From assembly GCA_937899725.1 (NCBI GenBank), contig CALCCA010000147.1:1-53185 (forward strand): 53,185 nt of DNA, given 5' to 3'. A program made the translations under genes and the position numbers. Below are positions 1-53,185 of the stretch, one piece after another. How positions within the stretch are numbered: the first letter of the stretch is position 1; the number at the start of each line of letters is the position of its first letter. Source of the DNA: an uncultured Halomicronema sp. Lineage in GTDB: Bacteria; Cyanobacteriota; Cyanobacteriia; Phormidesmidales; Phormidesmidaceae. The notes beneath the pieces were generated by a model. It was not told where the DNA came from. It did no database searches and worked only from the letters and a program-made list of their open reading frames with translations.

Positions 1-193
1 TTTGAGGATTTGATTAAGGCCTGACTTGGAAAACGCTTAATTGCACATCGCGTTAGTAGCCTCTTGGGAGAGGTGAATGGGGGGAGTTGAACCACTCTCA
101 GCAGGAGAGTCGACACCCACCCCGCCTTAGTCCTCTTCCCCAGAGGGATGGTCATTCAGATAGGCATCTAGATGAGCTGCTAGCCGCCCTTCA
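1..193. other. Left edge, no confident gene
   Basis: No complete gene is visible here. The stretch holds two small hairpins (CCTCT/AGAGG near 60-75 and ACTCTC/GAGAGT near 104-120). On the minus strand, bases 127-190 stay open and read as an acidic peptide ending SGEED, in a different frame from the transporter that stops at 194. This could be chance or an old frameshifted C-terminus of that transporter. Confidence 0.4.
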
Positions 194-766
194 TTAGGCG
201 CGCCTTGTTTGCCACACAAATTTGCCGTCGCGCCAAAGGGCCGCCAGCAGACCGATCGCAAATTTGGTGACAATTTCGCCAAACAGCAGAGATACCATCT
301 CGGTCGTTGACAGCACGCCCGCAAACGCCACCAGCGTAAATAGCAGCGTATCTAAAGGAATCGAGACGGCATTGCTCCCCGCCACCCGCACCAGCCAGGG
401 AAAGCGCAGCAGCCGCTGGTAAATCTCAGTATCGGCCGTCTCGGCCAGCACAATCGCTAAAAAGCTAGCGGCAATGATGCGCAGCGGTACCGCTAGGGTC
501 GCACTCATCAACACGTTGGCCAGCGCCGCCACCGCGATGGTGCCATAGACCCACTGCCGCCCGGCACTGTGCAAGCGATCGCGCTGGGTAAAGGTGAAGC
601 CAAAGATAAAGGTGCCGACCGCCACCTGCCCAAAAATGGGAAATGGAATGAACCAGGCAGCGGTGTAGTTAGCCCCTAAGGTCGCCAGCACATAAAGGGT
701 AGCGTTGAACAAGTAGGGTGAGCGTAGGCGCAGCAAGATGACATCTCCTGAAAAGCTGCTTTTCAT
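194..766 (-). CDS. VUT-family transporter (possible queuosine precursor transporter)
   Basis: This is a 190-residue inner-membrane protein with about six hydrophobic helices. The segment reading YVLATLGANYTAAW near residue 25, followed by FIFGFTFTQRDRLH near residue 55, resembles the VUT/YhhQ family, whose members take up queuosine precursors (family knowledge). The charged start MKSSFSGD may not be the true one: an AGGAG inside the first codons would also fit a TTG start about ten codons later. It is followed, on the same strand upstream, by pdxA with a gap of only 28 bases, so the two may be co-transcribed. Substrate assignment is inference. Confidence 0.7.
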   Translation of the reverse strand: MKSSFSGDVILLRLRSPYLFNATLYVLATLGANYTAAWFIPFPIFGQVAVGTFIFGFTFTQRDRLHSAGRQWVYGTIAVAALANVLMSATLAVPLRIIAASFLAIVLAETADTEIYQRLLRFPWLVRVAGSNAVSIPLDTLLFTLVAFAGVLSTTEMVSLLFGEIVTKFAIGLLAALWRDGKFVWQTRRA

Positions 767-794
767 TCTAAGGGGCCACCCTCACCGTTGTGCC

Positions 795-1955
795 CTAGCC
801 TGCTAGCGGCTGTTCAGAGACTGTTGACAATCTTTGACAATCTTGTGTCAATTCTGGGCCCTGATCCTGAGTCTGGTTTTGGTGATTGACCAAGGCGATC
901 GCCAGCTCAATCGCGGCTTCCATACTGGCCGACCGGGCGATGCCTTGACCCGCAATATCAAAGGCAGTGCCATGATCGGGCGAGGTGCGCACAAAGGGCA
1001 GACCGATGGTCGTATTCACCGCTCGATCAAAGGCCAGCAGCTTGATCGGAATTAAGCCCTGATCGTGATATAGGGCCAGATAAGCGTCGTAGGGGCTCGC
1101 CGTCGCATCTTCATACCAAGCCGGACCAGCACTCACCCATAGCGTATCGGGTGGCACTGGCCCCGTCAGTTTGACCTGAGGATAGGTTTGCTGAGCCGTT
1201 GCTAGCCAGGGGATCAGCCAGTCTCGTTCTTCTGTGCCGAGCTTGCCGGCTTCGCCACTGTGGGGATTCAGGCCCGCTACGGCGATCTGGGGCGATGCCA
1301 CGCCAAAATCTCGTTGCAGGCTGGTGACTAAAAGCGCTAGCTTGCGTGACATCAGAGCGGGGGTCAAGGCCGTTGGCACCTGGTTCAAAGGAATGTGGGT
1401 CGTGGCCAGCAGACTGCGCAAGGGCCAGCCGGTGTGGGGCGATCGCGCCGCAAACATCATGCCAAATTGCTCAACCTGAGCGCGCTCCGCGAGCACCTCG
1501 GTTTGACCAGGATAATGATGGCCCGCTGCGTGCCAAACCGCTTTGGCAACCGGGGCGGTCACCACCGCGTCAAACTCACCCGCTAACGCCCCAGAGATCG
1601 CCCGATTGAGCCAGGCAAAGCTGGCCTGCCCCGTAACGACATTCGGTTCCCCTGGCTTGATGTCAGCGAGTCCGGTGATCGGCGAGTCAGCACCCAGCAG
1701 GGTGAACGGGCTCAAGTCAACGTCATCTGCTCCTGCTCGCTCTAGTTGCTTGAGACTCGCTTGCAATAATGCTTGATCCCCGACCAGCGTGATCTGAGCG
1801 GCTGCTCTAAGGGTTGAATTACCCAGGGCTTTGATCACGATTTCGGGGCCGATGCCAGCTGGGTCACCCAGGGGGATCGCCAGCCTGGGAAGCGTTTCAG
1901 CGTTTGACTTCGATGGGATCAGCGGATCGATCGCAAGGGTAGAAAACCTATTCAT
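795..1955 (-). CDS. pdxA: 4-hydroxythreonine-4-phosphate dehydrogenase
   Basis: PdxA oxidises 4-phosphohydroxy-L-threonine in the DXP-dependent route to pyridoxal phosphate, in the cytoplasm. The protein has 386 residues. The family opening [11 protein letters not shown] sits near residue 30, a metal-binding HH pair in [11 protein letters not shown] lies mid-protein, and [10 protein letters not shown] lies near residue 297, all expected of the zinc-dependent dimeric enzyme. It carries about 25 extra N-terminal residues and a polar Gln-rich C-terminal tail compared with the usual 330-350 residues; a start closer to the conserved block is possible. It lies divergent from hemH with about 170 bases between them. 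Confidence 0.95.
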
Positions 1956-2123
1956 AAAGAATCTCTGAGGTAGTTTAGAATGTGGTCACTCTAGAATTGT
2001 TCGGCAGATCAGACACGGCATGGGTAGTGAACAAAAATGTATTTTGTTGCGATCGTGCCCGCTGGCTAAATCAATTGTTACGATAATTTTAAGAATCATT
2101 CACAGTTTAGGGTTTCAACCGTC

Positions 2124-3287
2124 ATGGGCCGTGTAGGGGTATTGCTGTTGAACTTAGGTGGGCCAGAGCAATTAGAGGATGTTCGTCCTTTTCTGTTCAA
2201 TTTGTTTGCTGATCCTGAGATCATTCGTTTGCCGGTGCCTTGGTTGCAAAAGCCTTTAGCCTGGTTGATTTCTAACAGTCGAGCCAAACAGTCTCAACAA
2301 AACTACAGTCAGATCGGTGGCGGCTCTCCCCTCCGGCGCATCACTGAGCAGCAAGCCGATGCCCTGAAGCACAGCCTAGAGGCCGCCGGTCAGCCAACCG
2401 AAATGTATATCGGTATGCGCTACTGGTACCCCTTTACCGAAGAGGCGATCGCCCGCATCAAGCGCGATGGCATTGAGGAATTGGTCGTGCTGCCCCTCTA
2501 TCCGCAATATTCCATCAGCACGAGTGGCTCTAGCTTCCGCCTGTTGCAAAAGCTCTGGAAAGAGGACCCCTCCTTAGAGCGCATCCGCTACACCGTGATT
2601 CCTTCTTGGTATGCGCGACCGGGCTATGTCAGAGCGATGGCCGATTTGATTACCAAAGAACTCGATCAGCTGCCCGATCCCAGTGCGGGGCACGTTTTCT
2701 TTAGTGCCCACGGGGTGCCGGTGAGCTATGTCGAAGAAGTCGGCGACCCCTATCAGCGCGAAATCGAGCACTGCGTTGAGTTAATTATGCAAGCGTTGGG
2801 TCGCCCCAACGCTCATACGCTGGCCTATCAGAGCCGCGTCGGCCCGGTAGAATGGCTACAACCCTATACCGAAGAGGCGATCGCCGAACTCGCCGAACAG
2901 GGCATCAATAATTTAGTAGTGGTTCCTATCAGCTTTGTCTCTGAGCACATCGAGACGCTGCAAGAAATTGACATGGAGTACCGCGAAATCGCTGAAGAAG
3001 CCGGCATTGAAACGTTTCGCCGCGTGCCCGCGTTGAACACACACCCTGGCTTTATCGATGACATGGGCAAGATGGTCATGGAGGCCCTAGAGTCTCCCCG
3101 TCGGCTATTTTCGGATGTCGTTGAGCCGGATAAAAAGGTCAAGATTTATCCCCAAGAGAAATCCGCGTGGGGCCTCACGCCCGTGGCCGAAGTTTGGAAT
3201 GGCCGCCTCGCGATGGTCGGTTTTCTAGCGCTAATTGTGGAATTGATGAGTGGTCACGGGCCGCTGCATCTAGTGGGTTTGCTGTAG
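2124..3287 (+). CDS. hemH: Ferrochelatase with C-terminal CAB-like helix
   Basis: Ferrochelatase inserts Fe2+ into protoporphyrin IX to make haem. The 387-residue protein opens with [19 protein letters not shown], typical of the family, and has the catalytic His in [11 protein letters not shown] near residue 194 and the conserved Glu in [14 protein letters not shown] near residue 275. Residues about 345-387 form a linker and one transmembrane helix with the motif [12 protein letters not shown], the chlorophyll-binding signature of Lhc/Hli proteins. This extension is characteristic of cyanobacterial and plastid type II ferrochelatases and is linked in the literature to dimerisation and to coordinating haem with chlorophyll supply. 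No strong ribosome binding site precedes the ATG. Confidence 0.97.
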
Positions 3288-3406
3288 GTTTGTCAATTAC
3301 TTCTATTTTCAGTTGACCTGCGGGCTGATCGAAAAACAGCCAGGAACAATATCTGAAAACGGCTGACCAGCGAGAATATACGACCGAACCGCTATCTGGT
3401 TTGTTC

Positions 3407-3781
3407 ATGATCGATCAAATCCGACATAACGCAGAACTGGTTAGATCGGTCGCCCATGACCAACTGAGCGTCGATGTTGATTTTGATCGGGCAGCGGTTG
3501 AATGGCTTGACGGCTTCGTGAATCGCCAACATGAACAAGGCGATCCAAACAACGTTAATAACCTCGTCAACACACTGGGAGCATTCTTTGGTGAATGCAT
3601 TTTGCACACTTATGGTGGCGAATGGTTCCAAGATGACTCTGGATGGTGCGTCCGATTCGACGCAAAGAACGCAGCGTATCCATTTGCCAAACTTAAAAAG
3701 CATCTCCTGAACGGAGCAGAAGATTCAGTATTGAGCATGTTCGATATAATTCCCGTCGTCTTCAAACAATTCGGTAAGTAA
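3407..3781 (+). CDS. Conserved hypothetical protein, 124 residues
   Basis: I do not recognise this protein with certainty. It looks soluble and folded: a helical N-terminus, then LGAFFGECILHTYGG near residue 60, a WCVRFD strand, and PFAKLKKHLLNGAEDS near residue 97. That order (a Gly-rich FFGE helix, a short sheet, then a PFxKxxKhL helix) recalls small single-domain proteins that occur as strays near toxin-immunity loci, but I cannot name a family. I took the ATG at 3407 over the TTG at 3401. It stands alone between hemH and an AT-richer gene, with no operon partner. Confidence 0.6.
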   Translation: MIDQIRHNAELVRSVAHDQLSVDVDFDRAAVEWLDGFVNRQHEQGDPNNVNNLVNTLGAFFGECILHTYGGEWFQDDSGWCVRFDAKNAAYPFAKLKKHLLNGAEDSVLSMFDIIPVVFKQFGK

Positions 3782-3955
3782 CAAACGGATTAACCAGGGC
3801 CGGAAAAGCCAGTCTATTCAGACTAATCCTCCTTCACAAGATGCGATCAGCCCTCATCAAAAACCTTGTTATGTAAATATCTCAACGGTGTTGATACTCC
3901 ATCGCATAGGTGGAATGATTCTTTCTAATAATTTTTTGGTCGTCTAGAAAATAAC

Positions 3956-4216
3956 ATGCCGCAAAAAGTTTCAGAAACTGGAATCATCGTTCTAGGTGAT
4001 TACTATGAATCATGTTCATTTCATCCATGTATATGTATTGAGATAGATGAAACTGGTAGAAATATAGAAGGAATCTCACTCGTTGATGGCGGCATTCAGT
4101 CATGTAGTGTGATTTATTGTGGCCTAAGGAAACTAACTCTTGAAGAAGCTATAACTTGGAAAAAAGCTGGCCCTAAAGAAATCGGTGATGTTCAAATTGA
4201 AAATAAATGGTGGTGA
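3956..4216 (+). CDS. Small hypothetical protein, 86 residues
   Basis: No function is recognised. The protein is short and acidic-to-neutral, with no membrane segment or signal peptide. It contains several Cys residues (SCSFHPCICIEID near residue 20, and SCSVIYCGLRKLTLEEA near residue 50) and ends in a Trp pair. Base use is clearly AT-richer than the flanking hemH and thi genes, which hints at later arrival. No ribosome binding site is obvious. The ordered mix of strands and a C-terminal helix argues for a real gene. Confidence 0.5.
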   Translation: MPQKVSETGIIVLGDYYESCSFHPCICIEIDETGRNIEGISLVDGGIQSCSVIYCGLRKLTLEEAITWKKAGPKEIGDVQIENKWW

Positions 4217-4403
4217 CTATAGCTAACAAACTGTTGGAGTCGTTAAGTAAGTCACTGATGCGATCGCCTCAGTAGGCAGGCATAAATAAACATTGCTTTA
4301 GGGTGTGTTTTGGCGACAGCCCAACGCACCTTATTTCACCCAGGCGATACCTTCTCGTTTTGTGAAGCTGGTGGATTTTCTGTGGTGATTCGCATGCTAG
4401 ACT

Positions 4404-4489
4404 CACCCACAAGCTAGGGGTGTCCGACTTGATCGGGCTGAGATTATACCCTCAGAACCTGACCTGGTTAATACCAGCGGAGGGAAGCG
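4404..4489 (+). promoter_or_regulatory. TPP riboswitch (THI element)
   Basis: The conserved aptamer blocks appear in order: CTAGGGGTG near 4414-4422, GGGCTGAGA at 4435-4443, then CAGAACCTGACCTGGTTAAT and ACCAGCGGAGGGAAG up to 4487. These match the thiamine pyrophosphate aptamer core (family knowledge). It precedes a symporter gene and thiC. No classic poly-U terminator follows, so the switch may act at translation; a hairpin at 4694-4713 could hide the GAGG of the symporter. Confidence 0.95.
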
Positions 4490-4693
4490 TTGATTGCGGT
4501 TACGAAACCAAAGCGACGAGCGAACTTATGAATTCCGAAGCGGGGATGCGGCAGTTGGTAAGCCGAGTTAGCCCTGTTTTGAAATTTCAGATTCCCAGCT
4601 CTGGGCTCGGAATTCTCGCGTTCGTCTCATCACGTTTCAGATTCCATCGCTTCATCAACAAACCTGCAGGTTAATCATCGCCTCTAGCATCTT

Positions 4694-4713
4694 GCACTCA
4701 CGAAGCGAGGTGC
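4694..4713 (+). promoter_or_regulatory. Possible ribosome-site sequestering hairpin
   Basis: GCAC plus TC at 4694-4699 can pair with GA and GTGC at 4707-4713, with one bulged G, enclosing a loop of seven bases. The 3' arm contains the GAGG that is the only ribosome binding candidate for the ATG at 4721. A hairpin here would fit translational control by the upstream riboswitch; this is inference. Confidence 0.35.
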
Positions 4714-4720
4714 TTTCACA

Positions 4721-6223
4721 ATGACAATTGATACAGCGGCGTTGATGGCGACGCTGGGGACATTGGTGATTTTTACTGGGTTTGGTCTGCTGCAGGCCCG
4801 ACACCGAGAAATCACGCTGGAAGATTATATGGTGAGCCGCAATCGCATTGGCACAGGGGCGGCACTGGCCACCATTGTGGCCTCGGCAATGGGCGCGTGG
4901 ATTTTGTTCAGCCCACCAGAAATTGGTGCCACCAGCGGCCTGGCGGGCATTGTCGGCTACTGCCTTGGACAGGCCACCCCGTCTGCCATGTTTGCAGTGA
5001 TGGGGCCGCGCATTCGGTTTCTAATGCCGCGAGGACATTCGCTCAATGAGTATGTGCTGCATCGCTTTGGCAATGCGATGTACTTGCTGACGCTCGGCAT
5101 CATCGTGTTTTACATGTTTGTGTATTTGACGGCGGAGCTGACGGCGATCGCTAAAGCCGTCGAACTGATGGCCGGCGTGCCCCTCTGGCTGACGGCCCTG
5201 CTGGTGATCACAGCGGTCTTCGTCTACACCACCGTTGGCGGGCTGGCCGCGACCATCTTTACCGATACCATTCAGTTTGCGGTGATTGTGCCGCTGCTGC
5301 TGCTGAGTTTTGCCATTGCGATCGCCGCGTTAGGGGGTTGGGGCAGGGCGATCGCCCCGGTGGCCGAAGCCGCCCCGCAATTATTAACCTTGGCCAACGG
5401 CCCTGGCATTAAGTTTGGGGCGACGTTGGTGATTGCCGTGATTGCGGCAGAAATGTTTAACCAGGCCAACTGGCAACGCATCTATGCCTGCAAAAACGAT
5501 GTCGTGGTGCGGCGATCGTTCCTCGGCTCGTTTTTGTTCATTTTGCCGATTTTATTCATCTCCGGACTGCTCGGCATTTTGGCCATGCACTTTGGCTTTA
5601 ACGACGATCGCGCCTTCTTCTCACTGATTCAAGCCTTAGGGCTACCGGGTTGGCTCAGCATCGCCGTGCTGGTGTTGGTGTTGGCTCTGGTGATGAGCAG
5701 CTTAGACACGTTGCTAAACGGCATTGCCAGCGTGTTTACCACCGACTTGCTGCGGCTCTTTCCCACGATGCGATCCAGCGGCATTTTGCGCGCCGCCCGG
5801 GGGCTCACGATTGCCTTGGGTATCCCGGTTGTGCTCATTGCCGCCCAGGGCTACAACGTGCTGTACCTGTTTTTGCTAGCGGATCTGGTGTGTGCCGGGG
5901 CGCTGTTTCCCGTGCTGTTTGGCCTCTATTCTCGTCGGCTGACGGGGGCGATCGCCTTCTGGAGTTCCCTGATGGGCATTGGAGCCGGCGCTCTCTTTTT
6001 TCCCAAACCGGACTTTAGCCCGTGGACGGGAGTCCCTTTTGCTGGAGATCTGCTGGTCAGCTTTGCCGTGCCTATTGGGGTGTCGGCGCTAATTTGTGGC
6101 ATCTGGATTCAGCTCAAAGCACAGCAGGGCAAAACTGAGGCGTTCGATTTCCAGCGCCTAGACACCGAGATCCGGGCGTATGGCGAAGCAGCACCCATGC
6201 CAGCCGCGAAGAACACGAACTGA
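4721..6223 (+). CDS. Sodium:solute symporter (ThiV-like), riboswitch-linked
   Basis: This 500-residue inner-membrane protein has about 13 hydrophobic segments and belongs to the SSS family (PanF/PutP-like). Supporting pieces are GFGLLQARHREITLEDYMVSR at the start split by a short loop, YTTVGGLAATIFTDTIQF near residue 170, and VMSSLDTLLNGIASVFTTDL near residue 330. Because the TPP riboswitch lies just upstream and thiC follows 104 bases downstream, the likely cargo is thiamin or a pyrimidine/thiazole precursor. A comparable riboswitch-controlled symporter was called ThiV in comparative genomics. The exact substrate is inference. Confidence 0.85.
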   Translation: MTIDTAALMATLGTLVIFTGFGLLQARHREITLEDYMVSRNRIGTGAALATIVASAMGAWILFSPPEIGATSGLAGIVGYCLGQATPSAMFAVMGPRIRFLMPRGHSLNEYVLHRFGNAMYLLTLGIIVFYMFVYLTAELTAIAKAVELMAGVPLWLTALLVITAVFVYTTVGGLAATIFTDTIQFAVIVPLLLLSFAIAIAALGGWGRAIAPVAEAAPQLLTLANGPGIKFGATLVIAVIAAEMFNQANWQRIYACKNDVVVRRSFLGSFLFILPILFISGLLGILAMHFGFNDDRAFFSLIQALGLPGWLSIAVLVLVLALVMSSLDTLLNGIASVFTTDLLRLFPTMRSSGILRAARGLTIALGIPVVLIAAQGYNVLYLFLLADLVCAGALFPVLFGLYSRRLTGAIAFWSSLMGIGAGALFFPKPDFSPWTGVPFAGDLLVSFAVPIGVSALICGIWIQLKAQQGKTEAFDFQRLDTEIRAYGEAAPMPAAKNTN

Positions 6224-6282
6224 GTTTTGGGGGGCAAGGCGCCAGGTTCCCAGAATCCCACCCCTTGAACCTGCAGCCTTAA

Positions 6283-7713
<1,431 letters not shown>

Positions 7714-7744
7714 CCTCGGCCCATGCTGCTGCTCAGTGAGCGAA

Positions 7745-7782
7745 CTCCCCGCTGCTCCCTGGCAATGCTAGGGAGTGGGGGG
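7745..7782. terminator. Hairpin between convergent genes
   Basis: CTCCCT at 7755-7760 pairs with AGGGAG at 7770-7775, with an outer CCCC/GGGG layer (7747-7750 with 7777-7780). It lies between the convergent thiC and Hsp70-like genes and could end transcription from either side, though it lacks a long T tract. Confidence 0.5.
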
Positions 7783-7867
7783 AATCGGAGCAAGCGGTTT
7801 TGCCACTTTGTACCTGACACCTCAACCCCTCTCATAGCTAGATATCCGAACACTAGCGTCTCCCTCC

Positions 7868-9466
7868 CTAGCTCAGCTGCACAACGGGCTGGTTGGTGAG
7901 CAGGGTATCGCCAGTGAGGATGTCTTCAACGGTGAGGCGGAGCGTGCGATCACGATCGACCTCAAACAGTACGCGAATGCGATCGCTGCCGGGCACGCCC
8001 AGCGGTGCTAGTTGGGCGATCGTGCGGCCACTGCCAGTGTCATTGAGCGGCTGCACCTGTTGCGCCGCCTGAGCTGACTGGCGGGTGATCAGGCGATCGC
8101 CTTCAAAAAAGACTTCGGTGGTAGTGAGATCGGCTTCGTTGCCGAGTTCACCAATCACCAACTCAATGCTGGGCTGATTGTCGGTCGAGGCACCCAGCAC
8201 AATTTCGACCGGCTCAGTGGATGGATAGGGTTGCCCCGACCGGATAATCGGCTGCCAACTATGACGACGATGGCGGCGATCCCAATAGCGAATGCCGTAG
8301 CTGTGGTAAAGAAAGTCGGTGAGTTCGATGCCCTGCTGCACCTGCAGCGCCCCCTCGGCCACGGCGGTAAAGGGGCGATCACTCCGAATTTTTTCGGCGT
8401 CAAAGTGGCTCGCCAGCCAACTCTGCACAGCAGGAATTTGCGCCGTCCCCCCCACCAGCAGCACGGCATCGATATCGACCAGGCTGAGTCCCTGCCGCCG
8501 CATTTGCTGAAAAATTTGTCCTAAACAGCCTTCTAATCGATCGAAAAACTGATTATTTTTCAAAATGTCTTCAAACGTAGCGCGATCGAGCTTCAGCGTC
8601 AGGCTTTCCAGCGTTTCATCATCAAAGAAGCTCTCAGTTGCCTGCGATTTGTCCGAAAGTTGAATCTTGAGTCGCTCGACTAGCCGCTGGGTTAACGGAC
8701 TGAGGGGAATGCCTTGCTGCCGGTGAAAATAATCGGCTAGCCAGTTATCAATGTCTGCCCCACCCAAGTTTTCGCCTGCCTTAGCCAATACCTTAGCCCG
8801 CTGTGGCTTTTGGGCAGAAGAGTCGGCCAGGGGCTGATTGCCCCAGCGCAAAATAAAGCCGAGCGGCTTGCGGTTGGGGGCGATCGCCAGATCCACCAGC
8901 GAAAAGTCCAGAGTGCCGCCACCAAAGTCAACAACCAGAACGGTTTCGGATTGACGAATGCCATAGCCTAGTGCCGCAGCGGTGGGCTCATCCAACAGGC
9001 GCACCTCAGGTAGATCCAGCGTCGCCCCGGTCTCGCTGAGCCAGTGACGATAGACCTCAAAACTATCGACCGGCACGGTGAACACAACGGAGTCCACCGC
9101 TTCGCCCGACGCCTTAATCGCCCGCAGCACATCGGCTAAGAACCAGCTGCCAATTTGCTCGAAGGAAAGGGCACAACCATCCAGCTCGGGCAAAAAACCT
9201 TGAATCGCTGTGCCGATACCCCGTTTGAAATTGCGGTAGAAACGATTGTCAGCACTGACGTCAAGGCCGCTGTCCCGCACCGGCTGACCAGCTTGAATCG
9301 TGCCCTTAGCCGCATTTTCGACATAGACCAGCGACGGCACCAAGGGCGGATTTTTACCGAGCTGCTGCGCCAAAGGCGGGAGCGCAATTGCTTCGGGTGC
9401 TTGGGTGGCACTGTTCCAGCGAGTGACGACGGTGTTGCTGGTACCAAAATCGATAGCAAGGGTCAT
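7868..9466 (-). CDS. Hsp70-family (DnaK-like) protein
   Basis: The 532-residue protein opens MTLAIDFGTSNTVVTRW, the first phosphate loop of the actin/Hsp70 ATPase fold. Further motifs are LLDEPTAAALGYG near residue 165, VVDFGGGTLDFSLVDL near residue 183, and LLVGGTAQIPAVQSWL near residue 340. After the ATPase domain there is only a short beta-rich tail, so the full DnaK lid and the EEVD-like end are missing. Such shortened Hsp70 homologues are common in cyanobacteria and act without a fixed J-protein partner in the locus. I start at 9466 because the 28 residues before it carry no family similarity. Client is unknown. Confidence 0.9.
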   Translation of the reverse strand: MTLAIDFGTSNTVVTRWNSATQAPEAIALPPLAQQLGKNPPLVPSLVYVENAAKGTIQAGQPVRDSGLDVSADNRFYRNFKRGIGTAIQGFLPELDGCALSFEQIGSWFLADVLRAIKASGEAVDSVVFTVPVDSFEVYRHWLSETGATLDLPEVRLLDEPTAAALGYGIRQSETVLVVDFGGGTLDFSLVDLAIAPNRKPLGFILRWGNQPLADSSAQKPQRAKVLAKAGENLGGADIDNWLADYFHRQQGIPLSPLTQRLVERLKIQLSDKSQATESFFDDETLESLTLKLDRATFEDILKNNQFFDRLEGCLGQIFQQMRRQGLSLVDIDAVLLVGGTAQIPAVQSWLASHFDAEKIRSDRPFTAVAEGALQVQQGIELTDFLYHSYGIRYWDRRHRRHSWQPIIRSGQPYPSTEPVEIVLGASTDNQPSIELVIGELGNEADLTTTEVFFEGDRLITRQSAQAAQQVQPLNDTGSGRTIAQLAPLGVPGSDRIRVLFEVDRDRTLRLTVEDILTGDTLLTNQPVVQLS

Positions 9467-9608
9467 AGTGGGCGATCGCTTACAAAATAGCCTGATGAAA
9501 GCAAGTTGCTTAAACGTAGCGCCTCGATCACGAGTGCCTGGCATTGCCAAACCCTGTCCGAAGGTACCGCTGCGAGACCTTCATTAACGCATCTCGACCG
9601 GACGGGGA

Positions 9609-10442
9609 TCAAGAGGCCGGAGGCGGCGTGGCACTGAGAATGCGATCGCAAAAAAATAGCGTTCCTGCCGCGACACAGAGCGGAATGGCTAGCAGATTCA
9701 TCAGGGGAATACTAAACAGCCCCAGGCACACCAGCGCAAAACTGCCACTCGCCGGGAGCGCCCGAAACACGATGCCCAGCTTTTGCCGAAACTTGAGTCG
9801 CCGTCGTTCTAACGGTGCATCAAACATATCCAGGCAGACTAACAGCGATGCCAGGGTAATGCCCCCAATGGTGGCTACCAGCGTGCCCACGCCCGGAATC
9901 AAGTTGCCAAGCAGCAGGGGTAACCCAATTGCTGCCAGCAACAGCAGTTTCTTGAGTTCAAACATGAGGGCGCGCCAGATATCGATCACAATCGCCCCGG
10001 CTCCCATCGACGGCGGCGCGTCGAGCTTACCCGCCTGCAAAATCTCAATCTTTTCCGACAGCTGCCCATAAAACGGTGAGCCCAAAATGCCGCCAAACTG
10101 CAGCAGCACCAAGCCTAAAACCACCAGCAAGACCACAATCAAGCCGCCCTGAATTACAGGACTGAGGAATTCGATCACGGTATCGAGCCAGGCCGGGCCC
10201 ACCCAGTTGATGAGCTGCTGAGTCCAGCGGTTAACTAGCTTGAGGCCGCTCCAAATGCCGAGTGAATACAGCACTCCCCCCAGCAGAATGTTGATGACCA
10301 GCGGCCCGATGACGTAGGGCCAAAGCGACTTGTGTTTTTGAAACAAGCGCAAGGCCCGGAGCGGGTAGCTAAAGCCCAGCAAGAGTCCTGGCAAGCCGCC
10401 ACCACGAGGCTTTAAACGTTTGCTCGCGTCGAGTTTCGTCAT
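9609..10442 (-). CDS. EI24 domain (CysZ-like) membrane protein
   Basis: This 277-residue protein has four to five long hydrophobic segments and the phrase GFSYPLRALRLFQKHKSLWPY near the N-terminus, split here as family-typical (FxxG..ha..L..p.LW.y). That arrangement fits the EI24/CysZ family of inner-membrane proteins; CysZ moves sulphate in enterobacteria, but cyanobacterial members are not characterised, so no substrate is claimed. The start at 10442 is an ATG; the ORF can extend six codons to a TTG. It is on the same strand as the Hsp70-like gene, with about 140 bases between, so co-transcription is possible. Confidence 0.75.
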   Translation of the reverse strand: MTKLDASKRLKPRGGGLPGLLLGFSYPLRALRLFQKHKSLWPYVIGPLVINILLGGVLYSLGIWSGLKLVNRWTQQLINWVGPAWLDTVIEFLSPVIQGGLIVVLLVVLGLVLLQFGGILGSPFYGQLSEKIEILQAGKLDAPPSMGAGAIVIDIWRALMFELKKLLLLAAIGLPLLLGNLIPGVGTLVATIGGITLASLLVCLDMFDAPLERRRLKFRQKLGIVFRALPASGSFALVCLGLFSIPLMNLLAIPLCVAAGTLFFCDRILSATPPPAS

Positions 10443-10541
10443 AGAAAGCGGTGCTGACAACTTTATTCATATTGCCCTGAGTTGGCGAGTTTGGCGGGGC
10501 TAGTCGTCCGGATTTGGGTGGGGTTTCCCGAAGAAGGGACT

Positions 10542-10751
10542 ATGTCGACTTTGGCCAACGACTCTATGAAAGTATTTGTCATGAGCGCGCTGACTTGTGC
10601 GATCGCTGGTGTCTTGGGCGTTCCTGCCACCGGGGCGATCACTCCAGATACCGCTGCGGTTGAACAGCTTGATCAACCTGAACTGCTCAGCAGCAGCTAT
10701 ATCTATCGGCGCTACACCGGGGGTACTGGCCGCCGCGAAATTTTGTCTTAG
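10542..10751 (+). CDS. Small secreted protein, PatX-like candidate
   Basis: A 69-residue protein starting at ATG 10542 (preceded by GAAGGG); a second in-frame ATG at 10566 gives MKVFVMSALTCAIAGVLG, a clear signal peptide ending near ATGA. The mature part is about 40 residues and ends YTGGTGRREILS. This layout, signal peptide plus a short tail ending in an (x)GTGRRE block, resembles PatX, the secreted precursor of an RG(S/T)GR peptide that inhibits HetR in filamentous cyanobacteria. The critical pentapeptide here reads GGTGR rather than RGTGR, so it is either a divergent PatX or another family. It is divergent from the EI24 gene. Confidence 0.5.
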   Translation: MSTLANDSMKVFVMSALTCAIAGVLGVPATGAITPDTAAVEQLDQPELLSSSYIYRRYTGGTGRREILS

Positions 10752-11754
10752 AGCGCGTCATCAAAATAACCATCTCAACCTTTAGAAGCTCGGGATGTCC
10801 GACCAATCAACATCACCCGCTTGGGGCTGCCCCAAATAGCTTCTGAACTGGAATTGAGCTGCTCTCAACCCGCATGGCAACGTTCTCTGTTGCGGGACAT
10901 GGTTTAAGCACCGAGCGTTTGGCGTGGGTGAATGACTCCTCATCGGCTTAAATCGCTCGTTGCTCTTGTTATTTTGGCGCTGACTGCCACTCACTGGGGA
11001 CACCGGCCGTATTTCTGATGAGTGTCAGGACGCAGCGATGGCTCAGGAAGTTAAATGACCCAAACAATACTCGCTAGGAAGATGTGTTGCAACAAAGTTT
11101 GGGTGGCCTTCAAGCAGCTCAACTTTCCCAATTATCCGGAAAAGTTGTACTCACCCTTGAATTTAATCAAGCGTTAAAACGGATTATCCTCTACACTCCT
11201 TAGCTTACATCCGTAAAGCCACGCCATCACACGGTGATGTTGTCCCTGCAGGTCTTGTGATCTCACAACGGCTGCTGAAGTTGGATACGTATATCCGGTT
11301 ATTTACGCAACATCTACCTGGGATTTCACGGTAAGTAGTCCACGGTGTATTCACGCACAAATCCGCTAAGACTCTCCGGTAATACACGGATTCGCCTGTT
11401 TGCGGGCATTAGCGGCTCTCGAACTAATAGAGTAAATCGCTGAAACTGTCTTGGCATCAGGCTTTGACTTTATTCCTTGGCGATCATAAAAGCTGGTTTG
11501 CAGCGATGAATTGCCCCCATCACGGGCTCTCTGGGGGCGATTTATGGCAATTGAAGGACGATTTTACGTAACTCTACAGGCAGATTTTGGCAGAATTACG
11601 GTGTTTTCCTACGCAATCTCTCCCTTAGGGGGTGTGACCACTACTGATGAGGATATTGACGTGATACCGGCCCGAAGTTGGTTAGCTTTTCCGATTAATT
11701 ACGTCTTGAACTGTCTATACAATCGAGATGTCAACCGCAAGGAACATCTACACA
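10752..11754. other. About 1 kb without a confident gene
   Basis: No protein family is recognised on either strand. One short ORF, 11055-11177 on the plus strand (40 residues, basic, preceded by AGGAAG), could be translated but has no other support. A hairpin with an 11-base stem (one G-T pair) lies at 11509-11542, with TTT after it, and may be a terminator. The rest reads like decayed sequence. Confidence 0.4.
11509..11542. terminator. GC-rich hairpin, possible terminator
   Basis: Bases 11509-11519 pair with 11532-11542 (core GCCCCCA/TGGGGGC, one G-T pair), with a 12-base loop and a short T run at the 3' end. No gene ends directly before it, so its role is open. Confidence 0.4.
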
Positions 11755-12096
11755 ATGAACATGATTAGCAATCCATCCAATCCTTCTTCTATTAGTTCTG
11801 GTGTGGGTAGCAGCCACGAGGCACTAACATCTGTTTGTCAGAATATTCAAGCTGAAGCGCGACTCCAACAATATCGAATCGAACAGCAACAGCAAGAACT
11901 CAGAGTCCTTAAAGACAAAGTGCAAGCGCTAGAGCTTCACAAAGCAACTCAGCTAGGGCAAGACAAAATCGTGGGCTTCATGGTGGGTGCGATCGTGTTA
12001 TCTCTGCTTAGCTTGGCAACTTCAATCTTTTTCTCACCGGCAGAAAGTGCTCAACTCTCTCATCGATCGGAAGTTCCTATCGGCAATCTGTCCTAG
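11755..12096 (+). CDS. Hypothetical coiled-coil, single-pass membrane protein
   Basis: A 113-residue protein starting MNMISNPSNPSSIS, with AAGGA about ten bases before the ATG at 11755. Residues about 34-68 are Gln/Glu/Leu-rich and predicted to form a coiled coil. Residues about 75-97 (FMVGAIVLSLLSLATSIFF) are one hydrophobic helix, followed by a short Ser-rich tail. The shape is of a small anchor or holin-like protein, but no family is recognised. It stands alone in a gene-poor region. Confidence 0.5.
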   Translation: MNMISNPSNPSSISSGVGSSHEALTSVCQNIQAEARLQQYRIEQQQQELRVLKDKVQALELHKATQLGQDKIVGFMVGAIVLSLLSLATSIFFSPAESAQLSHRSEVPIGNLS

Positions 12097-12378
12097 CAGC
12101 TAAAATGCAGCCCACATTTAACAGACACTGTTAAACATAGCAACACTGTTGAATGTCGGATTGAACTAACATATTTAGGGTCAAATCGTAGCGAGTCTAC
12201 AGTACAAGAGCAGCAGTCGTCAGTTCTAGGTGATTAATTGCCCACGGGAAATATTGATTCTGTCCTGAACGAAGACTGCTAAAGTCAACTGAAAAGGTGC
12301 GTTCTGGCTGACTGACGATTTTTATTTGCTCATCAGACCTGCCGTTTTAGAAATTCTGTAGAAACGTGCTTAAGTGTG

Positions 12379-12402
12379 CTGTAGAGAGCTGGTACTCTAC
12401 AG
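12379..12402. repeat. 8-bp perfect inverted repeat
   Basis: CTGTAGAG at 12379-12386 pairs with CTCTACAG at 12395-12402 across an eight-base loop. It lies in the gene-poor stretch, 65 bases before a ribosome-site-like AAGGA. Confidence 0.6.
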
Positions 12403-12630
12403 AAAGTACGAATCTCAAAACCCATTAAATCCACGTTCTGTCAATTGCCGTAAAAGGAAAAAACGAATGGAAAAGTTCAAACACACTTACCTAACTGGCC
12501 GCGAATACTTACAACAGTGTAGGGGTTGAGTCCTGCCTATGACTCTTCACACTACTGTACTTTTTCATCAATTAGCCTGTCATGTAAAACAAAAAATATC
12601 ACATCTCTTCTCGACATCCATTGTCGTCAT

Positions 12631-12674
12631 AAACCCTGTAGAAATTGTCCGATCAAGGTCGATCTACAGGGTTT
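12631..12674. repeat. 12-bp perfect inverted repeat
   Basis: AAACCCTGTAGA at 12631-12642 is the exact reverse complement of 12663-12674, with a 20-base loop. The right arm ends in GGGTTTAC. It could be a terminator for a lost gene or part of a small mobile element. Confidence 0.6.
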
Positions 12675-13507
12675 ACTATTGAGCGGTTCTAAACCCATAA
12701 TGCTAAATCTGCTGCTACTTTCTCCCGATGGCCGGTGATGCGTTCGGCATTGGCAGAGCTATACCGAAAAGTTTGGCGCAGTTTAAGGCTTTCCTAAAAC
12801 CGGAACCTGACAATCAAGATTCAGGGTTGAGAATCGACTGTAGTAGTCAGTGACCTTGTAGACTGCGCCAATTGAATTCCCAGGTTTGTTGGAAAAGGAC
12901 ACTGTTTTGCATATCAACCTCGATACTTGCCATTGCAGCTTACCGTTGAAATGCTGAGCTAGGCTTGATCTAGTGGCTTGCCTACCCCATCCCATGCAGA
13001 CACTGCCAAGGCAGAACGGTTTTATCGGCAGCCCAGATAGTAAGTAAGACACCCTAAATTATCTTTAAGTATGTCATCGCCTAGCGTGACGCCCCAAAGC
13101 CAACCCTAGCGCTGCGTTGAGCTGTCGCCGCAACATACCGTACGGCAATGTTTATGATGGCTACCTACTTATCAAGGTGATTGCGAGGAGAACATGACAG
13201 CGTAGGGGTGACAGAGAACGCTTCAGGACGCCGCCGATCGCCCATCATCTTCGCAACAATTTCGCGGATCTTTGCGATTGAGACGCTCGCCTTAATCGCC
13301 TCTCAGACTGCTGTTAGCTTTGGCGAAACTATGCCAAAGGCATGAGGCTGACGCACAGTCAGTCAAGACTTTCACTGCAACAAATTGTTCTAGGAGTGCA
13401 CTGGCAGCAGGGTTTCGTGGGATTTGAGCGATCGCTAAAGCTGGAGGAGCTGGGAGCAGACAGCCGAGGGCATCGGTAACGTTCAGATGGCTCTGAAAAG
13501 TCGATCA

Positions 13508-13562
13508 AGACATTCATTGCAGATATCGCATGGCTGTCATGCGATATCTGCAATGAATGTCT
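13508..13562. repeat. 25-bp perfect inverted repeat with 5-base loop
   Basis: Bases 13508-13532 are the exact reverse complement of 13538-13562, separated by GCTGT. The arms contain GATATC and TGCAATGAATG-type text. Such a perfect 25-bp stem is far beyond chance. It ends eight bases before the NtcA-like site that precedes nirA. It may be a cruciform or regulator site, a terminator shielding nirA, or a small palindromic repeat. Confidence 0.9.
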
Positions 13563-13569
13563 CAGTAAA

Positions 13570-13611
13570 GTTACACAAGCTACAAAAAACCTAGGTGGAC
13601 TCCTTTAGGTT
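13570..13611 (+). promoter_or_regulatory. NtcA-type promoter upstream of nirA
   Basis: GTT-N8-TAC at 13570-13583 differs by one base from the NtcA consensus GTA-N8-TAC. After 22 bases comes TAGGTT at 13606-13611, matching the TANNNT -10 box at the spacing typical of NtcA-activated promoters. This predicts a leader of about 170 bases before nirA. NtcA is the global nitrogen activator of cyanobacteria, so the context fits well. Confidence 0.6.
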
Positions 13612-13787
13612 TGAATTCGTAAGCGCACAAATGTGTGTTTGCGCGTGAGTTCCTATTGCAAGGGTTTCCCTGTCTCGCCCTGAGTATTTTCGATTGAGAT
13701 CATCCATAAGCGCATCGGCATACTTTTTGATAATCTCTGTCGCCTTGTTTTGATTTCTGTTTTCCTAGTTTTCTGACTGGTTTCAGG

Positions 13788-15410
13788 TTGTTCGACATTT
13801 CACTAAAAGGTCAAGAAATCGTGGTTGATGCTGCCCCGAACACAACTAAAAAGCTCAACAAGTTTGAAAGATTCAAGGCCGACAAGGATGGCCTGGCAGT
13901 CAAGTCGGAACTCGAAAAATTTGCTGAGATGGGGTGGGAAGCGGTTGATGAAACGGATCTAACTCACCGACTGAAGTGGTTAGGGATCTTTTTTCGCCCC
14001 GTTACGCCTGGCAAGTTCATGCTGCGCATGCGGCTGCCCAACGGTATTTTGTCCAGTCAAAAAATGCGGGTATTAGCCGAGGTGGTGCAGCGCTACGGCG
14101 ATGATGGCAGTGCCGACATCACAACGCGCCAAAATCTACAGCTGCGAGGCATTCGGTTGGAGGATATCCCTGACATCTTTCAGCGATTTGAGGCCGTCGG
14201 GCTGACCTCCATTCAGTCGGGGATGGATAACGTTCGCAATATTACAGGTTCTCCGGTGGCAGGTATTGACGCCAGCGAGCTGATTGACACTCGCGGCTTA
14301 GTGAAAAAGCTGCAGGACATGATTACCAACCGCAGCGCTGGAAACCCAGAATTCACCAACCTGCCGCGCAAGTTCAACATTGCGGTAGAAGGGGGGCGTG
14401 ACAATGCCGTGCACGCTGAAATTAACGACATTGCCTTTGTGCCCGCCTATCGAGATGGTCAGCTTGGATTCAACGTTTTGGTAGGGGGCTTTTTCTCGGC
14501 TCGCCGTTGCGAAGCCGCTGTGCCCTTGAATGCTTGGGTCGAGCCGAATGATGATGTGGTAGCGCTATCGCGGGCCATTTTAGAGGTGTATCGCGACAAC
14601 GGCCTGCGGGTCAATCGGCAAAAGTCACGGCTGATGTGGCTCATTGACGAATGGGGCATGGAGCAGTTTCGGGCTGAAGTCGAAAAGGCCTATGGCAAGC
14701 CCTTTCTCAGTGCGGCTCCGAAGGATGAGATCGACTGGGAGAAGCGCGATCACGTCGGCATTTACCCCCAGCAGCAGCCGGGGTTGAACTATGCCGGACT
14801 GCACGTGCCGGTGGGTCGATTAAGTGCCCGTGACATGTTTGATGTGGCGCGCCTTGCCGACGTCTATGGCGAGGGCGAGATTCGCCTCACGGTCGAGCAA
14901 AGCATCATCATTCCGTACATTCCCGATTCGCGGCTGGAATTGTTGCAGCAGGAAGATTTGCTGGAGCGCTTTTCGCTTGAGCCGAGTCCGCTGGTGCGAT
15001 CGCTCGTCTCTTGCACGGGCGCTCAGTTTTGTAACTTTGCCCTGGTGGAGACGAAGCAGCGGGCTTTGGCGATCGCCCGGCAGCTAGATGCCACCTTGTC
15101 AGTGCCCCAGCCCGTGCGCATTCATTGGACGGGCTGCCCCAACTCTTGCGGCCAGCCGCAGGTGGCTGACATTGGCCTGATGGGCACCAAGGTGCGTAAA
15201 GATGGCAAGCCCGCTGAAGGGGTTGACATCTACATGGGCGGCAAGGTGGGCAAAGATGCGCAGCTTGGCACCTGCGTGCAAAAAGGCGTGCCCTGTGATG
15301 AGCTGCCAGAGATTTTAGCGGGGCTGTTGACGGAGCGCTTTGCCGCGCAGCCCCGTACTGATTTTTCGACACCCAGCAATGGCCATGTGCAAATTGCGGT
15401 AGACGAATAA
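13788..15410 (+). CDS. nirA: Ferredoxin-nitrite reductase
   Basis: NirA reduces nitrite to ammonium with six electrons from reduced ferredoxin. The 540-residue protein has two sulphite/nitrite reductase half-domains, and the four Cys that hold the 4Fe-4S cluster and sirohaem are present: Cys409 and Cys415 in CTGAQFC, Cys450 and Cys454 in GCPNSC. KLNKFERFKADKDGLAVKSE near residue 22 is the usual cyanobacterial opening, broken here to stay short. The start appears to be TTG at 13788, since an in-frame stop lies eight codons upstream and the next Met is too far inside. It leads the nitrate cluster, with nrtP 148 bases downstream. Confidence 0.96.
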   Translation: MFDISLKGQEIVVDAAPNTTKKLNKFERFKADKDGLAVKSELEKFAEMGWEAVDETDLTHRLKWLGIFFRPVTPGKFMLRMRLPNGILSSQKMRVLAEVVQRYGDDGSADITTRQNLQLRGIRLEDIPDIFQRFEAVGLTSIQSGMDNVRNITGSPVAGIDASELIDTRGLVKKLQDMITNRSAGNPEFTNLPRKFNIAVEGGRDNAVHAEINDIAFVPAYRDGQLGFNVLVGGFFSARRCEAAVPLNAWVEPNDDVVALSRAILEVYRDNGLRVNRQKSRLMWLIDEWGMEQFRAEVEKAYGKPFLSAAPKDEIDWEKRDHVGIYPQQQPGLNYAGLHVPVGRLSARDMFDVARLADVYGEGEIRLTVEQSIIIPYIPDSRLELLQQEDLLERFSLEPSPLVRSLVSCTGAQFCNFALVETKQRALAIARQLDATLSVPQPVRIHWTGCPNSCGQPQVADIGLMGTKVRKDGKPAEGVDIYMGGKVGKDAQLGTCVQKGVPCDELPEILAGLLTERFAAQPRTDFSTPSNGHVQIAVDE

Positions 15411-15454
15411 GGCTTTGGGCAGGGCTAACTTTTCGACACCCTGACCCATCGAAG

Positions 15455-15523
15455 ACTCCCATATCACGTGGGGGAGTGTTGTCAACAGAAAAAAACCTTG
15501 CGAGCTAGCACTCACAAAGGTTT
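15455..15523 (+). terminator. Two hairpins between nirA and nrtP
   Basis: ACTCCC at 15455-15460 pairs with GGGAGT at 15472-15477. AAACCTT at 15493-15499 pairs with AAGGTTT at 15517-15523, with a further short inner stem (GAG/CTC). The second ends in TTT. They may attenuate or stabilise the transcript so that nirA and nrtP are expressed at different levels. Confidence 0.45.
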
Positions 15524-15558
15524 GAGTCGTTTCTTGGTTCATTAGGAGATTAGCACAG

Positions 15559-17184
15559 ATGCTTGTTGAGTTGTTTACTAGAGCAACTCAGGGCAGGTAC
15601 AAAGTATTACACCTGACCTGGTTTGCCTTCTTTCTAACGTTTGTTGTTTGGTTCAACTTTGCACCGTTTGCCACCACAATTGCTCAAGACTTTGGCCTAG
15701 AGCCCGCCCAGGTGGGGACAATTGGCCTTTGCAACTTGGCCCTGACGGTACCAGCCCGCGTCATCATTGGCATGATTTTGGACAAGTATGGGCCGCGTCT
15801 GACTTACTCTTGCTTGCTGATTTATGCCGCGATTCCCTGTCTTATCTTTGCGACCGCTCAGAGCTTCAATCAGCTCGTGCTGGGTCGCTTGCTGATGGGC
15901 ATTGTGGGGGCAGGTTTTGTGATTGGCATTCGCATGACGGCTGAGTGGTTCCCACCAAAGGAAGTCGGCACGGCAGAAGGCATCTACGGCGGCTGGGGGA
16001 ACTTTGGTTCTGCCTTCTCCGCCTTCACTATGGTCATTTTTGCGCTGGCCTTGACGGCTCTACCGGGCGCTTTCCAGTTTCCGGAGGCTGAGACGTTTCG
16101 CGTTCTCGTATTTCCGCCCTTCCAGACTGACGTGTTGAACTGGCGCGCTGCGATCGCCGGTAGCGGTATTGTGGCTGCTTGTTACGGTGTGTTCTATTAC
16201 TTCAACGTCACCGATACGCCTCCTGGCAAAGTCTATCAGCGCCCCGAGAGCGCTCGCGGCATGGAAGTCACTTCCGTACGCGACTTCTGGTTCCTGATGG
16301 CGATGAATTTGCCCCTCACCCTGATTCTGATGGTGTTGGCTTGGCGTTTGCAAAAAGTCAACTTCCTCACGTCGGGCGGCATGTATCTCGCTTGTGTGTT
16401 GCTGCTAGGGCTCTATGCTTTCCAAGCCTACAACTGCTGGAGTGTGAATAAAGAGCTACTCGCTGGGACCAAGACCTATTCGCCCGCAGAGCGCTATCGC
16501 TTTAAGCAAGTGGCGATGCTAGAGCTGACCTACATCGTTAACTTTGGTTCGGAGATTGCCGTTGTCACGATGCTGCCCGCCTTTTTTGAAGGCACCTTTG
16601 GCCTTGACAAGGCGACTGCGGGTTTGGTGGCGGCGAGCTACGCGTTTATGAACTTGGCTTCGCGTCCGGGGGGTGGTCTCATTTCCGACAAAATGGGCAG
16701 CCGCAAGTGGACGATGGTCATTCTGACGGCCGGTATGGGTATCGGCTACATGATGATGGGCACGGTCAACAGTGCCTGGCCCCTGCCGCTAGCCGTGTTG
16801 CTGACGATGGCCTGCTCTTTCTTTGTGCAGTCTTCTGAGGGCGCTACCTTTGCCATGGTGCCGCTGGTGAAGCGCCGCATCACCGGACAGATTGCCGGTA
16901 ACGTGGGTGCTTACGGCAACGTGGGCGCAGTGGCCTACCTGAGTATTCGCCTGTTATTCGTTGATGGTTCAGCGGCGGCGAACGCGGGTACGCCGGTGAT
17001 GGCTGCGGTCAACTCGCAATTCTTTCAAGTGTTAGGCATTGCGGGTTTGGTCGTCGCCTTCCTTTGCGTCTTCTTCTTGGATGAGCCGCAGGGTTCCTTC
17101 GCTGACTTCCATGAGGGCGAAGAGCCTGATTTGGTCACCCATCCGACAGCACTGCCCAATGAGCAGTCGGCTCGTTTGCTATAA
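15559..17184 (+). CDS. nrtP: Nitrate/nitrite transporter, NNP family
   Basis: A 541-residue major facilitator protein with 12 hydrophobic segments that imports nitrate (and nitrite) across the inner membrane. Two nitrate-signature Gly-rich stretches are visible: GWGNFGSAFSAF near residue 147 and GNVGAYGNVGAV near residue 450. Between helices there is a long central loop, and the C-terminus is acidic. This single-component permease replaces the NrtABCD ABC system used by many freshwater strains, as in several marine or mat-forming cyanobacteria. The start is fixed by AGGAG 14 bases before the ATG. A terminator at 17243-17289 follows it. Confidence 0.93.
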   Translation: MLVELFTRATQGRYKVLHLTWFAFFLTFVVWFNFAPFATTIAQDFGLEPAQVGTIGLCNLALTVPARVIIGMILDKYGPRLTYSCLLIYAAIPCLIFATAQSFNQLVLGRLLMGIVGAGFVIGIRMTAEWFPPKEVGTAEGIYGGWGNFGSAFSAFTMVIFALALTALPGAFQFPEAETFRVLVFPPFQTDVLNWRAAIAGSGIVAACYGVFYYFNVTDTPPGKVYQRPESARGMEVTSVRDFWFLMAMNLPLTLILMVLAWRLQKVNFLTSGGMYLACVLLLGLYAFQAYNCWSVNKELLAGTKTYSPAERYRFKQVAMLELTYIVNFGSEIAVVTMLPAFFEGTFGLDKATAGLVAASYAFMNLASRPGGGLISDKMGSRKWTMVILTAGMGIGYMMMGTVNSAWPLPLAVLLTMACSFFVQSSEGATFAMVPLVKRRITGQIAGNVGAYGNVGAVAYLSIRLLFVDGSAAANAGTPVMAAVNSQFFQVLGIAGLVVAFLCVFFLDEPQGSFADFHEGEEPDLVTHPTALPNEQSARLL

Positions 17185-17242
17185 CGAACCGTTCGATTTG
17201 GGGGGAAGCTTTTCTCGAGTTTCCCTTCAACCATCAGACAGT

Positions 17243-17289
17243 AGTCGGGGGATACATTCCATTGATCTGGAGGTGTCTCCCGACTTTTC
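17243..17289 (+). terminator. Intrinsic terminator after nrtP
   Basis: Bases 17243-17255 pair with 17273-17285 over 13 positions, including two G-T pairs, around a 17-base loop; TTTT follows directly. It is the clearest rho-independent terminator in the nitrate cluster and suggests that narB has its own promoter or depends on read-through. Confidence 0.75.
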
Positions 17290-17470
17290 TCCAATAAAGA
17301 CGATCAATTCAATACTGCTCACCGGATTCAGATCCTGGAAACTCATGCAATGTCAGTCTGATCTGGACTGGCATCACACCGCATTTTTCATTTGGATCAT
17401 CATCCAGATAGCGTTCTTACACCGTCGAAACTTGTCTGATATTGTCGCGATCGCACAAAGGTAAGCCATC

Positions 17471-19675
17471 ATGACATCCACCAAAACTCTGTGCCCCTAT
17501 TGCGGTGTTGGTTGTGGCCTGGAGGTCTCACCCACCAAGTCAAAAAAAGCCCCTGCAGACAGTGATTGGACGGTGCGTGGCGATCGCGCTCATCCATCAA
17601 GTCAGGGCATGGTGTGTGTCAAAGGGGCCACGATTGCCGAGGCGATCGATAAAAACCGGCTGCTGTATCCGCTCATGCGGGCGTCATTAGATGAGCCTTT
17701 TCGGCGGGTGAGTTGGGAGGAAGCGCTAACGGCGATCGCTGATCGCATTCGCCATGTCGTCGCTACCCAGGGGCCAGAAGCCGTCTGTATGTACGGATCA
17801 GGTCAGCTCCAAACCGAAGACTATTACACCGCCCAAAAGCTGTTGAAGGGCTGCTTAGGCACTAACAATTTTGATGCTAACTCGCGTCTGTGCATGTCTT
17901 CTGCCGTCGCTGCCTACATTCAAAGCTTTGGCTCCGATGGGCCGCCCCCTTGCTACGACGATTTAGAAAACACCGACTGTGCCTTTTTGATTGGCACCAA
18001 CACCGCTGAGTGTCATCCCATCGTGTTCAACCGGTTGCGTAAATATCACCGCAAAAAGCGCGGCAAAGTCAAGCTGATTGTCGTCGATCCGCGCCGGACG
18101 GAAACGGCCAAGGATGCAGATTTGCATTTGGCGATTCGTCCTGGTACTGACATTACGTTGATGAACGGGATTGCTCATATTCTGCTGCGACAGCGGTGGA
18201 TTGATGCCATGTTCATCGACGAAGCCACGAAGGATTTCCAAGCCTACGCCGAGGTGATTCGCCACTATCCGCCCGAGCGGGTGGCCGAGGTCTGCGGCAT
18301 CACGGTCAAAGATTTAGAAGAGGCAGCCCGTTGGTGGGGCTTGTCTAAAAGTGTGTTGTCGCTCTGGTCGATGGGGATTAATCAATCCTCTGAGGGCACG
18401 GCCAAAGCTCGTACGCTAATCAACCTGCACCTCATGACCGGACAAATTGGCAAACCCGGTGCGGGTCCCTTTTCGCTGACGGGTCAGCCCAACGCCATGG
18501 GCGGCCGAGAGGCTGGGGGATTAGCTCACATTCTGCCGGGCTATCGCTTGGTCAAAAATCCGGAGCATCGCCGGGCGGTGGAGCAGGCTTGGCAATTACC
18601 CGCTGGCAGCATTTCACCTACGCCCGGCTTAGCGGCTTGGGACATGATGGTGGGCCTAGAGCAGGGTGCGGTGGGCCTATTTTGGGTGGCTGCGACGAAT
18701 CCGGCTGTGAGCATGCCCGATATTGAGCGCACCAAAGCCGCCCTGCGGCGATCTCCCTTTACCGTTTATCAAGACGCCTACTATCCCACCGAAACTGCCG
18801 AATATGCCCACGTCTTGCTGCCCGCTGCCCAGTGGGGCGAAAAAACTGGCATCATGACGAATTCGGAGCGCACGGTCACCCTGTGCCCCGCATTTCAACC
18901 TCGGCCCGGTGAAACCCGCGCCGATTGGGAAATTTTTGCCGAGGTGGGCCGACGGCTGGGATTTGAGCAACAGTTTGCCTGGCAGTCAGCGGCTGAGGTG
19001 TATGACGAGTTTGTGCAGCTGACCGCCGGTCGCGTTTGCGATATGACTGGCCTCAGCCACGATCGCCTCGCTGCTGGCCCCATCCAATGGCCTTGCCCTC
19101 AGCAGGAAACCGCACAGACGGCCTGGAACAAGTATGACAAGCGCCTCTACGCTGATCATCACTTTCCGACGCCCAATGGTCGCGCCAACTTTGCCGCCTT
19201 TCATGAAGGCGGTTTGGCGGAGCTGCCGGATACCGACTTCCCCTTTGTGCTGACCAATGGTCGGCTGTATGGCCACTGGCACACCCAAACCCGCACGGGC
19301 CGCATCGATAAAATTCGCAAAATGCACCCCGAACCATTGCTAGAGATGAATCCCCTTGATGCGCAGCGGCTGCAGCTGCAGTCGGGCGATTGGGTCGAGG
19401 TGCGATCGCGCCGGGGAGCGGCCTGCCTCAAGCTCCTCGTCACCCAGTACATTCGCAAAGGGGTGCTCTTTATCCCCATGCATTGGGGGGCGCTATGGGC
19501 TGATCAGGCGGAATGTAATGCGCTCACGCACGCTGCCGTTTGCCCCATTTCTCTGCAGCCAGAACTCAAAGCCAGTGCGGTCGCAGTCGTGCCCTTAACC
19601 GCAGAGATGAGAGTGGCGGTGATGTCAGGAGAGCAGCACGATCTCGGGCTGGTGGGAGTCGCGCGCGATCAGTAA
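17471..19675 (+). CDS. narB: Ferredoxin-nitrate reductase
   Basis: NarB reduces nitrate to nitrite with electrons from ferredoxin; it is a molybdopterin (bis-MGD) enzyme of the cytoplasm. The 734-residue protein opens with the 4Fe-4S motif at Cys8, Cys11, Cys15 and Cys49 (CPYCGVGC and GMVCVKG). Downstream are cofactor stretches such as [24 protein letters not shown] and [15 protein letters not shown] near residue 595. The ATG follows AAAGG by about nine bases. The length matches cyanobacterial NarB. narM follows about 240 bases later. No clear NtcA box was found directly upstream. Confidence 0.96.
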
Positions 19676-19915
19676 AACGAGTTCAGAATTCGGAGGTGCA
19701 GAATTTGGCATTCAGAATTTGGAATACCCGGCGGGAAGGGCGCAGCCCTACGGCGTTTGAAATTTAGAATTTTTGCCGATTTTCTGAAACAAGATGACCA
19801 ATCCTGCCCCCTGGCGCCCTTGCCCCCCAGCCCCTTATTGCTCCCACTACCCGCCACTCTCTACCCACCACCCGTCACTCCCTCTTCCCCATCAGCCCTC
19901 TTTACCCGTATCACT
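19676..19915. other. Spacer with repeat-like text
   Basis: The spacer has several near copies of TTCAGAATTTGGAAT-like words between 19682 and 19770, followed by CCGGCGGGAAGGGCGCAGCCCTACGGCG, split here across 19730-19752, resembling the CCCTACGGGAAGG repeats common in filamentous cyanobacteria, and then a C-rich stretch. An open frame runs through from 19757, but its composition shows it is not coding; the gene starts at 19916. Confidence 0.4.
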
Positions 19916-20401
19916 ATGTCCACTGCTGACCTCACCTTCTTTCAGTTCGAAGCTGACTTTGTACAGTCCCTCCGGTGCATTCCGATGCAGGTGCGCTATA
20001 AGCTCGATACCTGTGGCGTCAAGCTCAAGCTAGAACACTGGCACAAATTTTCTGCCGCCGATCGCGAGCGGATCGTCACTCATCCCTGTCAAACCGCAAC
20101 GGAAATCACCGCGTACTACGACAGCCTGCAGGCATTAGTCACGGAGTACATGGGTGGCCCCGCTAAAGATTTGCCGATCGATGCTCAGCCCCCCTGGCAG
20201 CAACTCGATCAAATACCAGCTGATGTGGCGGCACAAGCCGCGCAGTTTGATACGGCGATCGCTCTCGACCAGTGGTCTGCTCTATCGCCCTTACAGCGTT
20301 TTGCTCTGTGCAAGCTCAGCCGCCCCGGCCACGAAAACCGCAACTTTTTACCCGCGCTCTATGAATTCGGCCTGAAGTTTGCCGAGACCGCCGCCGTCTA
20401 A
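19916..20401 (+). CDS. narM: Nitrate reductase-associated protein NarM
   Basis: NarM is a small cyanobacterial protein needed for nitrate reductase activity in Synechococcus, apparently for NarB maturation or stability (family knowledge). The protein has 161 residues, the length I recall for NarM. It opens FFQFEADFVQSLRCIPMQVR, broken at 20 residues, and carries KLKLEHWHKFSAADRE near residue 40 and LCKLSRPGHENRNF near residue 140. I chose the ATG at 19916 because the upstream part of the open frame is low-complexity. Its place after narB matches the known association. Confidence 0.9.
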   Translation: MSTADLTFFQFEADFVQSLRCIPMQVRYKLDTCGVKLKLEHWHKFSAADRERIVTHPCQTATEITAYYDSLQALVTEYMGGPAKDLPIDAQPPWQQLDQIPADVAAQAAQFDTAIALDQWSALSPLQRFALCKLSRPGHENRNFLPALYEFGLKFAETAAV

Positions 20402-20402
20402 A

Positions 20403-20906
20403 TCACGGGCAGTCCGCATCAGCTTTTTTGCTGATCATGAGCTTCTCCATCAAATATCGCTCGAAGGTCACACCGTGGCGTTCGACAACTTCTGTCGCGT
20501 AGAGATGGAAGCCAAACTTAGTAAACAGTCCCACGCTAAATTTGCTGGCTTCGCAGTAAAGGCGAGGGAGGCGATCGCGCTGAGCATGATCTAAGATTTG
20601 CGCCATCAAGATCGAACCAATACCCTGGCCTAGATAGCTGTGGTGAACATAGGTAGAGGCGACATATCCGTCTGAGCCAATGCCCGCAAATCCCAAAATG
20701 TTGGACTCATTGACCGCCAGATAGGTCGTGATGCCGAGGATAAATTGCTGAAAGCGATCGCGATCGTCTGCCGTTGCTGCCCAAGCTGCGGTCTGCTGTG
20801 CGGTGTAATACTGTGGGCCGTGCTGTAATACCGTGGCTTTAAACAGCGTTGCCAACTGCGGCACATCCGTCGGCTCAGCGATACGAATGCTGACTGATGG
20901 AGTCAC
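20403..20906 (-). CDS. GNAT-family N-acetyltransferase
   Basis: A 167-residue protein with the acetyl-CoA binding motif YLGQGIGSILMAQI near residue 93 (Q-x-x-G-x-G/A), preceded by STYVHHS and followed by YCEASKFSVGLFTKFGF near residue 118. This is the GNAT fold that transfers an acetyl group to an amine. The substrate cannot be told from the sequence. The start is a GTG at 20906. It is convergent with narM, with the two stop codons almost touching (one base between), so transcripts may overlap. Confidence 0.88.
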   Translation of the reverse strand: MTPSVSIRIAEPTDVPQLATLFKATVLQHGPQYYTAQQTAAWAATADDRDRFQQFILGITTYLAVNESNILGFAGIGSDGYVASTYVHHSYLGQGIGSILMAQILDHAQRDRLPRLYCEASKFSVGLFTKFGFHLYATEVVERHGVTFERYLMEKLMISKKADADCP

Positions 20907-21013
20907 TTGACTTTACTCCTCGATAGGTCAATGCTGTCGCCGTTCAAAGCCCTTCGTCGAATGTGTGTGGCCTCTCCTGTCAACCCTGGCGAATGCGTGC
21001 ATTGCGGTATCGG

Positions 21014-21556
21014 TTACTTGCTTTTGCAGGGTGCCGATTTCAGCCTAGCTTTCAACTTCGACAAATCGCCGATCGCCTCTAAGATGTCGTCGCTAATATC
21101 CTGAGCCCATAGATCCATCGAATCTTCCAATACGGCAATAAACGTGGCGAATTTTGCCAAGAGTTCAGTCTTTTGGTCAGGCAAATCAGTTTTGCCGTTA
21201 GTGTAACTGCCGATAGCCGCATCACTGTACAACAGTGCTGAGTTAGCCGTCGGTCCATCGTCTTGCGGGTCAGATAGCATTGGGTTCCAACCCTGCACTG
21301 AGTCATCACCGTATGACAGCACTGACTCAGTGCCGTCGTCGCTATGGGATTGACCTAAAGCTTCATGGTGCCAACGGCTTGGTCGCCCCAACAGCTCCGG
21401 GTCAGTAGAACCCTGATCAACGCGACGATTCAGCCCCTCCTTAAAGTAGCGCGAGGCTAACGCGGTCATCGAGACGTCTTCTTCTGAAGCTTTTGTCTTC
21501 AGATCATCGGCAAGGGCATCGGGCAATCGAAAACTTAGCAACCTTTTACTGCTCAT
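21014..21556 (-). CDS. Ribbon-helix-helix-like protein with acidic tail
   Basis: A 180-residue protein. The first 45 residues (KRLLSFRLPDALADDLK, then a helix EEDVSMTALASRYFKEGL) fit a ribbon-helix-helix DNA-binding domain of the CopG/Arc type. A low-complexity polar middle follows (many Ser, Asp, Gly), then a helical C-terminus. Antitoxins and plasmid regulators often have this N-terminal domain, but no toxin-like partner is beside it. I start at ATG 21556 since the six residues before it carry no similarity. DNA binding is inferred. Confidence 0.65.
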   Translation of the reverse strand: MSSKRLLSFRLPDALADDLKTKASEEDVSMTALASRYFKEGLNRRVDQGSTDPELLGRPSRWHHEALGQSHSDDGTESVLSYGDDSVQGWNPMLSDPQDDGPTANSALLYSDAAIGSYTNGKTDLPDQKTELLAKFATFIAVLEDSMDLWAQDISDDILEAIGDLSKLKARLKSAPCKSK

Positions 21557-21796
21557 TAGATGTACACAACACATCGGTCTTTAAGACTAACGCAATAGTA
21601 CATATGAATCACGCTCAAATCAAGATATTCCTCTCATGCAGACAAATTTCGGAGCCGACTCAACCGAACAAGCTCAGCCTAGACATGAAAAAAGATTGCA
21701 GGCGTATTACAACAAGCCGGCATGATGGCTGATTCAATACAAGTGAACTATAGTATTTAAGTACTGTGTTGCTCTAGAGTCTTGTCGGAGGTCAGT

Positions 21797-22423
21797 ATGT
21801 TGGCAAGAAAAGCTCCATCACGCCGTTTTAACGCTGCTGGCAGGAAGATTTTGTATGGCTTGTTGATGTGTTTGGTCGTTAGTCAGCCGACTAGGGCTGG
21901 CTCCGGCACAGCGCAGTTGCTGTCAATTGGACATCGTTTAGATGGCTTACCCGCTAAGCCACTGTCTCATTCCTCTCAAGACCAGGTACTCCAATCTTTT
22001 GAGTTAGAGATCGAGCCCCGCCTTTTACACCACGGTCTTCAGGTCAGCTGGTTTTATCAACTTCTGGAGAGCTATGCGAGTGGGCAGCATGATGATTGGC
22101 AGCGGCTACCTGATCCGCAAAAGCTGGCGATCGCCAACACCCTACTCCATCGTTTGCTGCTGACGCTGAGTGCAGAATCGCTACAGTGCTTAGGTTGTCA
22201 GCATGAAGTGCTGCCTTTAGAGGCTCAGGTGAAGCTGGCTCAATCCCCCAACCCGACAACGCATTATGCGGCCGCCGACAATCGCTTCCAAGCAGCTTGG
22301 CCAGAACTAGGGACGGACGACACTTTAGGGACCCATTGGGATGATGTGCGATTGGCGCTGCTGGCTGACGAACTGCTCGGACGCGAGCCGACGATGGCCC
22401 TGGCCGACGCGACTGACTACTGA
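21797..22423 (+). CDS. Exported hypothetical protein
   Basis: No family is recognised. The 208-residue protein begins with a basic stretch and a hydrophobic segment (KILYGLLMCLVVSQPTRAGS), a signal peptide with a likely cleavage after the Ala in TRA. The mature part is soluble, helical and Leu-rich, with one CLGC pair near residue 130 that could form a disulphide or bind metal. The start is clear: GGAGG lies five bases before ATG 21797. It is convergent with the peptidase gene, separated by 27 bases. A periplasmic location is inferred. Confidence 0.7.
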   Translation: MLARKAPSRRFNAAGRKILYGLLMCLVVSQPTRAGSGTAQLLSIGHRLDGLPAKPLSHSSQDQVLQSFELEIEPRLLHHGLQVSWFYQLLESYASGQHDDWQRLPDPQKLAIANTLLHRLLLTLSAESLQCLGCQHEVLPLEAQVKLAQSPNPTTHYAAADNRFQAAWPELGTDDTLGTHWDDVRLALLADELLGREPTMALADATDY

Positions 22424-22450
22424 GAGCCGTCTCATGGCAATGGACGCGAA

Positions 22451-23413
22451 TCACAGGCTGGCAAAGCGATCGCTCGCGTCTACCAGGGCACTGATAATGC
22501 CCGGTTCAGTGGCTGAGTGGCCGGCATTGGGCACTACCACAAACTCTGTCTCAGGCCAGGCTTGGTGCAACTCCCAGGCGGTTTTCATTGGGCAAACGAC
22601 ATCGTAGCGACCTTGAACGATGACGCCCGGAATTGATCTCAGGCGATCGGCATGGGCAATCAGCTGGTCAGGCGTTTCGAAAAACCCACCATTCATAAAA
22701 TAGTGGCACTCGATGCGAGCGAAGGCGATGGCAAAGTCAGCTTCGCCAAAGCGATCAACCAATGCCTTATCGGGAATGAGTTTGCTGGTGCTGGCTTCCC
22801 AAATTGACCAAGCCCGAGCGGCCTCTAACTGCACTGCCGGATCTGGGTGGGTTAATCGACAGTGATAGGCCGCCAATAAGTCGTGGCGTTCTTCCGGCGG
22901 AATCGGAGCCAGATAGGTTTCCCAAGCGTCGGGAAACAAATAACTTGCCCCAGATTGATAAAACCACTGAATCTCTTCAGGGCGCAGGGTGAAGATGCCT
23001 CTGAGGATCAAGCCCCGGCACTGCTCAGGATGAGTCTGGGCATAGGCCAGCGCCAACGTGCTGCCCCAACTACCACCAAACACCACCCATTGGTCAATGC
23101 CAAAATGCTGACGGATTTTCTCGATGTCGGCAACTAGATGCCATGTCGTGTTTTCTTGTAAGTCCGCATGGGGACGACTCTGGCCGCATCCTCGCTGGTC
23201 AAACAAAATGATGTGCCACCGCTCAGGGTCAAAGAACTGCCGATAAAGGGGCGTCGTGCCGCCGCCTGGCCCGCCATGCAGGAAAACGACGGGCTGGCCG
23301 TCAGGGTTTCCTGACGCTTCAACGTATAGGGTGTGCCGTTCAGAAACTGAGAGAAAGTCCGTGTAGTATGGCGTGATGGGCGGATACAAGCCACGGACAT
23401 TCAAAGAAGTCAC
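22451..23413 (-). CDS. pip: Prolyl aminopeptidase (proline iminopeptidase)
   Basis: This enzyme removes N-terminal proline from peptides. The 320-residue alpha/beta hydrolase shows the oxyanion stretch VVFLHGGPGGGTTP near residue 45, LFDQRGCGQSRPH near residue 70, the nucleophile Ser in GGSWGSTLALAYAQ near residue 113, the acid in GRYDVVCP near residue 273, and the catalytic His in NAGHSATEPG near residue 300. Length is normal. The start is a GTG at 23413. A single gene, with no obvious operon partner. Confidence 0.93.
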   Translation of the reverse strand: MTSLNVRGLYPPITPYYTDFLSVSERHTLYVEASGNPDGQPVVFLHGGPGGGTTPLYRQFFDPERWHIILFDQRGCGQSRPHADLQENTTWHLVADIEKIRQHFGIDQWVVFGGSWGSTLALAYAQTHPEQCRGLILRGIFTLRPEEIQWFYQSGASYLFPDAWETYLAPIPPEERHDLLAAYHCRLTHPDPAVQLEAARAWSIWEASTSKLIPDKALVDRFGEADFAIAFARIECHYFMNGGFFETPDQLIAHADRLRSIPGVIVQGRYDVVCPMKTAWELHQAWPETEFVVVPNAGHSATEPGIISALVDASDRFASL

Positions 23414-23545
23414 TCAATCTAAATCCTTAGGGGCGATCGTGCTTCAAAGATTATAGTGACAGACGGGGGAATTGCTCAGAAATGCCTACGCGATCGCCTC
23501 TATCTAATTGCCTAGCAAACGGTTTACGCTCTCAAGAGCCCTTCC

Positions 23546-23662
23546 TCAGTAGGCCAGTTTGGGAGATTTGTTCACCACAACCCATTTGCCCGTAACCGGG
23601 TCTCGGTAAGTTGAGAAAGGGTTGTTCTTGAGAGGTTTCTTACACAATTTAGACATCGCCAT
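23546..23662 (-). CDS. 38-residue basic protein, conserved-looking
   Basis: The minus strand reads MAMSKLCKKPLKNNPFSTY, then RDPVTGKWVVVNKSPKLAY and a stop. AGGA lies about eight bases before the ATG at 23662; a second ATG at 23656 would give 36 residues. The block NPFSTYRDPVTGKWVVV is strongly structured for so short a frame and resembles short conserved ORFs that I recall in other cyanobacteria, although I cannot name the family. It sits 132 bases upstream of pip on the same strand. Function unknown; the basic charge could suggest nucleic acid or membrane contact. Confidence 0.65.
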   Translation of the reverse strand: MAMSKLCKKPLKNNPFSTYRDPVTGKWVVVNKSPKLAY

Positions 23663-24157
23663 AAAAAAATCCTGCGTATGGCATATTCTATCGAGTCAGC
23701 CAGGCTATCTCCGTGACCCGATCAAATGCCACAAGTGATTTTAGAAGCTGTATTTTGTGATCCAGCACACAGCCCCTATGATCCTGGCACATTTGGGTAG
23801 GCTGCAGTGCCCCATGAGGCCGTGGACGCCGATTTGGCTGCGGAGAGTTGACCCAGACCGCGTCTCGAGTGTTGACGTTTCCTGCCGCAAAACACCCTCG
23901 GGCAGGGGCAAGAGCCGGCGGCCTTGAGAAGCCAGTTAAATAACGACTGCAGCGATCGGCCGTGTTTTGACCTAACGGCGATGGGTTTTCTTTCCCGTCA
24001 TTAGAGCATGCTCCATGAACACAATTTCTCGCCGAGAAAATGCCGTCGAAACGGTGCACTACACTCATGCCTTTGGTATGGCGGCGACGCTCAGTTGCTA
24101 AATGGGTTGTTCCCTAAAAGTACTTTTCATCAGAGGGTTCTCAAGCACCAGCAGCGC
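23663..24157. other. 495 bases with nothing recognisable
   Basis: A minus-strand open frame covers much of this stretch but is rich in Cys, Arg and Pro without any pattern, and I do not accept it. No repeat or hairpin stands out. The stretch separates the 38-residue gene from the iron-import ATPase. Confidence 0.4.
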
Positions 24158-24964
24158 CTACAAAAACTGACTGATGGGGATACACAGCGGCGTTCCTGAA
24201 ACCGGGTCAGTGATGATGCGACTGTCAAGATCAAAGACCTGTTTGACCAGTGATTCAGTAATCACCTCAGCCGGAGTCCCTTGGGCCAGTACCTGCCCCT
24301 GTCGCAGAGCGATCAAATGATGGCTGTAGCGCCCCGCAATATTCAGATCGTGGAGCACCATCACAATCGTGCGATGGGCGCTTTGGTTGAGGTGATAGAG
24401 CAGATCTAACACCTCAATTTGATGGGCGACATCAAGATAGGTAGTCGGCTCATCCAACAAGAGGATATCGGTATCTTGGGCCAGGGCCATGGCGATCCAG
24501 GCGCGCTGCCGTTGCCCGCCAGAGAGGGTATCGAGGGGCCGATTGGCAAACGCTTCTAGATGGGTGGTCGCGATCGCCGCTTCCACTTTTAACTCATCTT
24601 CGCGCGACCATTGTTGCAGCCAGTTTTGGTAGGGATACCGGCCCTGTGCCACCAGTTCACGTACGGTCAAGCCTTCGGGCGCACTGGGGCTTTGCGGCAA
24701 AATGCCTAGGCGTCGGGCCAGGGTTTTGCTGGGCAGATGGGCGATCGCTTCCCCAGCCAAATACACGGTGCCGCCTTGGGGTTTCAGGAGGCGGGCGAGA
24801 CCGCGTAACAAGGTAGATTTGCCACAGCCATTCGGCCCCACAAGGGTAGTGATTCGCCCCTGCGGAATAGCCAAATCGAGCCCCTGAATGACGGTGTTGC
24901 CGTCGTAAGCCAGCGTCAGTTTACGGGTGGTCAGGGCAACTGTGGTGGCAGTATCAAGCATCAT
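24158..24964 (-). CDS. Iron/siderophore ABC transporter ATPase (FecE-like)
   Basis: The 268-residue ATPase powers import through the FecCD-type permeases encoded upstream. The Walker A loop is GPNGCGKST near residue 42, the signature is [10 protein letters not shown] near residue 147, and Walker B is [13 protein letters not shown] near residue 166. [18 protein letters not shown] near residue 202 is the switch region of siderophore-type ATPases. The opening MMLDT offers two neighbouring ATG starts. It is the last gene of the minus-strand iron operon, about 290 bases after the bacterioferritin gene, with repeat elements in between. Confidence 0.92.
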
Positions 24965-25097
24965 GGTGGTTTATACCAACTCGAAAAAATAGCGCTATTG
25001 ATCTAGATGGGGAGAGGTTTCAGGGTTTTAGGCTCAAGGCTCAAGCTTTCAGGCCGACCTCTGCCCCCTGACCCCTGCAGCCCCTCACTCATTCCGT

Positions 25098-25164
25098 GCG
25101 GGCGAGGTATTTTTGCCCCAATATCTTGCCTGCGATTAAAACGTGCGGATGACAATCACCCGTG
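25098..25164. repeat. Iron-operon palindromic repeat, degenerate copy 1
   Basis: The stretch GGGCGAGGTATTTTTGCCCC, then AATATCTTGCC and ATTAAAACGTGCGGA, matches copies 2 and 3 with many changes; its right arm is decayed. It stands directly beside copy 2. Confidence 0.65.
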
Positions 25165-25166
25165 CT

Positions 25167-25240
25167 GTAGAGGGGAGGCATTTTCGCCCCAATATCTCGG
25201 CTCAGACTAAAACGTGTGATTGAAAATGCCTCGCCCCTAC
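25167..25240. repeat. Iron-operon palindromic repeat, copy 2
   Basis: The arms 25167-25185 and 25222-25240 are reverse complements at 17 of 19 positions (GAGGCATTTTC against GAAAATGCCTC in the core). The centre reads CCCCAATATCTCGG, then TCAGACTAAAACGTG. It lies 16 bases downstream of the bacterioferritin stop, so the operon transcript would carry it as a hairpin. Confidence 0.85.
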
Positions 25241-25255
25241 TGATTTGCCGATCGC

Positions 25256-25690
25256 CTAGCTAAAGTCGCGCAGCATCTTTTTAATCTCCAGATTGTGGAG
25301 TTCTTCCTGACCAATTTTGGTGCGGGCATACTCCTCTAGATAAATGCTGGCGTCTTCGACCACCCCCAAAAGCTGTTTGTACATGTCTAAGGCTTTTTGT
25401 TCATGGTTGAGGCTTTCTTGCAGCAAATCGGTGACTGCATGTTGATGGGTCTCTTCGATCTGGGCGATACGCTGCTGGGGATGACCTTCTAAACCCGTGA
25501 CGATTTCCCCAGCTTCTTGAGCGTGCAGTAACGACTCGCTGGCCTGGGCCTTAAAAAAATCGACGATAGGAATTCGGTTGGGGCCGGTCACCATCAAGGA
25601 ATAGTGGGTGTAGCGCACTACGCCCGCCAACTCAAACTCCATAATCTGGTTGAGAATTTCGATAGTGCATTGAGTATCCAGGTCTTTCAT
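25256..25690 (-). CDS. Bacterioferritin-like protein
   Basis: A 144-residue four-helix ferritin, which would store iron as an oxide in a hollow shell. Helix 1 has FELAGVVRYTHYSL with the expected Glu; helix 4 has GQEELHNLE with an E-x-x-H pair. In helix 2 the text is ASESLLHAQEAGE: the His is in place but the residue three before it is Ser, and the haem-binding Met position is Leu. So haem binding is unlikely and the di-iron site may be altered. The ATG at 25690 removes an unrelated extension that would overlap the permease gene. Its place between permease and ATPase genes ties storage to uptake. Confidence 0.88.
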   Translation of the reverse strand: MKDLDTQCTIEILNQIMEFELAGVVRYTHYSLMVTGPNRIPIVDFFKAQASESLLHAQEAGEIVTGLEGHPQQRIAQIEETHQHAVTDLLQESLNHEQKALDMYKQLLGVVEDASIYLEEYARTKIGQEELHNLEIKKMLRDFS

Positions 25691-25781
25691 CGGGTTCAAA
25701 TATGGGTTTGGGGTAGTTGGCCAACCGCTAGGCGGGCCGTTAGCAAGAGCGATCACCATCACTGCCACTTGGCGCGATGAT

Positions 25782-26825
25782 CTAAGCATTACGGTACAAC
25801 AACCATAAAAAGTAAGGCGCCCCAATCACCGCAGTGACAATGCCACAGGGCAACTCAATCGGGGCAAACAGCAATCGACCGACCAGATCGGCCAGCTCGA
25901 CGATGCAGGCTCCGGTTAACGCCGCCACCGGAATCAACCCCGCGTGGGAGGGCCCCACTAGCTGTCTAGCCAAGTGTGGGGCCATCAGCCCGACAAAGCC
26001 AATGGTGCCAGCGGTGGCTACCGCTGAGCCCGACAGCGCGGCGGTGCAGAGTAACAGTAGTGAGCGGGTCCATTCCACCCGGTTGCCTAGTCCCTGAGCC
26101 AGACCATCCCCAAGGTTGAGGGTATCGAGGTCACGTGCCAGTATCAGCGCCAGAGGCAGGAATAGCAGCATCCAGGGCAACAGCGGCCAAAAATTTGCCC
26201 AACTGCGACCATAAACGCTGCCAGTCAACCAAACTAGGGCTTGACTCACGTCGTAGATATTGCCAAAGGTAATCATCAGGGTGGTACAAGCCCCCGTCAG
26301 GGCGGTGAGGCCCACACCCACCAAAATAAGTCGCACGGGTGAACTGCCTTGGTTCCACGCGAGTAGATAAATCGCGATCGCGGCCAGCAAGGCTCCCACA
26401 AAAGCCGCTAAGGGCAACCAGCCCACCGGTAACCCAGGCCACAAGACGATAAACGCGACGGCCACCAGGCTGGCCCCCGAGTTGATGCCGATGATGCCCG
26501 GCGCCGCCAGCGGATTGCGGGTGAGCCCCTGCAGAATGGTGCCAGCAGTGGCGAGCCCCATGCCGACAAGCAGCGCAATCAGAGCTCGCGGCAGGCGTAG
26601 CGTGTTGACGACAAAGGCGTAGTCTGAGGTTGTTGGCAATCCGAAGATGGTTTTGACCACCGCCCACAGCGGCACGGGATATTCGCCTCGGCTAACATTG
26701 ACGACTAAGGCCAAGCTGGCCACGCCGATTAAAATTGCGAGGACACCCGTCACCCGCTGATCAACCCGAAAAGAAATCGGGAATCGCTGTAGTCGGACGG
26801 AGCGCCAGGGTTTGGAGGGGTGCAT
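25782..26825 (-). CDS. FecCD-family iron/siderophore permease 2
   Basis: One of two paired inner-membrane permeases of an iron-chelate importer. The protein has about 347 residues and nine to ten hydrophobic helices. Family stretches include LRLPRALIALLVGMGLATAG near residue 75, [19 protein letters not shown] near residue 100 and GTIGFVGLMAPHLARQLVG near residue 275. I start at ATG 26825; the longer frame to 26876 would translate into a palindromic repeat. No clear ribosome site precedes this ATG. It follows permease 1 with about 100 bases between, holding repeat copy 3. Confidence 0.92.
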   Translation of the reverse strand: MHPSKPWRSVRLQRFPISFRVDQRVTGVLAILIGVASLALVVNVSRGEYPVPLWAVVKTIFGLPTTSDYAFVVNTLRLPRALIALLVGMGLATAGTILQGLTRNPLAAPGIIGINSGASLVAVAFIVLWPGLPVGWLPLAAFVGALLAAIAIYLLAWNQGSSPVRLILVGVGLTALTGACTTLMITFGNIYDVSQALVWLTGSVYGRSWANFWPLLPWMLLFLPLALILARDLDTLNLGDGLAQGLGNRVEWTRSLLLLCTAALSGSAVATAGTIGFVGLMAPHLARQLVGPSHAGLIPVAALTGACIVELADLVGRLLFAPIELPCGIVTAVIGAPYFLWLLYRNA

Positions 26826-26852
26826 GGGAAGAGGAGTGGCTGGGTGGATGGT

Positions 26853-26924
26853 TAGGGGCGAGGCATTTTCGTCCAAATATCTCGGTTCAGACCAAAACGT
26901 GCAGTCGAAAATGCCTCGCCCGTA
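26853..26924. repeat. Iron-operon palindromic repeat, copy 3
   Basis: Arms 26853-26871 and 26906-26924 are reverse complements at all but one position (GGCGAGGCATTTTCG core). The centre reads TCCAAATATCTCGG, then TCAGACCAAAACGTG, closely matching copy 2. It ends one base before the stop codon of permease 1. Confidence 0.88.
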
Positions 26925-27938
26925 TTAGCGTTTGATGCGTGATCTCGCCAGGTAGATAAAGAACGGGGCCCCGATCAGCGCCGTCATAATGCCGACAGGC
27001 AGTTCTTGGGGGCGAATCACGAGCCGCGCCGCGATATCAGCCACGGAGAGGAGAATGCCCCCCACCAACATGGCGTAGGGCAATATCCAGCGGTAGTCCA
27101 TGCCGACACCGATGCGGATGATATGGGGTACGACCAACCCGACAAAGCCGATCGGCCCCGCCAACGCCACGGCGCTACCCGCCAGCAGCACCACCACGAC
27201 GGCTGCGGCAATCTTGACTCCGGCAGTTTGGAGGCCCAAGCCCTGAGCCACATCTTCACCCAGAGACATGAGGGTTAACTGCCGACCCAGCGCCAGTGAC
27301 CCGGCGAGTCCCAGCGTAATGTAGGGCAGCACCGGCCACAGATCGGCTAATTCCTGACCGGCCAGCGACCCGGCTAGCCAAAAGCGGATTTCCTCTAGGG
27401 TTTGCTGACTGAGCAGCAGAACGGCCGTGGTGAGTGAGTGGAGGAGAGCGGTCAGGGCCGCCCCGGCAATGACGAGTTTGAGGGGCGTTAATCCCTGACG
27501 GCCGGTTGACCCCAGCCAATAGACGGTGACCGCCGCGATCGCCGCCCCACCAAAGGCAAACCAGACATAGTTGCGGCTATCACTGCCGAGAAATATGGCG
27601 AGCACCATCGCCAGAGAGGCCCCCACATTGATGCCTAAAATATCGGGTGCTGCCAGGGGGTTGCGAGTCAGGCCTTGAGTAATTGTCCCGGCGGCGGCGA
27701 GGGCCGCGCCGACCACGACGGCGAGCAGGGCTCGGGGGAGCCGCACCGTGCGGATGATCAGGTGTTCAGTGGAGCCATCAAACTGGAAGATTGCCTGCCA
27801 CACTGTCGTGGCATCAATGTCCGCGGCCCCGAGTAAAATCCCTAAGAGGAGAGACCCTAGCAACAAACCGCTGCCCGCCACGAGCCCCAGCCCCAACAGC
27901 AGCGGCGATCGCGCGTCACTGAGTGAACTTGACTGCAC
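26925..27938 (-). CDS. FecCD-family iron/siderophore permease 1
   Basis: The first permease of the pair: 337 residues with about nine hydrophobic helices. [19 protein letters not shown] near residue 63, [19 protein letters not shown] near residue 90 and [19 protein letters not shown] near residue 265 are typical of FecCD/BtuC. The start is a GTG at 27938, preceded by AGGAG ten bases upstream inside the end of exbD; the exbD stop is only five bases away, which supports tight co-translation. The stop lies directly at repeat copy 3. Confidence 0.93.
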
Positions 27939-27943
27939 GGTGG

Positions 27944-28348
27944 TTACTGCTCCTGTTCCGTGGCAATGCCGAGTGCTGCCCCTTCGATCACTCGCAGCTC
28001 ATCCATCACCGCAATCACCCGCCCGTGATTCACCGCTTCGTCGGCATTGATCACGATGACCGACTCAGTTGTCGTCTCCATCAAATCGCGGACGCTAGAC
28101 TGCAGCTCGTCTAATTCAATGCTGTCTCGATTGAGGGCGATCGCGCCTGAAGCTTCCACCGTCACCGTAATCCGAGTCCGCTGTTGCACCTCGGCGCTAT
28201 CGGCTTTCGGCAGATTGACGGGTAAAGATTCCGACCGCGTGAGAAACAAACTCGAAATGATGAAAAACGTCAGGATGGCAAAGATGACGTCAATCATCGG
28301 CACGATATTCAGTTCAAACTCGTCTTCTGACTCTTCAGGAATGTACAT
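27944..28348 (-). CDS. exbD: ExbD-like energy transducer
   Basis: ExbD works with ExbB as a proton channel that energises TonB. The 134-residue protein has a short cytoplasmic start, one membrane helix reading [17 protein letters not shown] with the essential Asp in its first half, and a periplasmic domain with [14 protein letters not shown] lies four bases before ATG 28348, which overlaps the end of exbB by 14 bases, so the two are translationally coupled. The 24 residues of the longer frame carry no similarity and were dropped. Placement with permease genes and a divergent tonB argues for iron uptake rather than Tol function. Confidence 0.92.
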
Positions 28349-28988
28349 AGCTCTCCTGCCGCTGGAGCTGCTGCTGACGTTCGTAGTGAGTCTCGTAGAG
28401 AATCTCGAACTGGCCGCCATATTCCTGAATCATGGCAATCTGCCGCCGATAAAACCCGCGAAACAAATTGGCAAATAGCAGCGTAAAAATGGCTACCAAC
28501 AGTCCCGCCGCCGTCGAAACCAGCGCTTCACTAATGCCGCCCGTCACCAGGCTAGCGTTGGCCGCAATGTTGTCTAGCTGCAGCGCATCAAAGGAACGGA
28601 TGAGGCCCAAAATGGTGCCAAGTAGGCCCAAGAGCGGCGAGACGCTAATAATGGTGGCGAACACCGTGTTGAAGCGGCGCAAGAGCGGCAACTCGGCCTG
28701 CATGGCACTCGCCAACGCCAGATGAAACTGCTTCGGGCTGGCTCCTTCAATTTCCAGAGCTTCTAAAAAAATACGCGCTGTTGGCAAGGTGGCGTTTTGC
28801 CGCAGCTTGGGGTGAACATCGACCGGTGCTTGCCGATAGGTGCGTAAGACGTCTTGCATTACCCGACGCTGCCGCTGATTGAGCCGCACCCAAAAGATCG
28901 AACGCTCGATCACCAGGGCAATCGCCACCAACGAAAACAAGAGTAGCGGCCACATCACAATGCCGCCTGCGGCAAAAATTCTTCCCAT
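28335..28988 (-). CDS. exbB: ExbB-like proton channel protein
   Basis: ExbB forms the pentameric inner-membrane channel around ExbD. The 217-residue protein has an early membrane helix (GGIVMWPLLLFSLVAIALV), a cytoplasmic region, then two helices: FATIISVSPLLGLLGTILG near residue 110 and GISEALVSTAAGLLVAIF near residue 150, the conserved MotA/TolQ/ExbB block. It is the first gene of the minus-strand iron operon and is divergent from the tonB-like gene, with about 370 bases between. I could not identify a convincing Fur box there. Confidence 0.93.
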   Translation of the reverse strand: MGRIFAAGGIVMWPLLLFSLVAIALVIERSIFWVRLNQRQRRVMQDVLRTYRQAPVDVHPKLRQNATLPTARIFLEALEIEGASPKQFHLALASAMQAELPLLRRFNTVFATIISVSPLLGLLGTILGLIRSFDALQLDNIAANASLVTGGISEALVSTAAGLLVAIFTLLFANLFRGFYRRQIAMIQEYGGQFEILYETHYERQQQLQRQESYVHS

Positions 28989-29360
28989 TGTTGTTTCCTT
29001 GCTTATCCGCGTTTGCCTAACTGCAGAGCGCCGCTCAGCGATCGCGAAGGGTGTAATTTTATTGAGAACCTATGTCAGATGATTGAGCCTCATCCTTTGT
29101 CGGATGTCAAGGCTCTATAGACATTTGCTAGCGATAGCGCTAAACCCTAGTAGGATGGAACGCTGCCACCATGAGAGCTGCAAAGATCTTTCGCCACAAG
29201 ATTTTTAGGCTTTCTGCCAAAATGTCTTCAAATTTACATTTGACAGCTCATCGCAAAAACATCACCAAAAATATTCCTATCAGCTATTGACTTATTGGTA
29301 GGTTTTCTCAACTATTATGTAGACAGTTTGGAGACGTACCCATCTACGCGGGCGAATGCC
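28989..29360. other. Divergent promoter region of exbB and tonB
   Basis: The 370 bases between exbB and the tonB-like gene should hold both promoters. AT-rich stretches at 29058-29070 and 29225-29300 could be promoter elements. No 19-base Fur palindrome of reasonable quality was seen; AATTTTATTGAGAAC near 29056 is only a weak match. Confidence 0.4.
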
Positions 29361-30800
29361 ATGAGCCTCTCTGATTTTTGTGATAAGCAACACGAGCAAG
29401 AGCAAAAAGGGCTCCGCAAGTTATTGCTGCTTGGGCTAGCCGGTTCGGTAGGCACGCATGTCGTGCTGTTTGGCATGTTGGGTTGGTTAGGGCAGCGCAC
29501 GGCTCAAGCTGAGCCATCGCCGATCGAGCTGCTGGTGATGGAGCCTCAGCAAGAAGTAATCCCCGAGGAAATCACAGAGATGGCCCCGGCTGAAGTGGGT
29601 CAACAAACAAACAATCCGGCCCCGGCTGCCCCGGCCAGTGTGGCCGCTGCGCCGGCCCCACCGCCGCCCGCTGAACTGGTTGAGCCCGAGCCGATTCCCG
29701 AGGAGCCTGTGACCGAGGCGGAATCAGACCTGACTGTGCCAGAGGAGCCAGAAGAGACCGAAGAAGAGCCGGAAGAGGAAGCAGAAACCGCAGAGAGTAC
29801 CGAGGAACCTGAGGAAGATCTTGAGGTTGCTACCCTGCCTGACATTGATACAACCCAATTTGAACGGCTGCGCCAATCTCTCCAGAATTACTTTGATGGG
29901 GAAGTGCTCGAATCGCCTGCCAATGAGGGCTCGACTGGGACTGACCCCAACGCCCCCGCCGCCGACAGCGATGGCGATGCCGAAACCATCACTCGTAATA
30001 GCGGCCTCGATGGTAATCCTGGCGGCACGAATGAGTTGGGCGATGGCACCGGGCAGGGCCAAGGCTCGCGGACTGTCGCCTGTCAAAACTGTGTGCTACC
30101 GGACTATCCGCAAAGCGCCATAGATGATGGCATTGAAGCGACTCCTGGCGTGCAGGTAGACGTTAATCCCGATGGCTCGGTACGCAGTGTGACCCTAACG
30201 CAGTCCAGCGGCAATGCGGCGATCGATCAAGCCGCCATTGAAGCTGCCCGGAACTCTACTTTTACCCCAGTGAGCGGCGGCGCGAGTGTCCCCATTGTGT
30301 ACGACATGGTGCTTGAGGGGTCTGAGCGCAGTCGAGAAGCCTCTCAGCGGGGCGATCGCCGCTCGGTCGAAGTGCCTGCTGACGAGCCCGAAACCCCCAC
30401 TCAAACAGCCAACGAGATCGAGTCAGAAGGATCTGATGCGGAAGCAGTAGAGACCAATACCGTTCCAGATGACGCCGAGGAAGACAGCGCCACTCCAGAA
30501 ACTGGCGATGTTGATAGCCCCGCAGCGGAAACAGATACGGCGACTGAGGAAGACAGCGCCAGCGACGAAACGACTGAAGAGCCGACAACCGATGAAGACG
30601 CTGGTGCTGAGGAGCCAGCCCCGAGCGAACCTGTATCAGAGCCACCGGCAACGACCAACGAAGGCGGCGGCGGCTCCGCGCCAGAACCGACTCCACCCAC
30701 GCCAGAACCGACCCCACCTGCCCCAGAACCGGCTCCCCCCACACCGGCGCCCGAGCCCGTGCCAACTCCTGCTGCTGAGACCGAATCTGAGGACGAGTAG
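29361..30800 (+). CDS. TonB-like protein with long acidic C-terminal tail
   Basis: TonB passes energy from ExbB/ExbD to outer-membrane receptors. The 479-residue protein has one N-terminal membrane helix (residues about 19-42), a long Glu/Pro-rich spacer suited to span the periplasm, and a TonB C-terminal domain at residues about 236-320 (LPDYPQSAIDDGIEATPGVQ, then VQVDVNPDGSVRSVTL and AIEAARNSTFTPV). Unusually, about 160 further residues of acidic, Thr/Pro-rich repeat text (TPPTPEPTPPAPEPAPP) follow the domain that normally ends the protein. The first 22 codons of the longer frame are not favoured; no strong ribosome site is visible. Confidence 0.85.
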   Translation: MSLSDFCDKQHEQEQKGLRKLLLLGLAGSVGTHVVLFGMLGWLGQRTAQAEPSPIELLVMEPQQEVIPEEITEMAPAEVGQQTNNPAPAAPASVAAAPAPPPPAELVEPEPIPEEPVTEAESDLTVPEEPEETEEEPEEEAETAESTEEPEEDLEVATLPDIDTTQFERLRQSLQNYFDGEVLESPANEGSTGTDPNAPAADSDGDAETITRNSGLDGNPGGTNELGDGTGQGQGSRTVACQNCVLPDYPQSAIDDGIEATPGVQVDVNPDGSVRSVTLTQSSGNAAIDQAAIEAARNSTFTPVSGGASVPIVYDMVLEGSERSREASQRGDRRSVEVPADEPETPTQTANEIESEGSDAEAVETNTVPDDAEEDSATPETGDVDSPAAETDTATEEDSASDETTEEPTTDEDAGAEEPAPSEPVSEPPATTNEGGGGSAPEPTPPTPEPTPPAPEPAPPTPAPEPVPTPAAETESEDE

Positions 30801-31564
30801 CGGCCCGCAAGGAGAAGTCATACCAATTCTCTGAAACTGGACTACAGATCTTCCTTATTCCCTACGGGAAGGCTACGCCAACGACGCCGCTCAAGGAACG
30901 TCGGCTGAGCGGCGTCATAAGCCCTACGGGCAGGCCAAGCCAACATGCAGTGTCTCCTACTGGGAAAAAGCCGACTTATATGGGTAGCTGTCATTTTTTG
31001 ACCTGGTATCAGAGGTCGATGTTTTGACCAAGTGGTTGAGGCCGCGATCGCGGCACTGCCCTATGCAATCAGCTCAATGCGGCGACCAAGATTTTTGGGG
31101 TTCATCAAGATCAAAAGGCTGTCAATCAAAGCCGTTGGTGCGGTGAAGGCGGCTGTCGAGGGCACCAGCCCGAGCTGACTGATTGGGGCGATCGCACCTG
31201 CGGCCAGCTTGGCATTAACAGTATTACGCTGACGTTGAAGCGACCGGCTGTGGCCACGCTGCACAGCGCATTTGAAAGATGCAGCCTCCCATATCCTCAG
31301 CATCCCAACCGATCGAGGCGTTAGAGCTTCACTCCTGGTCGAGGGATTGTAGTGCCCTCTGATGGATGAGATGTGGGCGCTCAATTGAGCTTGCGATAGT
31401 TGGCGATCGCTTTCGTTGCCTCGAGCCGCCGCAACCAGACGAGCGCGGGTCAGACCTTATCGAAATATTATTTTTAGATCACACTGATCGGCAACAAGCG
31501 AGTTTCATACTAGATAATTAATCTCTGCGATCGCTTGACTTGTCGGGAAATCAGGAAAAAGTCA
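30801..31564. other. 760 bases with palindromic repeats, no gene
   Basis: The stretch 30860-30945 holds two CCCTACGGG words in repeat-type context flanking a hairpin (listed separately), a kind of dispersed repeat seen widely in filamentous cyanobacteria. A minus-strand open frame at 31061-31384 has no family features and I do not accept it. The last 120 bases are AT-rich and could hold the promoter of the next operon. Confidence 0.45.
30883..30916. repeat. 11-bp perfect hairpin in dispersed repeat
   Basis: GACGCCGCTCA at 30883-30893 pairs exactly with TGAGCGGCGTC at 30906-30916, around a 12-base loop. CCCTACGGG words lie on both sides, at 30861-30869 and 30922-30930. It follows the tonB-like gene by about 80 bases and might also end its transcript. 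Confidence 0.65.
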
Positions 31565-32110
31565 ATGATGACAATAGGCACTACGCCAGCACAATCAGCC
31601 CCAGCAACTGACCATGGCTCTCAGTTAGGGCATTGGCTAGAAGAATACAGCGAAATTGCCGCCATTTTGCCGGTGCTCGGCGGCTTGTTCGTGACGACCC
31701 AGTTACGACTGCGAGGGGCCAGCGCCTTGGTGGTGAATCTAGCGATCGCCGCCGTTGCCCGACAAGCCATTGTGCAGCTCAAAAAGCAGTCAGTGAGTGA
31801 TGCTCCGACGGTGCAGACGAGCGAGACGAATGGCGCTCATTCCTCGGGTAAAGAGGAAGACTACACCATTGTCCATTCTGTATCGGGGCGTATTCGCCTG
31901 CGGATTCCTCGCCTGCTGACCGATGCGCTCTTTGCCCAGCGTTTAGAGAAGCTGCTGCTGGTTCAAGATATTGTGAGTCAGGTGCGCATTAACCGCGCTG
32001 CCAGTTCAATCGCGATTCAATATGACGGGGCTGACCTCACCGAGTTGGAGTTGGGGATGCGGCTGTTACAGGTGTTAGAGCAGACAGAACAAGATATCGT
32101 CACGGCCTAA
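31565..32110 (+). CDS. HMA-like domain membrane protein
   Basis: A 181-residue protein. Residues about 30-75 are hydrophobic (IAAILPVLGGLFVTTQLRL, then SALVVNLAIAAVARQAIV) and may form one or two membrane helices. Residues about 105-170 (YTIVHSVSGRIRLRIPRL, then VSQVRINRAASSIAIQY) have the beta-alpha-beta pattern of a heavy-metal-associated (HMA_2) domain without the metal-binding CxxC. The start at ATG 31565 has AGGA about nine bases upstream. The same domain begins the P-type ATPase encoded 41 bases downstream, so the two are very likely partners from one transcript. Confidence 0.8.
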   Translation: MMTIGTTPAQSAPATDHGSQLGHWLEEYSEIAAILPVLGGLFVTTQLRLRGASALVVNLAIAAVARQAIVQLKKQSVSDAPTVQTSETNGAHSSGKEEDYTIVHSVSGRIRLRIPRLLTDALFAQRLEKLLLVQDIVSQVRINRAASSIAIQYDGADLTELELGMRLLQVLEQTEQDIVTA

Positions 32111-32151
32111 CCTGACTCCCTACCGGCGCTCCTGAATTGACCGTAAACTGT

Positions 32152-34401
32152 ATGACGCAATTTTCGACTTCGGCGCTCGGGGCAGCTCCAGATGCGGTAG
32201 CCCTGACCTCAGATCATTCTGCCCTGTGGAAAATCGTGCATCAGGTGCCGGGGCGGCTGCGGCTGCGGGTTCCTAAGTTAGGCACTCAGCCTCAGTGCCA
32301 AGCCCAACTCCAGAGTGGATTGGCCGCTTTGCCTGAGGTGCAGCAGGTACGCATGAATCTCGCGGCTCGGTCGGTGGTGATCCGCTATGTGCCCTCAGCC
32401 GCATTAGAGATGTCTGCTCACCTGAGTGAACTGCTGAGCAATTTAGAACGTGATTTAGAGGCCGTTGATGCTGTCCTTGCCCCCGACGAGTCACCGCTTC
32501 AGCCGCCGTTAGAGGGCGATCGCTCAACCGCGCCTTTGAAGGGGGCTGGCGATCAGCGCGGCTCCACGTTGCGGTTACCGTTGCTGGCATCAGCGCTCGC
32601 GTTGGCCAGTCGTTGGCCGGGATTGCGGGGGGCGCGTCCCGTGGCAGCGGTGACTTTGGCGATTACTATCTGGCCCATTGCCCGGCGAGCTTGGCAAAGT
32701 CTCTGGCGCGATCGCCGCCTTAACATTGACTGTTTGGACTTTCTCGCACTGAGTCTGAGCGCTTGGCAAGGACGATTATTGACCCCGGCACTGGTGATTG
32801 CGCTGCATGAAATCGGCGATGCCATTCGCGACCAAACGGCTCGGGCAACGGCAGTGCGATCGTCGACCCTAGCGGATGCGATCGGTCGCTTCGCCTGGGT
32901 GCAGGGCGCAGCGGAGGAACTGCGGCAAGTACCCAGTGATCGGGTGCAGTTAGGAGACCTGGTGGTGGTGCATCCGGGGGAGCAAATTCCGGTGGATGGC
33001 ACGGTGCTGAAGGGGGAAGCAACGGTCGATCAGCAGGGCCTCACCGGAGAAGCGATGCCCATCGTGGCCCGGCCCGACACCTATGTCTTTGCCTCCACTC
33101 TGGTGCGATCGGGACAGTTAACCCTCAAAGCAGAGCGGATCGGCGACCAAACTCGCGCGGCGGCAGGACTGCGACTACTCGAACAAGCACCGGTCTACGA
33201 CACCCGCATGGCGAACTATACGGAAAAGGTGGCCGATCGCCTGATCATGCCCTCGCTGCTGCTGGCCACGTTGGTGTTGGGCCTCACCCGCGACCCGGCT
33301 CGCGCCGCCGCCATTCTCACCCTGGACTTTGTTACCGGTATTCGGGTGTCGATTCCCACCACGTTTTTGGGGGCGCTGAACCATACGACTCGCCACGGGG
33401 TACTGGTGCGTAGTGGCCGCACCCTCGAGCAATTGGCCGAAGTCGATACTATCGTCTTTGACAAAACCGGGACTCTGACCGAAGGCACCCTCGCGATCGC
33501 CAACATTGCTCCCCTCTCGTCCGATCTCTCGGCGGCCCGGTTACTGCAGTTGGCCGCTTCCGCCGAGCAACACTTAACGCATCCGGTGGCAGAAGCGATC
33601 GTCGAACAGGCTCAGGCTCAGGGCATCCCCCTACTGCCCCGAGATGACTGGGACTATAGCGTGGGACTGGGAGTGACCGCCCATATTGAGGGGCACACCA
33701 TTACGGTGGGGAGCGAGCGCTTTTTGCAGCAGCAAGCGGTGATGTGGAACGGCTGGATCAATCCGCAGGCAGGCGCGTTATCACTCATTTATGTCGCCTG
33801 CGACGGCGAGTTTATCGGCACGCTGGCCTATACTGACCCCCTGCGGCGAGAAAGCTCGCGGCTGATTCACCTCCTGCAGCAGGAGTTTGGCCTGGAACTC
33901 CACTTGCTCACGGGGGACAACCCCCAACGCGCCGCGCAGGTCGCCCAGACGTTGGGTATTCCCGCTGACAAGGTCTATGCGGAAGCGTTTCCCGACCAAA
34001 AGGCCAAAATTGTGCGCGATTTGCACCGCTCTGGGCGCACAGTGGCCTTCGTGGGTGACGGCTTGAACGATTCGGTGGCGCTGGCCTATGCCGATGTCTC
34101 GGTGTCCTTTGAACGGGGGGCCGACGTGGCGCGCGAAACCGCCGATGTGGTGCTGATGAACAATGATTTGCTGGATCTGTTGGAAGCGATCGCGATCGCT
34201 CGCCAAACCCGCGACCTGATTGAGCAAAACATCGCCCTCGTCGTCGTCCCCAACCTGGTTGCTCTGGGACTGGCTACCACCGCCGGGCTCAGCCCTCTCA
34301 TCGCGACAGTGATTCACAATGGCTCCGCGATCGCGGCGGGCCTCAACAGCCTCCGCCCCCTCTTCCAACACGAGTTCACCCCTAACTTGATAATTGACTG
34401 A
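32152..34401 (+). CDS. P-type ATPase without CPC motif
   Basis: The 749-residue protein has an HMA_2-like N-terminal domain (residues about 25-85, no CxxC), membrane helices, the actuator motif TGEAMP near residue 301, the phosphorylated Asp437 in DKTGTLTEG, HPVAEAI near residue 478 of the nucleotide domain, and GDGLNDSVALA near residue 636. All parts for an ATP-driven pump are present. However, the helix that normally carries Cys-Pro-Cys reads DFVTGIRVSIPTT, with Phe393-Val394-Thr395 at the CPC position. Substrate therefore cannot be taken from P1B copper or zinc pumps. The start could be ATG 32152 or a TTG 15 bases before. Confidence 0.9.
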   Translation: MTQFSTSALGAAPDAVALTSDHSALWKIVHQVPGRLRLRVPKLGTQPQCQAQLQSGLAALPEVQQVRMNLAARSVVIRYVPSAALEMSAHLSELLSNLERDLEAVDAVLAPDESPLQPPLEGDRSTAPLKGAGDQRGSTLRLPLLASALALASRWPGLRGARPVAAVTLAITIWPIARRAWQSLWRDRRLNIDCLDFLALSLSAWQGRLLTPALVIALHEIGDAIRDQTARATAVRSSTLADAIGRFAWVQGAAEELRQVPSDRVQLGDLVVVHPGEQIPVDGTVLKGEATVDQQGLTGEAMPIVARPDTYVFASTLVRSGQLTLKAERIGDQTRAAAGLRLLEQAPVYDTRMANYTEKVADRLIMPSLLLATLVLGLTRDPARAAAILTLDFVTGIRVSIPTTFLGALNHTTRHGVLVRSGRTLEQLAEVDTIVFDKTGTLTEGTLAIANIAPLSSDLSAARLLQLAASAEQHLTHPVAEAIVEQAQAQGIPLLPRDDWDYSVGLGVTAHIEGHTITVGSERFLQQQAVMWNGWINPQAGALSLIYVACDGEFIGTLAYTDPLRRESSRLIHLLQQEFGLELHLLTGDNPQRAAQVAQTLGIPADKVYAEAFPDQKAKIVRDLHRSGRTVAFVGDGLNDSVALAYADVSVSFERGADVARETADVVLMNNDLLDLLEAIAIARQTRDLIEQNIALVVVPNLVALGLATTAGLSPLIATVIHNGSAIAAGLNSLRPLFQHEFTPNLIID

Positions 34402-34708
34402 ATAGCTAAATAGTTTGAAGTACTTACAGTGCCGGGCAACCAACTGGATGGTAGGCTCTCGCTGAGGCAGGATATTATTCCGCATAACATCCCATTTCAA
34501 GATGGGATCAAAAGTCATCGAAAGCTTTGTACTGCAGATGTTTCAATGGCATCAAGAAGGCATCGTAATATGAGGAAACTTTCTCTCTAATAATATTGTT
34601 ATGTCGCCTCAGGATATTAGCTTGGTTGCTAGTGCCTTGTTAATTTTTTTGGGTTCAGTATGAGTTATAAGGAGTATAGAAATAGTTGCTAGATGATGAA
34701 AGTTCATT
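34402..34708. other. AT-rich spacer with hairpin
   Basis: ATCCCAT at 34489-34495 pairs with ATGGGAT at 34502-34508 around a six-base loop, possibly a terminator for the ATPase operon. The following 200 bases become AT-rich, matching the next gene, and hold no ORF that I accept. A GGAG near 34672 lies too far from ATG 34709 to serve it. Confidence 0.45.
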
Positions 34709-35857
34709 ATGGATCCAATAACAGTACTTGCTGCAATTGCCACTATAGTTCTCCAAAAAGCTTTAGAAAAAACTAGCGAAGAATTAGGAGAGCGAGTTTT
34801 AAAGCAGAGTGATAAATTACTTTCTACACTCAAGACAAAATCACCAAAAGCTGCTTCTGCCATCGAACTATCTCTTGAACAACCATTAGATTATGGGCAA
34901 GTTGTTGCAGATTTAGAGACTCTTATCGAAGCAGAACCTGAGGTCGCCGAAATTGTTCAAGAGCTTGCAATAGCTGGAAAGCAAGATTCAAATATGAGCT
35001 TAAGTGAGTCCAGTCTTATGGAGCTTGCTAACAGCCTTAAGGAACAAAGCTTAGAATCCAAAAGAGATATTTACTTGGCAGATAAGATTGGTCTTGTTGT
35101 TCAAGGCAGTTCTAATACAATTGCAAATATCAATTTAGGAAACGCATTATTTCACTTTTCAGGACACGGTATATCCTCTCCTCAATGGTCAAGAAAGGAA
35201 AAGTATGAAAAATATCAGTTTCAATGGGAAATATTTATTAAGTTCTCTGGTAATAATATTCAAGCTTCGAAAGCATTTCAATTACTGTTTTGGCTGACTG
35301 AAGCCTTAGGATCTATATCCGGAGTTTCTGTAGAAATAGAAAGTCAAGGTGTAGGAAGCATATGGTTTAAGCTAAGAGTATTCATTAAGAATTTCATTCA
35401 GAAGGATGAAGTCAAAGAAGTTTTAGAGAAGACGCGTGACGCTGTTATAGCAGAACAACTAGATAAACGCATCGTAGAAACTGAAAAACTTGAAGAGGAA
35501 ACTCTTAAAACTAAGGCTGAAAGAATAGCTGCTGAAAAGCAAAATACAAACCTGCCAAGTGCTGAAGAAGTCCAGAAAATAAGAGATATAGAAATTCATT
35601 TAAGAGAATTAGAGGTTCGAGAAAAAGAAGCAGATATAGAACGTAAAGAAATAGAGAATCAGCAAAAGAAGCTTGAACTCTATGAGCAAGTTGCTTACAT
35701 GATGGAAGAGGGATTACTCACAGCAGCAGCAGTAGAAATTCAAATTAATGGCGTACCTTTCATTTCTAGCGAAGACAAAAAAATTCTTCCCGGTGTAGAC
35801 ATGGATACTATTGATAATAGGGGTGCACGTAACCCTAATAATGAGACAGAATCGTAA
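34709..35857 (+). CDS. AT-rich coiled-coil protein of unknown function
   Basis: A 382-residue protein clearly AT-richer than its neighbours. The N-terminus MDPITVLAAIATIVLQKALE, then a helix EELGERVLKQSDKLLSTLK and LEQPLDYGQVVADLETLIEA, recalls an N-terminal helical module I associate with cyanobacterial conflict and signalling proteins (memory only). Residues about 125-150 (VVQGSSNTIANINLGN) form a short Asn/Gly-rich stretch, followed by a beta-rich middle domain, a charged coiled coil at about 225-335 (RELEVREKEADIERKE) and a disordered end. No enzyme motif is seen. Its composition and lone position suggest transfer. Confidence 0.7.
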   Translation: MDPITVLAAIATIVLQKALEKTSEELGERVLKQSDKLLSTLKTKSPKAASAIELSLEQPLDYGQVVADLETLIEAEPEVAEIVQELAIAGKQDSNMSLSESSLMELANSLKEQSLESKRDIYLADKIGLVVQGSSNTIANINLGNALFHFSGHGISSPQWSRKEKYEKYQFQWEIFIKFSGNNIQASKAFQLLFWLTEALGSISGVSVEIESQGVGSIWFKLRVFIKNFIQKDEVKEVLEKTRDAVIAEQLDKRIVETEKLEEETLKTKAERIAAEKQNTNLPSAEEVQKIRDIEIHLRELEVREKEADIERKEIENQQKKLELYEQVAYMMEEGLLTAAAVEIQINGVPFISSEDKKILPGVDMDTIDNRGARNPNNETES

Positions 35858-36100
35858 TTAAGGATTTTTGATTCACACAATTTTTCCAATCATTTGGGTC
35901 CAAGACTATCGATTTTGGCAGCCACATAACACTACGCAGGAGCGGACAGAATGAGTAATTCAGATGTTGATACATATTGGCCGCCGCTCAGCTTCACGTT
36001 AGCCTGCAAAGTTATTGGTTAAGGTTATTAGTGGAGGGATAATGAGATTTCGGACTCAGTTTACGATGCCAGACTCAGCTGACGATTCAAGAACGCTGCT
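35858..36100. other. AT-rich spacer, nothing recognised
   Basis: The bases between the AT-rich gene and the hydrolase show no ORF and no clear hairpin. A near copy of ACTCAGTTTACGATGCCAG / ACTCAGCTGACGATTC at 36054-36088 is a short direct repeat just before the hydrolase start. Confidence 0.35.
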
Positions 36101-36961
36101 ATGGAAAGTACGAATTTTCTCACCCTACCTGACCATCGACGGTTAGCCTATGCAGAGTACGGTGACCTCAACGGGCATCCCGTTTTCTATTTTCATGGTG
36201 GTGGAACTTCTCGGTTAGAGCCATTGTTGTTAGGTGATGAAGTATTTATCCGATTAGGCTTACGATTGATTGCGCCAGATCGTCCAGGAATAGGACAGTC
36301 AGACTTCCAACCGAATCGCGGATTTTCTGATTGGACGAAGGATGTTACCTTTCTGGCCGATGCCCTGGGGTTAGACAAATTTTCAGTGTTGGGGGTTTCG
36401 TCGGGAGGCGGCTATACGGCTGCCTGTGCTGCCAAGATTCCTCATCGATTATATTCAGCCGTGATCGTTTCAGGAGCATGGGAATTTACAATTGCGGATT
36501 TGTTGAAATCCAATCGTGGGAGTTTTATTTTAATCAAGTATTTTCCCTGGCTGTATCAAGCCTCAATGAAATTGACACAGCGATCGCTTAATGGTTCTCC
36601 AGATAAACTATTAGGAACCTTAGAAAAAAGACTGCCAGCAGCGGATTACGCAGTATTAAAATTGCCAGGTCGGATAAAGACCAGCTGTGAGGCTTTGAAC
36701 GAAGGACTTCGTTCAGGAACACGAGGAACTGCCTGGGATCTTCAACTTTACTTCAGGAAGTGGGACTTTAGTTTAGATGAAATTCGGATGCCACTAACAT
36801 TGTTCTATGGTGAAGAGGATAAGAATGTTCCGCTTGATCTAGTAAAGCGAACTGCGGCAACTCTCCCGACGGCTAAGCTGGTGATGTATCCAAATGAAGG
36901 GCATATCTCGGTGGTGGTGAATCAGATTGAAGCGATCGCCAAAGTGCTCCTAAATGAATGA
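36101..36961 (+). CDS. Alpha/beta hydrolase
   Basis: A 286-residue hydrolase. The oxyanion motif FYFHGGGTSRLEP lies near residue 30, the nucleophile Ser in LGVSSGGGYTAACA near residue 100, the acid in FYGEEDKNVPL near residue 233 and the catalytic His in NEGHISVVV near residue 264. The opening LPDHRRLAYAEYGD is typical of lipase/esterase-like members. The substrate is unknown. It is alone on its strand, and base use moves back towards that of the main genome. Confidence 0.88.
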   Translation: MESTNFLTLPDHRRLAYAEYGDLNGHPVFYFHGGGTSRLEPLLLGDEVFIRLGLRLIAPDRPGIGQSDFQPNRGFSDWTKDVTFLADALGLDKFSVLGVSSGGGYTAACAAKIPHRLYSAVIVSGAWEFTIADLLKSNRGSFILIKYFPWLYQASMKLTQRSLNGSPDKLLGTLEKRLPAADYAVLKLPGRIKTSCEALNEGLRSGTRGTAWDLQLYFRKWDFSLDEIRMPLTLFYGEEDKNVPLDLVKRTAATLPTAKLVMYPNEGHISVVVNQIEAIAKVLLNE

Positions 36962-37074
36962 GAACCGGGCATTTGCGTTGACGTAGTGCAGGCTAATAAT
37001 CCGCTTGCACACCGTTTGCATCCAACTCACTGTGATTTGGAGCGGCCTCAAGCCATTGGGCTGAGCGGAGGCTT

Positions 37075-37641
37075 TTAGTCAGGTGCCACCGTTCGGAGCA
37101 CCCGACAGGGATTGCCTGCTGCGACTACGCCAGCGGGCACCGATTTTGTCACTACGCTACCAGCACCAATGGTTGTGTGGTCGCCAATGGTGACCCCAGG
37201 ACAGACGATCGCGCCGCCGCCAATCCAGACATTATTGCCGATGGTAATGGGGGCGGCCATCTCCACCCCGGTTTGTCTCTGGGTCGGCTCGACCGGATGG
37301 TAAACCGTGTAAATTTGGACATTGGGTGCCAGCAGGACGTTATCGCCTAGGATCACCCAGTTGCAGTCAAGCAAGGTGCAATTAACGTTGATATAGAGAT
37401 TGTCACCGGCTCGAATGTGGCAGCCATAATCGCAGTGAAAGGGCGGGATAATTTCACTATTGGAGCCAATGGCACCAAAAAGCGATCGCGAGATCGCCTG
37501 GCGCAAGTCTGTTTGTGTGGGGGCTGAGTGGTTAAAGCGGTAGAGCTGCTGCTGGGCGGTCAACTGCATTGCTGTCAACTCGGCATCGGCGACCCAGTAG
37601 GGTTGATTGGCCAGCATTTTTTGTCGTTCGGTAGGGGCCAT
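37075..37641 (-). CDS. Sugar O-acetyltransferase, hexapeptide-repeat type
   Basis: The 188-residue protein opens with the maltose-acetyltransferase N-terminal domain (ERQKMLANQPYWVADAEL) and continues in left-handed beta-helix repeats (NVNCTLLDCNWVILGDNVLL, then APITIGNNVWIGGGAIVCPG and TIGDHTTIGAGSVVTKSVP). It is closest to the Maa/NodL/LacA group, which acetylates sugars using acetyl-CoA. The catalytic His lies in YTVYHPVEP near residue 115. The ATG at 37641 is preferred over a TTG three codons upstream. Substrate not determined. Confidence 0.93.
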   Translation of the reverse strand: MAPTERQKMLANQPYWVADAELTAMQLTAQQQLYRFNHSAPTQTDLRQAISRSLFGAIGSNSEIIPPFHCDYGCHIRAGDNLYINVNCTLLDCNWVILGDNVLLAPNVQIYTVYHPVEPTQRQTGVEMAAPITIGNNVWIGGGAIVCPGVTIGDHTTIGAGSVVTKSVPAGVVAAGNPCRVLRTVAPD

Positions 37642-37825
37642 GACGCTCAATCAAACTTGGGTACGTCATTCATTAACGGTCAAAAACTTTGGCCGTCAAG
37701 TCTGGGTGTACCCCCTACTTGATCAGCGAGGGACTGCGGGGAGGGCCTGCAGCCGTACACACTTTGCGAATAAGTTCCCCAAGACACTGAGGGCGGGCGG
37801 CTGATTTTGCATGGCGTGGGGCCAG

Positions 37826-40800
37826 CTAGCGATTGCGGGCTTCCTGGGCCAAGGCCATGACTGTTAGCAGCAGGCGGTCAACATCAACGGGCTTGGCCAG
37901 GTGTGCCTGATAGCCACTGTCGTAGGTGCGCTGCCGATCGCTCTCACGGATATAGGCGGTCAGGGCGATCGCGGGGGTTTGTCCGCCAGCGGTGGCGGGC
38001 AGCTGACGAATTTGCTCAATCAGGGTAAATCCATCGATATCGGGCATGCCAATATCGCTAATCAAGACGTCAGGCTGAAAGGTTGACACCCGTGAGAGCC
38101 CTTCAGCCGCCGCTGTGACGACGGCGATCTCAGCGCCATATTGCGAGAGCAGCGTTTCGAGCAGCTCACAGGCATCGGGGTTATCGTCAATGGCCAGCAC
38201 GCGAATGCCGGTTAAGTCTAAATCGGTCGCTGGCGATTGCTGGGTGGTAGTGGTGACCGGTGCCTGCGGCAATAGCGGCAGCCGTAGGGTAAAGGTTGAG
38301 CCTTGATTTTCGCCGGGGCTATCGACGGTGATCTGGCCGCCGTGAGCCTCTACCAGATAGCGCACAATGGCGAGCCCTAGCCCCAGCCCCCCATGCTGGC
38401 GGGTAATGGAAGCATCCTCTTGATGGAATGATTTAAAGATGTTGGGCAGGAAGTCAGCACTGATACCTTTGCCGGTATCTTGTACTGTCATCACCGCGTC
38501 GCGATCCTCCTGCTGCAAGCGCAGGTCAATCTGTCCGCCCGCCGGCGTGAACTTGATAGCGTTCGACAGCAGATTTCCGATGATTTGCTGCAGCCGTCCG
38601 GCGTCACCCCAAATTTGCCCGGCATCCACAATTTCGGACTTGACGATGATGGCTTTGGCGCTGGCGGCGATCGCCATCGTTGTGATCGCCTCAGTCATTG
38701 CTGAAGCCAGGTCTACCGCTGCCTTTTGGAGCTTGAGTTTGCCCCGCAAAATTTTGGCAATGTCTAACAGGTCATCAATCAGCTGCGTCTGTAATTGAGC
38801 GTTACGCTCAATCGTGGCCAGTGCCTCCGCTGTGCGGTCAGCGTCAAACTGATGGGTTTGCAATAGCCTCGACCAGCCCAAAATGGGATTGAGGGGCGAG
38901 CGCAACTCATGGGAGAGGATGGCTAAAAACTCGTCTTTGATGCGATTGGCGTGTTCGGCCTCTTCGCGGGCACTTTTTTCGCGCCGCAGCAACTGCTCGC
39001 GTTCCGCCGCGGCGGCTTTGCGATCATGAATGTCAGTTGCCGTGCCAAACCACGAGACTGGTTGCCCCGCCCCGTTGTTCAGCGGCACGACCCGCACCAG
39101 ATGCCAGCGGTAGGCTCCATCGTGGCGCTGTAGGCGACATTCGATTTCATAGTCCAGCCCGGTTTGCAGCGCCGTAGCCCGCTTTCTCAGCACCTCTGGT
39201 AGATCTTCGGCATGCATCAGCTCTGTGCCGAGAGCATGGTCTAAGCTCAGTGCTGGTTGACCCACATAGGTTTGCCACCGTTGGTTACAAAATTCAGTTT
39301 TGCCGGTGGCGTCGTCAATCCACATGAGTTGCGGCACTGCATTGGCCAGCGTCCGATAGCGGCTTTCACTGAGGCGCAGGATGGCTTCGATCTGTTTGCG
39401 ATCGCTGACGTCATGGTGAATGCCCATCATGCGCAGCGGGTTACCCTGCTCATCGCGAGCGACGACCTTACCGTAGTTGGCAATCCATTTCCAGTCGCCT
39501 TGTTTGGTGGCCAACCGGTATTCAAAGCGGTAGGGAATCGCACTATCCTGCAAATGCGCCTGCAGCCGCTCCAGAATCTGGGGTTTATCTTCAGGATGGA
39601 TCAGCTCGGCCCAGGTGTTGTATCTTTCCTCTAGTTCGCCGGGTTTAAATCCCAGCATGGCTAGCCATTGTGGACTTAAATAGTCGCAATCAGCGACGAT
39701 ATCCCAGTCCCAAAAGCCGCTGCCAGAAGCTTCCAGGGCCATTTGCAGCCGTTCTTCACTCGCTTTCAGCGCGTCTTCTGCTTGCTTCCGCTGGGTGATG
39801 TCGGTATGACTGCCAAACCATTGCCAAATATTGCCCGCTTCATCGCGAATGGGTAAGGCGCGAGCCAGAAACCAGCGATATTGACCGTCTCGCCCGCGGA
39901 GGGGAAAGGTATCTTCCCAAGGTTCCCCTGATTGAAAGCACTGCTGGAGCTTTGCCAGCACTCGATCAACATAGTCGGGGTGGTGCACCTCACGCCATCC
40001 CCAGCCATGCATTTGCGCCAAAGTTGTGCCGGTATAGTCAAACCACCGCTGGTTAAACCAAAACATAAAGCCACTGACGTCGGCCATCCAGGTAAGTTGG
40101 GCAATATTATCAGCGAGGGTGCGAAACCGCTCTTCGCCTTGGCGTAATGCGGTTTCGGCGGCTTTTTGCTCAGTTTGATCAACGATGCAGACCAACACCC
40201 GCTTATAGGATTCAGTCGGCTCAGGAAAGGTGATATTCACCTGGACTTGCAGTAGCTCACCCGTGAGGGTTTGGCTGACTGTTTCGATCGCTAGTCGGCG
40301 ATCGCCCGCCGCGATCGCCACCAGTTCATCGATAAAGGAAGGCTGTGTCTCAGTCACAAAAACGCGATCAAGCGAAATCAACAAATCGGCTTTATGCTGG
40401 GCCTTGAACATGCGCAGTGCCGCCTGGTTAACGTTCACCGGCTTGACCTGGGCGATCGCCTGCGCTACAAAGTCGGGATGCTCGTCGCAATAGTGGCGAA
40501 AGTCAGTCACTCCCAACCGTTTGAGCTGTTCAATCTGAGCTTTGACCAGGCTGAAATCTTCTTCCAAAATGGCGACGTCAACCGCTTCAAAGATGTAGCG
40601 ATACCATTCTTCGGTGCTCGCAAGGGCCGTTTCGGTCTGCTGGCGAGAATCTCGCTCTCGCACCAGCGCTTGCTCGAGCTGCACCCGCTGATCGATATCG
40701 GTGATGGTACCTGCCCAGCCCGCAATTTGACCCGTGACCGTGACCGTGGGCAGCGCCCGACAGATAAACCAGCGATAGACCCCGTCGTACCGTTGAATGC

Positions 40801-41476
40801 GATATTCGCTCTCAAACGGGTGCTCTAGAGCCAGGGCCGTTTGCCAGGCGGCCAGGGTGCGATCGCGATCGTCGGGATGCACCTGTTGCAGCGCGTCCCA
40901 CCCCATCGACTCAGCCGGTTGGCAACCCGTGTAGTCAAACCAGCGACGGTTCCAGTAGTTGACCTGGCCCTGAGCATCCGCCGTCCAGATGATTTGAGGA
41001 ATCGCCTCAACCAAGTCTTGACGGTTGTTGAGCGCGGCCTGCGGTTGAGGCGGCGGATGGGCGGCACTGATGGCGGCGGGGGCCGCGAGGGTGATCGCGG
41101 CCACCAGTGCCGTCGTCAGTTGGGTCGCGGTCAGTTGGTCTTGCCCTAAATAGTCGGTAGCGCCAGCTTTCATGGCGGCGACGGCGGCTGTCATATTCCG
41201 ATCGCCGATGACGATAATGGGGGGGCACGAGGGAGATAGCTGAGCTTTGAGCTGACCGATGAGGGCCGCACTGTCACCGTGAGCGGTGCTCAGGGTCAAT
41301 AGCACCCCATCGACCTTGAGGCCAGCGGGCAACGTTAAAGTAGTCATCGCGTTGGCCGGGCAGTCAGCGGTTAACACCCGATAAGACCTGGCCTGATCGG
41401 CAGCCAGCCAGCCAGCATAGTCCTCTGCTTGAGTCGACCCTTTGACAACAAGAACGGTGCAATCTGGCTTCGACAT
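37826..41476 (-). CDS. Multi-PAS hybrid sensor histidine kinase
   Basis: A 1216-residue soluble kinase. In order: a receiver-like N-terminal domain (residues about 1-130) whose phosphate-accepting Asp is replaced (GVLLTLS in place of the usual D-x-x-hP strand); PAS-type domains starting near residues 155, 300, 445, 570 and 705; HisKA with the phospho-His in LSHELRSPLNP near residue 857; an ATPase domain (GNLLSNAIKFTP, GLGLGLAIVRYLVEAHGG); and a true receiver with Asp near residue 1140 in VLISDIGMPDIDG. No membrane helix is seen, so it senses something inside the cell. No regulator gene adjoins it. The start is ATG 41476. Confidence 0.93.
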   Translation of the reverse strand: MSKPDCTVLVVKGSTQAEDYAGWLAADQARSYRVLTADCPANAMTTLTLPAGLKVDGVLLTLSTAHGDSAALIGQLKAQLSPSCPPIIVIGDRNMTAAVAAMKAGATDYLGQDQLTATQLTTALVAAITLAAPAAISAAHPPPQPQAALNNRQDLVEAIPQIIWTADAQGQVNYWNRRWFDYTGCQPAESMGWDALQQVHPDDRDRTLAAWQTALALEHPFESEYRIQRYDGVYRWFICRALPTVTVTGQIAGWAGTITDIDQRVQLEQALVRERDSRQQTETALASTEEWYRYIFEAVDVAILEEDFSLVKAQIEQLKRLGVTDFRHYCDEHPDFVAQAIAQVKPVNVNQAALRMFKAQHKADLLISLDRVFVTETQPSFIDELVAIAAGDRRLAIETVSQTLTGELLQVQVNITFPEPTESYKRVLVCIVDQTEQKAAETALRQGEERFRTLADNIAQLTWMADVSGFMFWFNQRWFDYTGTTLAQMHGWGWREVHHPDYVDRVLAKLQQCFQSGEPWEDTFPLRGRDGQYRWFLARALPIRDEAGNIWQWFGSHTDITQRKQAEDALKASEERLQMALEASGSGFWDWDIVADCDYLSPQWLAMLGFKPGELEERYNTWAELIHPEDKPQILERLQAHLQDSAIPYRFEYRLATKQGDWKWIANYGKVVARDEQGNPLRMMGIHHDVSDRKQIEAILRLSESRYRTLANAVPQLMWIDDATGKTEFCNQRWQTYVGQPALSLDHALGTELMHAEDLPEVLRKRATALQTGLDYEIECRLQRHDGAYRWHLVRVVPLNNGAGQPVSWFGTATDIHDRKAAAAEREQLLRREKSAREEAEHANRIKDEFLAILSHELRSPLNPILGWSRLLQTHQFDADRTAEALATIERNAQLQTQLIDDLLDIAKILRGKLKLQKAAVDLASAMTEAITTMAIAASAKAIIVKSEIVDAGQIWGDAGRLQQIIGNLLSNAIKFTPAGGQIDLRLQQEDRDAVMTVQDTGKGISADFLPNIFKSFHQEDASITRQHGGLGLGLAIVRYLVEAHGGQITVDSPGENQGSTFTLRLPLLPQAPVTTTTQQSPATDLDLTGIRVLAIDDNPDACELLETLLSQYGAEIAVVTAAAEGLSRVSTFQPDVLISDIGMPDIDGFTLIEQIRQLPATAGGQTPAIALTAYIRESDRQRTYDSGYQAHLAKPVDVDRLLLTVMALAQEARNR

Positions 41477-42180
41477 GCAGGGCAGATTTGATGAGTGGGG
41501 TAATGAATAAGCGGTCAGGGCGGATGACCATCGCCTCAAGCACTCATCCGGTAACCGGAGTACTTGTCCCTTTTTGGGGCGTGGAGTGGCCGTAGGCGGA
41601 TGAATACGCCGCGATCGAGGCGGTATTCAACTAAGACGCATAAATTCTATCAATGACAACCGATAACCGTTGTCTACGGGTAAGAAAAAATACATAAATG
41701 TAGCCGCTCTTGCTCCCAGCTTTAAGAAACGATGACGGGAGTCTGTCGAGTCGGCAATGAAAAATCGATTATGGGGCGATGCGGAACCAGCGACGCGACC
41801 CTTTTGGCATGATGATCTACCGTCATCTACCGCTGACAGCCAGTCGATACCAAGGGGAGGCTATTTGCAGCATCTCTCTAGCTTTGATGCCTCCTGCCAC
41901 GAAGCATGGGGCTTGGCCCCTCATCCGAACCGTCTGCGGCTGATGGCTTACCCTAATCTGCATCAAAAAATGAGCAGCCGCCGCTGTCGTGGCCCCGTAG
42001 CCGCCGTAGGATTCTGTCCCAATGCAGTCTACATCTCCCCGCTTACCAAGGAGATTAGGGGGAATCTAATGCCCCTATTTGCCCGAGAATGGCCGGTATA
42101 CAACCCATAGCGCTAAGCGCGAATGAGTCTGCTCACCCGCCCACCACCTTGAATCAACGGGATGGGCGGATGGGTTCAGT
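41477..42180. other. 700 bases without a confident gene
   Basis: A plus-strand open frame (41757-42110, 117 codons) covers half of this stretch but is rich in Pro, Arg and His without any motif, and I do not accept it. There is an AT-rich spot at 41635-41700 that may hold the promoter of the kinase. Nothing else is seen. Confidence 0.4.
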
Positions 42181-42378
42181 CTAATCTTCAACTTTGGGCA
42201 CCACATTGGGACGTTCTTTATCTTCCCAGCCGACGGGGCGCTTTGAGTTATACCAAGCGATCGAACCGATGGATACCGCGGCGATAAAACCAACCACTAG
42301 GACGATGGTGAAGGCTGACATGTAAGGAGCACCCTCAATCGCTGCCTGCATCAACAAAGCGTGATTTAATCCATCCAT
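42181..42378 (-). CDS. Psb35-like small photosystem II assembly protein
   Basis: A 65-residue protein with one membrane helix (FTIVLVVGFIAAVSIGSIA) followed by WYNSKRPVGWEDKERPNVV and an acidic end. This helix-plus-WYNSKRPxGWE pattern is widely conserved in cyanobacteria and, as far as I recall, matches Psb35 (Ssl2148), which stabilises the CP47 assembly module of photosystem II. A GAGG lies seven bases before ATG 42378, which supports the longer 65-residue form over the internal Met20. It is on the same strand as the sigma factor gene, but 140 bases downstream of it. Confidence 0.6.
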   Translation of the reverse strand: MDGLNHALLMQAAIEGAPYMSAFTIVLVVGFIAAVSIGSIAWYNSKRPVGWEDKERPNVVPKVED

Positions 42379-42517
42379 CTCGGAACCTCGATATCTTTAA
42401 TGTGAAGATGAGAATAGCCCGATCTTATGACATAAGCATCTATCTCGGTGCAGATTTTAGAGAAACCGCGATCGCCGCTGCACCGATGTGACCCGATCGC
42501 CGCTGGTGGCAATGGGA

Positions 42518-43474
42518 CTAAACTGCCGCCAGATATTCCCGCAATTGGCTGCAGTGCGATCGCAGCTTACAAACCGCCTGGTGCTGAATCTGCCGAACTC
42601 GTTCGCGGCTGATGTTGAGCTGTTGCCCCACCATGGCCAAAGACAACGCGTGGCCATCTTCTAGACCAAACCGAAGACTCAACACCTCTCGCTGCTGCGG
42701 CGTGAGATAGGTGAGCAATCTTTCTAAATCGGCGCGTAACAGACTGCGCGTTACGGTTTGCTCTGGGGTATCGCCCTCAACCTGCAGGAGATCAGCCAGC
42801 TCAGTATCATTGTTGTCTCCCACTCGCACCTCTAGCGATAGCGGTTTACGAGCGTGCTGCAAATAATCACGCACCTGAGTCGTGGTGAGTTCTAAGTGCT
42901 TGGCAATCTGATCGATTGAGGGGGCATGGCCCATCTTTTGAGTCAGCTCACGCTGCGCCTTTTTGATTTTGTTGAGCGTTTCTGTCACGTGAATCGGCAG
43001 CCGCACCACCCGGCTTTTTTCTGCGATCGCCCGCGTCATCGCTTGGCGAATCCACCAGTAGGCATAGGTGCTAAAGCGATAGCCTTTGGCTGGATCAAAC
43101 TTTTCGACCCCTCGACTCAGCCCGATCGAACCCTCTTGAATCAGGTCTAAGAGGTCTAAGTCGCGCCCGGTGTATTTTTTGGCCACCGAAACGACCAGCC
43201 GCAAATTTGCCTGAATCATTTTGTGTTTGGCCTGCTCGCCCGCCCGAATGACTGGCGTCACCGTCTCTAAGGCGGTCTCAGTGTGCTGGGCAAACTCCTC
43301 CCAAGTGAGCTCACGCTCTAACTCTGCCTGGCGATCAGTGCGCTGAGCCTGTAGGGCCATCATTGCTTTCACTTGCTTGCCCAAAACAATTTCCTCTTCT
43401 CGCGTTAGCAGAGGAACGCGACCAATGGATTTAAGGTATGAACGCACAGTGTCTGAGGAGGTAGTGTGGCGCAT
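42518..43474 (-). CDS. Group 2 RNA polymerase sigma factor
   Basis: A 318-residue sigma-70 protein without region 1.1. Region 1.2 is DTVRSYLKSIGRVPLLTREE; region 2 has NLRLVVSVAKKYTGRDLDLL, then FSTYAYWWIRQAMTRAI for -10 contact; region 3 has THVTE-like text (IHVTETLNKIKKAQREL); region 4 has SRERVRQIQHQAVCKLR for -35 contact. This is typical of cyanobacterial group 2 factors (SigB-SigE type), used under stress or in nitrogen or light shifts. Which one it is cannot be fixed here. I use ATG 43474; an extension to 43510 is possible. Confidence 0.93.
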   Translation of the reverse strand: MRHTTSSDTVRSYLKSIGRVPLLTREEEIVLGKQVKAMMALQAQRTDRQAELERELTWEEFAQHTETALETVTPVIRAGEQAKHKMIQANLRLVVSVAKKYTGRDLDLLDLIQEGSIGLSRGVEKFDPAKGYRFSTYAYWWIRQAMTRAIAEKSRVVRLPIHVTETLNKIKKAQRELTQKMGHAPSIDQIAKHLELTTTQVRDYLQHARKPLSLEVRVGDNNDTELADLLQVEGDTPEQTVTRSLLRADLERLLTYLTPQQREVLSLRFGLEDGHALSLAMVGQQLNISRERVRQIQHQAVCKLRSHCSQLREYLAAV

Positions 43475-44281
43475 GGGGGGATCTCTCTTAAGGGCTTCAG
43501 CGATTAACAATGAATGTCTGAGAATTCGGGTGTTTCTGGCTCTTCCTCAAGGCTGATTTCCTTGCCGAGGCTGCCCCCGATGGTCTAGACAAATGGAGTC
43601 GTCAAAAATGCTTTGTTGCAGTCAATTGGCCAATGCCGGCAATCTCCAAGTTTCATGAGTTGACAACACCCAATTAGTACCTTGATCTGTTTCAAAGATA
43701 GCTTAAGCAAAAGGACAAAAAAGGCGGAAAACTTCGAAGCGGTTGGCAGGTTTCTGTCTGGCAGAAAATACCTTGTGGCGCTTATGTATAGACGTCAGTA
43801 GGCCGATTATCGATAGCTGGTTTGAGCGATTGCCCAGCTGATCAGCCCGACCCCACACGGCCCAACTTTTAGAATCTTCCCCCTCCCTTCCTTGGGTTGC
43901 CTGAGCATTGACCCTAGCCTAAAGATTCTCGCTGGAACAGTGGCTTTTCAGCGGCCCTCTCAAAAACCATCATTCGTTCTGCAGGGAGAATTGTCCAGAT
44001 CAGAGTCCTGAGAATCTGTCACAAAAAGCAAAAAATCACCGACAGCAGAGCTGGTAGCAAGCCTCGAAAAAGGTCAGTTGCTGCCTCGCTTTGCTCATCA
44101 AAAGAATGCGATGTTTGATCGAGATTTACTGCAGCGATCGCTACTGACAGTGAGAAATCCTCTTAGGCAGAAGAACTGTATAAACCTACCTAAAGATGTA
44201 GGGTTCTAAGACCCAAGATAGAGGATCTTCAAGGCTGATCATTAGATGCTCAAGGTATCAAATTACTCTGAGGAGAATGTC
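43475..44281. other. 800 bases, regulatory region of two genes
   Basis: No gene is seen. The stretch should contain the promoters of the minus-strand sigma factor and of the GlsB-like gene. Around 43657-43685 a TTGACA lies 17 bases before TGATCT, a possible sigma-70 promoter. The sequence is otherwise unstructured to my reading; a small RNA cannot be excluded. Confidence 0.35.
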
Positions 44282-44557
44282 ATGTCTTTACTTGGCATCA
44301 TTGTTTGGATTGTGGTCGGCATTATCGTCGGTGCGATCGCCAAAGCGATTTATCCGGGGCATCAGCGTGGTGGTTGGCTCAGTGCTTTAATTTTGGGTAT
44401 CGTCGGTTCGTTTATCGGTGGCACCCTGGCGACGTTGATGACCACTGGCAGTCTGGCGATCGCGTCTACTGGCTTCAATATCTTGGGCATCGTTTTATCT
44501 GTAGTCGGGGCGTTGATCGCCATCTTCATCTGGCAGCAGGTGGCTAAGCGCGCTTAG
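44282..44557 (+). CDS. GlsB/YeaQ/YmgE-type stress membrane protein
   Basis: A 91-residue protein with three hydrophobic segments: LLGIIVWIVVGIIVGAIAK, WLSALILGIVGSFIGGTLA and ILGIVLSVVGALIAIFIW. This glycine-rich three-helix pattern is that of the GlsB/YeaQ/YmgE family (transglycosylase-associated protein), found on stress regulons in many bacteria, with unknown exact role. GAGGAG lies six bases before ATG 44282, which beats the longer frame from 44246. It follows the sigma gene divergently, so a stress link is plausible. Confidence 0.9.
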   Translation: MSLLGIIVWIVVGIIVGAIAKAIYPGHQRGGWLSALILGIVGSFIGGTLATLMTTGSLAIASTGFNILGIVLSVVGALIAIFIWQQVAKRA

Positions 44558-45016
44558 TTCAACCCAGTGGCCGTCGGGGCTGTCGCGCCGTCGGTTGGGG
44601 CATAGATCTACCGTCAGGCTCCCTGTCGTTATCTCTACTGAGGGAAACGGCGGGGAGTTGTCACAAGTATCAGAAACCAGCCACACGAGTCAGCTTAGTT
44701 CAACGCACCGCCGGCACTGGCTCCGGTGCGTCACGTCAAGCGGTGATGCATCCTCCGATCATGTAGCAACTGCCGTCGCTTAACGCCTGCGGTGTTGAAC
44801 CCGGTATACTCAGAGGCAGTTGCGGATGCGGTGTTGAGGCTTCAACGTCGGTCTTAGTGGAGGCGTTGCAGCGCAGGCTCGTCGATCGACCTCAAACGTT
44901 TGCCCGCAACCACACCGTCACAGTGCGCAGCGGCATTGGCAGGCAACTTGCCGTTCACCGCCAGACCTGGCTACCCCAGACGGTTTTGTATTTTGCTGGC
45001 GGTCTGAGGCGCGGCT
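44558..45016. other. 460 bases with one hairpin, no gene
   Basis: ACGCACCG at 44703-44710 pairs exactly with CGGTGCGT at 44724-44731 around a 13-base loop, without a T tract. No coding frame is accepted. The part before 45017 should contain the promoter of the MocR-type gene; no ribosome site of note precedes its ATG. Confidence 0.4.
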
Positions 45017-46492
45017 ATGAATATTTCTCCCATTGCCCTTGAGAAAAATCAGGTTTTGTATGAGCAGGTAGCCGAACGACTACAGGCGCTGATTACCGAG
45101 GGCACGCTGAAGCCCGGCGATCGCCTGCCCTCGGTGCGCAAATTGCGAGAGCAGCTGTCGGTGAGTACCTCTACTGTTTTAGAAGCCTACCGACTGCTCG
45201 AAGATCGCGGCTTGATTACGGCGCGGCCGCAATCGGGTTACTACGTTAAGCAGGCGGCATTGAGCCTCTTGCAAGAGCCTGCACCGACAGCCCCACCGCG
45301 GCAGGCCCACGACGTTGATATCACCCTCGGCTTTCATATCAACAGCACAGTTCGCGATCAAAACCGGGTGGAATTAGGGGCCGCGTTTCCGGCGATGGAG
45401 TTGTTGCCGCTGGCGCAGATCAATCGGTTGATGGGCAAAATCATGCGCGAAGATCCTGAAATGGCCCATGCCTACGGCCCCCCTCTGGGGTGCATTGAGC
45501 TGCGGGTCGAACTCGCCCGCCGCATGTTGAACTGTGGCTGCTCGCTCGCGCCCGATCAGCTCATCGTGACGAATGGCACCAATGAGGCGATGTACTGTGC
45601 GCTGCAGGCAATCACCCAACCGGGCGATACCGTGGCGGTTGAATCACCGACCTATTTTGCCATCTTGGAGACGATGAAAATCCTGGGGCTTAAGGTGCTC
45701 ACCCTACCCACCCATCCCCGCATGGGCATGAGCCTCTCGCATCTTGAAGATGCTCTCAAAACCGGCGATCTGAAGGCCATTTTGCTGGTCTCAAACTTCA
45801 GCAATCCGTTAGGCAGTTGTATGGACGATGCGCAGAAAAAGTCCCTGGTCGACCTGATCAACCAATACGATGTGCCGCTGATCGAAGACGATGTCTATGG
45901 CGAGCTGAATTTTGAAGGCAACCGCCCCAAGGCCATCAAAGCCTTTGATACGGAAGGTCGGGTGATCTATTGTGCGTCGGTCAGTAAAACACTTTCACCA
46001 GGACTGCAGACCGGCTGGTGTATTCCAGGGCGCTATTACCCCCAGGTTTCCAAGCTGAAATCCATCATCAACATGAATAACGCGATCGCCCCGCAACTCA
46101 CGACTGCGGCCTTTCTCACCAATGGTGGCTTCGATCGCCATCTGCGGCAGCTGCGGCGAGCGTATCAAACCCAGATGGGGCGTATGCACCAGGCCATTAG
46201 CGACTACTTTCCGGTAGAAACGCGGGTGACTCGCCCCACCGGTGGCCACATCCTCTGGTTAGAGATGCCCAAGGGGTTTGACGCGCTGCGGCTTTACCAA
46301 GAAGCCCATGCCCAGCAAATCGGCATTGCGCCGGGTATCATGTTCTCCGCTTCGGGAAAATGCTATGGCAATTGCTTGCGGCTGAATACGTCTAAGCCCT
46401 GGTCAGACCCGATTGAGCGGGCGATGCAAACCTTGGGCTACCTGGCGAAAAAGCAACTGGCTGAGCAGTTTTTGCAGGGAGAGGCGCCGTAG
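45017..46492 (+). CDS. MocR-type regulator (GntR plus aminotransferase fold)
   Basis: A 491-residue fusion. Residues about 10-80 are a winged-helix GntR domain (LYEQVAERLQALITEGTLKP, then LPSVRKLREQLSVSTSTVLE). The rest is a class I aminotransferase fold with the PLP-binding Lys324 in SVSKTLSPGLQTGW, plus LIVTNGTNEAMYCAL near residue 185 and EDDVYGELNF near residue 293. MocR proteins use PLP to regulate genes such as PLP synthesis or amino-acid metabolism. No divergent target is beside it, since the next upstream gene reads the same way, so the target is unknown. An enzyme role cannot be ruled out. Confidence 0.9.
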   Translation: MNISPIALEKNQVLYEQVAERLQALITEGTLKPGDRLPSVRKLREQLSVSTSTVLEAYRLLEDRGLITARPQSGYYVKQAALSLLQEPAPTAPPRQAHDVDITLGFHINSTVRDQNRVELGAAFPAMELLPLAQINRLMGKIMREDPEMAHAYGPPLGCIELRVELARRMLNCGCSLAPDQLIVTNGTNEAMYCALQAITQPGDTVAVESPTYFAILETMKILGLKVLTLPTHPRMGMSLSHLEDALKTGDLKAILLVSNFSNPLGSCMDDAQKKSLVDLINQYDVPLIEDDVYGELNFEGNRPKAIKAFDTEGRVIYCASVSKTLSPGLQTGWCIPGRYYPQVSKLKSIINMNNAIAPQLTTAAFLTNGGFDRHLRQLRRAYQTQMGRMHQAISDYFPVETRVTRPTGGHILWLEMPKGFDALRLYQEAHAQQIGIAPGIMFSASGKCYGNCLRLNTSKPWSDPIERAMQTLGYLAKKQLAEQFLQGEAP

Positions 46493-46589
46493 GAGCGATT
46501 GTGAGCTGTGATGTCGGAAAACTTAATGTAAAGAGACCTTTTTTGCTGATCATCGTGAAGAGCAAGCCATCACCCCATCAAACCAAACT

Positions 46590-47736
46590 ATGAGCGAAGC
46601 CCTCTACATTCAGCATGGCAAAGAGCTAATCCGCATGGAACTCGATGCCTACAGTTGCGAAAATGACTTTCAGAGTCTTTTGGCATCTCATCCCGATCTA
46701 TTGGCCGGGGATCAAATTAATCCTTTTGATCCCCGGCAGTGGCTACTCGTTGCAAGAGAAGCGGCTATTCCATCTGAAGACGGAGGAAACGATCGCTGGT
46801 CACTAGATCTCTTAATTTATTGATCAGGAAGCTATACCAACGCTAGTGGAAGTCAAACGTAAAAGTGACACGCGTTTGCGGCGAGAAGTGGTCGGGCAAA
46901 TGATGGACTATGCAGCGAATGCTATCACTTATTGGGCTGACCGAACTTTGAAGGAACAGTTTCACCAAACAGTTGAAGAACAAGGAAACAATCCTAAAGC
47001 AACATTAGATGCGTTTCTACAAGAGCATTCGAATCAGCAAAGTGACGAAGAAGATTTTTGGCAAGAAGCCAATGAAAATTTGCGTAATGGAAAAGTCCGC
47101 CTCGTTTTCGTTGCTGATCGGATTCCTCCAGAATTACAGCGTACTGTTGAGTTTCTGAATGAGCGAATGCGCCCAACTGAAGTATTAGCCTTAGAACTGC
47201 GACGCTATAGCGGTGGCGCCTTCAGCACCCATATTCCCCGAGTTCTAGGTCAGACAAGTGCCGCTCAGATGATTAAGAGAGGGGGGAAGATCTCCAAACT
47301 AGCCTCTCGCCACGTTTGGGATGAAACATCATTTTTCAAAAAGGCTTCAACTCTGCTTAAACCCACTGAGGTCGCTAACCTGCACAAAGTCTTGGATTTC
47401 TGCAAATCGAATTGCTTTGACAAAATCGACTGGGGCACAGGCTCCGTTTATGGTTCTTTTAATCCTAAAATAAGCGCCATTAGTAAGCGAGCTCCGATCA
47501 CTGTTTGGTCAGGTGGCCGATTGGATCTCAAACTAGGTTGGTTGGAAGACTCTGATACGGCTTGCACCTTTCGCGATCTTCTTCGCAGCCACATAAAGAA
47601 TGCCTCTCTGCCGCTGCAGTATGAATATGAGGGGATTCTCCGGATTTCCATGAACGATTGGGAGCAGTGGATAGATCGTCTATTGCTAGCCATCTGCTCA
47701 GCTGCCAAAGAGACTTTGAATTCTGTTGAAAACTAA
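46590..47736 (+). pseudogene. Frameshifted PD-(D/E)XK nuclease-like gene
   Basis: Two frames form one gene. The first (46590-46823) ends WSLDLLIY and a stop. The second runs on without its own good start and would read FIDQEAIPTLVEVKRKSDTR, then VVGQMMDYAANAITYW. Deleting one base in TTAATTT near 46813-46818 joins them as SLDLLFIDQEAIPTLVEVK, which shows the D...E-x-K core of a PD-(D/E)XK nuclease. The downstream 296-codon part has helices and KVRLVFVADRIPPELQRTVE. So this is a single-base insertion in a roughly 380-residue protein: recent decay, a sequencing error or a recoding site. No partner gene is adjacent. Confidence 0.75.
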
Positions 47737-47812
47737 ACTTGCGGGTCTAATGCCATTCCATAGATCTGTACGCTGAAGTTATGGCCTGATCAGATAGCTT
47801 GACAAAATACTG

Positions 47813-49201
<1,389 letters not shown>

Positions 49202-49443
49202 CGGGGCAGTTCCCGCTTAATCGCTCGGGGCAAACGGTCGGCAAATCCGACCTTACTGAGAACGAATAAGCCAATATACTCATTGCTTCATCCCTATATT
49301 AGAATTATTCTTAGATATAAGCAGACTTAACAAAAGAGAGACTCTAGCCTGGCAGATCTCTTTATGTATTGGCAGGAGTCGCTTTGAGGCTGGCTGCGGC
49401 TATGCCGTTAAGCATTTGGTTGTTCAAACACTGGACAAAAAAC

Positions 49444-49749
49444 ATGATGAAACAAGAGCAGAGTGGTTCTATCTTGGGCCGCGTGCCTAATCTGACGCCA
49501 GAATGCTGTGACCAGATTGACTTAGATCTGCGCACAGAGTTAGGGCATGAATTACGGAAGATTCTAATCAAAACTAGGTTGAAGCAAAGAGAACTCTCAA
49601 CCTTGCTGGCAATTCAGCAGCCTGAGGTCTCTCACCTCTTTAATGGCCACTTCAATCGGTTTACGATCGATAAATTAATTCAGCTGTTTAATCGCTTGGG
49701 ATGGGTGGTCGAGTTTCAGGTGCATCCCTGCAAGCCTGAGCAAACGTAA
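49444..49749 (+). CDS. XRE-family (HigA-like) DNA-binding protein
   Basis: A 101-residue protein whose core (RTELGHELRKILIKTRLKQR, then ELSTLLAIQQPEVSHLFNGH and FTIDKLIQLFNRLGW) is a helix-turn-helix of the XRE class, with the HigA-like closing strand VVEFQV. Such proteins usually act as antitoxins beside a HigB/RelE-like toxin. No toxin-sized frame is found next to it: the upstream 240 bases and downstream 230 bases lack one. It may be an orphan antitoxin or a lone regulator. Two ATGs (49444 and 49447) are possible; the longer frame from 49369 is not favoured. Confidence 0.8.
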   Translation: MMKQEQSGSILGRVPNLTPECCDQIDLDLRTELGHELRKILIKTRLKQRELSTLLAIQQPEVSHLFNGHFNRFTIDKLIQLFNRLGWVVEFQVHPCKPEQT

Positions 49750-52715
<2,966 letters not shown>

Positions 52716-52745
52716 GCTCAGCGCCTAGGACTGCAATAGTGGCTA

Positions 52746-52783
52746 AGCCAAGCCTCACTCGATTGATTGGGTGAGGCTTGGCT
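52746..52783. terminator. 13-bp perfect terminator hairpin after katG
   Basis: AGCCAAGCCTCAC at 52746-52758 pairs exactly with 52771-52783, around a 12-base loop. It lies 30 bases after the katG stop. The T tract is short, so the stem itself is the main feature. Confidence 0.75.
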
Positions 52784-52954
52784 AACTTTCAGGTGTGCGG
52801 AAACAGGTCGCCTGCAGAGACCATGCTGGGCAGGAGGGCCAAAATTTTAAACCCCCGAGCCGATGCCGTTTTAACGAGTTGTCGTAATGATGCTTTTGAG
52901 AGCGTAGCCATGATGAATGAATCAACGTGTCAACTCTTCCGTGGAGTTCTCTTG

Positions 52955-53050
52955 ATGGTGGATTTATTAGCACTGTTGGCCGACCCTTTGCCCTGGCTAG
53001 TGGCGGCCTGTCTGTGGCTTTACTGGATGCTCTGGCTATCTGTCCTGTAA
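52955..53050 (+). CDS. Possible 31-residue membrane peptide
   Basis: ATG 52955, with GGAG eight bases upstream, starts MVDLLALLADPLPWLVAACL and ends LYWMLWLSVL before a stop. The whole peptide is one hydrophobic helix rich in Trp and Leu. Short type I toxins and small photosynthesis subunits look like this, but I cannot assign it. The frame also extends upstream, without any support. Confidence 0.35.
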   Translation: MVDLLALLADPLPWLVAACLWLYWMLWLSVL

Positions 53051-53185
53051 CGAATGTGTGAGCAGATAGCTGTCATCGGGATGGAGCCATAATCCAGTCA
53101 ATTGATAGAAAAAGTCGTGTTTGTGGCCTATTGATAGGGAGCACGTCATCCGTTCATGGTAGAAAAAATATCCTAGAAGATATCG
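53051..53185. other. Right edge, no gene seen
   Basis: The last 135 bases hold no ORF that I accept and no clear hairpin; a short AT-rich spot lies at 53160-53178. Confidence 0.35.

Follow-up and report, generated by a model that had tools for sequence, protein, structure and literature searches.

A PatX-lineage peptide precursor with GGTGR in place of RGTGR is encoded apart from hetR in a cyanobacterial genome

Results

A short gene follows a DIF1 motif

The window, i.e. the whole 53,185-nt stretch of DNA analysed here, is contig C147 of a 6.99-Mb assembly (G000). On its plus strand, an open frame at 10542-10751 encodes a hydrophobic N-terminus followed by a tail, RRYTGGTGRREILS, the C-terminal end of the product being YIYRRYTGGTGRREILS. 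The original prediction had likened this architecture (an open frame, a hydrophobic N-terminus and a GTGR tail) to that of PatX, and all three elements are indeed there. The features of the locus are as follows:

7868-9550, minus strand: Hsp70-like protein gene (PF00012, 104 bits), a synteny marker
9609-10460, minus strand: EI24/CysZ-like membrane protein gene (PF07264, 117 bits), the divergent neighbour and a synteny marker
10507-10512, plus strand: palindromic DIF1 motif TCCGGA, at -59 from the ATG at 10566
10566-10751, plus strand: PatX-lineage secreted peptide precursor, probably of 61 aa; the frame originally predicted opens at the in-frame ATG 10542
10566-10637, plus strand: probable Sec signal peptide MKVFVMSALTCAIAGVLGVPATGA, placed by hydrophobicity, with a presumed cleavage site
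10707-10748, plus strand: conserved C-terminal block RRYTGGTGRREILS, identical to that of G003 with nine of 14 codons synonymously changed
10719-10733, plus strand: GGTGR, placed by motif position and alignment, where orthologues have RGTGR

The open frame is a genuine gene. When 59 genomes were searched at the protein level, each of the five further genomes of the genus gave a match (E 7e-40 to 3e-6), and genomes beyond the genus gave weaker ones. All five genus matches adjoin the same EI24/CysZ-like and Hsp70-like genes; these shared neighbours, the genus-wide matches and the constant spacing of a DIF1-type element lie beyond chance. The start is probably the ATG at 10566 and not that at 10542, which would yield a 61-aa secreted precursor, since the homologues align from the former Met and since DIF1 at 10507 sets the transcription start close to ATG 10542. 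The N-terminus has the hydrophobicity of a Sec signal, the best 15-residue Kyte-Doolittle mean before the motif being 2.36.

The upstream element recurs at a conserved spacing. At the locus of the window gene (locus A), TCCGGA lies at -53 to -61 in ten of 11 genes, and the remaining one, in G003, has TCCTGA at -57. Motif-bearing profile matches from other families carry the element at -57 to -62 in 11 of 11 cases (eight TCCGGA, three TCCTGA), and in 18 of the 27 open frames found with the PatX model a Met lies 54 to 66 nt downstream of TCCGGA. The PatX definition of Elhai and Khudyakov from 2018 reportedly includes a DIF1 motif within about 69 nt upstream, and the window gene, with TCCGGA at -59, has it. 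From the motif and its conserved spacing, the promoter of the window gene appears to be of the DIF1 type; in Anabaena patS, DIF1 is described 35 bp upstream of the transcription start (PMC7377430). A further box, AT(A/C)TTGCC, is found upstream of DIF1 (window 10469-10476); in eight of the ten locus-A genes tested its position is -96 to -109 relative to the start, and it could go with either patX or the divergent EI24 gene.

Downstream of the gene, nitrite reductase, MFS transporter and molybdopterin oxidoreductase genes follow in a row (window 13788-19675), which, on our reading of the names, we take to be probably nirA-nrtP-narB. Linkage to nitrate assimilation was considered and dropped, as nirA had no match in the 13-20 kb regions of G001, G003, G004, G005, G011 and G012; it is in the same place in the near-identical G002, and thus the neighbourhood is conserved no further than the closest relative. 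Elsewhere in the window, a TPP riboswitch (4406-4502, 72 bits) stands ahead of a sodium:solute symporter gene (4721-6223), which is why the symporter is perhaps a thiamine-related transporter; the open frame at 6316, after the symporter gene, is presumably thiC-like, again named by reading.

The gene belongs to the PatX lineage

The profile search against PatX that the original prediction had proposed came back empty: the NCBIfam model NF047413 did not match the window protein up to E 10, nor did it match any of eight homologues. The link to the curated model is instead indirect. Homology to accepted PatX runs through same-locus orthologues with RGTGR and through an open frame in G109, which both the family profile (36 bits) and NF047413 (29.0 bits, slightly below its cut-off of 30) pick up. 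Family members went into building the family profile and necessarily score high with it; in a class sample the profile gave matches at E 0.01 or better in 29 of 291 genomes, 27 of which show a motif-bearing open frame. HetR_C (PF18460) is present in 27/27 of these motif-confirmed genomes vs 149/291 overall.

Like PatX (NF047413; Nostoc asl2332), the window gene encodes a small secreted precursor with a hydrophobic N-terminus in a genome with hetR; in many PatX members, likewise, Arg-Glu or Lys-Glu comes directly after a motif close to the C-terminus, and TCCGGA stands about 60 nt upstream. It differs from PatX in that it has GGTGR at 10719-10733 and not RG(S/T)GR, in giving no NF047413 match and in not being the only PatX-type gene of its genome. 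Since it lacks the defining RG(S/T)GR, we call it PatX-lineage and not PatX sensu stricto. The naming of such genes varies: a Mastigocladus PatX orthologue appears as 'alternative PatS' in PMC7761841.

The first arginine is often replaced at the unlinked loci

As the original prediction had it, the first Arg of the pentapeptide is Gly in the window protein. Close relatives of the gene in named records come from an uncultured Halomicronema sp. MAG (G002, 98% identical protein) and from Oscillatoria sp. CS-180 (G003, 54%). The EI24/CysZ-like and Hsp70-like neighbours are common to G001, G002, G003, G004, G005, G012, G015, G021 and G027, and in G011 some 7 kb separate the EI24 gene from the unlinked PatX-type gene. 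Judged by locus and alignment, the window gene is the orthologue of genes with an intact YRGTGRR in three sister species: G001, G004 and G005 have YIYRGTGRRQIL (YRGTGRRQIL). G011, G015, G021 and G027 have RGTGRRE, with a second RGSGR in the unlinked genes of G021 and G027, and G000, G002, G003 and G012 have GGTGRREILS. These seven Arg-bearing genes resemble the window gene in promoter element, hydrophobic N-terminus, C-terminal GTGRR(E/Q) and locus, and differ from it in keeping the first Arg. The residue before G(S/T)GR at locus A is therefore Gly in four of 11 genes and Arg in seven.

At a second locus, B, comprising G008 and genus g12 (n=17), the residue is Ser in ten genes, Arg in five, and Gly and Pro in one each. 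We are less sure that these genes are homologous to those of locus A. With profile A1, which holds no locus-B rows, G008 had an E-value of 5e-4 and G082 and G064 values of about 0.005; profile A2 includes these three as rows, which biases its g12 E-values in favour of a match. None of ten g12 genes tested has TCC(G/T)GA near -60 (in G065, TCCGGA lies at -20). In G008 the contig offers just 19 nt ahead of the locus-B gene, and no EI24 or Hsp70 match was found at L069, L106 and L107. With both loci counted, 16 of 28 unlinked family genes have another residue in place of the first Arg, and 12 of these 16 are at locus B; leaving locus B aside, the figure is four of 11, all Gly. G(S/T)GR itself is kept in 28/28. 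The search left 35 of 63 family genomes without a motif-bearing unlinked member, a count in which small or fast-changing genes can be missed.

Elsewhere the first Arg is constant. Precursors linked to hetR at 20 family loci have it in 68/68 G(S/T)GR copies (a TSGIGR string in L041, which does not fit G(S/T)GR, lies outside the 68). Outside the family it is present in 38/38 PatX-type open frames, made up of 11 profile matches (L135 and L136, which have no motif-bearing frame, had already been dropped) and 27 PatX-model loci. The latter come from 30 (L157-L186), of which 28 were tallied after L179 (the same frame as L124) and L182 (no motif-bearing frame) had been set aside, and one of these, L172, gave no frame. 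A full-text literature search for GGTGR with PatX or PatS gave no paper with GGTGR among the matches listed.

In the alignment, YIYR-GTGRR of the sister species stands against YIYR-RYTG-GTGRR of the window protein, the first Arg being displaced. Because GGTGR is common to G000/G002, G003 and G012, we considered one old loss followed by a return in G001/G004/G005; on these sequences, such a history would be at least as parsimonious as separate losses. A 12-base deletion joining YIYR to GTGR would give the return. In HetR trees G012 adjoins the window genus, and the placement of G003 differs between two trees.

The C-terminal block bears marks of constraint. G000 and G003 share their last 14 residues exactly, although nine of 14 codons and ten of 42 bases differ, all synonymously. 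When ten changes were placed at random, 0/400,000 trials kept all 14 residues, in a control that ignores mutation and codon bias. Synonymous-only change in this block speaks against decay, and suggests that GGTGR is not a product of decay and that the gene is still under purifying selection.

An intact multi-motif precursor adjoins hetR

The presence of hetR, which the original prediction had called for, is borne out: G000 has two HetR_C genes, and HetR proper (L001), the regulator of cell differentiation that such peptides restrain, matches the NCBIfam HetR equivalog at 534 bits. Absence of hetR together with homologues lacking GTGR had been named as grounds for giving up the PatX assignment; hetR is there, and the homologues keep GTGR or GSGR. 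On contig C75, a 117-aa secreted-type open frame (L001:99-452) ends 373 bases before hetR and carries four intact RG(S/T)GR copies (HRGSGR, YRGTGR, HRGSGR, YRGSGR); it scores 21.9 bits with the NCBIfam PatX model, below the cut-off of 30, and has a DIF1-like TCCTGA at -62. This precursor is like the window gene in being of secreted type and in its DIF1-like element, and unlike it in its four intact motifs, in having no RREIL tail and in lying upstream of hetR. The window gene is thus the second PatX-type gene of the genome, unlinked to hetR. The original prediction is partly borne out: the PatX-like architecture stands, but the gene is not the only one of its type here, and, given the intact four-motif precursor, the GGTGR gene alone is no proof of altered or lost HetR signalling.

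Precursors of this kind are common. Two to four motif copies near hetR were found at 20 of 21 family loci scanned. Ten of 30 hetR loci (L028, L029, L032, L033, L034, L038, L040, L048, L049, L051) had no multi-motif open frame in the stretch read; L051 (G008) is the one family locus among them, none is among the 20 loci of the 68/68 count, and the single motifs at L028, L029, L032, L038 and L048 have the first Arg. TCCTGA, one base off DIF1, lies at -60 to -65 in 12/12 hetR-linked loci tested (L087-L099 without L095), so this DIF1 variant may be general upstream of hetR-linked precursors. The scan took in nine of the 16 genomes with a replaced Arg: eight (G000, G002, G003, G012, G016, G028, G032, G035) have a hetR-linked precursor, and in G008 the stretch around hetR (L051) has none.

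In the structure of the HetR hood with PatS6, both peptide Arg residues bond Glu253 and Asp270'/Asp278'; E253A abolished binding of PatS6, and D270A and D278A raised the Kd from 12 to 2252 and 1626 nM, respectively, according to PMC4649674. By alignment, with residue numbers counted by hand from the 4hri chain, HetR of G000 keeps all six pocket residues (Arg223, Glu253, Glu254, Asp256, Asp270, Asp278). We therefore rejected a pocket change in HetR that would compensate for the lost Arg. As that Arg would contact Glu253, Asp270' and Asp278', all of them kept, (T)GGTGR is expected to bind HetR more weakly than RGTGR.

On contig C16 of the same genome, a nifH-model match (L189, TIGR01287) scores 463 bits against a cut-off of 394, which three of 14 control genomes pass too; the organism may fix nitrogen.

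A second HetR-like protein has a different pocket

The second HetR-like protein (L002:1477-2430, minus strand), which scores 344 bits against Anabaena HetR, retains five of the six residues (Arg223, Glu253, Asp256, Asp270, Asp278), Glu254 being Val, again with numbering by hand. Its pocket thus reads EVFD vs EELD, and EVFD recurs in 19 of 21 regions read (G000 and L137-L156), the exceptions being G014 (EAFD) and the second copy of G008 (ETLT). By eye, the second-HetR pockets showed no pattern between GGTGR and RGTGR genomes. A PatX-type gene beside the second HetR was sought in 21 short regions, most of them about 2 to 3 kb long, and not found; the one GGTGR string, in L137, belongs to an unrelated frame. 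Among 36 family genomes, at least two HetR_C genes occur in 17/17 with an unlinked PatX-type gene vs 5/19 without one; of the 11 genomes outside the family that carry such a gene, nine have just one HetR_C gene.

Discussion

Anabaena PatS and HetN are sources of the HetR-inhibiting RGSGR peptide, PatS as a 17-aa peptide and HetN as a larger protein with an inner RGSGR, forms in which both differ from the precursor of the window gene. We consider it probable, though by no means assured, that the gene encodes a diverged PatX signal with weakened HetR binding, and that the hetR-linked precursor supplies HetR inhibition. It would be driven from the DIF1-type promoter and its product, to go by hydrophobicity, would be exported and cut outside the cytoplasm, releasing a short mature peptide around (T)GGTGR or GTGRREIL. 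The model for this processing is Nostoc PatX, which is described as exported and cut by PatP to yield HRGTGR, with a Kd of 88 nM for HetR (PMC12756182). Lacking the first Arg, the peptide would bind HetR much more weakly than RGTGR does; strong inhibition of HetR would be the job of the four-motif precursor, leaving the window gene, still held by purifying selection, as a second signal that is weak or received in another way. If RGTGR in G001, G004 and G005 is a return, HetR binding may matter there.

Other readings have to be weighed against this one. The gene could be an ordinary PatX whose peptide is still an adequate inhibitor of HetR: binding would rest mainly on the second Arg, the Thr and strand pairing through the backbone, and variation in the first position would be tolerated; the intact HetR pocket of G000, GTGR or GSGR in 28/28 family genes and the DIF1-type element in 11/11 locus-A genes all fit. 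We nevertheless think it unlikely, as both Arg residues of PatS6 contact Glu253/Asp270'/Asp278' and the pocket mutants lose affinity in the account of PMC4649674, and as the first Arg is invariant in the 68 hetR-linked copies and in the 38 open frames outside the family. Conversely, a PatX made redundant by the four-copy precursor could have lost its Arg by relaxed constraint: the multi-copy precursor exists, the motif varies at locus A within the genus, and the unlinked member was not found in more than half of the family genomes (35/63), small or fast-changing genes being missable there. Such decay is very doubtful in view of the synonymous-only changes in the 14-residue block, the frame and DIF1-type element kept in all 11 locus-A genes, and the sharing of GGTGR by two genera that are neighbours in the HetR trees.

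A dedicated ligand for the second HetR-like protein is a further candidate, the pocket of that protein being EVFD and not EELD, with Val for Glu254, the residue that holds the peptide N-terminus. It would account for the co-occurrence of at least two HetR_C genes with the unlinked gene (17/17 vs 5/19), and it agrees with the other five pocket residues kept in G000 and with the near-constancy of EVFD (19/21 regions). Shared ancestry can yield the same association, however; EVFD is alike in RGTGR and GGTGR genomes and so does not explain the loss of Arg; nine of 11 genomes outside the family make do with a single HetR_C gene; and the short stretches around the 21 second HetR genes hold no PatX-type open frame. 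All told, we regard this ligand as quite improbable.

To return to the diverged signal, a four-copy precursor in the same genome as a conserved, motif-altered second gene suggests one signalling peptide split into two. Taken to its full extent, which we would bet against, this would be a split of the PatX-HetR channel, in this lineage of filamentous cyanobacteria, into a hetR-linked multi-copy precursor that keeps the HetR-binding motif and an unlinked, orthogonal, DIF1-controlled signal received elsewhere, perhaps by the second HetR-like protein. There is precedent for a PatX that works apart from HetR: in Leptolyngbya BL0902 the effects of a hetR-linked patX are called 'basically independent of HetR' (PMC11298460). 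An unlinked second PatX, if one was left in place there, may bear on the HetR-independent look of the patX deletion in that strain. A conserved PatX without its first Arg and an intact multi-copy PatX in one genome form a ready-made natural pair for asking which part of the peptide signals, and whether HetR is its only receptor.
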